Shown: positions 1-64,000 of the stretch, one piece after another
Numbering within the stretch: position 1 is the first letter of the stretch
How the letters are laid out: each line of letters opens with the position of its first letter
Source of the DNA: an uncultured Geobacteraceae bacterium
GTDB lineage: Bacteria; Desulfobacterota; Desulfuromonadia; Geobacterales; Pseudopelobacteraceae
Direction: 5' to 3'
Assembly: GCA_903901875.1 (NCBI GenBank)
Contig: CAIUSO010000065.1
Coordinates: forward strand, 1-64,000
Length of the DNA: 64,000 nt
Position numbers and translations under genes: made by a program
Notes under the pieces: model-generated
What the model was told of the DNA's origin: nothing
Seen by the model: the letters and a program-made list of their open reading frames with translations, nothing else
Databases searched by the model: none

Positions 1-36
1 CTGGCTGGTGAAGCTTTTACGATTCTTTTCGCTCAT
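1..36 (-). CDS. N-terminal 12 codons of an ORF leaving the window, possible IS3-family OrfA
   Basis: An ATG at 34-36 on the minus strand is preceded by an AGGAG-type ribosome binding site and opens a frame reading MSEKNRKSFTSQ to the window edge. Basic starts of this kind (K/R, then SFT or FT) are typical of IS3-family OrfA transposase subunits, but twelve residues cannot prove it. It begins 24 bp after the premature stop of the csy1 fragment, so an insertion sequence interrupting csy1 is the simplest reading. The bases between contain a short GCCTGC/GCAGGC inverted repeat. The rest lies outside the window. Confidence 0.35.
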   Translation of the reverse strand, partial: MSEKNRKSFTSQ

Positions 37-59
37 TGCCTGCTCCTTTTTATCGCAGG

Positions 60-368
60 CTACCATCTTAAACTATTGTCCGGAATCTTGGGTCCACTAT
101 AATCGCCATGGAAAAATTTGATTGCGTGAGTAGCTAGGCTGATTTGCTTCGCACGGTTCGCCGCATCAGTAAGCCAGTAATGAAATACGAAGTTATCTTC
201 AATTGCATTAAGCTGTGCATCCAATTCAAGCAGTTTAATAGAATCTTCCGAATCGTCTATTAATTCACGTGCTATTTTTTCAGACTCCTTTTCAATCGGT
301 TCTCTCTTTTGCCGTTTACGATCATTTATGTAGACAGCAATTACACCAGCCAATCCGTCATACTCCAT
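60..368 (-). pseudogene. csy1: Truncated Csy1/Cas8f, N-terminal fragment
   Basis: This 102-residue frame follows cas2-3 in the place where csy1 (cas8f, large subunit of the type I-F Cascade) belongs. Residues about 63-90 (YWLTDAANRAKQISLATHAI, then KFFH) match the conserved N-terminal Cas8f motif known as WLADAARRVGQLQLVTH..K.IHPDARG. Full-length Csy1 is about 430 residues, so roughly three quarters is missing. The frame ends at TAG (60-62), and an IS-like ORF starts 24 bp later. A natural short variant is possible, but interruption is more likely. The family call rests on motif recall, without an alignment. Confidence 0.7.
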
Positions 369-398
369 GACTCCCCCTTTTTTTGTTTAATACACTAT

Positions 399-3300
399 TC
401 ACTCCAACTCTGCATAGACCCCGAGTAACGTACAGTATTTCCATCGTTGTTCAGTCAAACGTACTTCACCAAAACGCAAACAAACCTCTTCTAATTCCAT
501 ATCAAACGTATCCGCCAATCGCTGATATATGGACTGTACCTCCATGTTGAGCCAAGCTGATATACCTTCGGAAAATGGTGGGAGAGCTACTATTTCAACA
601 TCAGCAGTATCTTTCATGGCATGCAGGTACGATTGAGTTATATCAGGTACAGTAAAGCGGGGCAGATCACTGTCCTCTTCCAAGCGTAGATAATACAGTT
701 GATCAGGAACTGCTTTACGAAAAGGCTGCAAATATTGCAATTGACCACACCAAGTCGGTTGGCGATGCCACCACAAATTGGCGGATAGATCTGTCTTATC
801 TTTTCTACCAAACAGGGCACGCACCAAACATGCGTGTTCCAGTTCAACCAGATTTGTGTAATGAGCTTGCGATTTCAGCCCATTTGGCTCCTGAATGCGT
901 GGGATGGAACTGATATGTTGATATTGTTCCAGCTTGAGTATTTCTAGTAAATCATGTTTGGACAGTTTCTGTTCACTCCATTCGAAACCGGGTCTGCAAT
1001 ATGCAAGCTCATCACCACACAATGCTTTAAAGTTCTTAGATAACAAGATAATATTTGGAACGTTAGGTTGCTTTTTACGGTGGCGCTGAATGCGCCCAGC
1101 CAATTGGATTAACGACCGCATTGAGCTTGGCTCGGCAATCGCCCAATCATAATCATGGTCCCGTCCTACCTCAGCCACTGAAGTTGCTAATACGACAAAC
1201 AAGTGGTTCTGGTCTGAGCTATTGTGTATAGCTGCCTTAACTTCGGTGACTTCCCAAAGTTTTTCAGGGTGGGATGGGTCACGCATCAGAGCCGCATCAA
1301 GACGTTCTTCGATATATGAACGTAACGCTAAAGGATGTTGGCTATGATAAACGCAATAGTGTATCTGATAGCCTGCTGGCGGAGAGACCTTCATCAACAG
1401 CTTGGCCACAGCTACCATTGGTTTGATATTAGCCATTCTAATTAAGCCGATAGATACCCGCTTGCCGCTCTCATGCACTTGGTGATGCGAATCATGTAAT
1501 TTTGGCATTGACGTACTGTATGCCGCCAGAATGGCTTGAAGTGCACCTCGTTTACCACCAGCTTGATTATTTAGTGGGAGTATCTCAGACTGGCGTAAAG
1601 CTGGTAAGGTTTTTAACCGTTCTATCCGTTTTGCAACAAATTCAGCATGCATTTTTTTGAAATCGGTACGGTTTGTATGATCACCTTGCTGCACGCCGAA
1701 CTCATCAAACCAAGCACAGCAGATATTATCCGGTAAATGTTGCTGGCCGCGCGTTTTTTGAAAATCAAGGCGACCGGCCTGATATGCTTCATATAGGGCA
1801 TATATTAATGAAGGTGGTAATGTCGCAGACGAGAGCAATACCTTTGAGCCGAGCATTCCCGCCCAATTAACCAAGCGGCACAAGGCAGGTAAATCAGAAG
1901 TTTCAAAATCGTCCGGCTCATCCAGTACCAAATCAGCAGTCAACAAACGCAACATGGGAGCTATCTGTTTCCCCCCACGCTCACTTTCAGTAGCAGGCAT
2001 CAAATGATCAATGGTACTGACCAAAATAGGAGCACTGACCATTTTCAAAAGCGTTGGCGATGTACTTAACCATTGCTTCAGGCGACCATCGTCGAGTGTG
2101 CCGTCATAGCGCACGTACTGGTGTTCTGCAAACAATGACTCGGTAGATTCACTGCCATAATCGATCTCTGTTGGTTTTGGTGCTCCGTTTCGTTGCTCAT
2201 GCAGCTGCTGCACAGCCTGAGAACCGATCAATACCGCAAGATCGTCATTGTCTAGGTGTAATCTATCCCGCAACGCATCCCCGGTTTGCAGGGTCAAGGT
2301 GCGTAACCCCAAGGCAATACTAAAGCGGCAGCCAAGCTTTTCGTCGGCAAGGCCATACATTATCCTCGCATTAGCAAATGTCTTGCCACAACCGGTTGAT
2401 GCCATATTAATACCAAAAAAACCATACTCGTGAGTCCGATCACGAATCCCACAGGCGAGTTCATAAGCTTTATCTTGCCAGCGAAACTGGTCATTTTGGC
2501 TACGACTTTTGAAATCTTTGTGCCGAGTTATCGCTGGCAATGTCTGCCGTAACCTGGGCAGACCGGCTGCCAAGAGGAAGGCATTGTGTGAGACGCCAAT
2601 AACATGTTCATCCAGTTGCTGTTTCTTTTGCCTGGTCTTTGGTTCTGTATTGGCGTACGCAAAATATGAGCTATCCTGCCATTTCAATGTCACCGGCAAT
2701 GACGAATAATGATGGTCAGCAAGCATTAACGTTAAGCGGGCCAAGTGTGCCGTAAATCGCTGTTCCAACCATGACTGCTCAAGCAGCACACGTGATTTGA
2801 GGGCACGACGAGCAATCTCTTTTGCTTTTTGCCGCCAGGTTTTGCTTTGAAGCGGAGTCAGGTTAAGAAAATACCAATTTTTCTGAATGGTGTCTGGTGG
2901 CCATTCAATCGGCTGCCTATGTTGGGTGTTCCACTCGGGTGCGATACATTTATCCAACCATTGATCAATATAATCAGCTGACTTAACATTATAAGAAATC
3001 AGAAGGCGGTGGTGAGAAACAATGAGCCAAGATATAATCCGCGCCAATGGCGGAAGTGACTCAAACGGATTTACGAAAGTAGCACCGCCATCTTTGAATA
3101 GTTTTTCAAGAAGTGTTTTCTCATCGTCGGAACTTATGGTGGACAATTTTACTAACCACTCCGGGTCATCCATGCCACCAACAAACGCATGAAACATCCG
3201 CAATGACACCCACTCATGGCGATATGGCTCAAATGATTTACCTTTTCCTTCCAGCTTTTCCTGAAACAGCAAATTTGCTTTGCCGAAATCGTGAAATAGT

Positions 3301-3659
3301 CCCGCAATGGCCGCCAACAGAGCAATAACTTCCCCCGTATGCCAATTGTTTTCACTTTGTAAACGAAGGATGTCACTGCCGGTACTATTGGTAGGAACCG
3401 TACCTTGTTCGTTGTACGCGCCTAGTCGACCAACAATCCAGAGCAATTCCGTATGATTTGCTGATTTTATCCAATGACAGGCAACTGCGGTATTACGTTT
3501 AGCTGTTTTGCGCAACATCTTGCGTAAAGTTGCCAGTCCATGCTGCGTGATGGCTGTTTGCCAGGTGCGCTCGCCCTTGCGTTCTGCAAATTGATCCAAA
3601 ATACGACGCGTTTCCTCCAGGGCTTTTTTACTGCATTGTGAGATGATCATAACATTCAT
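399..3659 (-). CDS. cas3f (cas2-3): Type I-F CRISPR-associated Cas2-Cas3 fusion nuclease/helicase
   Basis: A protein of 1086 residues with the architecture unique to type I-F: a Cas2-like domain (about residues 1-95), an HD nuclease domain (LFHDFGKA around 118-125), and an SF2 helicase with Walker A STGCGKT near 421 and a DEPD box near 579. In I-F systems this protein joins Cas1 for spacer acquisition, and it degrades target DNA recruited by the Csy complex. The start overlaps the cas1 stop by 4 bp, so the two are translationally coupled. The reading frame is intact and of normal length. With csy1 truncated downstream, interference may be lost while adaptation proteins remain encoded. Confidence 0.95.
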   Translation of the reverse strand: MNVMIISQCSKKALEETRRILDQFAERKGERTWQTAITQHGLATLRKMLRKTAKRNTAVACHWIKSANHTELLWIVGRLGAYNEQGTVPTNSTGSDILRLQSENNWHTGEVIALLAAIAGLFHDFGKANLLFQEKLEGKGKSFEPYRHEWVSLRMFHAFVGGMDDPEWLVKLSTISSDDEKTLLEKLFKDGGATFVNPFESLPPLARIISWLIVSHHRLLISYNVKSADYIDQWLDKCIAPEWNTQHRQPIEWPPDTIQKNWYFLNLTPLQSKTWRQKAKEIARRALKSRVLLEQSWLEQRFTAHLARLTLMLADHHYSSLPVTLKWQDSSYFAYANTEPKTRQKKQQLDEHVIGVSHNAFLLAAGLPRLRQTLPAITRHKDFKSRSQNDQFRWQDKAYELACGIRDRTHEYGFFGINMASTGCGKTFANARIMYGLADEKLGCRFSIALGLRTLTLQTGDALRDRLHLDNDDLAVLIGSQAVQQLHEQRNGAPKPTEIDYGSESTESLFAEHQYVRYDGTLDDGRLKQWLSTSPTLLKMVSAPILVSTIDHLMPATESERGGKQIAPMLRLLTADLVLDEPDDFETSDLPALCRLVNWAGMLGSKVLLSSATLPPSLIYALYEAYQAGRLDFQKTRGQQHLPDNICCAWFDEFGVQQGDHTNRTDFKKMHAEFVAKRIERLKTLPALRQSEILPLNNQAGGKRGALQAILAAYSTSMPKLHDSHHQVHESGKRVSIGLIRMANIKPMVAVAKLLMKVSPPAGYQIHYCVYHSQHPLALRSYIEERLDAALMRDPSHPEKLWEVTEVKAAIHNSSDQNHLFVVLATSVAEVGRDHDYDWAIAEPSSMRSLIQLAGRIQRHRKKQPNVPNIILLSKNFKALCGDELAYCRPGFEWSEQKLSKHDLLEILKLEQYQHISSIPRIQEPNGLKSQAHYTNLVELEHACLVRALFGRKDKTDLSANLWWHRQPTWCGQLQYLQPFRKAVPDQLYYLRLEEDSDLPRFTVPDITQSYLHAMKDTADVEIVALPPFSEGISAWLNMEVQSIYQRLADTFDMELEEVCLRFGEVRLTEQRWKYCTLLGVYAELE

Positions 3660-4633
3660 CGACCTACCTCACCGAGTGACGTAGCAACATCTTTGATGGT
3701 ATCAATCATAACATCCAGTGCCTCTATCTGATTAAAACGTTCCATGCAATGCTGCCGGAACTCCCGCTCATCCTTTCCCGCCATTGCTGCAATAAAAGCC
3801 TGCGGTAATATCAAGGCGTCCTTTATTATGTCGGCGATATCAAATACTAGACCGCCTCGTCGCGTCTTGCCATGTAATATAGCCAAACCGTGAGGTAGGC
3901 CAAGCACCCATGCTGCCGTGGCTGCCAGACCGTAGGCAAGGTAATTGCCGTGATCCAGATATCGGTTAGCAATATCCGCGCCTGAGCCATGTTTGGAACG
4001 GGTAAAGTCACCATATCTGACTGTGTTTACAACTATCTTGTAGAGTGCCTTAGTAAGCTTTGCTTCCTGTGCGAGAATATCGGTACTGTTGTTACACATA
4101 TCCAATGCGCTCTTGGCAGTATTCAATAGTGAAAGTAGTTGTTCTCCATTGACTGCAAAACCATCATCTCGCTGCATACGGGGACTCAACCACTGTTTTT
4201 CTATCAGACCGAGCCGAACACGTTGAAACTTCTTGGCGGCGGTAAGACGTTTTTCATCATTAAACCAAAAACTCACCCAAAGTTGCAAATATTCCGTCGG
4301 ACGGTATTCGCTTTGCGGTGTCAGCCATGAGACATCCACCTGTACTTCGTTAGCAGCAAACAACGGTGATCCACCACCTCCGCAGAAACCTACCAAAACT
4401 CCAGCTTTGGCAAGTTCACGCATTGCCTGCTGTGTGATAGAGGTTCCGGTCCCAAGCAGCAGAGAAGTTGTATTAGCAATGGGGATATTCCAGTACAGCG
4501 TTTTTTTACCAACCTCGGTAACGTACTCGACCCGTCCACCGTTAACAAGTACACGACAGTGTTCTAGGTAGTACATGTTCGCACGCCTTGAGTGAAGGAT
4601 TGTTTTTAAATCTGTTGGAGATAGTTCTTTCAT
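3656..4633 (-). CDS. cas1: Type I-F CRISPR-associated endonuclease Cas1
   Basis: A 325-residue Cas1 of the I-F (Ypest) subtype, the integrase of spacer acquisition, starting MKELSPTDLKTIL. The N-terminal beta-rich half contains the GTGTSITQQAMRELA segment and a GFCGGGGSP motif; the C-terminal helical half carries NYLAYGLAATAAWVLGLPHG and a late HGKTRRGGLVFDIAD segment with catalytic-type acidic and His residues. It is the first gene of the minus-strand cas run and overlaps cas2-3 by 4 bp. No CRISPR repeats are visible in the 400 bp upstream; in I-F loci the array usually follows csy4, which is off the window. Confidence 0.95.
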   Translation of the reverse strand: MKELSPTDLKTILHSRRANMYYLEHCRVLVNGGRVEYVTEVGKKTLYWNIPIANTTSLLLGTGTSITQQAMRELAKAGVLVGFCGGGGSPLFAANEVQVDVSWLTPQSEYRPTEYLQLWVSFWFNDEKRLTAAKKFQRVRLGLIEKQWLSPRMQRDDGFAVNGEQLLSLLNTAKSALDMCNNSTDILAQEAKLTKALYKIVVNTVRYGDFTRSKHGSGADIANRYLDHGNYLAYGLAATAAWVLGLPHGLAILHGKTRRGGLVFDIADIIKDALILPQAFIAAMAGKDEREFRQHCMERFNQIEALDVMIDTIKDVATSLGEVGR

Positions 4634-5030
4634 GTCGATCTGGACCTTTCTGATTAATCGTTAGCATCCCCCCCCCAGAGCTAAAAGTACGTGATGTAAT
4701 TTTTTTTAAAAACACATACCAGAAACAACAAAATACTTACAGTTATTTAAAATTAATTAACCGACGTAACTTATGATAGTATCAACCAATGAGCAGTACA
4801 TTATTTGTCATTGCAAATGTGAGCAACAGGGAGTGAAAAAACACGACATTAGAAAAAGATGATGTGAGGAGGAGTATCGAGACGGACAACAAGGCTGACA
4901 ATAATTACCTTTAAAAACTGTAGCACTATCGACAAAGTGTAATAAATAAATCCAATTGTGAAATATAAATTTTCTAGGTATACTCACAAACTTAGATGTT
5001 AAAAGTCACCTTGTTATCAGGAGGCAACAT
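4634..5030. other. AT-rich intergenic region between cas1 and the DJ-1 gene
   Basis: About 400 bp without a supportable gene, between divergently transcribed cas1 and the DJ-1 gene, so it should hold both promoters. A run of nine C lies at 4668-4676, about 35 bp upstream of the cas1 ATG. No direct repeats resembling a type I-F CRISPR repeat are visible. An AGGAGG at 4866-4873 is not followed by a convincing ORF. The DJ-1 ribosome binding site (CAGGAGG) is at about 5020-5026. Confidence 0.5.
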
Positions 5031-5576
5031 ATGGCAAACGTACTTGTACCGTTGGCACATGGATTTGAAGAAATTGAGGCAATCACAATCATCGATGTTC
5101 TTCGCAGAGCTGATATCGGGGTAACTGTTGCGGGCCTGACAGACGGGGCAATTACCGGTGCCCATGGTGTTGCCATCATGCCTGACACACAGTTGTCAAC
5201 CGTGACGTCAGGACCATTCGATATGATTGTGCTTCCCGGTGGACAGCCAGGCACCGATAACCTGGGCAAGGAGACAAAGATTCATGAACTATTGCTTGAA
5301 TTTGCATTACAGGGGAAATTTGTCTGCGCCATTTGCGCCGCCCCCATTGTCCTCGGAGCAGCCGGATTACTGAAAGGGAAAAAAGTGACCTGCTACCCCG
5401 CATACCGTGATCACCTGAATGGAGGCAGCTATCTGGATGTTCCGGTTGTTGTCGATCACCACCTCATCACCAGCAACGGACCGGCATCGGCCATGTTGTT
5501 TAGCCTTGAACTGGTAGCACAACTGACCAGCCAACAGGTGTCTGAAGACGTGGCTCAGGCAATGCTTGTACCCTGA
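5031..5576 (+). CDS. DJ-1/PfpI (ThiJ/YajL) family protein
   Basis: A 181-residue single-domain DJ-1 superfamily protein. It begins MANVLVPLAHGFEEIEAITI, the typical YajL/DJ-1 start with the conserved Glu near 15. Cys99 and Cys102 lie in VCAICAAPIVL, the nucleophile-elbow position where the family has its reactive Cys. Members act as glyoxalase/deglycase-like or redox-protective proteins; the exact activity here cannot be read. A strong CAGGAGG site precedes the ATG, and a rho-independent terminator follows the stop, so it is a monocistronic unit. Confidence 0.92.
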   Translation: MANVLVPLAHGFEEIEAITIIDVLRRADIGVTVAGLTDGAITGAHGVAIMPDTQLSTVTSGPFDMIVLPGGQPGTDNLGKETKIHELLLEFALQGKFVCAICAAPIVLGAAGLLKGKKVTCYPAYRDHLNGGSYLDVPVVVDHHLITSNGPASAMLFSLELVAQLTSQQVSEDVAQAMLVP

Positions 5577-5621
5577 TTACCGGTTTGCATATGTAACTGC
5601 TTGTATACATTTAATAATAAT

Positions 5622-5645
5622 GGCGACCGATGGTCGCCTTTTTTT
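5622..5645 (+). terminator. Rho-independent terminator after the DJ-1 gene
   Basis: GGCGACC (5622-5628), a 3-base loop and GGTCGCC (5632-5638) form a perfect 7-bp stem followed by seven T. It sits 46 bp after the DJ-1 family stop codon. Confidence 0.9.
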
Positions 5646-5730
5646 GCGCCGGTGAATAACACGTCCGAATGATTAAATGTCAACATATCGTTCTTCAAGC
5701 CAAGGGCGACATATACAAATATAATATTTA

Positions 5731-5757
5731 TTTAGTTTTTTTCCGTAATGCCGAGAA
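5731..5757 (+). promoter_or_regulatory. Sigma-28 (FliA) type promoter for flagellin
   Basis: TTTAGTTT (5731-5738), an 11-base spacer, then GCCGAGAA (5750-5757). The known sigma-28 consensus is TAAAGTTT-N11-GCCGATAA, so 13 of 16 positions match with exact spacing. It lies about 62 bp upstream of the flagellin ATG. The leader downstream contains a TCCGA/TCGGA inverted repeat (5781-5795) and an AAGGAG ribosome binding site. Confidence 0.75.
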
Positions 5758-5818
5758 GTGTATTAAGTGCAGAAAGCGCATCCGATAAATTCGGATAAAC
5801 CAGAAAAGGAGCATTATT

Positions 5819-6634
5819 ATGGCAATTTCAGACATCTCGCTCACCGCAGGCATGAGGAACAATCTCCTCGCCCTGCAACAGACGGCCGCACAGGTCACAC
5901 AAACGCAGAATCGTTTGAGTAGCGGTAAGAAAGTCAATACCGCACTTGACAACCCGACCAACTTTTTTGCCGCTCAGGCAGCCACTAATCGCGCAAGCGA
6001 TTTAGCTGATCGCAAAGATGGTATGAGCGAGGCGGTCCAGACTATCAAGAGTGCAGATAACGGCATCACGGCAATTACGGCACTGATTCAGTCAGCAAAA
6101 GGCCTTGCCAGTGCTGCTGCATCAAGTAATGATACATTGACCCAGGCCACCTACGAAACTCAGTTCAACTCTATCGCCAGCCAGATCACCACGTTGGCGA
6201 GTGACGCCGGATATCGCGGAACTAACCTCCTGACCGCTGGTACACTCTCAATTGAGTTCAGCCAGAAAACCGGCGATGCCAATCTGACTGTGAACGGTTT
6301 TGGTGCTGATGCATCAAGCCTTGGTATCTCAACGGCGGGTACCTGGACCACCAGTGGTAACGCTGCCAGTACGAATGCCTTCATGGATTCTGCTCTTACC
6401 ACTCTGCGCACCCAGTCATCTTCACTGGCAAGCAATCTGACCACAATCACCACCCGACAGACCTTCACCGACTCGATGATAAACACTCTTCAGGTAGGAG
6501 CAGACAGCTTGACCCTGGCCGATATGAACCAGGAAGGTGCGAACATGTTAGCCCTCCAGACACGTCAGTCCTTAGGTACCACAGCCTTGAGTCTTTCTTC
6601 CCAGGCTTCACAGTCGGTACTTAAACTTTTCTAG
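5819..6634 (+). CDS. fliC: Flagellin
   Basis: A 271-residue filament protein with the conserved terminal D0/D1 domains: N-terminal region (residues about 5-140) with NRLSSGKKVNTALDNPTNFFAA, and C-terminal helix (about 190-271) with TLTLADMNQEGANMLALQTRQSLG and a closing SQSVLKLF. The central variable domain is very short, so this is a minimal flagellin. It is exported by the flagellar type III apparatus. No other flagellar gene is within the window, so it is a solitary locus with its own FliA-type promoter and terminator. Confidence 0.95.
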   Translation: MAISDISLTAGMRNNLLALQQTAAQVTQTQNRLSSGKKVNTALDNPTNFFAAQAATNRASDLADRKDGMSEAVQTIKSADNGITAITALIQSAKGLASAAASSNDTLTQATYETQFNSIASQITTLASDAGYRGTNLLTAGTLSIEFSQKTGDANLTVNGFGADASSLGISTAGTWTTSGNAASTNAFMDSALTTLRTQSSSLASNLTTITTRQTFTDSMINTLQVGADSLTLADMNQEGANMLALQTRQSLGTTALSLSSQASQSVLKLF

Positions 6635-6642
6635 AAGTCAGC

Positions 6643-6741
6643 CGGACTTAGGATAAATCTGCTACAACATTAATAATGCAATTAAAAAAGGCTTGCACAT
6701 TATGTGCAAGCCTTTTTTAATTGAGCTTGGTCGGAATCGAA
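6643..6741. repeat. Repeat R1: terminator plus partial tRNA-Thr 3' end
   Basis: About 100 bp that repeats 7476-7576 (R2) at an offset of 833-835 bp with only scattered differences. It runs from CGGACTTAGGATA through a terminator hairpin to TTGGTCGGAATCGAA (6727-6741), which is the T-arm side of the intact tRNA-Thr in R2. The remainder of a tRNA is absent here. The arrangement resembles an att-type duplication of a tRNA 3' end, with about 730 bp enclosed. Confidence 0.75.
6684..6718 (+). terminator. Rho-independent terminator after flagellin (bidirectional)
   Basis: A near-continuous inverted repeat, AAAAAAGGCTTGCACAT and ATGTGCAAGCCTTTTTT, 50 bp after the flagellin stop. The flanking A and T runs make it functional in either direction. 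The same hairpin recurs at 7516-7552 behind tRNA-Thr. Confidence 0.88.
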
Positions 6742-6867
6742 TTCTCGCTAAAACACACAATACGTTTGATGTTTTTATTGCACGAAAAAACGTACTGTCA
6801 TTCCCCGCTCCTTGATTTTATACTATCAGAGATCTTTAGCGGCTTTTGTGGCGGTGGCCCGTGCGGA

Positions 6868-7137
6868 TCACTTCATCATCTTCAGCAGTAGTGCTGCTAT
6901 CAATGCCGTTTGGAGGAAACCGGCACCGACTACCCAGCGGATCAGGTCGGCTTTGACTTCGGCTAATTTCACTTCAAGCTTCAGTTCCGATTCTGCCACA
7001 TCACGTTTTGTTGCCACTTCGGCCTCTCCGTGCGCTTCCCTGAATGCATCTGTTATAGCCTCGGCTTGTTGCTCTAACATTCCTGATTCTTTCAGCCTCT
7101 GGACAAATCTGTGTGTATCGAATGTTATCGTTGCCAT
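6868..7137 (-). CDS. Small coiled-coil membrane protein, DUF1640/CCDC90-like
   Basis: An 89-residue protein starting at MATITFDTHRFVQRLKESG, supported by an AAAGGA site 7 bases upstream. An N-terminal helix (residues 8-35, Q-A-E-A-I-T-D-A-F) precedes a heptad-rich coiled coil (about 38-65) and a C-terminal membrane span (GAGFLQTALIAALLL) with a short basic tail KMMK. This matches small bacterial DUF1640 (coiled-coil 90) proteins, whose function is unknown. A second, truncated copy is immediately upstream on the same strand. The ATG 33 bp further upstream lacks a comparable ribosome binding site. Confidence 0.7.
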   Translation of the reverse strand: MATITFDTHRFVQRLKESGMLEQQAEAITDAFREAHGEAEVATKRDVAESELKLEVKLAEVKADLIRWVVGAGFLQTALIAALLLKMMK

Positions 7138-7198
7138 AATCGATCCTTTATTTTCGCTGTTGCTCCCCATAAATCATGCGGTTCGTGCCGGCTTCCAT

Positions 7199-7423
7199 TC
7201 ACTTCATCATCTTCAACAGCAACCCCGCGATAAGAACCGTTTGCAGGAAACAAGCGGCCACAATCCATCTGACCAGGTTGGCCTCAAGTGTTTTGGTAGC
7301 AATCTCCAAATCCTGCTTTGTGACCAGTTCAGATTCATTCTGTGCGTCTCTAAATGCGTCTGCAATGGCCTCCGCTTGGTCTATTGATATGCCTGATTCT
7401 TTCAGTCTACGTGTAATATTGTA
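7199..7423 (-). pseudogene. 5'-truncated second copy of the DUF1640-like gene
   Basis: Translating minus from 7423 to the stop at 7199-7201 gives 74 residues including RRLKESGISIDQAEAIADAF and a C-terminus WIVAACFLQTVLIAGLLLKMMK, closely paralleling the intact copy at 6868-7137. The coiled coil is about 10-15 residues shorter. Upstream the frame hits TGA at 7424-7426, and no ATG, GTG or TTG lies at the expected start, so the first dozen codons are lost or altered. It is probably a decayed tandem duplicate; use of an unusual ATT start cannot be excluded. Confidence 0.65.
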
Positions 7424-7475
7424 TCAGAACAAACGAAAAAGAACACAAACAAAAAGCCCCACGCCAGGAGTCTGT

Positions 7476-7576
7476 CGGACTTAGGATACATCAGCTACAA
7501 CATTAATAATGCAATAAAAAAGGCTTACACTATTATGTGCAAGCCTTTTTTTATGGAGCCGTTGGTCGGAATCGAA
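7476..7576. repeat. Repeat R2: terminator plus 3' end of intact tRNA-Thr
   Basis: The partner of R1 (6643-6741). It includes the tRNA terminator hairpin and the 3' portion of tRNA-Thr (7554-7576). Together R1 and R2 bracket the two small coiled-coil genes. Confidence 0.75.
7516..7552 (-). terminator. Rho-independent terminator after tRNA-Thr
   Basis: AAAAAAGGCTTACAC...GTGCAAGCCTTTTTTT forms a long stem starting one base beyond the tRNA CCA end. It has a T run on both strands. One mismatch and an altered loop distinguish it from the R1 copy. Confidence 0.8.
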
Positions 7577-7628
7577 CCGACGACCTGCTCATTACGAGTG
7601 AGCTGCTCTACCCCTGAGCCACAACGGC
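7554..7628 (-). tRNA. tRNA-Thr (anticodon CGT)
   Basis: Read on the minus strand, the acceptor GCCGTTG pairs with CAACGGC, followed by a discriminator T and an encoded CCA. The D-arm has GCTCAGGGGTAGAGC. The anticodon stem GCTCA/TGAGC encloses loop CTCGTAA, giving anticodon CGT (Thr, codon ACG). The T-arm is GTCGG TTCGATT CCGAC. All four stems pair. A terminator follows directly. Confidence 0.95.
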
Positions 7629-7928
7629 TAAATTACAGCTGAAATTTTCCTGTAATTTATTTTCATTCAACTACTACAAGCAACTGAAACATCAAAGCAG
7701 TTGTACTCAATACCTAATCTCACCCATTATGTCAATATGATATTTAGGAATCATAACATTTCATTCATTTCTGGTGATACTATCTTGAACCGTCACATCA
7801 ATGTATACGTCGTTTCACACGAGAATATTTAATTTTATACTTTACCGGCGTATCAATAATAGATAGTATAAAAAATTAATTTTATCACCCTGTCATCAGG
7901 GAAAATACTCCTGTAATCATCGGCACCC
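7629..7928. other. AT-rich intergenic region, no gene seen
   Basis: About 300 bp between tRNA-Thr (transcribed leftward) and the SPOR-NlpC gene (rightward), presumably carrying both promoters. The only visible structure is a short CCCTG/CAGGG inverted repeat at about 7888-7902, just upstream of the hydrolase gene. No supportable ORF. Confidence 0.5.
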
Positions 7929-8753
7929 ATGAGACGACAACTTTTACTGGTAATGATATTTTTCTGTTTCACTGTAGCCACCGCACAGGGGGCATCATCT
8001 ACCGGTATTACCCGGCTTGGTTTTGCCATCCAGATGGGGGCCTTTTCCGATGTAAAAAATGCCGAGCGGTTTTCTGCCATGCTCCAGACAAAGGGAATTG
8101 AGGCATTTTACTTTCGTAAGGATAACGGTATCTATGCTGTGCGGTTTGGCGATTTCCCCACCAGGGAAAAAGCTCGCTCGACGGCAAAGAAACTGGTTGC
8201 AGAACATCTGATTGACAGTTTCTATGTTGCTCCTCCCCATGAAGTGGTGTTCGGCCAGGCGAAGGGACCAGGGTGGCAGAAAGCCCCCCCCGATGAAATC
8301 AAAAATCTGCCGCCACAACTGACACCGGTGGTGCCAAAGGGGAGTGAAGAGTCACCGCCTAAACCGGTAAAAAACACGTCTGACATGGGTGCCATAGCTG
8401 CCCGTACCGCCGAACGTTTTGTCGGTATTCCCTATCGATGGGGTGGTGACAATGTTGTTGAAGGGCTTGACTGCAGCGGTTTTGCACGGGCTGTCTACAA
8501 TTTATGCGGCCTCAATATACCCCGAACTTCCCGTGATCAATTCAAGGCGGGGGAACTGATAGCCAAATATAATTTGAAGGATGGAGATCTGGTATTTTTC
8601 GGTGCCTCTGCCGACAAGATTAATCATGTGGGTATTTACGTCGGAGACGGCAAGTTCGTCCATGCACCGCGCAGGGGGGAAGATATCCGCATCTCAGCCG
8701 TTAATGAAAGTTATTTTGAAAAGCGCTTTGTTGGCGCACGAAGATATTTCTAA
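7929..8753 (+). CDS. Secreted SPOR-NlpC/P60 peptidoglycan hydrolase
   Basis: A 274-residue exported protein. A signal peptide (MRRQLLLVMIFFCFTVATAQG) is followed by a SPOR-type domain (about 30-100; FAIQMGAFSDVKNAERFSAM), which binds denuded glycan, a Pro/Lys-rich linker, and a C-terminal NlpC/P60 domain. The catalytic Cys182 is in LDCSGFARAVYNLCG and the His near 232 in NHVGIYVGDGKFVHAP. NlpC/P60 enzymes cut D-Glu to diamino acid bonds in stem peptides. A role in cell separation or wall turnover is inferred. The next gene starts 44 bp later and may be co-transcribed. Confidence 0.92.
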   Translation: MRRQLLLVMIFFCFTVATAQGASSTGITRLGFAIQMGAFSDVKNAERFSAMLQTKGIEAFYFRKDNGIYAVRFGDFPTREKARSTAKKLVAEHLIDSFYVAPPHEVVFGQAKGPGWQKAPPDEIKNLPPQLTPVVPKGSEESPPKPVKNTSDMGAIAARTAERFVGIPYRWGGDNVVEGLDCSGFARAVYNLCGLNIPRTSRDQFKAGELIAKYNLKDGDLVFFGASADKINHVGIYVGDGKFVHAPRRGEDIRISAVNESYFEKRFVGARRYF

Positions 8754-8797
8754 GGTAGTTCCTGCATGGTCGGGATACCGGTTAGGGAGAACTTGAC

Positions 8798-10039
8798 ATG
8801 GCTGTAATTAAACCGTTCCGGGCCCTGCGCCCCCCCAAAGAGTTGGTGGAACAGGTATCTGCTCTCCCCTATGACGTCATGAATGTGGCCGAAGCCTGCG
8901 CAATGGCGGCAGGTAATCCCCACAGCTTTCTGCATATTTCCCGCCCTGAAATTGATCTTCCGGCAGATATCGATCCCCATGACGAGGCGGTGTACCTGCG
9001 CGGAAAACAAAATCTCCAGGACTTCATTGACGGCGGTTTATTAACTCAGGAGCTTCAGGACTGTTTCTATGTGTACCGCCAGCAGATGGGCACCATCAAT
9101 CAGACCGGTCTGGTGGTCTGTGCCAGCGTTGACGACTACCAGAGTGGTGTCATCAAGAAGCATGAACATACCCGGGCCGACAAGGAAGATGATCGTGTCA
9201 AGCATATCGATCTGCTTGACGCCAATGATGAGCCGGTGTTCTACCTTTCGCGCTCCTGCTCCGAAGTTGAAGGAATCATTGAGGGGGTTACCAACGGACC
9301 GCCGGTGTATGATTTTATCACCGATGACGGTGTGGCCCATACGGCGTGGATTATCGCTGACCAGATATTGATTGACCGGCTGATTGTGCTGTTTGCCGCC
9401 ATTCCTAAACTTTACGTTGCCGATGGTCACCATCGGAGTGCCGCCGCCGGAAGGGTGCGGGAACTGCGCCGTGCTGCAAACCCGGAACATACCGGTGCAG
9501 AAGAGTATAACTCATTTTTAACCGTGGTGTTTCCTGAGAATCAGCTCAATATTATGCCGTATAATCGTGCAGTTAAGGATCTAAACGGCCACAGCAGTAC
9601 TGATTTCCTTGCTCAACTGGAAAAGACCTTTACTGTCACTGCCTCCCCTACTCCCCTCATCCCTGCACAGCGTCATCAGTTCGGGATGTACCTTGGTGGC
9701 TGTTGGTACGAACTCCATGCCCGCACCGGTCTGGTCAACGAGCAGGATACCGTCAGCCGTCTGGATGTTTCCATACTGCAGAATACGCTCCTGTCGCCGC
9801 TGCTCGGAATCGACAACCCCCGAACCAATCAGCGGATTCATTTTGTCGGAGGAATCCGTGGCACCGATGAGCTCATTAAACTGGTAGATTCCGGCGAGTA
9901 CGCCGTAGCTTTCGCCCTCTATCCAACCTCGATCAGTGAGTTGATAGAACTGGCCGACCAGGATCAGATCATGCCACCGAAATCCACCTGGTTTGAACCG
10001 AAACTGCGTAGTGGCCTCTTTGTCCATCTGCTCTCATAA
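8798..10039 (+). CDS. DUF1015 family protein
   Basis: A 413-residue cytoplasmic protein with the hallmarks of DUF1015: the start IKPFRALRPPKELVEQVSALPYDVMN, the HEHTRADKEDDRV segment (near 125-137) and the signature LYVADGHHRSAAAGR (about 206-220). The family is often found near serine biosynthesis genes, and some related ParB-like folds bind nucleotides or phosphorylate serine, but no activity is established for this branch. A GGGAGA ribosome binding site precedes the ATG. It ends just before a long hairpin at 10051-10086. Confidence 0.88.
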   Translation: MAVIKPFRALRPPKELVEQVSALPYDVMNVAEACAMAAGNPHSFLHISRPEIDLPADIDPHDEAVYLRGKQNLQDFIDGGLLTQELQDCFYVYRQQMGTINQTGLVVCASVDDYQSGVIKKHEHTRADKEDDRVKHIDLLDANDEPVFYLSRSCSEVEGIIEGVTNGPPVYDFITDDGVAHTAWIIADQILIDRLIVLFAAIPKLYVADGHHRSAAAGRVRELRRAANPEHTGAEEYNSFLTVVFPENQLNIMPYNRAVKDLNGHSSTDFLAQLEKTFTVTASPTPLIPAQRHQFGMYLGGCWYELHARTGLVNEQDTVSRLDVSILQNTLLSPLLGIDNPRTNQRIHFVGGIRGTDELIKLVDSGEYAVAFALYPTSISELIELADQDQIMPPKSTWFEPKLRSGLFVHLLS

Positions 10040-10050
10040 CCCAACCTTAT

Positions 10051-10086
10051 GAACTACAGGCGTTCTGCAAGCAACGCCTGTAGTTC
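10051..10086 (+). terminator. Long perfect hairpin after the DUF1015 gene
   Basis: GAACTACAGGCGTT (10051-10064) and AACGCCTGTAGTTC (10073-10086) form a perfect 14-bp stem with an 8-base loop, 11 bp after the stop codon. There is no T run on either side, so it is either a factor-assisted terminator, an mRNA 3'-end stabiliser or a small repeat. Confidence 0.5.
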
Positions 10087-10094
10087 GGTCAGTG

Positions 10095-10265
10095 TCACAC
10101 TGAGGTATTCCGGGCAATAGTAACCACTGGGGGAGTGACCAATCGTTTCTCGTATTGCTGCTGATCCGCCAGCAGGTGATCCTTGTAAGTTACACCAGCC
10201 TTTGAGCACTCTTGCTCGATTTTCATGCGGGTTTGCCTTACTTCATTAACTATCGGATCTTTCAT
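10095..10265 (-). CDS. Small partner protein of a PIN-toxin locus (56 residues)
   Basis: A 56-residue frame starting MKDPIVNEVRQTRMKIEQEC. It overlaps the end of the PIN-domain remnant by 20 bp. Small proteins opening with (W)KDPIVEEVR.IR are the usual gene downstream of this kind of PIN (VapC-like) gene in proteobacteria, probably the antitoxin-side partner. The C-terminal half (YKDHLLADQQQYEKRLVT) departs from the common form. With the toxin gene broken this may be a relic. The identification rests on recalled family pattern and gene order. Confidence 0.5.
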   Translation of the reverse strand: MKDPIVNEVRQTRMKIEQECSKAGVTYKDHLLADQQQYEKRLVTPPVVTIARNTSV

Positions 10266-10471
10266 CGTAAATTTCTTCCATCAATTCTCCCGGCGTACTC
10301 ACCACCGACATTGAGTACCCCATGAACTGAACAATCTGTTCGATTTTTCGTAGTATGAAAGCGTTGGCTATATGTTTACAGTTCCATGTCACAAGATAAT
10401 CAATGCCATGCACAGCCGGAATGGCAATATGAACTGATGACGCTCGTTTCGATGTAGACAGTTCGCTTCAC
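10246..10471 (-). pseudogene. PIN-domain (VapC-like) toxin, internal deletion and frameshift
   Basis: A GTG at 10469-10471 opens KRTVYIETSVIS, the standard N-terminus of these PIN toxins. That frame soon reaches a stop, while another frame continues as VHIAIPAVHGIDYLVTWNCKH and ends STPGELMEEIYDERSDS at the TAA at 10246. In intact relatives about 80 residues separate these two segments, so the middle of the gene, with most of its acidic catalytic residues, has been deleted with a frame change. A C8 run (10477-10484) lies just upstream of the start. The small partner ORF overlaps its 3' end. Confidence 0.75.
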
Positions 10472-10527
10472 GACTTCCCCCCCCACAGAGCAAGGATTGT
10501 TTCCAACTTACCGATAAAACACTCCTA

Positions 10528-11814
10528 TTACCGCTTCATGGCATCATCCATCAATTTATAGGCGCAGAATTCACCACACATGGTACAGGCACCATGGTCA
10601 GCCACCGGAGAATTAGCCCGGTACTCCCGCGCCTTATCCGGGTCCATGGCCAGGGCAAACTGCCCTTCCCAGTCAAGTTTTTTGCGGCATTTTGCCATGG
10701 CAATATCCTTTTCCATGGCCCCGACAACCCCTTTGGCAATATCAGCGGCATGGGCCGCGATACGAGTAGCAATTACCCCGTCCCGAACATCCTGAACATT
10801 GGGAAGACAGAGGTGCTCCGAAGGGGTAACATAACAGAGGAAATCGGCACCGGCCGCAGCAGCTATGGCCCCGCCAATGGCGCAGGTAATGTGGTCATAA
10901 CCTGGGGCGATGTCGGTAACCAGTGGTCCGAGTACATAAAATGGTGCGCCGTGGCAGAGACGTTTCTGCAGCTGAATGTTGGTCTGGATCTGATTAAGAG
11001 GTACATGTCCCGGCCCCTCGATCATTACCTGTACCCCGGCCGCCTGGGCACGCTGGGTTAATTCTCCCAAAAGAATCAGTTCATGTATCTGGGCCCGGTC
11101 AGTGGCATCGGCCAGACAACCGGGACGGAACCCATCCCCCAGAGACAGAGTCATATCATATTCTTTCGTAATCTCCAGTAACTTATCGAAGTGCTCAAAG
11201 AGCGGGTTTTCTTTGTTGTTATAACTCATCCACTCAATGGTAAAGGCCCCACCCCGTGAGACCACATCCATGAGTCTTCCTTCATTCTTCATCCGCTCAA
11301 CCGTTCCCCGCGTCACCCCGCAGTGGACAGTGATAAAATCAACACCATCTTCGGCATGCTTGATGATACCGGCGAAAATATCATCCACCGTCATATCCAC
11401 AATGGCCTTATTCTTGTTGCGCACCGCATCAAGGGCTGCCTGATAGAGCGGAACACTGCCGATGCAGGCACCGGTTTCAGCAATAATCGCCTTGCGTATC
11501 TCATCGACCGGACCACCGGTGGAAAGGTCCATAATGGCATCGGCACCGTATTTTACGGCAATACGAGCTTTTTCCAGTTCCTTGGCAATATCGGTATCGT
11601 CGGAGGATGAACCGATATTGGCGTTGACCTTGGTGCGCAGTCCGGCACCGACCGCAAGGGGGGTACCATTTGTGTGTTTGATGTTGTGACAGAGTACAAT
11701 GGTTCCTGCGGCTATGCCATCACGAATGAATTCGGGAGGTACCCCTTCGGCGGCGGCAGCATATTTCATTTTTTCGGTAATAACACCCCTGCGGGCGTAC
11801 TCAAGCTGTGTCAT
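10528..11814 (-). CDS. thiC: Phosphomethylpyrimidine synthase ThiC
   Basis: A 428-residue radical SAM enzyme that converts aminoimidazole ribonucleotide to HMP phosphate in thiamin synthesis. It contains [37 protein letters not shown] and [13 protein letters not shown]. The C-terminal CTMCGEFCA gives the CxxCx4C 4Fe-4S site (the last Cys falls in FCA). The length fits the short bacterial ThiC class that lacks the plant/enterobacterial N-terminal extension. It lies 39 bp downstream of thiED and is probably under the same TPP riboswitch. Confidence 0.97.
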
Positions 11815-11853
11815 GGATCATTCCTTTGGCTCGGTGGTATGTGGTATGTATAT

Positions 11854-13338
11854 TTAGTTCAAATGTCTCAAATGCGAAAGTTCACGGGCCGCCAGTTGGT
11901 GGTTGACCGGACTGTGTCCCTTGCCAAGAGAGCGGGCATTTCTGATGGCAGAACTGATAAATTGTTTCGCCAGTTCAATGGCCTTCAGTAGTGGTTCTCC
12001 CTGGGCCAGCAGAGCAGCAATGGCAGAGGCGTAACTGCAGCCGGTGCCATGTGTGTTGAGGGTAAAGATGCGTTCAGAACTGAATCGGTGGCACGTTTTG
12101 CCGTCAAAATAAATATCGGTAGAGAGACGCCCTGGTAAATGCCCCCCCTTGACAAGCACGTGGGCTGCCCCCAGATCATGCAGCTCTTTGGCTGCCTCTT
12201 CCATATCATGCTCACTTTTGATAGTTCTTCCCAGGAGCCGCTCAGCTTCCGGCACGTTGGGGGTCAACAGATACGCAAGCGGCAGTAGGTGGTCAATAAA
12301 CAGCTGTACCGCATCATGCTCAAGAAGGGACGTTCCCCCTTTGGCAAGCATGACCGGATCGATGACCGCCGGGATAAAAAAAGCACGTTCAGCCAATCTA
12401 TCAGCCAATTCGGAGATAATAGCCGGAGTATGCAACATGCCGGTTTTAATGACGTCAATCGGGATGTCGTTTAACACCGCTTTTAGTTGATCTGCAATGA
12501 AACTGGGGGGTAAACCATGAATTGAGGCAACCCCCTGGGTATTTTGAGCCGTCAGTGCCGTAATCACCGAGGCGGCATAACTCCCCAGCAACGTGATGGT
12601 CTTGATATCTGCCTGTATGCCGGCCCCGCCACCTGAATCACTGCCGGCCACCGTCAGAACAGCACCACGGGGAAAGGGGCCAGTCCGGTTAAAAAGCAGC
12701 ACCAATTCTGCTGCCGCGCAATCGGGACGCGCTGCAGAAAGAACCGAAGAGATAACGGCTATGCCGGTGGCCCCGGCATCCACAACCCGCCCGGCATTAG
12801 TGGCAGTTAAACCGCCGATGGCCACAACAGGAATTTTGACCGCTCCCCGCAGTGCTTCAAGTCCCACATGGCCCGGTATGTGGGAAACCATTTTACTGTT
12901 CGTCGGATAGATGGCACCAAAGCCGATGTAATCGGCACCTTCCTCCTCTGCCCGGATGGCTTCTTCCCGGTTATGGGTCGATCTGCCGATCAGCTTTTCG
13001 GCACCAAGAAGGGCCCGAGCCTCCCCAATTGATCCATCATCCTGCCCCAGATGCACACCGTCGGCATCAAGCTCCCTGGCAAGGCGAACATTGTCATTTA
13101 TGACAAATAACACTCCGAAACGGCGGCAGAGGCGCAACAGAGCAGCACCTTCAACCAGCATTTCATCATAGTTTTTATCCTTTGCCCGGTACTGCAGAGT
13201 CGAAACCCCGCCACGAAGTGCCTGACCAACCCGTTCCAGCAGGCGATCCTGCTGATCGGTAATCAGATATACCCCCCGTACCGTTTTTTGTGGCGAGACA
13301 TTATTAACAACAAGGCGAAATGGTGCGGTCGTAGTCAC
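11854..13338 (-). CDS. thiED: Fused thiamin phosphate synthase / HMP(-P) kinase (ThiE-ThiD)
   Basis: A 494-residue bifunctional enzyme. The ThiE half (about 1-215; GVYLITDQQDRLLERVGQAL, DGVHLGQDD) joins HMP-PP to thiazole phosphate. The ThiD half (about 225-494; VLTVAGSDSGGGAGIQADIKTI, DPVMLAKGG) phosphorylates HMP. The GTG at 13336-13338 is chosen because AAAGGA lies 8-9 bases upstream and the open frame before it spans the riboswitch terminator. ThiE-ThiD fusions are common in Geobacter relatives. Controlled by the TPP riboswitch directly upstream. Confidence 0.93.
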   Translation of the reverse strand: MTTTAPFRLVVNNVSPQKTVRGVYLITDQQDRLLERVGQALRGGVSTLQYRAKDKNYDEMLVEGAALLRLCRRFGVLFVINDNVRLARELDADGVHLGQDDGSIGEARALLGAEKLIGRSTHNREEAIRAEEEGADYIGFGAIYPTNSKMVSHIPGHVGLEALRGAVKIPVVAIGGLTATNAGRVVDAGATGIAVISSVLSAARPDCAAAELVLLFNRTGPFPRGAVLTVAGSDSGGGAGIQADIKTITLLGSYAASVITALTAQNTQGVASIHGLPPSFIADQLKAVLNDIPIDVIKTGMLHTPAIISELADRLAERAFFIPAVIDPVMLAKGGTSLLEHDAVQLFIDHLLPLAYLLTPNVPEAERLLGRTIKSEHDMEEAAKELHDLGAAHVLVKGGHLPGRLSTDIYFDGKTCHRFSSERIFTLNTHGTGCSYASAIAALLAQGEPLLKAIELAKQFISSAIRNARSLGKGHSPVNHQLAARELSHLRHLN

Positions 13339-13356
13339 AGTTGAATCCTTTAAAAC

Positions 13357-13392
13357 AAAAAAAGCCACACTGACAAATAACATCAGGCGGCT
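13357..13392 (-). terminator. Intrinsic terminator of the thiED riboswitch
   Basis: On the minus strand, AGCC (13389-13392) and an inner CTGA/TCAG pair close with GGCT at 13363-13366, followed by T7 (13357-13363). The 5' arm overlaps AGCCGC, which can instead pair with GCGGCT right after the aptamer (13412-13417), giving mutually exclusive antiterminator and terminator structures. The thiED GTG lies 18 bases beyond the T run. Confidence 0.75.
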
Positions 13393-13414
13393 GGAAATGG
13401 TGGTTCCCGCAAGC

Positions 13415-13520
13415 CGCTTTCCTCCGCCGGAATTACCCGGATCAGGTGCAAAGGGTTCCCGACCTGCCTGTCGGCAAAGGGCGGATCTCAGTTCCGGCGA
13501 ACTCCCCCAGGGGCATATGT
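13415..13520 (-). promoter_or_regulatory. TPP riboswitch (thi box) controlling thiED-thiC
   Basis: On the minus strand the order is GGGGGAG, then CTGAGAT (thi-box element with the pyrimidine-sensor sequence), then ACCCTTTGCACCTGATCCGG and GTAATTCCGGCGGAGG, the conserved core of the TPP aptamer. It lies about 80 bp upstream of the thiED start. The expression platform is a terminator, so high TPP should stop transcription. Confidence 0.95.
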
Positions 13521-13607
13521 TAGTACCTTACTGCATCAGAACGACGTTGTCAATCGGTACGGCTATTCACTCCAAACGGCAGTTTGTTTTCACATGATTC
13601 AAAGAAA

Positions 13608-14441
13608 TCAAACTTCCAGAGTGTAGCCAACCTGGGCATAATGAAATTCTTTTGGAAATTCACGTAACAGCCGGGCCGCAGCCGTAAACCCGGTACAATG
13701 ACCGGCAACAATTTTCCTGATCCCCATGGTACGGAGGGTTACAATGGTGCTGTCAAGCTGTCGCTGGTCGCAAAAACCGAGGTGGGTACCACCAATAATC
13801 CCATAGATGTCACGTCGTCCCAGTTGGGTGGTAATATGTTCAATAGTATTGACCAATCCGGCATGACAGCAACCGAGAAGCAGAATGAGCCCCTTGCTGC
13901 TTTCCAGCACCAGGGACTGATCGTCGGGAGTACTGTCCGGCAGTTGTCCGGCCCCATCCCGATATAAACCACGGTCACCGGTTTCAAATCCACTGCTGCG
14001 TGGCACTTCTCCCGTAAGATATACCGCTGGAGCGATTTCTCGAAAATCGGCGGAAAGATCAAATGATGCACCGACGGCTTCAAGCTCGCCACGGGTTGCA
14101 GTTATGCCGATTGGAGTGCTTTCACCGGTATCTCTGACCCTGAAACGGGGAGTGAACATCAGGGGATGTCCATGGATTTTCCGGGGACCGTAGGCTGACA
14201 AAAAAGGCAGCAATCCACCGGTGTGGTCATAGTGCCCATGGGAAATCACCAGTTCCCCAACCAATGCAAGATCACGGTTCATGCGAGCAGCATTGTGGAG
14301 CAGCGTTGCCCCCTGCCCCGTATCAAATAACAAGGGAGAACCGGTTTCCGGCTCAATCAAGGCCGAAAAACCATGTTCTCCCAATGTTCCCGAGAGTGGC
14401 CCAACCGAATTTTCACAGAGGATGGTGACCCGCCACTTCAT
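13608..14441 (-). CDS. MBL-fold metallohydrolase
   Basis: A 277-residue metallo-beta-lactamase fold protein of the group often annotated as a dihydropterin-ribofuranosyl-aminobenzene phosphate synthase-like hydrolase. It begins WRVTILCENSVGPLSGTLGEHGFSALIE, and the metal ligands are in VISHGHYDHTGGL (near 68-80), LLGCCHAGLVNTIEH (near 190) and GGTHLGF with a later AGHCTGF. The substrate is unknown. Its ATG overlaps the stop of the redox-protein gene upstream (ATGA), indicating translational coupling. Confidence 0.88.
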   Translation of the reverse strand: MKWRVTILCENSVGPLSGTLGEHGFSALIEPETGSPLLFDTGQGATLLHNAARMNRDLALVGELVISHGHYDHTGGLLPFLSAYGPRKIHGHPLMFTPRFRVRDTGESTPIGITATRGELEAVGASFDLSADFREIAPAVYLTGEVPRSSGFETGDRGLYRDGAGQLPDSTPDDQSLVLESSKGLILLLGCCHAGLVNTIEHITTQLGRRDIYGIIGGTHLGFCDQRQLDSTIVTLRTMGIRKIVAGHCTGFTAAARLLREFPKEFHYAQVGYTLEV

Positions 14442-14839
14442 GAGGGGGAAAGCATCTCACCGACCTTTCCCGCAACCTCACCGGTCAATTGGGGACAGGC
14501 TCCGCGATGGGTCTGCCGAATGGTTTTACAACAGGTAACCCCATACTTTTCTTTAAACCAGACATGGAGATCTTTCGTTAATCCTGCTGTTTTCTTCTTG
14601 TCTCCCAGCACTAATCCAAGCGCGACAGCCCCTCCGGCAACCGCCCCACAAATACAGCCAACACCGGAACCACCTCCAAAACCGGCCACCGTACTGACTA
14701 TAGACTCGGGAAGTTCCGTGGCGTAGTGCCTCCGAACAGACTCAAGTACCGCTTCTGCACAGTGGTGGGAACCGGAACGGTAGAGCTGTTCCGCATCATT
14801 CTGGCATTTCAGTATTCGTGCAGTCACAGCTTGAGACAT
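14438..14839 (-). CDS. C_GCAxxG_C_C family redox-active protein
   Basis: A 133-residue protein with the family's Cys layout: HHCAEAVLESV (near 21), GVGCICGAVAGG (near 60-70, the CGAxxG core), then YGVTCCKTIR and a later CPQLTGEVAG. Such proteins are found in anaerobes and are thought to bind a metal or act by thiol redox; the function is unproven. The start MSQAVTARIL follows AAAGGAG by 7 bases and was preferred over an ATG 30 bp upstream. It is coupled to the MBL hydrolase gene. Confidence 0.85.
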   Translation of the reverse strand: MSQAVTARILKCQNDAEQLYRSGSHHCAEAVLESVRRHYATELPESIVSTVAGFGGGSGVGCICGAVAGGAVALGLVLGDKKKTAGLTKDLHVWFKEKYGVTCCKTIRQTHRGACPQLTGEVAGKVGEMLSPS

Positions 14840-14865
14840 CTGTTTCTCCTTTTTCCAGAACAGGT

Positions 14866-15279
14866 TCATTCCGACTTTTGTTTCGGTATGAGACCATATT
14901 TAGTCATCACGGCAACCAGATCGGCAAACATGACCGGCTTAACGAGATAATCGGTGCAATCACCACGCCAGAGGGCCTCTTGCATATCCTCCAGAGAATT
15001 GAGGGCGGTAGTCATCACAATAACAGCCTTTTGACGTGAAAGCGGTTCGTGTAACGCTTCAATCTGCCGCATTCGTTTCAGGGCTTCCTGACCATCCATT
15101 TGAGGCATGAGAATGTCGAGGCAGACAAACTGGTAGGGACGCCCCTCTGCCAGAGCCGCTGAAAACAGCTCTACGGCAGTTTCACCATTGTCAACGCTGT
15201 CAATTTCGGCATAGTCAGACAGAAAGAAAGACATCATTTCCCTTGCAAATTCAACATCTTCAGCTATTAGACATCTCAT
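14866..15279 (-). CDS. Single-domain response regulator (CheY-like receiver)
   Basis: A 137-residue receiver domain without an output domain. The acidic pair is in MRCLIAEDVEF, the phospho-acceptor Asp near 54 in VCLDILMPQMDG, the Thr near 92 in VMTTALNS and the Lys near 114 in YLVKPVMF. It probably receives phosphate from the PAS kinase encoded 80 bp upstream and signals by protein contact. The downstream redox protein gene starts 27 bp after its stop. Confidence 0.92.
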   Translation of the reverse strand: MRCLIAEDVEFAREMMSFFLSDYAEIDSVDNGETAVELFSAALAEGRPYQFVCLDILMPQMDGQEALKRMRQIEALHEPLSRQKAVIVMTTALNSLEDMQEALWRGDCTDYLVKPVMFADLVAVMTKYGLIPKQKSE

Positions 15280-15358
15280 GGGAAATCTCCACGCTCATTG
15301 AAGTATTATATCTTTATAACGCAAAAACGGTAAGGAAACTACGAAAATTTACAGCCAA

Positions 15359-16519
15359 TTACCAACAAGGAATACTTATGCTGAATTCGGCACCATCAGC
15401 ACTATTGGCAACGGCAATTTGGCCATTCATATTTTTCTCCACAATGGCACGGGTCATGTACAAGCCAAGACCGGAGCCGGTTAACCGGTCCCTGGTGCTG
15501 AAAAAAGGATCAAAAATCCGATCTATGATCTCATCGGAAATCCCACCGCCATTATCTGCAATCCGTATCATGGCCCTCTTGTCTTCGGCGGTTACCACGA
15601 CACGAATGGTCCCCTCGGAAATTTTCCGTTGCTGTAGTGCATCACGGGAATTGTTAAGAGTACTGAGCAGTACCTGAGTGAGCTCGTTCATATGACCACT
15701 GATATTTTTATGACTCCTCGCATCAACGAAAATGGTAATATGCGCAACACTCGATGAGAAAAAATCAACTATTTTTCTCACCGCATCATCGAGGCAAATC
15801 GTGACCGGAGCGGTTTCCGTCCGAAAGAAATAGCGAAAATTGTCAATTGTCTGGGACATATACTGTAATTCATCGAGTGTTTTCCGGGAGTGCCGTTCCA
15901 TAAACTCAGTGGTTAAGGTTCCTTTGGCATGGGCCACCTGCAAAGCCTGTATGGACATCCCAAGCGTATTGAGCGGCTGGCGCCACTGGTGGGCAATACC
16001 AGCCACCATCTCACCCAATGCGGCAAAACGGGACTGTTGCATGATCAGCCGTTCTTTCTCACGACCAATGGATAATTCTTCTGCAACACGTTGTTCCAGC
16101 GTTCGGTTCATTGTTTCCAGGAACAGCTGTTGCTCGGTCAGTTTATTCTGAGCTTCGGTACGAGCCGTTATATCAACAACAGTACCGGCAAGTGAGCGCT
16201 CTCCGGAATCCTCAATAACCGTTGCAAACACCTCAACATTGACAATTCGACCGGACTTGTGAAGGGCACGGGTTTCATAGTGAGAAGCGGGAGTTTCGCC
16301 ATTCAATCGCTGTTGGTAGTTATTCGACAACAGCGAGAGATCCTCAGGATGAATGAGCGTGAGAAAACTGGTGGTGCCCATCAATTCTTCAGGACGATAA
16401 CCGAGCATGGCTGCTGCAGCATTGTTAACATACTGAATCATGACATTTTTATCGATTACATACACTCCAACTAACGCATTATCAGTGAGTATTTTGAATT
16501 TATTGTCATTGAGTGTCAT
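15359..16519 (-). CDS. PAS-domain sensor histidine kinase
   Basis: A 386-residue soluble kinase. An N-terminal PAS domain (about 5-120; GVYVIDKNVMIQYVNNAAAAMLGY) with a PAC-like tail and a coiled coil (about 120-160) precede a HisKA-like helix with the phospho-His near 176 in MVAGIAHQWRQPLN and a HATPase domain (IADNGGGISDEIIDRIFDPF, GSGLGLYM). No membrane span is present, so the signal is probably cytoplasmic. The HQWRQP motif marks the HPK4-like group common in deltaproteobacteria. The receiver protein is encoded next. Confidence 0.93.
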   Translation of the reverse strand: MTLNDNKFKILTDNALVGVYVIDKNVMIQYVNNAAAAMLGYRPEELMGTTSFLTLIHPEDLSLLSNNYQQRLNGETPASHYETRALHKSGRIVNVEVFATVIEDSGERSLAGTVVDITARTEAQNKLTEQQLFLETMNRTLEQRVAEELSIGREKERLIMQQSRFAALGEMVAGIAHQWRQPLNTLGMSIQALQVAHAKGTLTTEFMERHSRKTLDELQYMSQTIDNFRYFFRTETAPVTICLDDAVRKIVDFFSSSVAHITIFVDARSHKNISGHMNELTQVLLSTLNNSRDALQQRKISEGTIRVVVTAEDKRAMIRIADNGGGISDEIIDRIFDPFFSTRDRLTGSGLGLYMTRAIVEKNMNGQIAVANSADGAEFSISIPCW

Positions 16520-16578
16520 GTCACTTCCCGTTATTACGATAGTAGAGTCCCAATACCGCTTCCGACAAGCCGTTTATC

Positions 16579-17586
16579 TTACCGGCAAGGAAGCGTGCCA
16601 GCGATCACCCCCGCACCATTGGGAAGTACCACCGGCAGACGTCCCACATTACAGAAGCCGGCACGGGTGAGCATCCCACACAATTGTGCCTCTGAATAGG
16701 ACTGTCCCTCGGGTGTACCGAGCAGCATATTCAGAGAAAACAGGGCCGGAAACAGGGGACCATCCAACGTATCATCAAGAATAAATTCCTGAATGAGAAT
16801 CAATCCACCCGGTTCAAGGGCCGCCATGGCCTTGGCAATAACTACTTCGCACCCTTCTGGGCCTTCGCTATGGAGAATGTGGGAAAGCCACGCCACATCA
16901 AAAATTCCGTCAATACCATGGGTGATAAAGTTCCCGTCATTAAAGGCTATACGGGCCGCGAGGCCGAATTTGTCAATGGTGGTTTCGGCGAATTGGCGTG
17001 TGGTGGGGAGATCGTACACAACGGCGAAAAGCTCAGGATTGTGGAGACAGAATTGAATTGCGTAGGTACCTGGTCCGCCACCCAGATCAAGCAGTCTGCG
17101 ACGACCGCCAAGATCGATGACAGGGACAATTTTGGGAGCGGCTAACATGGCCAGATTAAACATTCCCATCAGAAAACTTTCCCGGTACTGGGGTTCATCA
17201 CCACCGGACATCCGCTCCCGGAGCTGTGCGCCGCTGGTAACCGATTCATCAAGGTGGGCCCAGCCAGCCATCAGGTGATGATGGTGCATGATAATGTGCC
17301 CCAGATAGCGGGGTGAAGTGGTACTCAGAAACTCGACGGCAAACGGTGTCGCACTAAATCTGGCGTCCCGATTCTCCAGTAAACCGAGAGCAACAAGAGC
17401 ATTGAGCAGCATGGACACACCACGCTGCTTCACTCTACCGGTTTCGGTCAGCTCCTCAGCCGTCAGGGCATTTTCTGAAAGCAGGCTAAAAAGATCAAGT
17501 TTAACTGCGGCATGAAGCGCACAGGTGCTCCAGTATCCACCGGACAGCTGTAACAGGTCGGCTGGTGTCCATTTTGATGGTTCCAT
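16579..17586 (-). CDS. SAM-dependent methyltransferase, O-methyltransferase family 2 type
   Basis: A 335-residue protein with an N-terminal winged-helix dimerisation region (about 10-100; LDLFSLLSENALTAEELTE, ALVALGLLENRDARFSATPFA) and a C-terminal Rossmann methyltransferase with motif I LLDLGGGPGTYAIQF (about 165-180) and a late LEPGGLILIQEFILDD. This is the arrangement of acetylserotonin/hydroxyneurosporene O-methyltransferases. The substrate is unknown. The ends of this gene and the DUF3047 gene are 22 bp apart on the same strand, suggesting co-transcription. Confidence 0.85.
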   Translation of the reverse strand: MEPSKWTPADLLQLSGGYWSTCALHAAVKLDLFSLLSENALTAEELTETGRVKQRGVSMLLNALVALGLLENRDARFSATPFAVEFLSTTSPRYLGHIIMHHHHLMAGWAHLDESVTSGAQLRERMSGGDEPQYRESFLMGMFNLAMLAAPKIVPVIDLGGRRRLLDLGGGPGTYAIQFCLHNPELFAVVYDLPTTRQFAETTIDKFGLAARIAFNDGNFITHGIDGIFDVAWLSHILHSEGPEGCEVVIAKAMAALEPGGLILIQEFILDDTLDGPLFPALFSLNMLLGTPEGQSYSEAQLCGMLTRAGFCNVGRLPVVLPNGAGVIAGTLPCR

Positions 17587-17608
17587 CTTAATCCCCCCGA
17601 TGAAAGTG

Positions 17609-18424
17609 TTATTCCTTGGATGGTGCGGACTCTTTAAGCGGCCCTTCCCGGACAGGTGGTGGCTCCTGCAAGGGAATCAGTGGTTTGAACGGCCACTCTT
17701 GAAGTATCTCTTTGGAACGGTGCTCACCACCATCATGATGCTCATCGTCTTTCCCAACAGTAAGGATGTCGATATCCCCGAAATAGCCGACGGCAGTTTC
17801 ACCGGTGTTGTCACTGTCAGTCATTAAGGCCACACCACCGGCCTTTGGAGGTTCCTCTCCAAAAGCAGCCCGGTAATCTTCCACGTAATTACGGTGATGG
17901 CTCACCCATTTCCCCGCCATTTCGTCACCCGAATCCACCGCAATCATCACCGCCTGGCTACTGTAAGGACTCCGCAGCATTTCACCCTTGGCCATCACAT
18001 TGCCCCAGACGTACTCAATGGCCCGGTAGGTAAACAGGCCACGGGGAAAGATGACGTAGATACGGGCTGCAAAATCATGGCCCGCCTTGGTCCGCTCGTT
18101 ACCTTTTTTGATGGTATGGTCTATCTTCCAACTCCAGCGGATTACCGGATATATCTTTGGATCAATGGTTATCTTGTGGAGTAACGCAGAAGCCGCATTG
18201 ACACTTTTTCCCATCAGGACGGTCTTGCCATTATCCTTGATCAGAGAATAGCCGGTCTTTTTGGCATTCCAGACATTTTCCTCTTTCCAGCCACTCAAGA
18301 TTCCGCTACTGAACCTGCCTACCGGAATATCCCCTTCAGTGCCAGCGAAGCAAGGAACCACGCCAGACTGCATAAGAGAGATAATTATCACAAAGATGAT
18401 TCGGAGAAATGAAACAGATATCAT
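17609..18424 (-). CDS. Secreted DUF3047 family protein
   Basis: A 271-residue exported protein with a signal peptide (FLRIIFVIIISLMQSGVVPCFAG). The body matches DUF3047: a beta-rich domain with PVIRWSWKIDHTIKKGNE, HDFAARIYVIFPRG, IEYVWGN and a final GYFGDIDIL. No function is established for the family. The C-terminal tail after about residue 235 is His/Glu/Pro-rich and low in complexity. It is first in a two-gene unit with the methyltransferase and divergent from the acidic membrane-protein gene. Confidence 0.8.
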   Translation of the reverse strand: MISVSFLRIIFVIIISLMQSGVVPCFAGTEGDIPVGRFSSGILSGWKEENVWNAKKTGYSLIKDNGKTVLMGKSVNAASALLHKITIDPKIYPVIRWSWKIDHTIKKGNERTKAGHDFAARIYVIFPRGLFTYRAIEYVWGNVMAKGEMLRSPYSSQAVMIAVDSGDEMAGKWVSHHRNYVEDYRAAFGEEPPKAGGVALMTDSDNTGETAVGYFGDIDILTVGKDDEHHDGGEHRSKEILQEWPFKPLIPLQEPPPVREGPLKESAPSKE

Positions 18425-18622
18425 GAATGATTAGTACCTAAAGAAATTAATGAGTACACAGCAGAAAATTCACACATTCTTCAACTAACTCTGCATACAC
18501 CGCAACCACTCCGGTGTCAATTCATTTCAGAGCTAATGCACTGCTGCTGTTGACACACCGAAACAGCTGGGATAGTGTGGGGTAGTTACTGTTACCTTAC
18601 TGTGATGAATGGAGTAAACGTC

Positions 18623-19963
18623 ATGGCCAGTTCTACCGAAGAAAAACCAGTCCCCCCCCCGGTTGACGATGAAATAATAGATACTGCCACGAGCACTGAT
18701 TCTCTCGTCCTGGCCCCTGAGACGGATGAAGGGGTGCTTGAGGAAATACTGCCAATTGCTGACATACATGATAGTGCCGAATCGGATAATTTAGATTCCT
18801 TATCAGATCTTGTTCACGGCGATGAGGAGAACACAGCAAATCCCATTCAGGCGGATGCGGAACCTGAAGATGAATCACCTGAAGAAGAATCACCTGAGGA
18901 AGAATCACCTGAGGAAGAATCAGTCACTGAACCAGCAGATGATGCTGTCGATCAAGAGGACAATGAGCCGGTTGTTGACCTGTTAACTGCAATTATTAAC
19001 GGCGATACAGAAGATGAGGAGGATGTCGTGGGCGATGTTCCCACCTCGTTCAGAGAGCTGTCATCGGCCAAACCTCCGGCACCGTTCTCCGAACCGGAAA
19101 TTGAAATTGACCGGGGAAATGTTTTTGGAGTCAAACCGCCCAATAGTCAGGAAATGCAGAAAATACTTGACACCCTTCAGGAATCACTTACGGATACCCG
19201 GTATATTTCTGCAAAAATAAGCGGGATTGATAGTGAAACTGAACGTCTGACCACACTGATTAGTGGCATATCGGTTAATTATGAATTGATGGCTGCGGAA
19301 CTGGAAGTTATTTCGGCCAGCAGCACCGGAAAAAAAGCACTCTCAAAAATGTTTCTCGGTGGCTCACTACTGCTCCTGTCCACACTTGTCATCTTTCAGG
19401 TGTATATGTTTGTCTCGTTAATTACCATCCAGCGAGATCAAAATACAACCGGTTCTGCCGTCATGACCAACATCACGAGTCTGTCTAAAAAGCTGGCCGA
19501 ATATGACAAGAATCTCACCAAATCTCTTGCGCAGGCTCCTCACCATGAAGAGTCCCCTCCAATTGCTCAACCGGTTACGGGGGAAAAAAGTGGAGAACAG
19601 CCGCCCCATGGCACTCCGATTGTGGCACCCCATGGAGCGACAGCTGCACCAGCGATCGCTGCAACGCCGACAGCAATGGCCCAAGCAGTTCCATTGGCAG
19701 AAAAACTCAACAGAGTGAGAAACGGCGTCCCTGAAAAACTGTTGTTCAGAAAAGAAACCGGTGATTGGTTCATCTACAGTAAAAAATCGGAAGAGTGCAT
19801 AACCGATGTGGAGATTATTGAAGCACTGAATGCGGCCTATCATAAGATAGGCAGATCAATTACCACCAAGGTCCCGCTCCCCGCCCACAAGGCTATCTGC
19901 CTTCTCAAGTCAGATAGCAAGGGGGGAACGGTGATCGTCATGACGAAAGAATTTCTCCCGTAA
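18623..19963 (+). CDS. Acidic single-pass membrane protein of unknown function
   Basis: A 446-residue protein I do not recognise. The ATG at 18623 has GGAG 8 bases upstream. The N-terminal 140 residues are very acidic and rich in Asp/Glu/Pro, with a tandem ESPEE repeat near 84-98. A helical, probably coiled-coil region (about 170-235) precedes a strong membrane span near 245-270 (FLGGSLLLLSTLVIFQVYMFVSL), then a Pro/Ala/His-rich linker (about 300-360) and a compact C-terminal domain (about 365-446) with GDWFIYSKKSEECITDVEIIEAL. The topology suggests an acidic cytoplasmic N-terminus and an exported C-terminal domain. A run of nine C at codons 10-13 is a potential slippage site. Confidence 0.6.
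   Translation: MASSTEEKPVPPPVDDEIIDTATSTDSLVLAPETDEGVLEEILPIADIHDSAESDNLDSLSDLVHGDEENTANPIQADAEPEDESPEEESPEEESPEEESVTEPADDAVDQEDNEPVVDLLTAIINGDTEDEEDVVGDVPTSFRELSSAKPPAPFSEPEIEIDRGNVFGVKPPNSQEMQKILDTLQESLTDTRYISAKISGIDSETERLTTLISGISVNYELMAAELEVISASSTGKKALSKMFLGGSLLLLSTLVIFQVYMFVSLITIQRDQNTTGSAVMTNITSLSKKLAEYDKNLTKSLAQAPHHEESPPIAQPVTGEKSGEQPPHGTPIVAPHGATAAPAIAATPTAMAQAVPLAEKLNRVRNGVPEKLLFRKETGDWFIYSKKSEECITDVEIIEALNAAYHKIGRSITTKVPLPAHKAICLLKSDSKGGTVIVMTKEFLP
18872..18916 (+). repeat. 15-bp tandem repeat inside the acidic protein gene
   Basis: Three consecutive 15-bp units (GAATCACCTGARGAA) encode ESPEE three times, with a partial fourth unit. Copies 2 and 3 are identical, which indicates recent slippage or expansion in frame. 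Confidence 0.85.
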
Positions 19964-19975
19964 TAGTTATTGCGT

Positions 19976-21841
19976 TTAACAGGTTTTGAAGCGTACCCGG
20001 CGGATGAGCAGTGTCGCTCCACACACCCCTCCCACCAGCATCAGCAGGGACAGCAGGGGATAGGCGATCAGACAGACCAGGGGGGTCAACAGTAAACGTA
20101 CGAGAAAGCGTACTCCGTCATGGTGGGAGATAAAATCAGCCAGCGGCGGGCTGTTGCGATAGTAGAAAGTAACAAATGCCCTCCCCCACCGGTTGGTAAG
20201 CAGGTGATGATCCCGGAAATCACGGAGCATCTGAACCTTTGGGTGAAGGTAACTGCCGTAGGCCGCAGTGGCGATAAAACAACTGGCTACGGTGGATGAC
20301 GAAGTCATATCGTACACCGAACCTCCAGTTGGCTCCTGAACCGGCACAACAGTGCCATCGGTACTGAACGTTGCCTTCTGATTGTCAATTTCGGTACTGT
20401 TGGTTACAAGAAGAACCACCTCATCACTCACCCGATTCAATGTTGAGAAACCGTCTACCTGATAGAGGGTGCCAGCCAGGTTGGCTGGGGAAATCTCGGC
20501 AATTGCCCCCGCCGTTTTCTTAAATACCGCCGTCTTGATACCACTGGTTTTGGTTATATTAATTGTGAACGAGGTAGTATTTGACGGAGTGAATTTAAAA
20601 TAGGCAAATGAATAGTGGGGCAAAGTAACGGCAGGTTGTACCGAGTTTGAATTATTAACCGGATAGGATGAATAGTTTGCAAGCGGTGCAAACGTGGGAA
20701 TCCTGTCTATTTCAGAGGTATGGCTGCTCCAGGTGCGATCATACACCCGTTTGGTAAAGCCGAAGAAATCGGCGGACAACGAACTACTGTATGGTGCTGC
20801 TACCAGCACCGAGTTCAAAACGGGAGCCATGGCTATATCGCTGACACCATCAGGACTCGGGACAGTGGCAAGGTGCTCCCAAAAACTCCTGACCACATTA
20901 TTGGTAGAAATGGTATTGTGTTTTTCCGACAGATAGCGGTTAAAGATCCATCGACCGTAGCCGGCCCCCGTTGAAACGGCATTTGTGCCAACCGCCAAAT
21001 CAAGACTATTGGTACTGCCCTGAAACCACTGGGTCAAATAGGTATAATTCTGGTTAATACTGTCATACAGTTCGTCCTCAAACCAGGTTGAGGTTGCTTC
21101 GGCATACCAGACATCGAAAAAATAATTATAGCCGTACTGAATAGCATGGTGGAACTCATGGGCCGAAGTGATTTGCAGACTCTGGAGCGGCGAGTAAGTA
21201 GAAGGTTTGAAAATGGAATTGGTGAAATCCTTATCAATCTGGACAAAACTGCTTCGTGCATACGGAAAATTTGTTGAAACCATCGGTTGTATATCCTGGG
21301 TGTCACCGTATTCATTAATAGATGCAAGATCCACCAGGTAAATATCATAGGGAATATTTGGCGGCGTACGGTAACCAAGGTTGACATACGCCGAGTAGGC
21401 TGTTTCAAAAGCGGCAGCCACCCGATCCACCCACGCAGCTGTATCGGCAAAACCGGGACTGGAATATTGATTTATTCTTGTGATATTTGGAGCATCGTTA
21501 CCACTGGTGGTATAATGAACAACAAAATGCCCCCCGACCGAATTTCGCTTTAATTCAGTTCCCGTTAACGTCGGAAGAGCCAGTTGTTTTGCCAGAGTTT
21601 TCTGAGTCGATGATTCCAGCTTGCTCCAGTCCCTGCTCAGGCCATGCTTGAGCGGCATACCGCAATGGGGCGTGTCGGCGGCGGTATCGACCGGAAGCAG
21701 AACCGCCTTCTCCACACCGGAGACCGGAGATTGACCAAAGGCATTCAGGTAATAGTCGTCCAGTTGGCCGGCAGAGGCACCTGCTACATACAGACAAAGA
21801 ATGGAGAGGGATAGTATCAAAGCTGTAAAGCGCGTATTCAT
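19976..21841 (-). CDS. Secreted putative zinc metalloprotease with CFI-box C-terminus
   Basis: A 621-residue protein, starting at [20 protein letters not shown] (signal peptide) behind AAGGG. The catalytic domain holds an HEFHH motif near 225 (HExxH zinc binding) followed by [14 protein letters not shown], where a downstream Glu could be a third ligand, as in MXAN_6640-type proteases. A beta-sandwich-like region (about 400-500) follows. The C-terminus has [20 protein letters not shown] (about 530-550), the CFI box of delta/other proteobacterial surface proteins, then hydrophobic segments and a basic end (RRVRF), suggesting membrane anchoring. It converges with the acidic membrane-protein gene, leaving 12 bp between stops. 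Confidence 0.78.
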
Positions 21842-21911
21842 AACCGGGCCGCCCTTTTTAAACGAGATATTCTTCAAAAGTATCAATAATAAGAAAAAGC
21901 TACCAGATAAA

Positions 21912-22928
21912 TCACACCAGCTTCTGCATCTTCAACTCGGACTTGAGCCAGGCATAGACAATGGGAGCGGCAACCATGCCACCAATGCCGAACATGGCCT
22001 CCATAACCAGCATGGCACAGAGCAGTTCCCACGCGCGAGCATGGACCTCTCCCCCGACGATGCGGGCATTGGTGAAGTACTCTAATTTATGGATCAACAC
22101 GAGAAAAACGGTGGAGGCCCCACCTACCCCCGGAGAGATCCCAAGGCTGATCACGACGATTACCGCATTGGAGAGAAGATTACCGACAACCGGCAGCATG
22201 CCGGAGAGAAAGGTAAACAGTATCAGCAGTGTTACCATGGGGAGATGCACTCCGCACAGCGGGAGAATAACCGCCAGATAAAGGGCGGTCAGCACCGTAT
22301 TGAGGAGAGAAATTTTGACTTGGGCAAACACTACTTTTTCAAATGAATCGGTGAGATTTCCAAGTCTGGCAGATAATGCAGACGCAAGGGGGGGGCTTGA
22401 CGAGGTGGCGGCAAAGGAATGAAGTGCCGTCATCCCCCCCACAACCATCCCAAGCAGCACGTGTGCCAGAGTCAACACCCCCTCCATGCCGACAGCTGAA
22501 AGATGGCGACCATGTTCACGGACCAGGTCGGCGAGTCGTGCCTGAAGTTCATCAACCGTATCGGGAAGCAGTTGGGCCAGGTTGGCAGGCAGGGTCCGTT
22601 TCAGGTGGTCAACGGTTTCAGCAACCACTGAAAAGAGAGCGGTCAGCCCATGGTGACTATGGAGGAAGGACCAGAGGCCAAAGCCGACTCCAAACAGACC
22701 CGTGGCCACTAAAAGGGCCACCAACCCCAGTGCGACTTCATGGGCCATGCTACTCCAGTGGGCCGGCAACTTGCGCGCCACCTTGCCGGTAAGTACATGG
22801 ACTGCCAGTCCGGCAATAACAGCCGGAAGCAGATGAAAGAGAATTACCAGCAGTACAGCCACCAGGGCAAGAATATAGCTGGTTAAAACATTTTTTTGAG
22901 TCATGGCGGCGTCCCGGACGTCTTGCAA
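21912..22928 (-). CDS. AI-2E family (PerM/UPF0118) membrane transporter
   Basis: A 338-residue inner-membrane protein with about eight hydrophobic spans: two near the N-terminus ([18 protein letters not shown]), one near 75-95, a long periplasmic-type amphipathic region (about 105-160), and a C-terminal group with [32 protein letters not shown], the conserved P-x-x-G-x-x motif zone of this family. Members export small molecules or ions (AI-2, Na+/H+ in different lineages), so the substrate is open. It is 51 bp downstream of cysH but not clearly part of the sulfate pathway. A G8 run lies in the gene at 22388-22395. Confidence 0.85.
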
Positions 22929-22979
22929 CCGTTCGTTCAGTAAGATACGTACCCGTAAACCACCATTATAGCTGAAAAG

Positions 22980-23675
22980 TTACCTCCTATGCAAGCCACA
23001 CTCTTTATGTTCAGGATTTTCCCACCACCACCGTCCCGCACGGGCATCCTCACCAATTTCTACGGCACGGGTACAGGGGGCACATCCTATGGAGCGATAC
23101 CCCCGGCCATACAGCCGGTTCTTCGGTAAGCTCCCCCTCTCCGTATAGGCGACTACCTGTTCCTCACTCCACTCCAGCAGCGGGTTTATCTTGATAATAC
23201 CGCCCTGGAGGTCATCGGTACCGATGGCCACAAGGTCGCTACGGGTGACACTCTGTTCCCGGCGCATGCCGGTGACCCAACCGGATGCCCCGTGAAGCGC
23301 ACGAGACAGGGGCTCAACCTTGCGAATACCGCAACAGACATGTCGTTTTTCCAGAGAGTCGCGGAAGGAGAAGAGTCCATCGGTTCGTTCCAGGTGCTCA
23401 ACCGCACCATGTTTCGGGAAGTACCAGTCGATCCGCACCCCATAGCGGTTGACAAGGGCATCGGCCACTTCATAGGTTTCCTCATTCAATCGGCCGGTAT
23501 CAAGGGCAAACAGACCAAGAGGAATTCCGGCACTGTGGGCCATATCGATAATTGCAACGTCTTCCAGAGAAAAAGAACAGGCCAGCCACACCGGACCGTT
23601 GGCTGCGGCGATGCCGGTAGTGAGGATTTCAATTGATGAGGCAACTAAAGATGCCTCTGCGTTGGTAACAGGCAC
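22980..23675 (-). CDS. cysH: Assimilatory adenylylsulfate (APS) reductase
   Basis: A 231-residue PAPS-reductase family enzyme. The PP-loop-type SFSLEDVAIID motif near 33 and the pairs CC near 114 (RHVCCGIRKVEPL) and CxxC near 199 (IGCAPCTRAV) supply the 4Fe-4S cluster that marks APS-specific reductases; KECGLH at the C-terminus provides the catalytic Cys. It reduces APS to sulfite using thioredoxin. It lies 15 bp after cysA in the cysTWA-cysH run, consistent with assimilatory sulfate use. Confidence 0.95.
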   Translation of the reverse strand: MPVTNAEASLVASSIEILTTGIAAANGPVWLACSFSLEDVAIIDMAHSAGIPLGLFALDTGRLNEETYEVADALVNRYGVRIDWYFPKHGAVEHLERTDGLFSFRDSLEKRHVCCGIRKVEPLSRALHGASGWVTGMRREQSVTRSDLVAIGTDDLQGGIIKINPLLEWSEEQVVAYTERGSLPKNRLYGRGYRSIGCAPCTRAVEIGEDARAGRWWWENPEHKECGLHRR

Positions 23676-23690
23676 AACGTACTCCTAACC

Positions 23691-24725
23691 CTAGATTTGA
23701 TAATCCTCGACAAACACCCTGACCTGACGGGGGCGGACATACACCTGTTCACCATGCTGCAAGCCAAGATTATGAAACACATCCCGTGTCAACTCTGCTT
23801 CTACAAAATCATTGTTCCCCTCGATATCAAGGGTCACTCGCACCGATGGTCCCAGCTTCTGAATATGCTTGACCACCGCCTGCAGTGCGGTAGAATCCAA
23901 GGGACTCCGCTCTATCTCAATATCATGGGATCGGACATAGGATACGGCATTTTCACCGGTGTCAACATGACCGTTGGATTGTAGTATCCGGCCATGGAAC
24001 AGGTTAACATCGCCAAGAAAGTTCAATACGAACGGGTTAGCCGGGTGTTCGTAAACCTGGTCAGGGGTACCGGACTGTTCGATTTTCCCCTTGTTCATGA
24101 CAACGATCCGGTCAGCGACTTCCAGTGCTTCCTCTTGGTCATGGGTAACAAAGACACTGGTAATGTGTATTTCATCATGAAGTTTTCGGAGCCAGCGTCG
24201 TAACTCGGCTCGAACCTGGGCATCAAGGGCACCAAAGGGCTCATCAAGCAGCAGAACCTGTGGTTCCACCGCCAGGGCGCGTGCCAGGGCAATACGCTGG
24301 CGTTGTCCACCGGACAACTGGGCCGGGTACCGCTCGGCAAGAACTTCAAGCTGCACAAGGCGGAGCAGTTCCGTGACCTTGGCAGTAATTTCACTGTTGG
24401 AGGGACGTGTGGCACGGGGCCTGACACGTAAACCGAAGGCAACATTTTCAAAAACGGTCATATGGCGAAACAGTGCATAATGCTGGAAAACAAAACCGAC
24501 CTTTCGGTCCCTGACATGACTCTCGGTGGTGTCGGTGCCATTAAAGAGGATTCGGCCGCCGTCACTGGATTCCAGACCGGCAATGATACGGAGCAGGGTG
24601 GTTTTTCCCGAACCGGAAGGACCAAGGAGTGCCACCAGTTCACCGGAGGGAATGGTCAGGGAAACATCCTTCAAAGCAGCAAAGGAGCCAAACTGTTTAC
24701 TTACGTGTTCAATCTCGATACTCAT
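23691..24725 (-). CDS. cysA: Sulfate/thiosulfate ABC transporter ATP-binding protein
   Basis: A 344-residue ATPase with Walker [10 protein letters not shown] near 33-41, Q-loop [26 protein letters not shown], signature [16 protein letters not shown], Walker [13 protein letters not shown] and H-loop [11 protein letters not shown]. The C-terminal beta (TOBE-like) domain (about 240-344) ends in VRPRQVRVF. It powers the CysT/CysW channel at the inner membrane. It is 10 bp downstream of cysW and immediately upstream of cysH. Confidence 0.96.
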
Positions 24726-24735
24726 AGATCACCTG

Positions 24736-25599
24736 TCAGTTATTATTCAATTGTTGACGCACTTTCCATTCGGCAACGGTTTTAATTGCCAGGGTAATCA
24801 GTGCCAGAAACGCCAGCAATGACGCCACTGCAAACGCCGCAGTATAGTTATATTCGTTGTAGAGGATCTCAACATGGAGCGGTATGGTATTGGTCATGCC
24901 CCGAATATGTCCTGAAACCACCGATACGGCACCAAACTCTCCCATGGCACGGGCGTTACAGAGAATGACCCCATAAATGATGCCCCATTTGATATTCGGA
25001 AGGGTTACCCGGAAAAAAGTCTGTAAACCGGTGGCACCAAGTACCAGGGCGGCCTCTTCCTCCTCTTTCCCCTGGGATTCCATTAACGGAATCAGTTCCC
25101 GAGCCACAAAGGGAAAGGTGACGAAAATAGTTGCCAGGATAATCCCGGGAACCGCAAAAACTATCTTGATATCATGTTCCTGCAACCAAGGTCCCATCCA
25201 TCCCTGCAGTCCGAATATCAGCACATAAATGAGACCGGAGATAACCGGCGATACTGAAAAAGGGAGATCGATAAGGGTCAGGAGCAGATTTTTTCCGGTA
25301 AAATTGAATTTGGCAATGGCCCAGGCAGCGGTTACCCCAAAGAAAAGATTAAGAGGAACGGCAACAGCGGCGGTGATGAGTGTTAATTTAATCGAAGAAA
25401 GGGTGTCAGGTTCCTTCAACGCATCCAGATAAACGGTAAGCCCCTTTTCAAATGCCTGACTGAACACCGCACCCAGCGGCAGGAGCAGGAACAGGGTAAG
25501 AAAAATGAGGGCCACGGCGGTCAGAATCCACCGGACAATGGCCGGTTCTGTCTGGGTATACGTGCCGGAACCGGATGATGACTTATTAACTGTGGACAT
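24736..25599 (-). CDS. cysW: Sulfate ABC transporter permease CysW
   Basis: A 287-residue inner-membrane permease with six predicted spans and a BPD_transp_1 domain. The EAA loop reads [31 protein letters not shown] (about residues 180-210), and [34 protein letters not shown] is diagnostic of CysW. It lies 13 bp downstream of cysT. No substrate-binding protein gene is adjacent. Confidence 0.95.
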
Positions 25600-25612
25600 G
25601 TTCGATTATCCC

Positions 25613-26449
25613 CTATTCGGCAAAGCGCCGGGTCCAGCGCTGAAGCAGGTTAATAACAAGTAGCATACTGAATGAAGCCAGCAGCATGACACAGGCAATG
25701 GCGGTTGCCCCCCGATAGTCGAACTGCTCAAGCTTGGTAATAATGAGGAGCGGTGTGATTTCCGATACCATGGGCATATTGCCGGCAATGAAAATGATCG
25801 AGCCGTACTCTCCAACTCCCCGTGCAAAGGAAAGGGCAAAACCGGTTATTACGGAAGGAAGCAGCATCGGCACAATCACCCGCAGAACCGTTTGGAGGCG
25901 GTTAGCCCCCAGACAGACGGCAGCCTCTTCCAATTCCACGTCAATCTCTTCTATAACCGGCTGGACCGTGCGGACAACAAAGGGAAGACCGATGAACGTC
26001 ATGGCAAGGATAATACCAAGAGGGGTAAAGGCTATCTTGATGCCAAGGGGCTCAAGGAGCTTCCCCATCCAGCCGTTCGGCGAATAAATAGTGGCAAGGG
26101 TTATGCCGGCCACGGCGGTCGGCAGGGCAAAGGGAAGATCAACCAGTGCATCAACGATACGACGGCCGGGAAAACGGTAGCGAACCAGTACCCATGCCAC
26201 CACAACCCCAAACACCGAATTGATGCAGGCGGCGACAATTGCCGAGCCAAAGGTAACCTTATAGGAGGCCAGCACCCGGGGGGCGGTTACCGTTTCTATG
26301 AACTCACCCCACGTAAGACCAGCCGCCCTGAAAACAAGGGCTGACAATGGGATCAGTACAATTACGGAGAGATAAAAAACGGTAAAACCAAGGCTCGGCC
26401 CAAAGCCTGGCAGCACATTATTGTGCTTTTTTTGTTGTCTCATATTCAT
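25613..26449 (-). CDS. cysT: Sulfate ABC transporter permease CysT (CysU)
   Basis: A 278-residue permease starting MNMRQQKKHNNVLPGFGPSLGFTVFYLS, with six spans. The EAA loop contains ELEEAAVCLGANRLQTVLRVIVPMLLPS, and GVGEYGSIIFIAGNMPMVSEITPLLI is typical of CysT. It is the first gene of the sulfate run; a periplasmic sulfate-binding protein (Sbp/CysP) gene would normally precede it, but the upstream 100 bp leads into a divergent radical SAM gene, so the binding protein must be encoded elsewhere. Confidence 0.95.
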   Translation of the reverse strand: MNMRQQKKHNNVLPGFGPSLGFTVFYLSVIVLIPLSALVFRAAGLTWGEFIETVTAPRVLASYKVTFGSAIVAACINSVFGVVVAWVLVRYRFPGRRIVDALVDLPFALPTAVAGITLATIYSPNGWMGKLLEPLGIKIAFTPLGIILAMTFIGLPFVVRTVQPVIEEIDVELEEAAVCLGANRLQTVLRVIVPMLLPSVITGFALSFARGVGEYGSIIFIAGNMPMVSEITPLLIITKLEQFDYRGATAIACVMLLASFSMLLVINLLQRWTRRFAE

Positions 26450-26668
26450 AGTCCTTCTTTATCCCGCACTGATTAATTGATCCACTATTTCGCCCAACTG
26501 GACAAATGGACTCATTATGTACATACTGTAGCACACTTAGTATAAAGTATGATTTTATGTCTTAGTATAACTCCATCGTCACAATACCGAAAGAAATCAC
26601 ATGAGTCAAGATTATTTTATATTATCTATGGATTAAATATAGATTTAACTATAAAACCGGAGAATGAC

Positions 26669-27685
26669 ATGAAAGAAGCGATGTTTTATCGACGAGAGGA
26701 GAATGGAGCGGTTACCTGCGGTCTCTGCCGATTCAATTGCCAGATTACCGATGGATGCCGGGGCATCTGCAATGTTCGAGAAAACAGGGGTGGGACGCTC
26801 CATGCCCTTACCTATGAAACCATCTGTTCCGGGCAGATTGATCCGGTGGAAAAAAAGCCCCTTTTCCATATGATGCCCGGCAGTAAAACATTTTCAATTG
26901 CTGCCATGGGGTGCAATTTTCACTGCCGCCACTGCCAGAACTTCTCAATATCCCAGGTAGAAAAAGCGGGTGTACTCCAGGGAGTAAGGATAACGCCCCA
27001 TGACATTGTGCAACGTGCCCTTGCCAGTAACTGCAGCTCAATTTCCTACACCTATACGGAACCGACAATATACTTTGAAATGGCCTACGAAACCGCCCGC
27101 CTCGCCCGGCAAGCCGGCCTGAAAAATATTTTTGTCTCCAACGGCTATATCAGCGAAGAGCCACTGAATACCATAGCTCCGTTTCTCGATGCGGCCAACA
27201 TTGACCTCAAGGGATTTTCCACAGATTTCTACCGAAAGTACGTTCAGGCTGATCTCTCCGAGGTGTTGGATTCTCTTCGGCTCTACCGGTCACGGGAGAT
27301 CTGGCTGGAGATTACCACACTGATCATACCGGGGCTCAACGACTCCGACATCGAATTACGGGCACTTGCCGATTTCATTGCATGCACACTTGGCGTTGAC
27401 ACCCCCTGGCACGTGAGCCGATTCCACCCAACCTACCGACTAACTGATCGTCCGGCTACTCCGGTTTCCACACTGCTTCGAGCCCGCGACATCGGACGTG
27501 CCGCCGGCTTGCGCTATGTGTACGTCGGTAACACTCCCGGTGAGGGGGGGGAAAACAGCAGCTGCCCCTTCTGTTCCACACTTTTGATAGAGCGACAGGG
27601 GTACACGGTTATCAACAACAGAATCCGGAGCGGTTGCTGCCCGGAGTGCCACGGTGAAATTGCCGGCAGAGGTATGCAAGGCTGA
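26669..27685 (+). CDS. amrS: AmmeMemoRadiSam system radical SAM enzyme (AmrS-like)
   Basis: A 338-residue radical SAM protein. The N-terminus has CGLCRFNCQITDGCRGICNVREN (a Cys-rich pre-domain), and the SAM cluster is CNFHCRHC (Cys near 82, 86, 89) in AMGCNFHCRHCQNF. ASNCSSISYTYTEPTIYFEMAYE and YVYVGNTPGEGG are typical of AmrS. A C-terminal CPFC...CCPECH zinc-ribbon-like tail follows. The ATG at 26669 follows GGAG by 6 bases. Usual partners Memo and AMMECR1 are not in the window. The substrate is unknown. Confidence 0.9.
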   Translation: MKEAMFYRREENGAVTCGLCRFNCQITDGCRGICNVRENRGGTLHALTYETICSGQIDPVEKKPLFHMMPGSKTFSIAAMGCNFHCRHCQNFSISQVEKAGVLQGVRITPHDIVQRALASNCSSISYTYTEPTIYFEMAYETARLARQAGLKNIFVSNGYISEEPLNTIAPFLDAANIDLKGFSTDFYRKYVQADLSEVLDSLRLYRSREIWLEITTLIIPGLNDSDIELRALADFIACTLGVDTPWHVSRFHPTYRLTDRPATPVSTLLRARDIGRAAGLRYVYVGNTPGEGGENSSCPFCSTLLIERQGYTVINNRIRSGCCPECHGEIAGRGMQG

Positions 27686-27791
27686 CACGGTATTTTTCCG
27701 AAGATGCAGAATCTTACTCGACATATTGTTGTAGGGAAGGTATTATAAATAGTGTTTGTTTTTGAAGAGCTTACCATCAAAGGTGCCTGTT

Positions 27792-28637
27792 TTGAGTAAA
27801 AGTGCAGACAAAAGACAAGTATTACTCAATTTGTTATTGTCTCAACCCTTTAATATTCCGGTGTTTCATGAGGTGGCATTGCGACTGCAGCAGATGCTCA
27901 CCAGCCATTCATACCGTATCGAAGAAGTTATCAAATTGGTTAACGAAGATACCGCTCTCGCCTCTGAAATGCTCAAACAGGCAAATTCATGCTATAACGC
28001 CGGTAAAGCCCCCATAACCACCATTAAGAGTGCAATCGTCAGACTCGGCTCCCAACAGATCGTCAATCTTGCTTTTTCGGCAAGTCTTGCCAACAACAAT
28101 TCTGAAAATCCGCTTATTGCCAGGTTTCTTGCACAGCTGTGGCAACATAGCCATATTGTGGCCATAACCAGCTCATGGCTCGCTGTTGAGGCTTGCCATC
28201 GGCAGAGACTCGCCAACCTGAATCCCGACGAAGTCTATTTGGCGGGCCTCTTCCATGATATCGGTAAATTATTTCTGCTGAAAGCCATGGACAATCTTAT
28301 TCAGGTCGGCATAATGAAAGCTGACACGGAAATGATCGAGAGCATTCTTAATGACCTGGCTACAATGATGGGAGTCAGACTCATTAATTACTGGAAGATT
28401 CCCGAAATATATGCCGATTCCATTGAGCGGCATAACGCTGATAGCTGGCGTTCAGGAACCAATGACTATTTGGTTGCAGCGGTGAGGCTTTCCTGCAAGA
28501 TCCATCATTGTCTGGACAGCAACTCTGATCTGACTGATCTAGACAAACGATTACCAATGTTTTCAGAAGAGTCATTTCTTCTCGGTATTGATGATATCGA
28601 GTATCTCTTTGATCTTGAAAAATCCATTATTGATTGA
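27792..28637 (+). CDS. HDOD domain signalling protein
   Basis: About 281 residues, starting at TTG 27792 because AAAGGTG lies 6 bases upstream; a TTG at 27756 is possible but has no near ribosome binding site. The HDOD fold covers most of the protein: LSQPFNIPVFHEVALRLQQML, EVIKLVNEDTALASEMLKQANSC and LAGLFHDIGKLFLLKAM, retaining an HD pair. HDOD proteins lack clear catalytic activity in most cases and act as scaffolds in signalling and motility. The gene is followed after 18 bp by a radical SAM gene, suggesting co-transcription. Confidence 0.85.
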   Translation: MSKSADKRQVLLNLLLSQPFNIPVFHEVALRLQQMLTSHSYRIEEVIKLVNEDTALASEMLKQANSCYNAGKAPITTIKSAIVRLGSQQIVNLAFSASLANNNSENPLIARFLAQLWQHSHIVAITSSWLAVEACHRQRLANLNPDEVYLAGLFHDIGKLFLLKAMDNLIQVGIMKADTEMIESILNDLATMMGVRLINYWKIPEIYADSIERHNADSWRSGTNDYLVAAVRLSCKIHHCLDSNSDLTDLDKRLPMFSEESFLLGIDDIEYLFDLEKSIID

Positions 28638-28655
28638 TAGTAAATAAGGAGTTGT

Positions 28656-29912
28656 GTGCAAAAGACATCGTCATCCTGGCAGCCAACATTCCTTTCAGAT
28701 ACACAGCGACAACAGATTATTGACGCCAATCGCCGAGAATATGGTCGGATGTACGATCTGCTGGATTTTGCCACTGCCGAGTTAATCCAGTCCGCTTCGG
28801 CTGAACGGGAGGAACTGCTCCGGTGGCTTGAACGAAATGCCCGTTTTGGCTATGCCGGGACCAAGGTAGACTGCAACGGTCTGGCTCCCGGCTGTCAACA
28901 CTGTGGTGACGGTGGGTGGTCATGTCTGTTTGTGAACGGAATCTGTAATGGTCGTTGTTTTTACTGTCCCACCCCCCAGGACGACACCGGCCCACCTGTC
29001 ACCAACGGCCTTGCTTTTACTTCACCAGCCGATTATGCTGCCTATGTGGCCACCCTGAAATTCAGCGGAGTCAGTATCAGTGGCGGTGAACCGCTCCTCA
29101 CGCCGGAATTGACGTTGTCTTATATTGAAGCTGTCAGGTCACGGTGCGGTGACACTGTCCATATCTGGCTGTACAGCAATGGAACCTTCCTGACTGCGGA
29201 GCTTTGCAAGCAGCTTCGGGATGCGGGCCTGAACGAAATCCGCTTCGATCTGGGGGCGGTCCGGTACAATCTGAAGAAATTACGGCTTGCTGTCGGCATA
29301 ATTCCGGTTGTCACCGTGGAAATACCGGCCGTACCGGAAGACGAGCAGCTATTACAATTGAAACTTGTTGAGATGGCAGATTCAGGCGTGAACCATCTCA
29401 ACCTGCATCAGATGCGCCTGACTCCCCATAACTTCGGCCCTCTCGTTGAGCGCGGTTACACCTTTATCCATGGAGAAAAGATTACGGTACTTGGCTCCGA
29501 GCTAACAGCCCTTCGCATGGTACGCTTTGCCCTGGAGCAGCACATACCTCTGCCGGTTAATTATTGTTCGTTTCCGTATAAAAGACGTTTTCAGCATGCG
29601 GCCGCCAGAAAGAGAATCGCCCTGACCGCCTGCCTGGCCGACGAAGTGGTGACCGAGGCCGGGTACCTCCGGAGCCGAACCGCAACGGGTGTCTGCTACA
29701 GCGAGGCGGCACTCCTGCAAAATCCGGGCTATCGGAACCCCTTTGAAAAAATATCTCTCGAAACCGGCAGAGCACTCTATCGGGAGCGAAGAGCCGTAGC
29801 CCCCGAGTTTACCGTCTCTGACGAGGAATGGAGTGCCATCGACAGGGGAGAACCACCGCTTCGGCTTGCACGCTTTGAAAAAATTGAAAAAGGCCTGCTC
29901 CCCTATTTTTGA
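28656..29912 (+). CDS. Radical SAM protein with extra N-terminal cysteines
   Basis: A 418-residue protein starting at GTG behind AAGGAG. The SAM cluster is CNGRCFYC (Cys97, Cys101, Cys104), followed by SISGGEPLLTPE. Ahead of it, residues about 73-90 hold DCNGLAPGCQHCGDGGWSC, four more Cys in 16 residues, possibly a second metal site. The TIM-barrel part includes WLYSNGTFLTAE and EIRFDLGAVRYNL. It looks distantly related to pyruvate-formate-lyase-activase-type proteins, but I cannot name the substrate. Its neighbours are an HDOD protein and a PH-like protein. Confidence 0.75.
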   Translation: MQKTSSSWQPTFLSDTQRQQIIDANRREYGRMYDLLDFATAELIQSASAEREELLRWLERNARFGYAGTKVDCNGLAPGCQHCGDGGWSCLFVNGICNGRCFYCPTPQDDTGPPVTNGLAFTSPADYAAYVATLKFSGVSISGGEPLLTPELTLSYIEAVRSRCGDTVHIWLYSNGTFLTAELCKQLRDAGLNEIRFDLGAVRYNLKKLRLAVGIIPVVTVEIPAVPEDEQLLQLKLVEMADSGVNHLNLHQMRLTPHNFGPLVERGYTFIHGEKITVLGSELTALRMVRFALEQHIPLPVNYCSFPYKRRFQHAAARKRIALTACLADEVVTEAGYLRSRTATGVCYSEAALLQNPGYRNPFEKISLETGRALYRERRAVAPEFTVSDEEWSAIDRGEPPLRLARFEKIEKGLLPYF

Positions 29913-29955
29913 TGCAGAGTGTCGTACACAGTAACTACTATTTATGGAGTGTATC

Positions 29956-30339
29956 ATGGGTATATTTTCCGGTTCTGGAGATTCACGAAGCGGCAGTTCC
30001 ACCGAACTAAAAAAGTTCAATAGCGATTTTAAACAGCTGCTCATCGATGGCGAGATGATTGACGCTGGTTTTGCGGTGCAACGGGATACATTGCTTTTCA
30101 CCAACAAACGGTTAATCCTGGTGGATATCCAGGGCATTTCCGGCCGTCAGCTGGAATATCTGTCGATTCCCTATCACAAGATCACTAAATTCAGTGTGCA
30201 GACCGGATCCCAATTCGATCTTAATGCTGAACTGAAGATTTGGGTTGGCAGCGACGCCATCCCCATAGAGAAAAAATTTAACAAGGATCTGAGTATTTAT
30301 GACGTTCAGAAGATACTGGCAAGTCACCTGTTGAAATAG
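29956..30339 (+). CDS. Bacterial PH-domain protein
   Basis: A 127-residue protein starting MGIFSGSGDSRSG behind GGAGTG. A flexible Gly/Ser start is followed by one bacterial pleckstrin-homology-like domain (about 20-127), with the typical DTLLFTNKRLILVDIQG turn and SIPYHKITKFSVQTG. These bPH proteins are cytoplasmic and of unknown function, often linked to envelope stress. It sits 44 bp after the radical SAM gene and 36 bp before the decarboxylase. Confidence 0.85.
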   Translation: MGIFSGSGDSRSGSSTELKKFNSDFKQLLIDGEMIDAGFAVQRDTLLFTNKRLILVDIQGISGRQLEYLSIPYHKITKFSVQTGSQFDLNAELKIWVGSDAIPIEKKFNKDLSIYDVQKILASHLLK

Positions 30340-30374
30340 CAGATACCCCAGAAAATAAGGAGAATAAGAAGATA

Positions 30375-31697
30375 ATGATGAATGACAATTGTTTCGGCCC
30401 GACAAAATTTAACGCTTCACGTATCCCTGAAATTGCCCGGAACTGGGGTACTCCCCTCTACCTGCATGACCAGAAGTTCATAGAAGACAGCTGTGATCAA
30501 CTGCTGAACATGCCGAACCCCTTTGGGCTGCACGTCAGATTTGCCATGAAAGCCAATTCTGATCGCACGGTACTTCGCGTGGTAACCGGAAAAGGGCTCG
30601 ATCTGGACTGCTCTTCACTTGCGGAGGCGGCACGGGCCCATATTGCCGGAGTTCCCTTTACCCGCATGATGTTGACAACCCAGGAAGTACCCACCGGCAA
30701 CGAGCGAGTAGAACTTGAAGAAATGATTCGTGCCGGTCTCAAGTACAATGTCTGTTCCCTGACCCAGTTCCGGTTGATTGCAGACTTCGCCAAAGAGACA
30801 GGGATTGAACTCTCCATCAGGGTACACCCCGGTGCCGCAGGGGGGGGAGAAAGCCAGACCCGTGATACCGGCAGCGAGTATTCCTGTTTTGGTGTTCATC
30901 TCAACGACGTCCCCACGGTTAAGGAGATGGCAGATGAAATGGGAATCCGTCTGACCCAGGTACATGTGCATATCGGTTCGGGGGGCGATCCTGAAAAATG
31001 GCGTGAGAATATTGATCGGGAACTTGGTTTTGTCCGGGATCTGTTTCCCGATGCGGTCAGAGTCAGTTTTGGCGGGGGCCTCAAGGTTGCCCGTATGCCG
31101 GGTGAAAAGCAGGCGGATATCGCCTCACTGGGTGCCTATGCTGCACAGCGAATCGCGGAATTCAAGGCTGCAACGGGACGTGAACTGAAAATGGAAATTG
31201 AACCGGGAACCTTTGTTGTCGCCAATTCAGGTCATATTATTACCCGGATCATCGACAAAAAACTGACCAATGAGATGAACTTTCTGATTGTTGACGGCGG
31301 CATGGAACTCTTGACCAGGCCTCTGCTCTACGGTTCCGAGCACCCGGTAACCATCGTGCGTCAGGATGGTACACTGCTCTCAAGCGAATACGACCAGATC
31401 CCCGCCACCGGAACCAAGCCATACGGAATCGTCGGCAGATGCTGTGAAAGCGGCGATTCGGTTCGCCTGGACGGTGATGGCACCATCGTACCGGTCCTGA
31501 TTGCCGAACCGGAGATCGGTGATTATGTGGTCATCGGGGGAACCGGTGCCTACTCGGAAAGTATGTCTCCGGAAAACTACAACTCCCACCGGAAACCGGC
31601 GGCAATAATGAAGATGCGTAATTCGGAGTTTGTGTTGATTCGGAAGAAACAGACGCTGCAACAGATTATTGAAAATGAGGTGGACGTCGAGCTGTAA
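30375..31697 (+). CDS. Fold-type III PLP decarboxylase, diaminopimelate decarboxylase-like
   Basis: A 440-residue PLP enzyme of the LysA/ornithine decarboxylase superfamily. The Schiff-base Lys is in RFAMKANSDRTVLR (near 58), HIGSGGDPEKW is the typical dianion-loop region near 200, FGGGL near 235 binds phosphate, EIEPGTFVVANSGH near 275 is the E-PGR-like site, and CCESGD near 355 holds the catalytic Cys of the partner subunit. It is related to diaminopimelate decarboxylase but divergent (PGTF instead of PGRY or PGRS), so another amino-acid substrate is possible. It converges with chrA, with stops 3 bp apart. Confidence 0.8.
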   Translation: MMNDNCFGPTKFNASRIPEIARNWGTPLYLHDQKFIEDSCDQLLNMPNPFGLHVRFAMKANSDRTVLRVVTGKGLDLDCSSLAEAARAHIAGVPFTRMMLTTQEVPTGNERVELEEMIRAGLKYNVCSLTQFRLIADFAKETGIELSIRVHPGAAGGGESQTRDTGSEYSCFGVHLNDVPTVKEMADEMGIRLTQVHVHIGSGGDPEKWRENIDRELGFVRDLFPDAVRVSFGGGLKVARMPGEKQADIASLGAYAAQRIAEFKAATGRELKMEIEPGTFVVANSGHIITRIIDKKLTNEMNFLIVDGGMELLTRPLLYGSEHPVTIVRQDGTLLSSEYDQIPATGTKPYGIVGRCCESGDSVRLDGDGTIVPVLIAEPEIGDYVVIGGTGAYSESMSPENYNSHRKPAAIMKMRNSEFVLIRKKQTLQQIIENEVDVEL

Positions 31698-31700
31698 CAG

Positions 31701-32288
31701 TTACCGATATACAATCCCACCAATACAGGCCGTACCTAATATAATAAACGCCGGATTAATTCTGGTCATGGTCAGCAGCAGAAGGCTGACCATGACCAGC
31801 AGCAGCTTATCCCAGCCAATCGACAGTGATGTGCCCCACCCGTTCTGTTTAACACCAAAGACACTTAAGGCCATATCGTAAGCGGTCCAGAGAAGTAATC
31901 CCACCACCACCGGACGCACCGCCTTGAGCATTGCCTGAACTAACTGGCTGTCCTTAATTTTAAAAAAATAGACCACCATCAGCAGCATCAGAAGGGTCGT
32001 CGGCAAGACCGTACCAGCGGCGGCGGCAACTGCCCCCCACACACCGGCCATCTGGTAGCCGATATAAGCCGAGACCTGGGGTGCAATCGGACCGGGAAGC
32101 GCGTTACCAACGGCAACCGCATCGGAAAACTCCAGGGGAGTTGTCCAGGATATCGCTTCCGTACTGCCTGGTGGCACCCAGAGTGCCTCGGTGGTCTCCC
32201 GCTGCATCAATGCCAGGGAGGCTGGGCCACCACCCCAGGAAAACAGTGATACACGGCTGAATAGTATAAAAATTTTCCACAGTATCAT
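31701..32288 (-). CDS. Chromate transporter family protein, single-domain (half ChrA)
   Basis: A 195-residue membrane protein of the CHR family with six or so spans. It starts ILFSRVSLFSWGGGPASLALMQRE and has AVGNALPGPIAPQVSAYIGYQMAG, the conserved N-domain PGP-type motif. This is a short-chain ChrA; such proteins normally occur as pairs of adjacent half-size genes, yet only one is present here. Substrate (chromate or sulfate-like oxyanion) is inferred from the family only. It lies 28 bp downstream of truB. Confidence 0.85.
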   Translation of the reverse strand: MILWKIFILFSRVSLFSWGGGPASLALMQRETTEALWVPPGSTEAISWTTPLEFSDAVAVGNALPGPIAPQVSAYIGYQMAGVWGAVAAAAGTVLPTTLLMLLMVVYFFKIKDSQLVQAMLKAVRPVVVGLLLWTAYDMALSVFGVKQNGWGTSLSIGWDKLLLVMVSLLLLTMTRINPAFIILGTACIGGIVYR

Positions 32289-32316
32289 GGAACTGCTCCG
32301 CCCTCCGTCGGGATAT

Positions 32317-33222
32317 TTAGATGAATACCCGTTTCAAGGTAATAATCGGCCCGATCTCACTTGCCACAGTGATTTCTGCAACCGCAACAAGGGAATCACT
32401 CCGGGAGAGTCTCACCAATTGCCTCTCCGATTCGGGAAACACCCCACTGACATCCTCTCGAAGTGGTGACCGGCCAAAGGAAACCTTCTTGAGCCCCACT
32501 TCAGAAAGTTCAAGTTCATTCAAATGAGCCAATGCGTACAGCGGAGAAATACAGTGGTCAGCCAGCGTACCTGCTTCAGCTGCAGCTTCCAGTTCACCAA
32601 GGGTACGGGCAGATGCCATGAGAAAAGGACCGCTGGCGGTACGACGCAACTCCTTCAAAGCAGCACCCGTTCCGAGAACGGTACCGATATCGTCGGCCAG
32701 GGTCCGTACATAGGTGCCCCGAGAGCAGTGTACCGTGAAAGAAACAAAGGGAAGAGTACATGAAGTAATTTCGAGTGAGTATATTTCCACGGGGCGTGCC
32801 GCCCGCTCAACTTCAACTCCTTGCCGGGCAAGCTTGTACAGAGGCTGTCCCCCCTGCTTGATGGCGGAATACATGGGTGGAGTCTGGAGGATCGGTCCGA
32901 TAAACCGTTGGCACGCTGCCTGAATCTGAGACAGGGAGATATGACCGTATTCAGACTCACGAAGCAGAGTACCGGTCATGTCCAGGGTATCGGTTGCTAC
33001 CCCTACCTGCATCACCGCTTCGTAGCACTTGCTCCCCTCATCGAGAAACGGTATTGCCTTTGTGCCATCATTTATCGCCACCGGCAATACTCCGGTGGCA
33101 AAGGGATCAAGGGTTCCGGTATGACCGACCTTACGGGTTCCCGCTATGCGCCGTACCCGGCTCACCACATCATGGGAGGTAATACCTGCCGGCTTATCAA
33201 CAATAATAAAGCCGTGAATCAA
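32317..33222 (-). CDS. truB: tRNA pseudouridine-55 synthase TruB
   Basis: A 301-residue pseudouridine synthase that modifies U55 in the T-loop of tRNAs. The catalytic Asp39 is in HTGTLDPFATGVLPV; other family motifs are GFIIVDKPAGITSHDVV, TPPMYSAIKQGGQPLYKLARQGVEV and CSRGTYVRTLADDIG. The C-terminal domain (about 240-301) is PUA-like. It overlaps nrnA by 4 bp, within the infB-rbfA-nrnA-truB order typical of many bacteria. Confidence 0.97.
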   Translation of the reverse strand: MIHGFIIVDKPAGITSHDVVSRVRRIAGTRKVGHTGTLDPFATGVLPVAINDGTKAIPFLDEGSKCYEAVMQVGVATDTLDMTGTLLRESEYGHISLSQIQAACQRFIGPILQTPPMYSAIKQGGQPLYKLARQGVEVERAARPVEIYSLEITSCTLPFVSFTVHCSRGTYVRTLADDIGTVLGTGAALKELRRTASGPFLMASARTLGELEAAAEAGTLADHCISPLYALAHLNELELSEVGLKKVSFGRSPLREDVSGVFPESERQLVRLSRSDSLVAVAEITVASEIGPIITLKRVFI

Positions 33223-34178
33223 AGAGAATCTTCCACGATGCGATACACCTGCGACTTAACATCATCGAGTGACCCCTCAACGGTGCAGCCAGCGGCATTA
33301 TGGTGTCCGCCTCCACCAAGGGCCGCAGAAAAGGCAGCAACATTAACCTTTCCCTTTGAACGAAAACCAACCTTGAATTTCTCTGCCGCAAGTTGACGAA
33401 AGAAAATCGCAACCTCAACCCCCCTGATGGACCGGGGATAATTGACAAAACCATCGGTCAACTCGGCATCCCCTCCACAGGCGGCGTACATATCCAGGGT
33501 TACCGTTACGGAAGCGGCCTGCCCCTCCTTAAACACTTCCAACGTCGGCAAACATTTTGCCAACAATTCAAGGCGCCTCTGGGGCTGGTTTTCATAGAGC
33601 TTTTCAGCAACATCCCAGGCGTTGATGCCACATGCAATCATTTCACCGGCCACGCAAAAAGCTTCCTGGTTGGCATTTGAATAACGAAACGAGCCGGTAT
33701 CGGTAATGACCGCAACGTAGATACAGAGCGCGGTGTCAAGATCAAAGGTGTAGCCATAGGCTGAAGCAATCCGATAGACCAAAAGGCCGGTAGCCGCTGC
33801 CTGGGAATCGATAAGGTTAAGATCAGCAAAGTTTTCGCAGGAGAGGTGGTGGTCCAGATTTATCGTGGTACCTATGGTGGTGAAATTGCAAAACAGGGCA
33901 CCGGCCCGCTTCCGCTCACCGATATCAAGCACACAGGCAACATCGTACTGCCTGTCAGGTATGAAGGGGAGAACGGTCTCAGCACCTGGTAGAAAAGAGT
34001 ACAGATCAGGTACCGGGTCCTGGTAATGAACGGTAACGTCCTTACCGATGGCCCGAAGAAACGAGGCCAGAGCCAGTGACGACCCTATGGCATCGCCATC
34101 GGGCCCCTCGTGGGTGGTGAGAAGGAATGAGGTGTTTGCACGAATGACTTCAGTTATCTTCCGGATTGTTTCCGTCAT
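33219..34178 (-). CDS. nrnA: DHH-family nanoRNase / pAp phosphatase NrnA
   Basis: A 319-residue phosphoesterase with DHH domain motifs THEGPDGDAIGSSLALA (near 21), CVLDIGERKRAG and NLDHHLSCENFADLN (DHH near 110), and a DHHA1 domain ending LGGGGHHNAAGCTVEGS. NrnA degrades short oligoribonucleotides and dephosphorylates pAp, which links RNA turnover to sulfur assimilation. It overlaps both rbfA (29 bp) and truB (4 bp), consistent with an operon. Confidence 0.95.
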   Translation of the reverse strand: MTETIRKITEVIRANTSFLLTTHEGPDGDAIGSSLALASFLRAIGKDVTVHYQDPVPDLYSFLPGAETVLPFIPDRQYDVACVLDIGERKRAGALFCNFTTIGTTINLDHHLSCENFADLNLIDSQAAATGLLVYRIASAYGYTFDLDTALCIYVAVITDTGSFRYSNANQEAFCVAGEMIACGINAWDVAEKLYENQPQRRLELLAKCLPTLEVFKEGQAASVTVTLDMYAACGGDAELTDGFVNYPRSIRGVEVAIFFRQLAAEKFKVGFRSKGKVNVAAFSAALGGGGHHNAAGCTVEGSLDDVKSQVYRIVEDSL

Positions 34179-34521
34179 GTTCAGTGTGTATCTCCTTAAG
34201 AAGAGATTCTATCCGACTGCCGTAATCAAGGGAGGTATCATATTTGAAGACAAGTTCAGGTGTGTGTCTGATGGTGAGTTTTTTCCCGATGTCACGGCGG
34301 ATAAAGCCTTTTGCACTGTTAAGCCCTGCCTCGGAATCTTTCTTTGCCTTGTCATCTCCGATCACGGAGAAAAATATCCGGGCCAGACTCAGGTCATCGG
34401 TAACCTCTACACCGGTGATGGTGACAAATCCTATACGGGGGTCATTAAGACCCCGCGACAGGATACTGCAGATAATTTCGTGTATGGTTTCAGCTACTTT
34501 ATCAGAGCGTTTATGCTGCAT
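34150..34521 (-). CDS. rbfA: Ribosome-binding factor A
   Basis: A 123-residue KH-type 30S maturation factor. RSDKVAETIHEIICSILSRGLNDPRIGFVTITGVEVTDDLSLARIF is the canonical N-terminal half; IRHTPELVFKYDTSLDYGSRIESLL closes the fold. It acts late in 16S rRNA maturation under cold or slow growth. It lies 33 bp downstream of infB and overlaps nrnA by 29 bp. Confidence 0.97.
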   Translation of the reverse strand: MQHKRSDKVAETIHEIICSILSRGLNDPRIGFVTITGVEVTDDLSLARIFFSVIGDDKAKKDSEAGLNSAKGFIRRDIGKKLTIRHTPELVFKYDTSLDYGSRIESLLKEIHTEHDGNNPEDN

Positions 34522-34554
34522 GGCGTTACCTTTGTAGTACGGATGAATTCTGAA

Positions 34555-37428
34555 TTACAACTTCCCTGCAATTTTTTCCATTTCAAACGCTTCGATAATA
34601 TCACCACGTTTGACATCATTGTAATTTTCCAGGCCAATACCGCACTCGTAGGAGGTGGCAACTTCCTTCACATCATCCTTGAAGCGACGGAGGGATGACA
34701 TTTTACCTTCGTAGATTACCACGTTGTCACGGAGCAGTCGAACCTGGGCGTTACGTACCATTTTACCGTCAAGAACGTAGCAACCGGCAACATTACCAAC
34801 CTTTGGTACGGTAAAGACATCACGAATTTCCACACGACCGAGGAATTTCTCCTTGAATGTGGGAGACAAGAGCCCTTCCATGGCCTTTTTCACATCTTCA
34901 ACCGCATCATAGATAATACTGTAGAGGCGGATATCAACCCCTTCCCGTTCGGCATGGGCCTGGGCCTTGACTTCCGGACGGACGTTGAAGCCGATAATAA
35001 TGGCATTGGAAGCGGCAGCGAGATTGACATCAGTCTCGGTAACGGCACCAACGGCGGAATGGATAACATTAAGGCGAACGGCATCGGTGGAAAGTTTTCT
35101 CAGGGATTCACTGACCGCCTCAACCGAACCCTGTACGTCACCCTTGACGACAACATTGAGATCTTTTACTTCACCACTCTGGATGCGCTTGTAAAGATCA
35201 TCCAGGGAAAGTTTGGTATGTTTGGCAAACTCGACTTCCCGTTGCTTGATCTGACGCAGGGTGGCAATCTCTTTGGCCTGACGCTCGTCCTTCATGGCAA
35301 CAAAAATATCTCCGGCATCGGGTACCCCGGACAAGCCAACCAGTTCAACCGGCATTGAAGGACCAGCCTCCGAAACCTTTTCACCCCTGTCGTTCTGCAT
35401 CGCCCTGACACGACCTGAATGAACCCCAACAACGCAGTAGTCACCGGTTTTCACCGTGCCTTCCTGTACCAGAACCGTGGCAACCGGCCCGCGCCCTTTG
35501 TCGAGTTTTCCCTCAACAATGGTCCCCTTGGCAAGCTTGTTCGGGTTAGCGGTCAACTCCATCAAATCCGCTTGAAGCAAAATCATTTCCAGCAGGCCAT
35601 CCAGATTCAGGCGCTGCTTGGCAGACACCTCCACCATGGTGACATCCCCTCCCCATTCGGAGGAAACCAGCCCCTGCTCGGTCAGTTCCTGCTTGACACG
35701 TTCAGGTTTTGAGCCCGGTTTATCTATCTTGTTAATGGCAACAATAATGGGCACGCCGGCAGCCTTGGAGTGATTAATAGCTTCCTTGGTCTGAGGCATG
35801 ACGCCGTCGTCGGCAGCAACAACGAGTACCACTATATCGGTAACCTTGGCACCACGGGCACGCATGGCGGTAAAAGCTTCATGGCCCGGCGTATCGAGGA
35901 AGGTTATTTTGCGACCATTCAATTCCACATCGTAGGCACCGATATGCTGGGTAATTCCGCCAGCTTCGCCCGCTATTACGTTTGCTTCACGGATAGCATC
36001 GAGCAATGATGTTTTACCATGGTCAACATGGCCCATGATGGTAACAACCGGTGGTCTCTTTTCGAGAGATTCCGGTGCATCAACCGTGGACTCAAGAATC
36101 TCGTCCAGATCAACCGCCACATTTTCAATTTCATACTCATATTCGGAAGCCAGAATTGCCGCCGTATCAAAATCGAGCTGATGGTTAATAGTCACCATCA
36201 TCCCCATTTTCATCAAAGACTTGATGAGGTCGTTGGCCTTGATGCCGAGACGCTTGGCAAGCTCACCAACAGAAATACTCTCGGAGATTTTAATAATACG
36301 TTTGATTGCCTTCGGTACGGTAATTTCGGTTTTCCTGGTTTCGGCAACCCGTTGTTCTTTGCCACCACGTTTTTTTGATCCCTTATAGACTGGATCAAAT
36401 GCCCGTTCCCGCTTTTCGATGATCTCGTTTTTGCGCGGTAACTCTTTCTTTTTGACCGGTGGAGCACCCTTCTTATTGTTTTTACCGGCGTCTGCATACC
36501 CCTGACCATCTTTTTTGCCGGCTCGGCGATTATCTGCACCGGGAAGGGCTGCTGGGGCAAGCTGTACCTGCTTCATCCGTGAGCGGTCAAGATCAACGGC
36601 AGGAGCCGCAGGTGCCGAGGAAACAGGTCTCTTCTGCTCGTAACCACCGGAAGCGGGACGGCGATTGTCGGTTGAGGACGGTGCCGGACGACGCTGATCA
36701 CCGGCAGCAGGTGCGGGACGACGCGGTTGAGAGGGATCCTGAGCAGGACGGGACGGTTGACTACGCGGTATAACCGGTGTTTCTTTGGTCACAACACGGG
36801 TCGGACGGTTCGTAACGCCGGGAATTTCCATCATCCCCAGAATTCTGGCCTGATTGGGGCCCGGCTTGACCTGCTCAATCACTTTGACCGGCTCAACCAC
36901 TTTGACCGGTTCAATTACCGTAACCGGCTCAACCACTGCAACAGGCTCTGGAACGGCAATCGGTTCAACAACTTTGCTCGTCTCTGGCTCACGCTTCGGC
37001 TCAGCTACTTTCGCCACAACAACCGGTGCTTCGGGGAGTTTGACAGGAGCAGCCTCAATCACCCGGCATTTATCCATATCGACCGGGGCAGCAATCACCG
37101 GTGGAGCAACAGGAGCAGGTGCGACAACTGTCTGGGGCTTAAGCTCCACAAGGGGAGCAACGGGAGCAGTTTCAGTTATAGATTCAACTTCACCACCCTC
37201 CGACGCCGGAGTAATCTTGGCACGTCGCCGAATAATGTTTGATGCAACCCGTATCTCACTGGTACCGGTATCTTTAACCTGGGGAGCGGTTAACCGCGCA
37301 ACGAGACTCTCATCAACCTGAGAAGTGGCCGTTTTTGCGTCAACACCGAATTCCTTGAGTCTGGCAATGGCATCACGGGGTTCCACACCCATCAATTTTG
37401 CCAAGCTACCTACACTAATTTTACCCAT
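34555..37428 (-). CDS. infB: Translation initiation factor IF-2
   Basis: A 957-residue GTPase. Two IF2_N domains appear (residues 1-50 and about 380-430); between them is a long linker (about 60-370) rich in Pro/Ala/Val with a degenerate VEPV.V.EPVKV repeat encoded at about 36870-36990 and a basic stretch. The G domain has [15 protein letters not shown] near 461-475, DTPGHEAF and NKIDKPG; domains II-IV follow to the KL end. It places initiator tRNA on the 30S subunit. It lies between ylxR-L7Ae and rbfA in the nusA operon. Confidence 0.97.
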
Positions 37429-37433
37429 ATCCT

Positions 37434-38036
37434 TTATACCTCCCCCAGGAAGTTTCTGTATCTGTCAATCGCTTTCACAAGTTGCACAACAAAACCGCCT
37501 GAAGCCACGGCTATTGCGCTTCTGGGTGCTTTCCCCAGAATTGCTCCAAATTCATCTTTCGTCACTGCGACCCGATGCTGCACCTGATGTGCTTCAGCAG
37601 CATGGATCAATTTAAGTCCTATTGGCTCGGATACGTCGGTGGCGATGACTACCAGAGCAGGTTTCCGCTTGCTCTTCAATGCATCACTCACCATGGCTCC
37701 ACCGCCGGTTATGGCTCCCGACTTATTGGCAAGACCAATAAGACCGATAATCTTGCCAAACAGTTGGCGTCGTACGTGATCAACCATTTGTTCCGCCGGG
37801 AGTACCGTCACATCATGCTTGAACGAACGTTTAAACTGCCGCTGCTCAATTGCCTTTGCAAGGCAGTGCATATTACAACAGGTATAGGCACCTCTACCGG
37901 GTAGTTTATGCTCCAGATCAGGTAGTACTTCCTGATCCGGTGTCACGACAAACCGGAGCAGCAGATGTTTGTCTTTCCCGCTTCGACAGCCAAGGCAGCT
38001 ACGCTGCGGGCTTTCAACGTTCCCGTGTTGGGTCAT
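37434..38036 (-). CDS. YlxR (DUF448) fused to an L7Ae-family domain
   Basis: A 200-residue two-domain protein. The N-terminal YlxR/DUF448 domain (about 8-90; [37 protein letters not shown]) belongs to a family reported to bind RNase P RNA or act as a regulator. The C-terminal half (about 100-200; [31 protein letters not shown]) is an L7Ae/L30e/YlxQ-like RNA-binding domain. In Bacillus these are the neighbouring genes ylxR and ylxQ of the nusA-infB operon; here they are one protein in the same place, with 5 bp to infB. Confidence 0.88.
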
Positions 38037-38043
38037 GGGTCAC

Positions 38044-39207
38044 TTATTCTGTAACGACAACAACGTCTTCGGTAGAGGTATCGACAACGACCGCCGTCTC
38101 TTCCGCCACCACCGCTTGCTCTTCAGCTTCGGTACCATCAAAGGAGGAGAATTCCTGGGCCTGAACTTCTGAAACCTTTGATTCACTCTTGATGTCAATA
38201 CGGCAACCGGTCAGACGAGCAGCCAGGCTGACGTTCTGGCCACGCTTGCCGATGGCAAGGGATAGCTGATCATCGGCTACAATAATCTCAAGAGCCCGTT
38301 TTTCCTCATCTACAAACACTTTTGAGACCTGTGCAGGTGACAGGGCATTACAGGCGAAACGTGCGATATCTTCCGACCAGGGAATAATATCAATTTTTTC
38401 ACCACGCAACTCGGAAACAACATTCTGGACCCTGGCACCACGCATACCAACACAGGCACCGACCGGATCGACGTCACGATCATTGGAAGAAACTGCAATT
38501 TTAGCCCGACTGCCGGCATCGCGAACGATGGCATTTATCTCAACGATGCCTTCAGCAATCTCTGGTACCTCTGCCTCAAACAGCTTGGCAAGCATACTGG
38601 GATGGGTGCGTGAAAGCATGATCTGCGGCCCTTTAGTCGTCATCCGGATATCGGTAATTATTGCCCGAATCCGGTCACCGGGGCGGTAAACTTCACGGGG
38701 CATCTGCTCTTTTGCCGGCAGCACCGCTTCGGCACGACCAAGATCAATCAGCAATTCCCCTTTTTCAAAGCGCCGGACCATGCCGGTAATAACTTCCCAG
38801 ATACGATCACTGTATTCATTGTAGATCGTTTCACGCTCTGCATCACGAACTTTCTGTATGATAACCTGTTTTGCCGTTTGGGCAGCTATTCGGCTGAAAC
38901 CGCTGGAGTCAAGTTTTTCTCCCAGTGAATCTCCAATTTCAGCTTCAGGATCAATCTCATGGGCCTCATCAAGTCCGATTTCCTTGTAAGAATCCTCAAC
39001 ATCCTCAACGACGGTCACAAATTCAAACAGCTCCACTTCACCGGATTCATGGTTGTAATGGGCTTCAAGATCACGGGTATTTCGATATTTTTTATTGGCA
39101 GCCGTTAGTACAGCCTGCTCCATCGCTTCCAGAACAACCTGCCGGTCAATGTTTTTCTCTTTTACCAGTTGATCAATTGCATGTTTGAGATTAATGATTG
39201 TATCCAC
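38044..39207 (-). CDS. nusA: Transcription termination/antitermination factor NusA
   Basis: A 387-residue protein with an N-terminal RNA polymerase-binding domain (1-125), an S1 domain (about 135-200; [19 protein letters not shown]), and two KH domains (about 230-345) with [36 protein letters not shown] and [18 protein letters not shown]. The C-terminus (about 352-387) is acidic and low in complexity, and the E. coli-type acidic repeat domains are absent. It follows rimP by 38 bp. Confidence 0.97.
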
Positions 39208-39245
39208 GATTGCTTCTCCTTGCTAGCATATATGGGCATTTTGGA

Positions 39246-39731
39246 TTAGAGTTCAAATTCCAGATTCGCCTTGGCAACCCGGTCGAGCGGTATTGTTGCG
39301 GTCTGTCCCTCATTCAGAGTCATCCTGACAACACCATCCACAAGTCCATCCAGTTTCCCGAGGAACGTTTTGCGCTTGTTACCGCTGTCATCGAGAAATG
39401 GCTGGTAGGTACGAATTTTGATAAGTCGGCCGACAAAACGATCATAATCGGCCTGTTTTTTCAGCGGTCGATCGAGACCGGGTGACGACACTTCCAGTGA
39501 ATAGTTACAGGCTACAATATCTTCGACGTCAAGAATCAGGGAAAGTTCACGACTGAATTCTGCACAATCGTCAAGCATAACCCCCCCTTCTTTATCGATA
39601 AAAATCCGCAGTACGGCGTCCCGCCCTACCCGACCGAATTCCATATCAACAAGCTCAAGCCCCATGGCATCAAGGATTGGCTGGGCAATACCCATAACCT
39701 GTGTACACGTATCTTCTTTTTGTGCAGCCAT
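39246..39731 (-). CDS. rimP: Ribosome maturation factor RimP
   Basis: A 161-residue 30S assembly factor. The ATG at 39731 (MAAQKEDTCTQVMGIAQPIL) is chosen because the longer open frame upstream reads through a terminator hairpin. Conserved parts are LGLELVDMEFGRVGRDAVLRIFIDKEGGVMLDDCAEFSREL and YSLEVSSPGLDRPLKKQADY, with a C-terminal SH3-like domain. First gene of the rimP-nusA-infB operon. A weak ribosome binding site (GGGAT) precedes it. Confidence 0.93.
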   Translation of the reverse strand: MAAQKEDTCTQVMGIAQPILDAMGLELVDMEFGRVGRDAVLRIFIDKEGGVMLDDCAEFSRELSLILDVEDIVACNYSLEVSSPGLDRPLKKQADYDRFVGRLIKIRTYQPFLDDSGNKRKTFLGKLDGLVDGVVRMTLNEGQTATIPLDRVAKANLEFEL

Positions 39732-39748
39732 ATCAATCCCGTTAAAAC

Positions 39749-39775
39749 AAAAAAAAGTGAGCCTTGCGAGCTCAC
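39749..39775 (-). terminator. Intrinsic terminator just upstream of rimP
   Basis: On the minus strand, GTGAGCTCGCAAGGCTCAC forms a 7-bp-type stem (GTGAGC/GCTCAC with inner pairing) followed by eight T. The T run ends about 18 bases before the rimP ATG and about 77 bp after the stop of the mshE-like gene. It can terminate that gene, but any transcript for rimP that starts upstream must pass it. Confidence 0.8.
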
Positions 39776-39851
39776 CTACCGAGTGAACATAAATTGTTCT
39801 TCTTCCTACCATGCCACAGCGATAATTGCAAGAATATTTTTCTGCAAACAG

Positions 39852-41786
39852 TTATTTTATACAGACACGCCGTACTTCGTGGATATCGGTAAGACCATGA
39901 AGAACCTTCATAATCCCATCCTGTTTCAGTGTTGTCATACCATCCGATGCAGCCTGCTCCCGAATAGCATCCGCCTCGGCACGTCGCTTGATAAGACTTT
40001 TCAGGGGTGTGGTACATTCGAGTACTTCATGGATACCCAGCCGTCCCCGATAGCCGGTATGACCACAGCGATCGCAGCCGACAGCCCGAAACATCATGCT
40101 ATTTTGATAGGTAATACCGGTTTCTTCAAATTGTGCTGCACCATATTCATCCACTAATTCGCGGAATTCTCTTTCTGATGGCACGACACTTGATTTGCAA
40201 TCGGAGCAGAGTCGCCGGGCCAGACGTTGCGCCACAACAGACAACAGTGAGTCGGAAAAGCTGTAAGGATCCAAACCCATATCAAGCAAACGTGTCACCG
40301 TTTCCGACGCCGAATTGGTATGAAGTGTGGAAAGTACCAAATGGCCGGTAAGCGATGCTTCAACGGCGGTGTTGGCGGTTTCTTCGTCGCGCATTTCTCC
40401 CACCATGATAACGTCCGGATCGAGTCGCAGAAAAGAGCGGAGTGCCACCGCAAAGGTGAAGCCAATTCGAGAGTTTACCTGTACCTGCCGGAGACCGACC
40501 TGGGTTATTTCAACCGGATCTTCGGCGGTCCATATTTTTCTGTTTGTCTGATTTATCTGCGCTAAACCGGAGTGGAGTGTGGTCGTTTTCCCCGAACCGG
40601 TCGGACCGACAACCAGAATCAAGCCAAACGGACTTGAGAGGGACTCCCTGAATACCCTCAGATTCCGCTCAGTTAAACCAAGATCGGTAAAACCGACCGG
40701 ATCACCGCTGGCAAGAATTCGAATGACAATATCCTCAAGTCCCCCAACGGTTGGCATTGTGGCGACACGGAGCTCTATATCGAGGGGGCCGAATTTTTTA
40801 AACTCAATTTTACCGTCTTGGGGCCTTCTCCGCTCTGCTATGTCCAGATCACCCATAATTTTGATACGGGACGGCAAAGCAAACTTATATTTATACGGAA
40901 TACGCTGGTACACCGAACATTGCCCATCCACCCGTGTACGGACAATGACATCTTTCTTACCCGGATATGGCTCAATATGAATATCAGAGGCCTTATTCAT
41001 ATAAGCATCGTAAATTATTTTATTTACCAGTTTAACGATGACACTGTCTTTTTCAGTTACTTTTTTGGTCTCTTCCTCGACCTCAGGCTCGTCACCGGAT
41101 GACGTATTACTGAGCAGGTCAACGATGCTGTCGGGAACCAGATCCAGATTCACCTCGGAATCTGCGGTAGCAGAGTTCACCGTATCAATATTGTAGAGCT
41201 TTTTCAGACAACTTGAAATACTGGATTCGGTGGCGATGGCTGATATGATCTTAAGGCGGATACTATCTTCAAGTTCCCGGATATCCTGGGATTTGAGTGG
41301 ATAGGCCATGGTTAGGGTCAACGTATTTCCTATCTTTGAGATGGGGACAATCCGCTGTTTTTGCGCATAAACAGAACTGATGAAGTGTGATAAGGAGGGA
41401 TCAAGATTCGCCGCATTAATATTTACGTACGGCATATCATACTGGATGGCAATGCCCTTTGACAGGGTTTCCTCGTCAACATAACTGAGTTTAACAAGTG
41501 CTTTTTCAAAAGGAATGTCATGCTGTTTACTTAAATCATGGGCATTGGCGATTTTCTGCTGATCAATGACACCCTTTTCCAGAAGAATATCGGTAAGTTT
41601 CCGTCTCTTGTCTTTCTGGTCAAGAACAATGCTCAGATCGCATTCATTGATAAAGCCCAGCTTACATAAAAGCTGACCGACGGTTTGATCGGGAAATATT
41701 TTTTGAAGCTCTAACGCCTCGTGGAGCTGTTCCTTGGTGATAAGATTCCGCTCCACCAGCAACTCGCCAACTTTTCTGATATTCAT
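39852..41786 (-). CDS. GspE/PilB/MshE-type secretion or pilus ATPase
   Basis: A 644-residue hexameric ATPase. The N-terminus has two MshEN-like repeats (about 1-60 and 60-140; KVGELLVERNLITKEQLHEALELQ), known in MshE to bind c-di-GMP. The C-terminal motor has Walker A GPTGSGKTTTLHS near 396, Asp box TAEDPVEI, Walker B IMVGEMRDEETA, His box and four Cys (CSDC...CDRC) for zinc. It drives pilus extension or type II secretion. Its upstream neighbours are two envelope proteins of unknown function, so the machine is probably built with proteins encoded elsewhere. Confidence 0.92.
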   Translation of the reverse strand: MNIRKVGELLVERNLITKEQLHEALELQKIFPDQTVGQLLCKLGFINECDLSIVLDQKDKRRKLTDILLEKGVIDQQKIANAHDLSKQHDIPFEKALVKLSYVDEETLSKGIAIQYDMPYVNINAANLDPSLSHFISSVYAQKQRIVPISKIGNTLTLTMAYPLKSQDIRELEDSIRLKIISAIATESSISSCLKKLYNIDTVNSATADSEVNLDLVPDSIVDLLSNTSSGDEPEVEEETKKVTEKDSVIVKLVNKIIYDAYMNKASDIHIEPYPGKKDVIVRTRVDGQCSVYQRIPYKYKFALPSRIKIMGDLDIAERRRPQDGKIEFKKFGPLDIELRVATMPTVGGLEDIVIRILASGDPVGFTDLGLTERNLRVFRESLSSPFGLILVVGPTGSGKTTTLHSGLAQINQTNRKIWTAEDPVEITQVGLRQVQVNSRIGFTFAVALRSFLRLDPDVIMVGEMRDEETANTAVEASLTGHLVLSTLHTNSASETVTRLLDMGLDPYSFSDSLLSVVAQRLARRLCSDCKSSVVPSEREFRELVDEYGAAQFEETGITYQNSMMFRAVGCDRCGHTGYRGRLGIHEVLECTTPLKSLIKRRAEADAIREQAASDGMTTLKQDGIMKVLHGLTDIHEVRRVCIK

Positions 41787-41812
41787 AATTCAGATACTCC
41801 TTGCATACGCAT

Positions 41813-41844
41813 AAAAACCCGCCCTGAGCGAAGGTACGGGCTTT
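41813..41844 (-). terminator. Possible terminator or attenuator before the MshE-like gene
   Basis: On the minus strand AGCCCGTACC, an 8-base loop, and GGGCGGG followed by five T form an imperfect stem. It lies between the LysM-like gene stop and the ATPase gene, about 27 bases before that ATG. The T run is short and the stem bulged, so its strength is uncertain. Confidence 0.5.
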
Positions 41845-41874
41845 GGAGACACGAGACGCCACACGATGCCGAAA

Positions 41875-43422
41875 TCAGCGGTTGGTTATATTATAGCCGT
41901 TTTCAGTGCAGAGGTCCCTGATGACACGATCCATGGGGCGATCGGTCAAAAAAATCCCTCCTCCCGGAAGCAAACGGTCATCAAGCTTGAAACCAGACAT
42001 CTGGAGAGTATATCCGGAAGAGTTGTCTTTTAGCAAATCATGGAAACCGTAGTTGCCGGCTATTTTCATCCGGGAAATCAATTTTTCAGAAATTTTTCTA
42101 AAATTGTCCTGGGCTTCTAAAATCACAACATTGTACCCTTTTGTTTCGAGAATTCTGAAAAGGGTATAATTAATGGGATCACCATCAAAACTGGTAACAA
42201 TATATTTCTTTCCACCCCGTTCAAAATAGCGCTCACTCTTGACCGACAAGGATATGCCATTATGCTCCGATGCAAACACCTCTACCGTGCGATGAGGCTC
42301 TGAAGTTATCGAAAAAGCGGAGAGAATGTCATCCACCATCTGAGACTGTTGCTTCACGGCAACAGTGTGAATGGTCCGGCTATCATGATGTGACAGCGGC
42401 TTGAGCGAAGCAAATGGTTCCTGGAGAGTAAAGCCCTCTTTTCTGAGTATGTCGCCTACCGAAGTCGGGAAAGCCACACGACCACTGTTAACCAGTAACA
42501 CATCCTGCTTGACAAGACTGTCCGCCATTTTTTCTATCTTGAAGTCAGCTTGAACTGTCAGCTTCGGATCAACCCCGAATTGCATGGAGAAGTTTTCTTC
42601 AACCGAGTAAAATCCGGCTGCTTCAAGGAGCGAAGCCATAAATCGCTTTGAACCGGATGGGGGCTCTGTGAGTATCCGTACCGACGGATCCTTTGCCTCA
42701 ATAAGGGACTTCACGAGGGGAGGAATCGTGCCATTTCGATCAAGCACCATCCGCCCCCCATCCATTCTGGCAAAGGTCGGATACTGAGCCGTATCAAGGG
42801 TAAGGGAAAAAGAACTGTTCTGCACAGAAAGCGGCTTCAACTGCTCTTTTTGAGGAGGAATAATGTTTTTCCACACGTTAAGTGCTTTACCAATGATCTC
42901 CTGTTCGGTCAACTGCTTCACGGGAGATTCAAGGGTGAACGACTGTCGGGGGGTGCTGCCATCCAGGGATGACGCAAGCCCCCCGCCCACGGGAGTCATT
43001 CCCCTCAGAATAAGGGCTCCATCGGGACGACGCCTGACCGGAGGAATAACAATCTTCTGACCGACCTTGAGACGTTTTACATCCAGCAGATTGTTTTCCT
43101 GCCGGATTTCCTCAAGAAACGGCCCCATCTCGGAATCATTCAGCTCGAAGTTTCTGCCAAGCATCCGTTGCAGCTGCTCAAGGGATTTAACAGTGTAGGT
43201 ACCACCTTTCGCTGGGGAAAGCTCCTCTTTCTTCCGGACGGAACGGGAGGGGGGCTGCTTGACCACTTTTTTTTGAGTGTCACCCTCTTTTGGCACAACT
43301 ATAGCCCGAGGATCCAGCTCAAAACGGGGATCCATCACAGCAAACGCATATGAGGAGTGCAGTACAGCAGCCACGACCAACCACACAACTGACAGCGCAG
43401 TCAGTTTCTGTACACGGGTCAT
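41875..43422 (-). CDS. Secreted LysM-like protein of unknown function
   Basis: A 515-residue protein with a signal peptide (LTALSVVWLVVAAVLHSSYAFA). A Lys/Arg/Pro-rich region (about 40-70) is followed by a LysM-like module (about 72-128; GTYTVKSLEQLQRMLG through LKVGQKIVIPPV). The remaining 380 residues show repeated beta-alpha patterns: YFERGGKKYIVTSFDGDPINYTLFRILETKGYNVVIL and GYTLQMSGFKLDDRLLPGGGIFLTDRPMDRVIRDLC. I recognise no family for this part. It sits between a membrane protein and an MshE-like ATPase, which hints at a role in a cell-surface or pilus apparatus (inference). Confidence 0.65.
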   Translation of the reverse strand: MTRVQKLTALSVVWLVVAAVLHSSYAFAVMDPRFELDPRAIVVPKEGDTQKKVVKQPPSRSVRKKEELSPAKGGTYTVKSLEQLQRMLGRNFELNDSEMGPFLEEIRQENNLLDVKRLKVGQKIVIPPVRRRPDGALILRGMTPVGGGLASSLDGSTPRQSFTLESPVKQLTEQEIIGKALNVWKNIIPPQKEQLKPLSVQNSSFSLTLDTAQYPTFARMDGGRMVLDRNGTIPPLVKSLIEAKDPSVRILTEPPSGSKRFMASLLEAAGFYSVEENFSMQFGVDPKLTVQADFKIEKMADSLVKQDVLLVNSGRVAFPTSVGDILRKEGFTLQEPFASLKPLSHHDSRTIHTVAVKQQSQMVDDILSAFSITSEPHRTVEVFASEHNGISLSVKSERYFERGGKKYIVTSFDGDPINYTLFRILETKGYNVVILEAQDNFRKISEKLISRMKIAGNYGFHDLLKDNSSGYTLQMSGFKLDDRLLPGGGIFLTDRPMDRVIRDLCTENGYNITNR

Positions 43423-43527
43423 TCAATCTCCCCTATGAAGGTTGATGGGGTTAAATAGACGTATCATCAGGTTATAACTCAAAAAAGAGCAAATGGCAAT
43501 TAAAGTACACAAAGGAGAGATAATTGA

Positions 43528-44898
43528 TTATTTTACCGAAACCACAAAGGCCTGAACAGTGTCTTTTTTACGATAAATTAGAATATCGCCGTTCCGAGAG
43601 GTTGTGCCGCTTTCCACCAGTATGCCAGCCTTACTGCTTCGGGAGGTTATCCGGTAGTGGTCGTCACCGGTCAATTCGTGCAAAACTTCCGGTAACAAAG
43701 TCACCGGAAGTTTCGTGCCTTCAACGGACAGAACCTGTACCGCACGCAAGCGACCGGATGAGACAAAGGTCCTGAATTCGGCGCGACCTCCAACATATCG
43801 TTCCCATCCCGGTTTATTGTCAGAAAAGCTTCTGTCATGGCCATCGGTGGGAATAAAAGAGGGAAGTTTTACCATCGGTACCGAGGGCTGGGGGAGAACT
43901 GGAGCTGGTTTCTGTATGGGAGGTGCCGGTGTGACGGTTGCTATCGGCTGTTTCGGATTAATCATGCCGGTCAGATGTTGTGGTAATGACAGGTCACCAC
44001 CCCGTAAGGCAACGAAACTTACACCACCCGCTACTGCTAACGCACCTGTCAGTACCAGAATTGATCGACGCTTCCAAAAGTGAGAACGTCTCCCCGTGAC
44101 TCCATTATTGTCGGTCACCGCTTCTGAGGTACTGACATCTCCGAACACCGAAGTATCAGGGGAAATGCGAAATTCTGAAAGTGGTGTCGCCATTTGAAGA
44201 GTGCTTTCACCTCTCCGGGCCTCTTCCATAAGTAATTCGGCCAACTGATCGCTGGATGACGGATCACACCTCTGAGGTTCTCCCTGTTGAACGATAGGGG
44301 CATCTTCTGCTGCCACATGGCTGAAAGCAAGGGGAGACGGCGAAGCGGAAGAGACGGCATGCTCTGGAGGCTCAATCGGATGATCCGCAGTTGAGACGAG
44401 ATCGGCAAGAGTAACGCCGTGGGAGTACCTACTCAAGAGTTCGGCAGTATCGTTCCCTGTACTATCTTCAACATTCTGGGACACAAAGACACTTGGCACA
44501 CAGGGCGGCTCAATGTGGATCTTGCTCCATTGATCACCAAGAAGGAATTTAAGATTATCGATGACCTGAGTGATGATACTGTCATTGCCCTGACTCAAAT
44601 CAACCATATATTCAAAAAGACCGTTAATTGTACGGACCTTACCGTTCCCTTCATGCAGAAGAATAAAATTCGGTGCTCCGCTCCCAAGCAGCATCTGAAT
44701 ATGACGGGCCACACTTTCACCGGTGACGCCGCCGATCTGATCCTGAATACAGATAATAGTCGGTCGCTTGTCAAGCACCTCCCTCAAACCACGGTCAAAG
44801 TCAGCCACCACATCAATAATGACTTTAACAACCGGCTGAAGCTGTTCCTTAACAAACTCGACCTTGAGACTATCTGATATGAATAGTAAATTGAGCAT
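43528..44898 (-). CDS. Membrane protein with receiver-like N-terminal domain, unknown function
   Basis: A 456-residue protein. Residues 1-125 resemble a receiver fold (MLNLLFISDSLKVEFVKEQL, PTIICIQDQIGG, GAPNFILLHEGNG), but the phospho-Asp is replaced (IQDQ is the only acidic site) and the activating Lys is unclear. A low-complexity stretch (about 140-260) leads to one membrane span near 268-288 (SILVLTGALAVAGGVSFVALR), a Pro-rich linker, and a C-terminal domain (about 340-456) with GWERYVGGRAEFRTFVSSGRLRAVQVLS. The topology is therefore cytoplasmic receiver-like, exported C-terminus. First gene of the group leading to the MshE-like ATPase. Confidence 0.65.
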   Translation of the reverse strand: MLNLLFISDSLKVEFVKEQLQPVVKVIIDVVADFDRGLREVLDKRPTIICIQDQIGGVTGESVARHIQMLLGSGAPNFILLHEGNGKVRTINGLFEYMVDLSQGNDSIITQVIDNLKFLLGDQWSKIHIEPPCVPSVFVSQNVEDSTGNDTAELLSRYSHGVTLADLVSTADHPIEPPEHAVSSASPSPLAFSHVAAEDAPIVQQGEPQRCDPSSSDQLAELLMEEARRGESTLQMATPLSEFRISPDTSVFGDVSTSEAVTDNNGVTGRRSHFWKRRSILVLTGALAVAGGVSFVALRGGDLSLPQHLTGMINPKQPIATVTPAPPIQKPAPVLPQPSVPMVKLPSFIPTDGHDRSFSDNKPGWERYVGGRAEFRTFVSSGRLRAVQVLSVEGTKLPVTLLPEVLHELTGDDHYRITSRSSKAGILVESGTTSRNGDILIYRKKDTVQAFVVSVK

Positions 44899-44999
44899 TA
44901 TGACCCTTCATTTAAAAAATTTATGTATACCTTTTAAATTAGAAGATGTCAACTATTTCAAACAGAAGGACCCATTCTTGTTACTGCTCTGTTTTTACA

Positions 45000-47696
45000 T
45001 TACGAGAGAGCCCGGTCCAGTATGTCACTCTGCTGTTCTGCATGGAGATGGTGAGAACCGACCGCTGGACAGGGGTTCTCCTCACGACCGACATAGGTTA
45101 CTTCAATCTGCTCCCTTCTGAATTGCCGTTCCATAAAATACCAGGCCCCCATATTTTCCGGTTCCTCCTGTACCCACAGGAGCTGACAACCGGCGGGGAC
45201 CCGCGCAAGCAGGGTACGAATGGTAGAAATATCAAGTGGATACAACTGCTCTACTCTGACGAAAACGGTTCCCGGTACGCCGCGCCGCTTTTGCTCAGCC
45301 TCCAGATCATAGAATATTTTTCCACTGCAAAAGATAACCTTTGTTGCCACCGAGATATCATCCCCGCTCACCATGCAGGGGTGAAAGCCCCCTTCACAAA
45401 GTTCGCTCAACCGTGAACTGCAATCGGGATGTCTGAGAAGACTCTTTGGGGTAAAAACAACCAGAGGTTTTCTGAATTGCTGCAACAATTGTCGCCTCAG
45501 GAGATGAAACAGCTGTGCCGGGGTTGTGGGGTTGGCAACCAGCATATTTTCCCGGGCAGATAACTGAAGGAACCGCTCAATACGGGCACTGGAATGTTCG
45601 GCCCCCTGCCCCTCATATCCGTGGGGAAGCAGCATGACAAGTCCACTGGCACGATTCCATTTGGTCTCACCACCGGCAATAAACTGATCGATAATGACCT
45701 GGGCACCGTTGGCAAAATCACCAAACTGGGCTTCCCAGATGGTCAGACATGCGGGTGCCTCAAGGGAGTAGCCGTATTCGAAGCCCAGTACCCCAAACTC
45801 GGAGAGGGAACTGTTCCATACCTGAAAAGAGGCTCCGTTCCGTGCCACCGAAGCAAGGGGGGTATGGCACCGTTCATCAATAGTGTCAATCAGAACACAA
45901 TGGCGATGATTGAAGGTGCCCCTTCGTGAATCCTGACCCGACAGGCGTATGGAGTACCCTTCTTCAAGCAGAGTGCCATAGGCCAGCGTTTCGGCATTTC
46001 CCCAATCGAGAGTGCCATCCTGCAAGACCGCTTCACGCCGTTTATCCACCAGTGTGCCGATTTTTCCATGGGGTACAAAACCTTCCGGAAGCTGCCCCAG
46101 TGTGATGGCAAGGGTACGGAGTCGCTCCCGTGAAACTGCGGTTGAGACGGAAGCCGATGTGAATACGGCACTGATGCCGCTCCAGCGATCGGAAAATCCG
46201 ATGGCCCGTTCCTGGGGAGGGACCGTGAAAGCAGTTTCCAGAGAATCAAGCACCTTCCGCTCAACCTGATCCAACTGCTCCGGAGAAAGGTGATCCTCTT
46301 CTGCCAGGGTATTCCGGTAAATCTTGTTTACGGGCGGACGTGATGCGAGCTGTTGGTACATTTTTGGTTGGGTGAAAGCCGGTTCATCCCCCTCATTGTG
46401 GCCATGGCGCCGGTAGCAGACGAGTTCAATAACAACATCACGGCGATATTCCCGGCGATAGGCCATGGCCAGATCCACTGCGTGAACGGCAGCTTCCGGT
46501 GCCTCCCCCTGCACATGGAAAATGGGACAGGAGAGCATCTTTGCCACATCGGTTGCATAGTTAGTTGACCGGGAATCCTTGGGAAGTGTGGTAAAACCGA
46601 TCTGGTTATTCAGTACGATGTGAATCGTTCCCCCCGTAGCATACCCCTCCAGTTGTGACAGATTCAGGACCTCCATCACACTCCCCTGCCCGGCAAACGC
46701 GGCGTCACCATGGACCAGCACCGGCAGTACCCTGTTATAACTGTCTGAATTTTCGCCGTACCGGTCCTGACGGGCACGGCACTTCCCTTCCACCACGGCA
46801 TTCACCGCTTCAAGATGACTCGGGTTGGCGGCAATGGTGACATGGATACGCTTACCGTCACAGTCGATATCACTGGAGTGCCCTTTGTGATATTTCACGT
46901 CACCTTCACCGGCAAAACCGGGTGAAATACTTTCCTTGAATTCGGCAAAAATCATTTCGTAGGGTTTATCCAGAATATGTGCCAGCACATTCAAACGCCC
47001 GCGATGGGACATCCCCAGAATCAGGTCGGTAATTCCGGTACGGGCACCCCCTGACACAATTCGATCAAGCACCGGAATCAACACCTCTCCCCCTTCCAGT
47101 GAAAAACGTTTCTGACCAACGAAGCGTCGATGGAGGAATAGTTCAAACAGTGCCGCCTGGTGCAGTTTTTCCAGGATATGCAGTTTTTCTGACGCATCAA
47201 GTACGGCACGGTTCCGGCATGGTTCCATCCGATCGATGAGCCACTGCCGCTCGTCGGGATCCTGAATGTGCATGAACTCCACACCAATTTCCCGACAGTA
47301 GGTTTCCCGCAACGTCTCCATAATTTCCCGTGCGGTCGCGTTCGGCTTCATAAATCGACGACAGGGAAATACGCTATCAAGATCTTCCTCCGCAAGCCCG
47401 AATTGGGATAGCTCAAGAAGGGGATGAAACAACTGACAGGGAGAAAGGGGATCGGTGCATGCCAAAAGGTGACCGAGAGAGCGATAGCGATAGAGGGCAG
47501 ACTGTACACCTGATATTTTAAGGGGTGCCGGCTCGTCAACCACTCTCTGCGGAACAACGGAACTGCCTGAACCGAGCTCAAAACCGCTGAAAAAATGGTG
47601 CCATTGCTCCGGCACTCCATCGGGTGACTGAAGCCACTCACGGTACAGGGTGTCAAAATAACCCTCGGGCAGGGCGGCTATAAAATGTGAGTTCAT
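45000..47696 (-). CDS. sucA: 2-oxoglutarate dehydrogenase E1 component
   Basis: A thiamin diphosphate enzyme of 898 residues. The N-terminal E2-binding-like segment (YFDTLYREWLQSPDGVPEQWHHFFSGF) precedes LEGGEVLIPVLDRIV, MSHRGRLNVLAHIL near 230, the ThDP fold (HGDAAFAGQGSVMEVLNLSQLEGY) and EGQGAEHSSARIERFLQLS. It decarboxylates 2-oxoglutarate in the TCA cycle. No sucB (E2) or lpd follows; a partner must be encoded elsewhere, or the enzyme is used differently. Length is slightly below the 930 or so of E. coli SucA. Confidence 0.96.
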   Translation of the reverse strand: MNSHFIAALPEGYFDTLYREWLQSPDGVPEQWHHFFSGFELGSGSSVVPQRVVDEPAPLKISGVQSALYRYRSLGHLLACTDPLSPCQLFHPLLELSQFGLAEEDLDSVFPCRRFMKPNATAREIMETLRETYCREIGVEFMHIQDPDERQWLIDRMEPCRNRAVLDASEKLHILEKLHQAALFELFLHRRFVGQKRFSLEGGEVLIPVLDRIVSGGARTGITDLILGMSHRGRLNVLAHILDKPYEMIFAEFKESISPGFAGEGDVKYHKGHSSDIDCDGKRIHVTIAANPSHLEAVNAVVEGKCRARQDRYGENSDSYNRVLPVLVHGDAAFAGQGSVMEVLNLSQLEGYATGGTIHIVLNNQIGFTTLPKDSRSTNYATDVAKMLSCPIFHVQGEAPEAAVHAVDLAMAYRREYRRDVVIELVCYRRHGHNEGDEPAFTQPKMYQQLASRPPVNKIYRNTLAEEDHLSPEQLDQVERKVLDSLETAFTVPPQERAIGFSDRWSGISAVFTSASVSTAVSRERLRTLAITLGQLPEGFVPHGKIGTLVDKRREAVLQDGTLDWGNAETLAYGTLLEEGYSIRLSGQDSRRGTFNHRHCVLIDTIDERCHTPLASVARNGASFQVWNSSLSEFGVLGFEYGYSLEAPACLTIWEAQFGDFANGAQVIIDQFIAGGETKWNRASGLVMLLPHGYEGQGAEHSSARIERFLQLSARENMLVANPTTPAQLFHLLRRQLLQQFRKPLVVFTPKSLLRHPDCSSRLSELCEGGFHPCMVSGDDISVATKVIFCSGKIFYDLEAEQKRRGVPGTVFVRVEQLYPLDISTIRTLLARVPAGCQLLWVQEEPENMGAWYFMERQFRREQIEVTYVGREENPCPAVGSHHLHAEQQSDILDRALS

Positions 47697-47742
47697 ACGT
47701 TAGTTTCTCCAATAATGCGGCAAACGGATCGTGTACGTTCGG

Positions 47743-49032
47743 TTATTGTGAAGTCATCAGCAGTTCCCGAAGGGACACCTGCTCGTGTGAGGCCAATCCC
47801 CCGTGCCATCTCTGGTGAACCACCTGTTCGGCAAGCTGAAGTGCCGGAGAAGTGGTCGTGAGAACGGAACTTCCCCGTAAACCGTCCAGAAGGTCATTAA
47901 TCAGAATAACGGAAGGATCCTTCGCTGGTAACCACCGACCGTCCCCCCCCGAAACCTCCACAACGTATCCAAGCAGGGCCAATTCATCCATAACTGATTC
48001 AATGAGCAGCAACGGCACTCCTACCTGATCAGCAAGTTCATCACTGGTGGGAGAAGGAGAGCCTTTCAAAAAACCCCGGCCAATCTGCACCAGGAGAGCA
48101 ACTGACAGTTCCTCCCGCCCCGTTACCGAGAGACGAAAGTCACTGTGGGTGGTAAGCCCTTGACCATGGTGCTGGTGGGCAAATACGATCTCAAGCCCCA
48201 GCAATACGATAATCCAGCTGGTATAAATCCAGACGAGAAATACCGGAACGGCAGCCAGAGTCCCGTAGATGGCGTTATAATTGGCAACCCCAACCTGAAA
48301 ATAAAAATAGCCCCACTGGGCCAGTTGCCATGCCGTTCCCGCAACAATTCCTCCGGTTACGGCAGATGCAAAACGAACCCGGATATTAGGAATGAACATG
48401 TAGAGAAATACCATGGCAATCCAGATGCTCAGATAGGGCAAAAAGCGAAAAAGCAGTAAAATGGCATCGCCCAGATAGGTATTAGCTATCAACCACTGCA
48501 ATAACCATTGGCTTTGCAGTGAGGAGGTCATACTGGTCGCGGCGACAAGCAGAATCGGCCCTACCACAATGACACTCAGATAGTCACTGAAACGACGTTG
48601 CAGCGACCTGGTTTCCCGTACCCCCCACACCGCATTAAACGATTCCTCTATGCTCTCCATCAACGAAATGACGGTTATGATAAGCATGACCAGACCGATG
48701 GCCCCCATGGATTTCATGTTCGTATTATTGACGTAGGCAACAAGACGTGACACCATTTCCTGGGAATTTCCGGCAACTTTCTGCAGCATCGGCTCAAGTA
48801 CGTTCTGTGCGCCAAGCCCCTTCAAAACAGAAAAAGCTATGGCCAGAAACGGCACCAGCGAAAGTACCGTCGTGTAGGTAAGTGCCGCTGCCCGCATGGC
48901 CCCCTGGTGGGAATCAAAATTGTAAAAAATGCCATAGACATAGCGGAGTGCAACGAGAGATTTTCCCTTGAAGCCACCACCAGCCCCGGAAGCTTTAATA
49001 CGCAGAAAAGGCGGATAATTCACATTATGCAT
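47743..49032 (-). CDS. YihY/BrkB family membrane protein
   Basis: A 429-residue protein. The N-terminal part (about 30-290) has six spans with the family motifs ALTYTTVLSLVPFLAIAFSVLKG and TWQLAQWGYFYFQVGVANYNAIYGTLAAVPVFLVWIYTSWIIVLLG. The C-terminal 120 residues (GREELSVALLVQIGRGFLKG) look like a cytoplasmic winged helix, as in the longer members. Earlier annotation as RNase BN is not supported for this family. The function is unknown. C8 run at 47943-47950. Confidence 0.9.
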   Translation of the reverse strand: MHNVNYPPFLRIKASGAGGGFKGKSLVALRYVYGIFYNFDSHQGAMRAAALTYTTVLSLVPFLAIAFSVLKGLGAQNVLEPMLQKVAGNSQEMVSRLVAYVNNTNMKSMGAIGLVMLIITVISLMESIEESFNAVWGVRETRSLQRRFSDYLSVIVVGPILLVAATSMTSSLQSQWLLQWLIANTYLGDAILLLFRFLPYLSIWIAMVFLYMFIPNIRVRFASAVTGGIVAGTAWQLAQWGYFYFQVGVANYNAIYGTLAAVPVFLVWIYTSWIIVLLGLEIVFAHQHHGQGLTTHSDFRLSVTGREELSVALLVQIGRGFLKGSPSPTSDELADQVGVPLLLIESVMDELALLGYVVEVSGGDGRWLPAKDPSVILINDLLDGLRGSSVLTTTSPALQLAEQVVHQRWHGGLASHEQVSLRELLMTSQ

Positions 49033-49069
49033 GTATACCTCCCGGCTGTTTTACAGACGCTCTCCCCTG

Positions 49070-49681
49070 TCATTCAGAACACCAGTCAACGTTGCCGAGG
49101 CCGACCCGGAGAACTTCAGGAACGCTGCCGATCAGGCTGACGACAGAACTGACATCGGTGGGAAGCACCCCGCCGTCTATGATAAATTCAAGGCGATTAC
49201 CAAAGGTTTCCGCAATGATGCGGGGATCACCAACCGGTTCCTCCCCGGAGATATTGGCACTGGTGGTGATGATGGGATTACCCAGCGCCGTAACCAGATC
49301 AAGGCATATTCGATTATCGGGAATGCGAATTCCAACGGTTTTCTGCCGGGTAAGGAGCAGATCCGGAACTTCACGGGTTGCCTCAAACACGAAGGTGTAG
49401 GGGCCCGGCAGATACCGTTTGATAATTTTGAAGGCCGAGTTGCTCACCCGGGCGTACTGTGATATTTCCGACAATGAGGAACAGATAACTGAAAACGGCT
49501 TGCGCTTATCCCGTAATTTCATCTGGTAAATCTGCTCAATGCTTTTCTTACAAAATATTGAGCAACCGATGCCGTAGGTCGTATCTGTGGGATAGGCGAT
49601 GACTCGGCCATTTTTGAGGCTGTCAGCCACACGGGAAATCTGATGTGGCTGGGGATGATCCGGGTCAATTTCCAGAATCAT
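49070..49681 (-). CDS. L-threonylcarbamoyladenylate synthase (TsaC/Sua5/YciO family)
   Basis: A 203-residue YrdC-domain protein. Motifs KNGRVIAYPTDTTYGIGCSIF, LRDKRKPFSVICSSLSEIS, RYLPGPYTFVFEATREVP and TTSANISGEEPV (about 140-155) match the family that makes threonylcarbamoyl-AMP for tRNA t6A. The YciO subgroup looks very similar, so the activity is probable, not certain. TsaD, which uses the product, is encoded three genes upstream. The start overlaps rmuC by 17 bp. Confidence 0.9.
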   Translation of the reverse strand: MILEIDPDHPQPHQISRVADSLKNGRVIAYPTDTTYGIGCSIFCKKSIEQIYQMKLRDKRKPFSVICSSLSEISQYARVSNSAFKIIKRYLPGPYTFVFEATREVPDLLLTRQKTVGIRIPDNRICLDLVTALGNPIITTSANISGEEPVGDPRIIAETFGNRLEFIIDGGVLPTDVSSVVSLIGSVPEVLRVGLGNVDWCSE

Positions 49682-50978
49682 GGGACACTTCCTTACCTAT
49701 CGGGGATATCTGGTCGTTCATTACTTCGACCGGTCCATCTCGTTCATCACTATCATCAAAAAGCTCTTCAGACCCAGGCTGTGGAGCATCCTGAACATCC
49801 CGAAGCTTCCGTTCAATGACTCTGGTACGGGTGGCGGCCTGATCAATATGGTTCCCCGCCTCCACCAGCTTCTTACGGGTTTTCTCCAGTACCACTCCGA
49901 ATTTGGAAAATTCGTTCCGCACCGCACCAAGCAGGTTCCACACTTCTGCGGAACGTTTTTCAATGGCAAGGGTCCTGAATCCCATCTGCAGACTGTTCAG
50001 TAATGCCGCCAGGGTCATGGGGCCGGCAACCATCACCTTATACTCTCGCTGCAATGCCTCAAAAAGTCCCGGCAGGCGCAATACTTCGGCATAGAGCCCC
50101 TCGGTGGGGAGAAACATCACACCGAAATCGGTGGTATGGGGGGGATCAAGATATTTGTCCCGTATGGCTTTGGCCATGTCCCGCACGGACCGATCCAGCT
50201 GTTTTCGAGATTCACTGACGGCAACCTGATCGGCCCCATCGAGAGCGTCGAGCAACCGGAGATAATCTTCCTGGGGAAACTTGGCATCCAGCGGCAGCCA
50301 CACCATGCCATCACTGGTCCCATCCCGCCCCGGCAATTTGAGGGCAAATTCAACACGCAGACCGCTCCCCCCCCGTGTTTCAACATTGCTGCCATACTGG
50401 CCGGGAGCCAGGATCTGCTCCAGCAGGCTGCCCAACTGGATTTCTCCGAAGGTACCACGGGTTTTCACATTGGTCAGCACCTTTTTCAAATCGCCAACAC
50501 CGCTGGCAAGGGTCTGCATCTCCCCCAGACCGCGTTGCACCTGCTCAAGGCGCTCACTGACAAGCTTAAATGACTCTCCCAGTCTCTTTTCCAGAGTGTC
50601 GTGGAGTTTTTCGTCCACGGTGGCACGCATCTGCTCAAGTTTTCGAGAGTTATCGGCCTGAATCAACTGTAAACGCCCATCAACCGTTTCCCGTAATTTG
50701 TCGAGGCGTTCTTCATTGCTGGACGTCAACCTGGTAATACTGCCGATCAGCTCTTCCCGCATATGACGTGCAGCAGCGTGGGCTTCTTCCCGACCACGCC
50801 CCATCTCATCCCTGAGCATCCGTTCCTGACGTTCGAGAAGAGCCACGACGCCTTCAATTTTTGAGTACAGATCCGTGGTGCCGTTAATGCTCCGCCGCAT
50901 CCGCTGAATCATCACGACAAGTACCCCCGCCACCAGCAGTACCAGCGTGAAAAGAGCGTACTGAAGCGGATTACTCAT
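49665..50978 (-). CDS. rmuC: RmuC family DNA recombination protein
   Basis: A 437-residue protein with an N-terminal membrane span (YALFTLVLLVAGVLVVMI), a long coiled coil (about 30-155), and a C-terminal PD-(D/E)XK-like domain (about 165-390) with VETRGGSGLRVEFALKLPGRD and LPLDAKFPQEDYLRLLDA, the nuclease-type core. RmuC limits inversions at repeats in E. coli. The final 60 residues are charged. It overlaps both neighbours, tsaC (17 bp) and rsmA (4 bp). Confidence 0.93.
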   Translation of the reverse strand: MSNPLQYALFTLVLLVAGVLVVMIQRMRRSINGTTDLYSKIEGVVALLERQERMLRDEMGRGREEAHAAARHMREELIGSITRLTSSNEERLDKLRETVDGRLQLIQADNSRKLEQMRATVDEKLHDTLEKRLGESFKLVSERLEQVQRGLGEMQTLASGVGDLKKVLTNVKTRGTFGEIQLGSLLEQILAPGQYGSNVETRGGSGLRVEFALKLPGRDGTSDGMVWLPLDAKFPQEDYLRLLDALDGADQVAVSESRKQLDRSVRDMAKAIRDKYLDPPHTTDFGVMFLPTEGLYAEVLRLPGLFEALQREYKVMVAGPMTLAALLNSLQMGFRTLAIEKRSAEVWNLLGAVRNEFSKFGVVLEKTRKKLVEAGNHIDQAATRTRVIERKLRDVQDAPQPGSEELFDDSDERDGPVEVMNDQISPIGKEVSHDSGN

Positions 50979-51805
50979 GACAATGCTGCGGATTTGAGTT
51001 TATCAGTCACGGTACGGGACAGCAGGGCAAATTCAGCCAGCGAGAGGGTTTCTCCCCTTCGGCGGCCGTCAATACCGCACAGCTCCAAGAGTTCACCCGA
51101 GGGGACGGCAGATGCAAATTCAGCCGATTTCAGGCAGTTTGACAAGGTCTTTCGACGCATGGAAAAGGCGCTTTTGACCACCATACGGAACAGAGCTTCA
51201 TCGCCCACATCGGCCCGTGGCTCCGCAAGCGGAGTAAACGTCAGCACGACAGAATCAACCTTGGGGCTGGGGTGGAAACTGCCAGGGCGCACAACAATGA
51301 CCCGGCTGATGTCAAACCACAAACCGAGCAGAACAGTGGTAACCCCGTACTCCGAGCAGTCGGGGGGGGCAATCAGGCGATCACCAACCTCCTTTTGCAG
51401 CATCAACGTCATCCTCTCAAGTCGAGAATGGACGTTATAGAGGCGAAAGAGCACCTCGGTGGAAATATTATAGGGAAGATTGGCAACCACATTCCATCTG
51501 GCAGGAGACTCGGCGAGCAGTGTACCCAGATCAACCTTGAGTACGTCACCGTCAACCACCGAAACGGTGCTATCATCAACAAACTGCTGCCGATGGTAGG
51601 CAGCCAGGGCATGGTCAAATTCGATCAGCATCAAACGTCCGGCACGCTCGGCAAGATGCCGGGTCAGGGCCCCACGCCCCGGCCCGATTTCGAGCACCGG
51701 CTGGTCCGGACGAACTTCGGCTGCTTCAATAATCCTGTCGATGATATTGCCATCGACCAGAAAATTCTGGCCGAGGGATTTCAGGGGGCGGCGGAGGGCA
51801 CTCAT
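50975..51805 (-). CDS. rsmA: 16S rRNA dimethyladenosine transferase KsgA
   Basis: A 276-residue methyltransferase that dimethylates A1518 and A1519 of 16S rRNA. LGQNFLVDGNIIDRIIEAA, VLEIGPGRGALTRHLAE (motif I near 40) and NVVANLPYNISTEVLF (NLPY catalytic motif near 115) are complete, and the C-terminal helical domain ends SLAEFALLSRTVTDKL. It overlaps tsaD by 4 bp and rmuC by 4 bp. Confidence 0.97.
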   Translation of the reverse strand: MSALRRPLKSLGQNFLVDGNIIDRIIEAAEVRPDQPVLEIGPGRGALTRHLAERAGRLMLIEFDHALAAYHRQQFVDDSTVSVVDGDVLKVDLGTLLAESPARWNVVANLPYNISTEVLFRLYNVHSRLERMTLMLQKEVGDRLIAPPDCSEYGVTTVLLGLWFDISRVIVVRPGSFHPSPKVDSVVLTFTPLAEPRADVGDEALFRMVVKSAFSMRRKTLSNCLKSAEFASAVPSGELLELCGIDGRRRGETLSLAEFALLSRTVTDKLKSAALS

Positions 51806-52824
51806 GGTAATAGTTCCTTTATGCGGTCCATGTCCCAGGAAGCGGTGACATCCAGGGACAGTGGTGAAGCGAGATTGTGGGTCAGATAGTAATTTCCCGG
51901 AACGGCCAGCATGGCGGCATTATCCCCGCAGAGTGACGGCGGGGGAATGTGGAGTTCCACACCCATCTCTGAACAGAGTTTGCCCATGCGACTTCGTAAT
52001 CCGCTGTTGCAGGCCACCCCTCCGGCTACCACCAGACGGACGGCCCCGCTCTGGCGAAGGGCCGTTTCAGTTTTTGCCGCAAGGACGTGACAGACCGCCT
52101 CCTGAAAAGAGGCACACAGATCATTGGCCTCCTGCCCCGGAATAGCCACCGGATGCTTGGCAACATGCTGCAAAACAGCTGTTTTCAAGCCGCTGAAGCT
52201 GAAATTAAGGGTACCATCCCGCAGTAACGGCCGCGGAAACTTCACCGCAGACGGATTGCCATGTCCGGCCATGCGGTCAATCAAGGAACCGCCCGGATAG
52301 GGCATTCCCATTATTTTAGCACATTTGTCATAGGCTTCGCCGGCGGCGTCATCAATGGTCCTCCCCAGCGTGGTATAACGACCGATCCCCTCCACCTGGT
52401 ACAGGTGGGTATGCCCACCGGACACCACCAGTGCCAGAAAGGGGAACTCAACCGGCTGCACGAGAAAGGGGGCACAGAGGTGCCCTTCGATATGGTGTAC
52501 GCCGACAAAGGGGATTTTTCGGGCGACCGCAATGGCCTTGGCAACGGAGAATCCGACCAGCAGAGCACCCGACAGGCCGGGACCCCGTGTGGCAACGACA
52601 CCTTGAAGTGACTCCATGGTAACACCGGCCTCATCAAGGGCCTGGGTAATAACCGGTGAAATGGACTCCAGGTGCTTTCGTGACGCAATTTCCGGGACAA
52701 CCCCGCCATAGGCGGCATGGATTGCTATCTGGGAGGAAACCACGGAGGAGAGGATGTCCCTCCCTCCCTCAACAACCGCAGCGGCAGTCTCATCACAGGA
52801 CGTTTCAATGGCAAGCAGGCGCAT
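51802..52824 (-). CDS. tsaD: tRNA N6-threonylcarbamoyladenosine transferase TsaD
   Basis: A 340-residue ASKHA-fold enzyme that transfers threonylcarbamoyl to A37 of tRNAs. The family start RLLAIETSCDETAAAVVE, metal ligands in HHIEGH near 111-115, LVVSGGHTHLY and GGSLIDRMA are present, and the C-terminal VAGGVACNSGLR and DNAAMLA motifs complete the site. It works with TsaB, TsaE and a TsaC/Sua5, the last encoded nearby. Confidence 0.97.
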   Translation of the reverse strand: MRLLAIETSCDETAAAVVEGGRDILSSVVSSQIAIHAAYGGVVPEIASRKHLESISPVITQALDEAGVTMESLQGVVATRGPGLSGALLVGFSVAKAIAVARKIPFVGVHHIEGHLCAPFLVQPVEFPFLALVVSGGHTHLYQVEGIGRYTTLGRTIDDAAGEAYDKCAKIMGMPYPGGSLIDRMAGHGNPSAVKFPRPLLRDGTLNFSFSGLKTAVLQHVAKHPVAIPGQEANDLCASFQEAVCHVLAAKTETALRQSGAVRLVVAGGVACNSGLRSRMGKLCSEMGVELHIPPPSLCGDNAAMLAVPGNYYLTHNLASPLSLDVTASWDMDRIKELLP

Positions 52825-52836
52825 GAATACCGATGC

Positions 52837-54153
52837 CTACAGCAGGTTTGCTGCCAACTCGGCCAACTCGGAACGTTCGCCCCTGGTCAGTGTCACATGG
52901 GCAGCAATCCGCTCCCCCTTGAATTTTTCCACCAGATAGGTCAGGCCGTTGCTTGAAGAGTCCACATAGGGATTGTCTATCTGGTACGGGTCTCCGGTAA
53001 GAACAATTTTTGTACCCTCCCCAACCCTGGTGACAATGGTTTTAATCTCATGGGGGGTAAGGTTTTGTGCCTCATCCACAATGAGGTACTGATTCGGTAT
53101 GGATCGGCCACGGATATAGGTCAGAGGTTCGATGTCCAGCAATCCCATGGCCATCAGCTCCTTATACCCCTTACTGTGACGTTTTTCCGACTCATGGCCC
53201 GAAATCAACAGTTCGACGTTATCAAAAATCGGCTGCATCCAGGGGGTAAGCTTTTCCTCAATATCTCCCGGCAGGAACCCGAGATCTTTCCCCATGGGAA
53301 ATACCGGTCGGGATACCAGAAGACGGTTGTAGATATTTTCTTCGGCGGTTTTGTGGAGTCCGGCGGCAATGGCCAGCAGGGTCTTGCCGGTGCCGGCTTT
53401 CCCCACCAGAGTGACCAGTTTGATACTGTCGTCCATCAGCACATCCAGAGCAAAGGACTGCTCCCTGTTACGGGGAAACAGGCTCCAGATTCCTTCTTTT
53501 GGCACCTTGCGGACCGGAACGATGCGCCCGTTGGCAAGATCACTGCGACAGATGGCAGAGTGATTTGCATTGGCACTGTCGACAATGGTGATGAATTCAT
53601 TGGGGGCCAGTTCAGCCGGGGCTTCCAGCCACCCCTGTCCATAAAAACGATCCACCGCTTCAGCCGTTACCTCAATGGTCCGGGTACCGGAATAGAGATC
53701 CTGTATATCCACCTTATCCGACTCATAATCCTCGGCGGTCAAACCGATGGCATCGGCCTTGATACGCAAGTTGGAGTCCTTGGTGACAAATATGGTTGAT
53801 GCATCGGGAGAACGGTCATGGACCGCCTGTGCAACTGCAATAATCCGGTTGTCCCCGTTGTCCACCCGTAAATCGACCGGCAGATTATTGAAATATTTTT
53901 CAGCAAACATTTCTATCCGCAGAATTCCCCCACCAGGGGTTGAAACACCGGCAGCCAGTGACCCTTTTTCCCGCATTGAATCGAGAATACGGGATACCAT
54001 GCGGGCATTACGTCCGGTTTCATTCATATCTTTTTTAAACCGGTCAACCTCTTCAATTACGGTGATCGGGATAATGATATTATTGTCCTGAAACTTGAAT
54101 ACTGACTGGGGATCGTGCAGCAACACATTGGTATCGAGAATGAAGTTCTTCAT
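52837..54153 (-). CDS. PIN-PhoH family ATPase (YlaK-like)
   Basis: A 438-residue protein with an N-terminal PIN ribonuclease-like domain (about 1-140; KNFILDTNVLLHDPQSVFKF, VIEEVDRFK) and a C-terminal PhoH ATPase (about 225-438) with GKAGTGKTLLAIAAGL near 250, RPVFPMGKDLGFLPGDIEEKL and LIVDEAQNLTPHE. PIN-PhoH proteins are predicted RNA-unwinding nucleases. It lies 12 bp upstream of tsaD on the same strand. Confidence 0.93.
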   Translation of the reverse strand: MKNFILDTNVLLHDPQSVFKFQDNNIIIPITVIEEVDRFKKDMNETGRNARMVSRILDSMREKGSLAAGVSTPGGGILRIEMFAEKYFNNLPVDLRVDNGDNRIIAVAQAVHDRSPDASTIFVTKDSNLRIKADAIGLTAEDYESDKVDIQDLYSGTRTIEVTAEAVDRFYGQGWLEAPAELAPNEFITIVDSANANHSAICRSDLANGRIVPVRKVPKEGIWSLFPRNREQSFALDVLMDDSIKLVTLVGKAGTGKTLLAIAAGLHKTAEENIYNRLLVSRPVFPMGKDLGFLPGDIEEKLTPWMQPIFDNVELLISGHESEKRHSKGYKELMAMGLLDIEPLTYIRGRSIPNQYLIVDEAQNLTPHEIKTIVTRVGEGTKIVLTGDPYQIDNPYVDSSSNGLTYLVEKFKGERIAAHVTLTRGERSELAELAANLL

Positions 54154-54204
54154 GGGTTCCTTTCCTGTCCAGGTTTTGACGGCGATAGACGCCGTATGTC
54201 ATGT

Positions 54205-55350
54205 CTATTTTCTTACGGTCGCAAGGCATTGTACAACGGCATTGGAAAAGAAAGCAATATCTTCACTGGTCGTTGACCAGCCGGGACTGATTCGGACCGT
54301 ACCGGCCGGAAAGGTTCCCAGGGTCCGATGGGCCAGAGGAGCACAATGGAGTCCGGCCCGCACCGCAATATCGAATCCGTGGTCAAGTTCCGTTGCCAGC
54401 CAGGACGAATCGACTCCGGCAATGGTAAACGATAGCACCGAGCAGCGTGCAGCCGGGTCAGACGGGCCATGGATCGTTACCCCCGGAATACCCGCCAATG
54501 CCTCTGCTGCCTGCCCGATGAGTGCCTGCCCATGGTCATGGATAACGGACATACCGGTGCTTTTGATAAAATCGATGCCGGCATGGAGACCGGCAACGCC
54601 GGGGAGATTCTGGGTCCCGGCTTCAAAGCCGTCCGGCATCACCAACGGTTGCCCCTCTTCCGCCGAATGGGTACCGGTTCCCCCCTGCAGAATCGGGGTG
54701 AGGGAAACATGGGGAGCAACATATAAAAAACCGGTCCCCGCCGGCCCCAGCAGCCCCTTATGCCCCGGAACCGCCAACAGGTCAATGGCCATGCGGTCAA
54801 CATCAATCGGAAGATACCCGGCAGACTGGGCTCCGTCTACCAGAAAAAGTGTTCCCAATGATCGACTGAGTGCGGCCAGTTCGGCCAACGGCTGAATCGC
54901 ACCGCAAACATTTGAGACATGACTGACCGCAATCATGCGGGTGTGGGGTCGCACGGCCCGCTTAATTTCGGCCACCGGAACAATGCCGTCAGCCGTTGCC
55001 GACACGATTGTTACTTCTACCCCCGCTTCACGCAGCGCATACAGGGGACGCAGCAGGGAGTTATGTTCCATGGATGTTGTTATGACATGGTCACCGGCCA
55101 CCAGCGTGCCATGGAGGGCCAGATTGAGGGCCCCTGTGGCATTCTGGGTAAAGATGACCCGGGAAGAGTCTGAGATGGAAAACAGCTCAGCCACAGCCTC
55201 CCGTGCCTGAAAAAGGAGGCGCGCCCCCGCAAGAGAACGCCGGTGCCCACCCCTGCCGGGAGAACCGCCGATTTCACGCATAGTGTGCAGCACCCGCTCA
55301 TACACAGCTTCAGGTTTCGGATATGTGGTTGCAGCATTATCAAGATACAC
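54205..55350 (-). CDS. Cysteine desulfurase family aminotransferase (class V)
   Basis: A 381-residue PLP enzyme. It starts MYLDNAATTYPKPEAVYERV; the PLP Lys is in AVPGHKGLLGPAGTGF near 199, and RAGLHCAPLAHRTLG near 333-345 carries the persulfide Cys. This fits the EF2568-type group of cysteine desulfurase-like proteins (TIGR01977) rather than IscS or SufS proper. It may deliver sulfur for a selenium- or sulfur-containing cofactor; this is not proven. A 117-bp nested inverted-repeat element lies between it and the beta-helix gene. Confidence 0.87.
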   Translation of the reverse strand: MYLDNAATTYPKPEAVYERVLHTMREIGGSPGRGGHRRSLAGARLLFQAREAVAELFSISDSSRVIFTQNATGALNLALHGTLVAGDHVITTSMEHNSLLRPLYALREAGVEVTIVSATADGIVPVAEIKRAVRPHTRMIAVSHVSNVCGAIQPLAELAALSRSLGTLFLVDGAQSAGYLPIDVDRMAIDLLAVPGHKGLLGPAGTGFLYVAPHVSLTPILQGGTGTHSAEEGQPLVMPDGFEAGTQNLPGVAGLHAGIDFIKSTGMSVIHDHGQALIGQAAEALAGIPGVTIHGPSDPAARCSVLSFTIAGVDSSWLATELDHGFDIAVRAGLHCAPLAHRTLGTFPAGTVRISPGWSTTSEDIAFFSNAVVQCLATVRK

Positions 55351-55369
55351 GGCTGTTCCTTATTCTGTA

Positions 55370-55486
55370 TTGCAATCAAGATGACATTAAAACATTGGTG
55401 TACATATGACATACACCCCAATGTGGCGAACAGCAAAAGGCGGCGTATGGCCATACGCCCTACGAGTGGTGTCATCTTGATTGCAA
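55370..55486. repeat. Nested palindromic element with 17-bp perfect terminal inverted repeats
   Basis: TTGCAATCAAGATGACA (55370-55386) is exactly mirrored by TGTCATCTTGATTGCAA (55470-55486). Inside are ACATTGGTGTA...TACACCCCAATGT (about 55392-55424) and an 18-bp palindrome GGCGTATGGCCATACGCC (55442-55459). The three nested structures fill the 146-bp gap between two minus-strand genes. It could be a MITE, a REP/BIME-like repeat or a structured RNA element. It has no ORF. Confidence 0.75.
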
Positions 55487-55496
55487 CAGGGAATTA

Positions 55497-56573
55497 TTAC
55501 GGCACCAGAAGCGGTTTTTCTGTCAACCAGGGGGTACTCCTTACCGGGGCTACCGATTTATCCTGGGTACTGTCATATATCTTTTGACCGATCCGCAGCT
55601 GATCCGTCCCCCCCCACCAGTTCTGCCAGGCAGCAATTACTTCACGGCCGGCGTTATACAGATTGTAGCCACCATTGGAGACAAAACTGTTATTCAGGAT
55701 AAGTGCCTGACCATCTTCGGTACGAAGCGCATCGTGGACGTTGCCGGTAAAGAGACAGCGCTGGATCTTCATTCGTGAGCCGGAAAGATGGAGAGCGGTC
55801 TCCCGGTTGTTCTGGAAGCGGGTCATGGTTATCTGCCCTTCACCGCCATTGATCCGGGCAGCAAGCATATTACCGATAAATTCACCGCCGATAATTCGTA
55901 TGCGGCTCCCTTCGGACACCATTCCTGAATGCTGACTATTGAGCAACTTGAGACCATGCAGGGAGATACCGGACCGGGTGAATTCCCCCCCCCGTTGGCA
56001 TGATGCAATGGTCACATTCTTCCCGTCAAGTTCACTGTTAAAAGCAGATATCCCGAGATCGCAGTCGGTCATGGTATCATCGATCAAATGGAGAACGCTG
56101 TCATAGGCAAGAAGCGCAGTGGTCGCCTGGACAATGGCGGTTGCTTTCAAAGTCAAGGTTGAAAAGCGAAGATCAATGGCGGTTTCAGCAGACTCAATCC
56201 GGCACTGTTCAATGAGATTCTTCTTTTCCGAAGCAAGCAGAATCAGACCTCCCCAGGAACTGCGGGCAGAACCGTTCAGGGCACCCAGCATCGTAACGGG
56301 TCGTTCAGCAGTACCTACCACATTAATACGACCCTGGACGACAAGATTCGGAAGGGGTTGAAGTGCCGTCGGCACAAACCGGACCACGGTTCCGGGAACA
56401 ATACGCAGGGTTGCCTGGGGAGCAACCACAACCGATCCCTTAACCACCACGGTGCCACTCCAGGTAGTATCCTCGGTAAGCACCTGTCCGCCATAGCTGG
56501 AAACCGGCAGCTCTGCAGCCGCTGCACCGGTCAGAAAGCAGAAAAAAATTCCCGTAATGAAGAGTAGTTTCAC
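55497..56573 (-). CDS. Secreted right-handed beta-helix repeat protein
   Basis: About 358 residues from the GTG at 56571-56573, which follows AAGGAG by 6 bases; the longer start (MNDKELT) lacks that spacing. A signal peptide (KLLFITGIFFCFLTGAAAA) leads to a body of repeating short beta strands with Asn/Gly turns (TLRIVPGTVVRFVP, GTAERPVTMLGAL, NLIEQCRIESAETAIDLRF, IRIIGGEFIGNM), characteristic of parallel beta-helix (pectate-lyase-like) or copper-binding NosD-type folds. No catalytic residues are recognisable. A C9 run lies in the gene at 55986-55994. Confidence 0.8.
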   Translation of the reverse strand: MKLLFITGIFFCFLTGAAAAELPVSSYGGQVLTEDTTWSGTVVVKGSVVVAPQATLRIVPGTVVRFVPTALQPLPNLVVQGRINVVGTAERPVTMLGALNGSARSSWGGLILLASEKKNLIEQCRIESAETAIDLRFSTLTLKATAIVQATTALLAYDSVLHLIDDTMTDCDLGISAFNSELDGKNVTIASCQRGGEFTRSGISLHGLKLLNSQHSGMVSEGSRIRIIGGEFIGNMLAARINGGEGQITMTRFQNNRETALHLSGSRMKIQRCLFTGNVHDALRTEDGQALILNNSFVSNGGYNLYNAGREVIAAWQNWWGGTDQLRIGQKIYDSTQDKSVAPVRSTPWLTEKPLLVP

Positions 56574-56717
56574 CGTCAGCTCCTTGTCGTTCAATCTTTG
56601 ACAACTATCATGAATTCGTCTGACTGTAAATTTATTACTCCTGGATACCGGGGAAAATATCCCCGGTACAAGATCTCAAGTCCTTTCGAGAGGTTACCTT
56701 TTTTTTAAACTTATTTG

Positions 56718-56746
56718 TTGACAGCACATATATGTTGTGGTTATTT
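56718..56746 (+). promoter_or_regulatory. Probable sigma-70 promoter of nrdJ
   Basis: TTGACA (56718-56723), a 17-base spacer and TTATTT (56741-56746) form a promoter-like pair about 100 bp upstream of the nrdJ ATG. The -35 match is exact, the -10 weak. The first NrdR-type box lies in the spacer. Confidence 0.5.
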
Positions 56747-56772
56747 TCTGCCGGTGACACAAAATATTGTGT
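56725..56772 (+). promoter_or_regulatory. NrdR box pair upstream of nrdJ
   Basis: ACACAAAATATTGTGT (56757-56772) matches the NrdR consensus ACACWATATATWGTGT. A second, weaker palindrome CACATATATGTTGTG (56725-56739) lies about 32 bp away centre to centre, about three helical turns, the usual NrdR box spacing. The first overlaps the -35/-10 spacer, consistent with repression of ribonucleotide reductase by NrdR. Confidence 0.72.
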
Positions 56773-56845
56773 TTGATTGTCAGCGATGACAACATCTTGA
56801 ATTCTCTGTGATTCAACAGATAGTTACCATACAAGGAGTTTTAAA

Positions 56846-59086
56846 ATGTCAAAAAGTTCCCTCCCTGCCCCACTCCCCGGGCTTAGCAAGAATGCCATCA
56901 CCGTTCTGGAAAAACGCTACCTGCGCCGTGATGAAACCGGAAAAGTGCTGGAGACCCCGGCCGATATGTTTCGACGAGTGGCTGACACCATTGCCGGTGC
57001 CGATAAAAACTTTGACAAGAAAGCCGATGTCACCGCAGTCGCCGATACCTTTTATCGCATGATGACAAACTTTGAATTTCTCCCCAACTCCCCCACACTC
57101 ATGAATGCCGGCCGCCCCCTGGGGCAGCTGTCTGCCTGTTTTGTGCTTCCGGTTGGTGATTCAATGGAAGAAATTTTTGACGCTGTCAAATTTACTGCGC
57201 TGATCCATAAATCCGGTGGCGGCACCGGCTTCTCATTCTCCCGTCTTCGGCCCGCCAATGACGTGGTCAGCAGCACCACCGGCATCTCAAGCGGGCCCCT
57301 CTCCTTCATGCGCGTCTTCGACATCGCCACCGAGACCATCAAACAGGGGGGTACCAGACGGGGTGCCAACATGGCAATCCTCCGGGTAGATCATCCAAGC
57401 ATCATGGACTTTATCATGTGCAAGGCTGACCAAAAACAATTCAATAATTTCAATATTTCAGTGGGACTCACCGAAAAATTTATGCAGGCTGTTGAGCGGG
57501 ATGAGGAGTACAATCTCATAAATCCCCGTGATAAAAAGGTAGCCGGTACCCTCAACGCCCGCAAAGTGTTTCAGCGTATTGTCAAGCAGGCATGGGAAAA
57601 TGGTGAACCGGGTATCATCTTCCTTGACCGACTCAACAGAGATAATCCCACCCCACTGGTTGGTGAAATTGAATCAACCAACCCCTGCGGTGAGCAGCCA
57701 CTGCTCCCCTACGAATCATGCAACCTTGGTTCCATTAACCTGGGCACTTTTATCAAAGACGGTACCATAGATTGGAAAAAACTGCGTGAAACCATCCATA
57801 ACGGGGTCCACTTCCTTGACAATGTCATTGAAGCCAATAACTACCCGCTTCAGCAGATTCATGACATGACCCACGCCAACCGAAAAATCGGCCTGGGGGT
57901 CATGGGGTGGGCCGATATGCTGATTTTACTCGGCATCCCCTACTGTTCCGATGAAGCGGTAAAGCTGGGCAAAAAAGTGATGAAATTTATCAATGATGAA
58001 GGGCATCTTGCCTCACAGGAATTGGGAAAAAAGCGCGGTTCGTTTCCCAACTTTACCGGTTCCATCTTTGACAAAAAGAATGCGGCTCCCCAGCGGAACG
58101 CCACCGTTACCACCATCGCACCGACCGGCACCATTTCGATTATCGCCAACGCCTCTTCCGGCGTTGAGCCGCTCTTTGCCGTTTCTTACATTCGCACCGT
58201 CATGGACAAGAATGTCCTGGTCGAAGTAAACCCGATTTTTGAAGCCATCGCAAAAGAACGGGGCTTCTATTCGGAAGCACTCATGCAGAAGATTGCCGAA
58301 CATGGCACCGTCCAGGACATTGCTGAAATTCCGGCCGATGTTCGCGCCGTATTTGTTACCTCCCATGAAATTACGCCGGAATACCACATCCACATGCAGT
58401 CTGCATTTCAGCAATATACCGACAATGCCGTTTCAAAGACGGTAAATTTTTCCAACTCGGCAACCATCGAAGATGTGGAAAAAGTCTACATGCTCGCCTA
58501 CGAAACCGGCTGCAAGGGCGTTACCATTTACCGCGACGGCTCCCGTGACGAGCAGGTACTCTCCACCGGCAAAAAGGAAGAAAAACCAGCCGTCGTCACC
58601 GCCACACCGGTGGAAGATGATAAAAAAACCTTCAAGCGCGAACGCCCCAAGGCTCTCAAGGGATGTACCCACCAGATGCAGACCGGGTGCGGTCCCCTCT
58701 ACATTACGGTCAATGAGGACAAAAACGGCTTATTCGAGCTGTTCACCACCATGGGTAAAGCCGGTGGTTGCGCCGCATCCCAGAGCGAAGCCATTGGCCG
58801 CATGGTCTCACTGGCCTGGAGAAGTGGTGTGCAGGCACGCCAAGTGGTAAAACAGCTTCAGGGAATCTCATGCCATTGTCCGTCAGGCTTTGGCGAAAAC
58901 CGGGTGCTTTCCTGCGCCGATGCGGTAGCCAAGGCGATACAGAACCATCTTCTCGACAATGGCTATGACATTGACAATGAAACGGTCCGTCACGAACGGG
59001 GAGCCTGTCCGGAATGCGGCGGTATTGTTGAACACGAAGGGGGATGTTCGGTATGCCACGTGTGCGGGTATTCTGAGTGTCAGTAG
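56846..59086 (+). CDS. nrdJ: Vitamin B12-dependent (class II) ribonucleotide reductase
   Basis: A 746-residue adenosylcobalamin-dependent reductase that makes deoxyribonucleotides without oxygen. Recognisable parts are NFEFLPNSPTLMNAGRPLGQLSACFVLPV, GGGTGFSFSRLRPAND, NPCGEQPLLPYESCNLGSINLG near 280 and GLGVMGWADMLILLG. The C-terminus has a Cys-rich CPECGG...CHVCGYSEC tail for redox or zinc. An AAGGAG site precedes the ATG. Regulation by NrdR is suggested by the two boxes upstream. Confidence 0.97.
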   Translation: MSKSSLPAPLPGLSKNAITVLEKRYLRRDETGKVLETPADMFRRVADTIAGADKNFDKKADVTAVADTFYRMMTNFEFLPNSPTLMNAGRPLGQLSACFVLPVGDSMEEIFDAVKFTALIHKSGGGTGFSFSRLRPANDVVSSTTGISSGPLSFMRVFDIATETIKQGGTRRGANMAILRVDHPSIMDFIMCKADQKQFNNFNISVGLTEKFMQAVERDEEYNLINPRDKKVAGTLNARKVFQRIVKQAWENGEPGIIFLDRLNRDNPTPLVGEIESTNPCGEQPLLPYESCNLGSINLGTFIKDGTIDWKKLRETIHNGVHFLDNVIEANNYPLQQIHDMTHANRKIGLGVMGWADMLILLGIPYCSDEAVKLGKKVMKFINDEGHLASQELGKKRGSFPNFTGSIFDKKNAAPQRNATVTTIAPTGTISIIANASSGVEPLFAVSYIRTVMDKNVLVEVNPIFEAIAKERGFYSEALMQKIAEHGTVQDIAEIPADVRAVFVTSHEITPEYHIHMQSAFQQYTDNAVSKTVNFSNSATIEDVEKVYMLAYETGCKGVTIYRDGSRDEQVLSTGKKEEKPAVVTATPVEDDKKTFKRERPKALKGCTHQMQTGCGPLYITVNEDKNGLFELFTTMGKAGGCAASQSEAIGRMVSLAWRSGVQARQVVKQLQGISCHCPSGFGENRVLSCADAVAKAIQNHLLDNGYDIDNETVRHERGACPECGGIVEHEGGCSVCHVCGYSECQ

Positions 59087-59127
59087 GGTATTAAAACTGT
59101 AAACATATATGTATCAATATATGTCTT

Positions 59128-59168
59128 CAACTAAGGCTCACAGACGCAATTCTGTTGAGCCTTAGTTG
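59128..59168 (+). terminator. Long hairpin after nrdJ
   Basis: CAACTAAGGCTCA and TGAGCCTTAGTTG form a perfect 13-bp stem with a 15-base loop, 42 bp after the nrdJ stop. Only three T follow, so efficient intrinsic termination is uncertain. It could serve as a 3' stabiliser. Confidence 0.55.
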
Positions 59169-59268
59169 TTTCAACCTTAATTTGTGTAATCCAAGACGCC
59201 CTAAAAAGTTCGGTTATTACGCTTTGATCAGTGAGTTCAGCACTTCTATCTGTCCACTTTACTTAAAG

Positions 59269-60129
59269 TCAGAGTTCGTTTTTTGAATTGCTCACCTGTT
59301 CAGCAAGTGACAGTGCTGCTTTCAGTTCTATGTTTTTCCTCTCAAGCTCATCGGAAAAAGAACGTAACCTGAGTTGGGACTTCCTAACCTTTATAAGGTT
59401 TTTAATTCGTACAATAAGTTCACGCGGTTCATATGGTTTTGTGACAAAATCGTCGGCACCGCATGACAGCAAACGAATTGCAGCAGCCCTGTCTCCCGCT
59501 GCAATTACCACTGGAATGTTTTTTAATTTTGGGGTGTTTCTCATAATTGAGAGCATCTCCATACCGTTCATTATCGGCATCTCCAGATCCAGAAGAATTA
59601 AGTCAACATCATCATGCAAGGCAAGTAACTCCAATCCTTCTATCCCATTACCTGCCTGGAGAAAATTTACATACTGCTCTGAAAGCATAAGCTGCAAAAT
59701 GCTTCGGCTCAATTCTTCGTCATCAATGATTAAGATTTTGCTTGTGTCCAAGCTCGGTTTCTCTTCAAGTAACTCCCGTATCGCTGTAGACAGGGTCATA
59801 TAATCAACAGGTTTTGGGAGAACTTTATCTGCCAAAAATGTTTTGCAGGTATGTAAAATATAGGTGAGATCTATTGATGCTGAACCGCCGGAAATAGCGA
59901 TTATTTTTGGACGGGTTGGCATATCCATCAAGCTCATCAACACTGCGAAACCATCCTGTTGCGGCATGATTATATCCGTTATGACAAGGTCAAACTGCTG
60001 GGTTTCAAGAAGCTTGAGCCCTCGCATTCCGTTCGTGGCGGTTGTTACAACATGCCGATCGCTTTCCAGAAAAGCGGTTATTATGTTCAATACCTGGACG
60101 TCATCATCAATGAGAAGAATCTTTGGCAT
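59269..60129 (-). CDS. Response regulator with two receiver domains
   Basis: About 286 residues, starting MPKILLIDDDVQVLN behind AGGAGA; an ATG 15 bp upstream is less well placed. Two receiver domains lie in tandem: the first (1-120) with its phospho-Asp in DLVITDIIMPQQDG near 53, the second (about 133-255) with LILLDLEMPIMNG and KPYEPRELIVRIKNLI. A C-terminal coiled coil follows (about 255-286). No DNA-binding or enzymatic output domain is present. It overlaps the hybrid kinase gene by 23 bp, suggesting a shared phosphorelay. Confidence 0.93.
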   Translation of the reverse strand: MPKILLIDDDVQVLNIITAFLESDRHVVTTATNGMRGLKLLETQQFDLVITDIIMPQQDGFAVLMSLMDMPTRPKIIAISGGSASIDLTYILHTCKTFLADKVLPKPVDYMTLSTAIRELLEEKPSLDTSKILIIDDEELSRSILQLMLSEQYVNFLQAGNGIEGLELLALHDDVDLILLDLEMPIMNGMEMLSIMRNTPKLKNIPVVIAAGDRAAAIRLLSCGADDFVTKPYEPRELIVRIKNLIKVRKSQLRLRSFSDELERKNIELKAALSLAEQVSNSKNEL

Positions 60130-62317
60130 ATATCTCCTTATCACTGTTCATAGCTCGTTCAATGTGCTCTCGAAGTAGTGCGAAGTCATAGGGCTTTTGG
60201 ATAAATGTAAAGGCCCCGTGCGACATATCACGTAGTAATTCATGCCCGGTAGAATAACCTGAAGCCACTATATATTTAAGATCAGGCCTGATTAATTGCA
60301 TCCGCTCCATCATAACCAAGCCGTTTATTCCAGGCATGACAAAATCGGTAAGGACCAGATCAATCCGGAGGGAAAGATCCTGTGCCAGCTCCAAAGCTAT
60401 CTGTGCATTAGAAGCTTCATAGATGGTATAGCCAATTCGTTTTAAGTACTGAGCAGCAATAGATCTCACGGCATCCTCATCTTCAACTAACAGTATGGTG
60501 CCGCCACATGTTGAGAGTGATGCAGTGGTGCTTGATATTTCTTCATTTGGTGTTTTGCACCGGGGGAGATACACGGTAAAGCTGGTCCCCTGCCCTGGTG
60601 TACTTGCAACCTTCAGCAGACAATTATTCTGACTGACTATACCATACACCGTGGCAAGACCAAGTCCGGTCCCTTTGCCGATGCCTTTTGTGGTAAAAAA
60701 TGGTTCAAAAATATGGGTAAGCGTTTCTTTATCCATTCCGATGCCAGTGTCACTAAATGTTATCCTGATATAATCCCCCGGCTCCGCATCAAGAATGGAA
60801 CAACAACTGATATTGTCCAAGGAAATATTTCTGGTTTCAATGGCAAAGGTCCCACCACCCGGCATGGCATCGCGAGCATTGATCGCCAAGTTCATAATTA
60901 TCTGATCGAGCTGAACCGGGTCTATGCGGGTAAACCAGAGGTTATCATCGGCATCAAAGGTAATAGAGATATGTTCCCCCACGAGGCGAGAAAGTGATTT
61001 AAGTGATTCGGTAATAATCACGTTAGCATTCAAGTTCCTCGGGCTGATAACCTCCTGCCGTGAAAAAGCTAACAGCCTATGCGTAATCTCCCGAGAATGC
61101 TCGGCTGCACGTCGGATCTCGACCAGATATCCCAGTATCTTTTTGCTCTCATAAATATCCATCATAGCGAGTTCTGCATTGCCAAGTATAACCATGAGCT
61201 TATTGTTGAAGTCATGGGCAACACCACCCGCAAGTTGCCCAATGGCCTCCATTTTTTGAGAATGATGCTGTTGCTGCTGGAGTGTTTTTTTCGCTTTTTC
61301 GGCCTGTCTCCGCTCCAATTCACCTGCCGCGCGAACTGCTACCAGCTTCAATACGTTCTCAGCAAACCGAGAATTGATCAGATGGTTGCGGCCAATGACC
61401 GCAATCAGGCCAATCGGCTTCATATCGAAACTCCAGAGCGTAGTCCCCACATAGCTCTCTGCTTGTAAATCCTGTAATGCCGTATCATTTGGAAACAGCT
61501 TTCGAACCTCCTGGGGAAACACACAGACTTCTTTACCGACAACAGCACCGCAGGGGGTATCCTTAAGGGTATATTCGATATTGTCCTCGAACCTGCCATC
61601 GTGGTAAACAGCGAGAGTTCGAGCAGTCAGACAATCGCCCTGAAGACGGTCAATGCACACATAATCCATGGTGAGAGTTTTGGCCAGATAGCGTGCAAGT
61701 GATTCAAAAAAATCCTCGACGGGGTGGAGAGACCTCATCTGCAACAGAAATGACTGCACTTCCTCCATCTGTTTACGTTCGGAAATGTCAATAATGAACC
61801 ACTCAAATCCAACGATGTCACCGGTATGAACGACCGGATGTGCCGAAAATATATGGTGACCAATGGAACCATCTTTGCGGCGACTGGCAAAATCACCGTA
61901 AGGGATCGAAACCCCTCTCTTAAGCTCAGCAAGATGGGCAATGGCTGGATCCGATTCGCTGTTCACCTGCATCATACTGAAATGTTTTCCGACGACTTCT
62001 TCCCGTGTTTCATAACCATGAATACGTAGCCAAGCATTATTTACATCAAGTATGTAGCCCTCAAGGTTAATATGGAAATATCCGGCGGGTGTCTGGGCAA
62101 TGATATTGTTGAGGTGTGTTTCGCGGATGGTTTTTTCCGCAACTGTTCGGCACAATTCCTCGTTCTGCATCTCAAGTTCAACTTGATGCACCTGTAGTTC
62201 ATTCAGTAAATGTCTGACCGCTATTCCATCTAATTCCCCATCGACTGCACCACTACCGGCAACCTTTTCTTCGGCTTTTCTGCGTAGATCTGCGGCAGTC
62301 ATTTGTTCATCACTCAT
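60107..62317 (-). CDS. PAS-GAF hybrid histidine kinase with receiver domain
   Basis: A 736-residue soluble protein. Order: N-terminal coiled coil (1-65), PAS/PAC (about 65-185; NIIAQTPAGYFHINLEGYILDVNNAWL), GAF (about 190-335), coiled coil, HisKA with the phospho-His in LAGGVAHDFNNKLMVILGN near 370, HATPase (about 470-590; DTGIGMDKETLTHIFEPFFTTKGIGKGTGLGLA), and a C-terminal receiver (about 610-725; DLVLTDFVMPGINGL). A GGGAGG ribosome binding site precedes the ATG. No membrane span, so the signal is cytoplasmic or a small ligand for PAS or GAF. Confidence 0.94.
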   Translation of the reverse strand: MSDEQMTAADLRRKAEEKVAGSGAVDGELDGIAVRHLLNELQVHQVELEMQNEELCRTVAEKTIRETHLNNIIAQTPAGYFHINLEGYILDVNNAWLRIHGYETREEVVGKHFSMMQVNSESDPAIAHLAELKRGVSIPYGDFASRRKDGSIGHHIFSAHPVVHTGDIVGFEWFIIDISERKQMEEVQSFLLQMRSLHPVEDFFESLARYLAKTLTMDYVCIDRLQGDCLTARTLAVYHDGRFEDNIEYTLKDTPCGAVVGKEVCVFPQEVRKLFPNDTALQDLQAESYVGTTLWSFDMKPIGLIAVIGRNHLINSRFAENVLKLVAVRAAGELERRQAEKAKKTLQQQQHHSQKMEAIGQLAGGVAHDFNNKLMVILGNAELAMMDIYESKKILGYLVEIRRAAEHSREITHRLLAFSRQEVISPRNLNANVIITESLKSLSRLVGEHISITFDADDNLWFTRIDPVQLDQIIMNLAINARDAMPGGGTFAIETRNISLDNISCCSILDAEPGDYIRITFSDTGIGMDKETLTHIFEPFFTTKGIGKGTGLGLATVYGIVSQNNCLLKVASTPGQGTSFTVYLPRCKTPNEEISSTTASLSTCGGTILLVEDEDAVRSIAAQYLKRIGYTIYEASNAQIALELAQDLSLRIDLVLTDFVMPGINGLVMMERMQLIRPDLKYIVASGYSTGHELLRDMSHGAFTFIQKPYDFALLREHIERAMNSDKEIYAKDSSH

Positions 62318-62372
62318 TTAAAAACCTCCCGTTGGCCTGCGATAGGTGAATACATATTCATCCTGATATTTC

Positions 62373-64000
62373 TCAGGCCGGGGCATTTAAAAATGCGCGA
62401 AGGGCACTTGTAGCTTGATTGAAGTCCTGCTCAAGAAGCGATACTAAGTCTGCCGCATTGTCAACGGTGCCTTTAGCGGCCACAGCCTCAATCTTTCCAG
62501 CAGTTTCAGCCAGCTTATACAGTGCTACATTGGCTGAAGCCCCCCTGAGTTTATGGGATTTATTCCTCAGCTCAATGTGATCTGCATGGGTGATAGCGTT
62601 TTGAATGGAGTCTAAATAGTCAACACTGCTGTCGAGAAACAAGAGCGCTATTTGCCGTGCTAATTCGGTACTATTGAGACTCCGTTTCATGAATTTATCT
62701 TCATCAAATACCGGTAAACTATCTTCTGATGCTGCAGGTCTGTTCTGTTTGTTGCTGTCAAAGGGGGAAAGCCATTTGCTGAGGACATCCATCATATCTT
62801 CAATTTCAAAGGGTTTACTTATAAAGTCGTTCATGCCTGCCGCGATGCATTTTTCCCGGTCACTTTTAAAGGCGTTGGCCGTTAATGCAATTACTGGTAT
62901 GTGATGATTTCGTACGGGTGAGCGCGGATCTCGAATCACGGTAGTCGCTTCAATCCCACCCATTACCGGCATCATACAATCCATAAGCACCAGATCGTAA
63001 TCTGTGCGTTTTAATGCCTCAATTGCTTGAGCACCATCTTCAACAACATCCACTCTGTAACCAAGTCGTGTCAAAAGGCCCTTGGCAACTTTTTGATTGA
63101 TCACATCATCTTCCGCTAAAAGGAGACTGAACTCATGGGATGGATTTACAGACTCTCTACTGAAATGAGAAACCGAGGGCACTCTGTATAACTCCGCTTC
63201 TTGTGCAGTTGGCTTTGTCAAAACGGTTGTAAATAAAAACTCAGAGCCTTTGCCCAGTTCGCTTTTTACCTGGATAGTACCACCCATCAATTCCACTAGT
63301 TGTTTGCTGATAGCCAGACCAAGGCCGGTGCCACCAAAAACTCTGGTTGTTGAACCGTCAGCCTGTAAAAATGGCTCGAAAATCTTGTGCAGAACATTTT
63401 CTGCCATCCCTATACCACTATCGCATACGGTAATAAGCAGCACGCATTCATGGCCATCCTCGTATTTCTTGCGTATGGAGAGTCCAATTGAGCCGGTAAG
63501 GGTAAATTTTATAGCATTGCTGATCAGATTATTGATTACCTGACGAAGACGTACCGGATCACCTTTCAGCAATCCTGGTACATCGGGATCAATCACCGCT
63601 TCAAATGTTAAACACTTTTCTCGGGCAGCCTGCTTGAAGTGGCTCACAGAATCGGCTACAAGCTCGTGTACGTTGTACAAAACAGACTCAAGCTCGATCT
63701 TGCTTGCTTCAATTTTTGCAATATCCAGGATGTCGTTTATCAGACTCATCAGGACTTTTCCGCTGGAACGAATGGTCTCTGCATACTCTCTTTGCGTATT
63801 TGTGAGATCCGTTTTCAAAAGGAGAGACGTCATGCCTATGACCCCATTCATGGGGGTACGGATCTCATGGCTCATATTGGCTACGAACTGACTTTTAGCT
63901 ATATTTGCAGCTTCGGCCTGCTCTCTTGCCTCTTTAAGCTTCATATTGGCTTCCTGAAGTTTTTGCTCTGCCAGAATACGTTCAGTGAGGTCATGGGCCG
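62373..64000 (-). CDS. Hybrid histidine kinase (HisKA-HATPase-REC-HPt), partial at the window edge
   Basis: The frame is open to the right window end, so the true N-terminus is outside; an internal ATG at 63942-63944 is not the start. Visible parts: HisKA with [18 protein letters not shown], HATPase ([19 protein letters not shown]), a receiver with [14 protein letters not shown], and a C-terminal HPt with [17 protein letters not shown]. The HPt could pass phosphate to the double-receiver protein encoded downstream. Upstream residues ([21 protein letters not shown]) look like the end of a PAS/PAC unit and a coiled coil. Confidence 0.93.

Follow-up and report, generated by a model that had tools for sequence, protein, structure and literature searches.

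The 64,000-nucleotide stretch of DNA analysed here (the window; positions 1 to 64,000 of contig CAIUSO010000065.1, from an uncultured Geobacteraceae bacterium) contains a set of nested inverted repeats between a beta-helix gene and a cysteine desulfurase gene, and the question raised by this locus is what kind of element these repeats form and how it came to lie there. The initial annotation offered three answers: a MITE, a REP-type repeat moved by a RAYT-like transposase, or a folded RNA in a shared transcript. According to the data described below, it is very probably a non-autonomous DNA transposon (MITE) that has the ends of a two-frame subgroup of the IS630 family and carries a REP-like passenger inside. 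It is an ordinary kind of element with a probable mover from an unusual IS630 subgroup. The features that we least expected are a 3-bp target duplication (TNA, not TA), insertion at stop codons above background (a post hoc result) and the occurrence of unrelated palindromes behind the same ends in at least two phyla.

Structure, boundaries and copies of the element

The perfect 17-bp ends noticed initially are present (55370-55386 and 55470-55486), and within them lie the second hairpin and the 18-bp palindrome (55442-55459); in the window such a palindrome is found once when up to 3 mismatches are allowed, against a mean of 0.01 in shuffled sequence. The extent of 117 bp originally given to the element had to be revised: the inverted repeats stood, the size did not. 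There is an outer extension of the inverted repeat (25 nt, 88%), and the copies in the own genome are homologous out to TTC...GAA; therefore, the true unit is 131 bp long, with TTA on each side (Table 1). It is short and non-coding, has 24-bp terminal inverted repeats and, as first proposed, fills the gap between the two genes, from the beta-helix stop codon (55497-55499, minus strand) to the GTG start of the desulfurase (55348-55350, minus strand), with no ORF inside, though two mechanically listed ORFs span it.

Table 1. Positions of the element, its parts and the flanking genes in the window
Feature	Position	Strand	Sequence or remark
Cysteine desulfurase gene	54205-55350	-	Downstream of the insertion; flank, not element
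Left target duplication	55360-55362		TTA; from the sequence and boundary statistics
Whole element (very probable MITE)	55363-55493		131 bp; boundaries common to the copies
Left terminal inverted repeat	55363-55386	+	TTCTGTATTGCAATCAAGATGACA; the 17 bp first annotated plus 7 outer bases
Inner hairpin	55392-55424		ACATTGGTGT...ACCCCAATGT; arms 55392-55401 and 55415-55424
REP-like palindrome with GTAG foot	55442-55463	-	GTAGGGCGTATGGCCATACGCC
Right terminal inverted repeat	55470-55493	-	TTCCCTGTTGCAATCAAGATGACA
Right target duplication	55494-55496		TTA; adjoins the beta-helix stop codon directly
Beta-helix gene	55497-56594	-	Upstream of the insertion; flank, not element

The own genome, a 4.30-Mb draft in 169 contigs from an apparent Geobacter relative, contains 31 dispersed full or partial copies (places of at least 50 bp, E <= 2.1e-6). 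The best full copies are 96-97% identical, and others go down to 70-85%, besides the partial ones. The genome searches that had been advised for the end pairs and for the palindrome core gave 60 sites with up to 3 mismatches for the 17-bp end (14 exact and 46 with 1-3 mismatches) vs. 3 for the reversed pattern, and 63 sites with up to 3 mismatches for the core. As DNA, the element matched in 4 of the 58 genomes searched at E <= 0.001, the own included: G004 has one copy (96%), and G001 and G044 have ends only. The same query gave no match in the plasmid and phage collections. By eye, half copies of the own genome with one end (L015, L018, L019, and L020) are interrupted near GTTC or GTTCGCC, the pattern that an exchange of the second payload half would leave.

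The empty site and the target duplication

The beta-helix protein was matched in all 39 genus genomes, the own included, and we compared the best 30 places (the own one and 29 relatives) in search of the empty sites that the initial annotation had suggested looking for. The distance from the beta-helix stop to the desulfurase start is 9-19 nt in 24 of the 29 same-genus loci and 31-102 nt in the other 5, vs. 146 nt in the own genome; in the nearest relative, G004, it is 9 nt. By eye, none of the 29 gaps contains the element, a comparison that involves other species of the genus and not strains. When the element and one duplication are subtracted, the own gap is reduced to 12 nt, and this remainder (TAAGGAACAGCC) follows the stop TAA, precedes the GTG and resembles the gaps of relatives such as L238, with TAAGGGACTTTCA. 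The uninterrupted junction would have been TAATAAGGAACAGCCGTG, and the insertion would have landed in the 12-nt gap of a tight gene pair, at a TTA beside the beta-helix stop codon. This stop codon is intact, as is by eye the probable ribosome-binding site of the next gene, and the element appears to have landed without breaking either neighbour.

These data also bear on the possibility that the element serves the beta-helix/desulfurase operon as a conserved structured RNA or an attenuator. Its fold is strong, with z values of -5.5 for the 117-base DNA and -7.2 for the minus-strand RNA (200 shuffles each, none of them as good); the transcript of the operon would gain a fold of about -50 kcal/mol from the insert, and inside the element a scan picked out, on the gene strand, two terminator-like hairpins whose T tails are weak, and no promoter-like site. 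However, besides being absent from the gaps of the 29 same-genus relatives, the element has copies that adjoin differing ORFs, none of 32 consensus pairs showed a compensatory change among the 16 copies compared, and the best Rfam match was far under its threshold. A conserved RNA was rejected because of these last two results, and we see no sign of selection maintaining the structure. As a conserved feature, the folded RNA in a shared transcript that had been proposed is therefore extremely unlikely; an attenuation of the desulfurase by the insert, which its predicted fold would permit, is possible.

Target duplications, the other check that had been proposed, were scored in elements chosen by their ends alone. 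The window element is flanked by TTA, and an exact 3-bp duplication is present at the TTC...GAA boundary in 11 of the 15 own elements with both ends (TAA 6, TTA 5) and in 19 of the 31 taken from other genomes (TAA 10, TTA 7, TCA 1, TGA 1), the 31 including two pieces of IS elements (L172 and L178) that were excluded from the stop-codon tests below; Nitrospirae right ends, accepted with up to 7 mismatches, were kept out of both counts. A symmetrical shift of the boundary by 1-4 bases leaves at most 3 exact duplications in the own elements and 2 in the others. Own elements that share an orientation alternate between TAA and TTA, and other genomes add TCA and TGA; therefore, the middle base is supplied by the target. 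These flanks are not accounted for by a plain TA duplication: TA lies directly at both sides of the boundary in none of the 15 own elements and in 2 of the 31 others. The copies, the 3-bp duplication and the short gaps in relatives so point to a MITE.

In some elements the duplication is also the stop codon of a neighbouring ORF. This holds for 8 of 29 elements with an exact duplication when ORFs of 100 codons are considered, or 7 of 29 with 150 codons. The corresponding background, taken from non-coding TNA sites within 400 bp, is 46/371 or 29/480, and the excess has a binomial P of 0.004 or 0.0003 in a test that was post hoc, made after the cases had been noticed, and that left aside the elements lying within a mechanical ORF, 7 or 6 in number (n = 22 or 23). 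With a looser background, P was smaller. The duplication of the window element is beside the stop codon, not in it. Selection against damage, rather than targeting, may account for the excess, and such insertions suggest how these elements can sit in dense operons with the genes unbroken.

A probable IS630-family partner

In named genomes, two overlapping frames lie behind the same end in a Smithella contig (L076) and in a Desulfuromonadales contig. The first frame of L076 matches HTH_33 and the second DDE_3. When L076 and L130 were scanned with NF033545 (the NCBIfam IS630 model, cut-off 100 bits), their second frames scored above the cut-off (102.6 and 117.5, respectively) and their first frames matched below it. 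Six transposase-bearing elements of 1100-1118 bp with the same ends as the MITE were found in related bacteria; the sharing of ends was recorded for L076, L130, L151, L171, and L178, with 20 of 20 specified positions matching in L076 and L151. In all six, a run of A7-A9 is located at the same place (around nt 527-530, where the frames meet), and in five of them the second frame is at -1 to the first, which would be consistent with a -1 frameshift at this run. In L178 (A7) the second frame is at +1 and in L172 there is a further break in the first frame; therefore, both may be damaged. L171, L172, and L178 look damaged or of a different frame relation, and in L171 and L176 the second-frame relative needs the read-through of a stop codon.

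Exact TNA duplications flank three of the six transposase-bearing elements (L151, TAA; L171, TTA; L178, TAA) and are absent from the other three. Furthermore, among four plasmid-borne transposase relatives (best identity in the search 48%), whose boundaries were set by eye, three show TGA/TGA, TTA/TTA, and TCA/TCA and the fourth TAA/TTA, and the TNA duplication therefore seems to be characteristic of this IS630 subgroup. For the IS630 family, a TA duplication and a single gene have been reported (PMC2170065), and among the open-licence papers searched we recognised no description of a 3-bp TNA duplication for IS630.

Second-frame relatives are encoded in 7 of the 39 genus genomes, and the own genome has none; it has no first-frame relative at E <= 0.001 either, and its single DDE_3 protein (L170) is different and does not have such ends. 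A resident partner transposase was thus rejected after three kinds of search, since no matching transposase was found in the own genome, a negative that refers to a draft of 169 contigs in which repeats may be missing. By eye, L170 (G000 C161) adjoins an ORF resembling a group II intron reverse transcriptase.

IS5-like elements have a 3-bp TNA target. If the MITE belonged to another transposase family, for example an IS5-like one, and its ends resembled those of IS630 elements by chance, this would fit both the difference from the TA reported for IS630 and the lack of a partner in the own genome. Against this, TNA is duplicated in three of the six IS630-type elements with these ends and in three of the four plasmid-borne relatives (boundaries by eye), and it would be necessary to assume that a match at 20 of 20 positions in L076 and L151 is fortuitous, so that we consider this option very unlikely.

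In the mechanism that we favour, the 24-bp ends of the MITE are those of an IS630 subgroup with a transposase in two overlapping frames meeting at A7-A9. The transposase would come in trans from such an element (none was detected in this assembly); it would bind these ends and mobilise the 121-135-bp unit, which would be joined to a TNA trinucleotide with a 3-bp duplication as the outcome. The inside is a passenger: it consists of GTAG-footed REP-like hairpins, arranged as a doublet or triplet, which are also found outside these ends. The MITE proposed in the initial annotation is thus borne out by many copies, terminal inverted repeats, a 3-bp duplication, short gaps and relatives that bear a transposase between the same ends. 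The element behaves as an IS630-driven MITE would, except that its target duplication departs from what has been reported for the family.

Passengers behind the same ends and comparison with known systems

On the minus strand the palindrome starts with GTAG, like REPs, and the REP shape (GTAG foot, palindrome, inverted doublets, repetition) is restricted to the inner part of the element. A 121-bp subfamily (L025, L029, and the slightly different L030) contains a plain inverted doublet, GTAGGGGCGAACGGCTGTTCGCCC - AATC - GGGGCGTATGCAATACGCGCCTAC; copies of the main type, among them the one in the window, have a further palindrome inside the doublet, and the palindrome of the window copy lacks one G and one C found in most other main-type copies. 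Among the 50 listed of the 63 palindrome sites, 23 are within 110 bp of an end and 27 are not, and thus the passenger exists also alone. By eye, GTAG doublets and clusters without MITE ends are found in L181 (G000 C36, 31-246 and 3811-3893), where the clusters are in part tandemly duplicated, and in L182, L183, L188, and L191. The exact GTAG palindrome is also present in five stretches of IMG/VR (L301-L305), in four viral contigs.

The 63 GTAG-footed sites, the 27 of 50 listed without an end within 110 bp (some of them inverted doublets, by eye) and a 226-aa Y1 protein encoded in the own genome would all be in line with the movement of a REP or REPIN in single-stranded form by a RAYT (a Y1 tyrosine transposase), the outer ends being incidental. 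However, the flanks of five Y1-transposase hits (up to 1.5 kb, less at contig ends) contain no exact GTAGGGGCG and no GTAG-footed hairpin, so that these flanks show no association of the repeat with a RAYT gene; near these hits there are two one-mismatch matches to GTAGGGGCG, with the palindrome absent. Moreover, the 24-bp ends and the exact 3-bp duplication would be left unexplained, and the same ends surround other palindromes. The RAYT as mover of the whole unit was rejected on the lack of association and the exact duplication, and this explanation is very improbable for the unit as a whole. From the REP-type repeat initially suggested, the REP shape of the inner palindrome is retained; the RAYT link is not, and the outer unit is not a REP.

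The ends assigned here to an IS630-driven MITE are found in other genomes with different payloads. The end plus TTC is present in 53 of the 277 genomes of the class, the own included, with a reversed control of 0 in every row; loci are given for 30 places only. In named genomes, 98 matches of the 17-mer in 97 stretches were found where about 60 are expected by chance (estimated from collection size with equal base use); we took as real the 35 with TTC seven bases upstream and set aside 63. TNA precedes 32 of these 35 ends. By record title, 17 of the 35 are deltaproteobacterial, 13 from Nitrospirae (8 from one MAG), 3 from Chloroflexi, 1 from Planctomycetes and 1 from Bacteroidota. The Planctomycetes case has no exact duplication, and the Bacteroidota one shares its flanks with the Smithella contig L076 and so is perhaps misbinned; two ends with an exact duplication are seen in deltaproteobacterial and Nitrospirae records. 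These elements were found through their end, so its presence follows from the search and the result lies solely in the variety of the insides: sorted by eye, they are GTAG doublets, AAACCTCCGAGGTTT, CCACCCCTAACCCCTCC, GTCATTCCGG, and a few more.

Of the five genomes in which the second payload type (AAACCTCCGAGGTTT) was found, four contain 5 to 17 forward sites and the other (G190) contains 1, and the third (CCACCCCTAACCCCTCC) has 16 to 58 sites on both strands in 3 of 5 genomes and 1 in each of the other two (G228 and G235), these being the single or nearly single cases. Both types are absent from G000 and G004, and the reversed control gave 1 match, in G246. Both ends and an exact duplication surround 7 of 32 printed rows of payload sites of these two types (5/12 and 2/20, repeated elements dropped), the remaining rows having no pair or a pair without duplication; so the ends are not the sole setting of these palindromes. 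In Nitrospirae, L069, L101, L108, L118, and L134 have this left end together with a right end that diverges (near TTCCATTAAGTGTTTAAGTTGTCA) and carry the GTCATTCCGG payload, with exact TTA or TAA duplications, and the other Nitrospirae matches are unpaired. A further payload of about 70 bp, GAGGCGGC..., is located behind the same ends in L112, L226, and L228.

A tentative and rather doubtful extension is that the ends of one TNA-target IS630 subgroup carry unrelated palindromes (GTAG doublets, CCTCGGAGG, CCCCTCC, and GTCATTCCGG) in at least two phyla and thereby have spread some of the orphan palindromes that lie between the genes of environmental genomes, the TNA target allowing the element to enter and restore TAA and TGA stops nearly silently. 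With the element described here, a class of intergenic palindromes gains a probable mover, and classical transposon ends are seen to carry REP-like repeats between them; the data also point to an IS630 subgroup that departs in its target duplication from the reported TA. The passenger arrangement deserves a wider count.

Among known elements, RUP duplicates TA. Like the element described here, RUP of Streptococcus pneumoniae (about 107 bp) has IS630-like ends (IS630-Spn1), and its movement in trans has been proposed; it differs in its hosts (pneumococcus, S. mitis and rarely other streptococci) and in that the available part of its description mentions no REP passenger (PMC3049150). The Chunjie MITE of Geobacter uraniireducens comes from a Geobacter relative, lies in an operon and has other copies in intergenic regions, but it measures 178-235 bp vs. 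121-135 bp here (PMC10969869). QMITE2 of Coxiella burnetii is a MITE containing a GTAG REP, and its short copies resemble bare REPs, although its duplications are 7-11 bp long and of varying sequence, and IS630 is not mentioned in the accessible portion of the report (PMC5896051). GTAG REPs, BIMEs and REPINs share the GTAG foot, the palindrome and the doublets (PMC3733652), whereas here 23 of 50 listed palindromes are by transposon ends and no RAYT association was seen. Finally, ISY100 and the IS630 family have the same transposase family by NCBIfam and Pfam, with one gene and TA reported there (PMC2170065) and two frames and a 3-bp TNA here.
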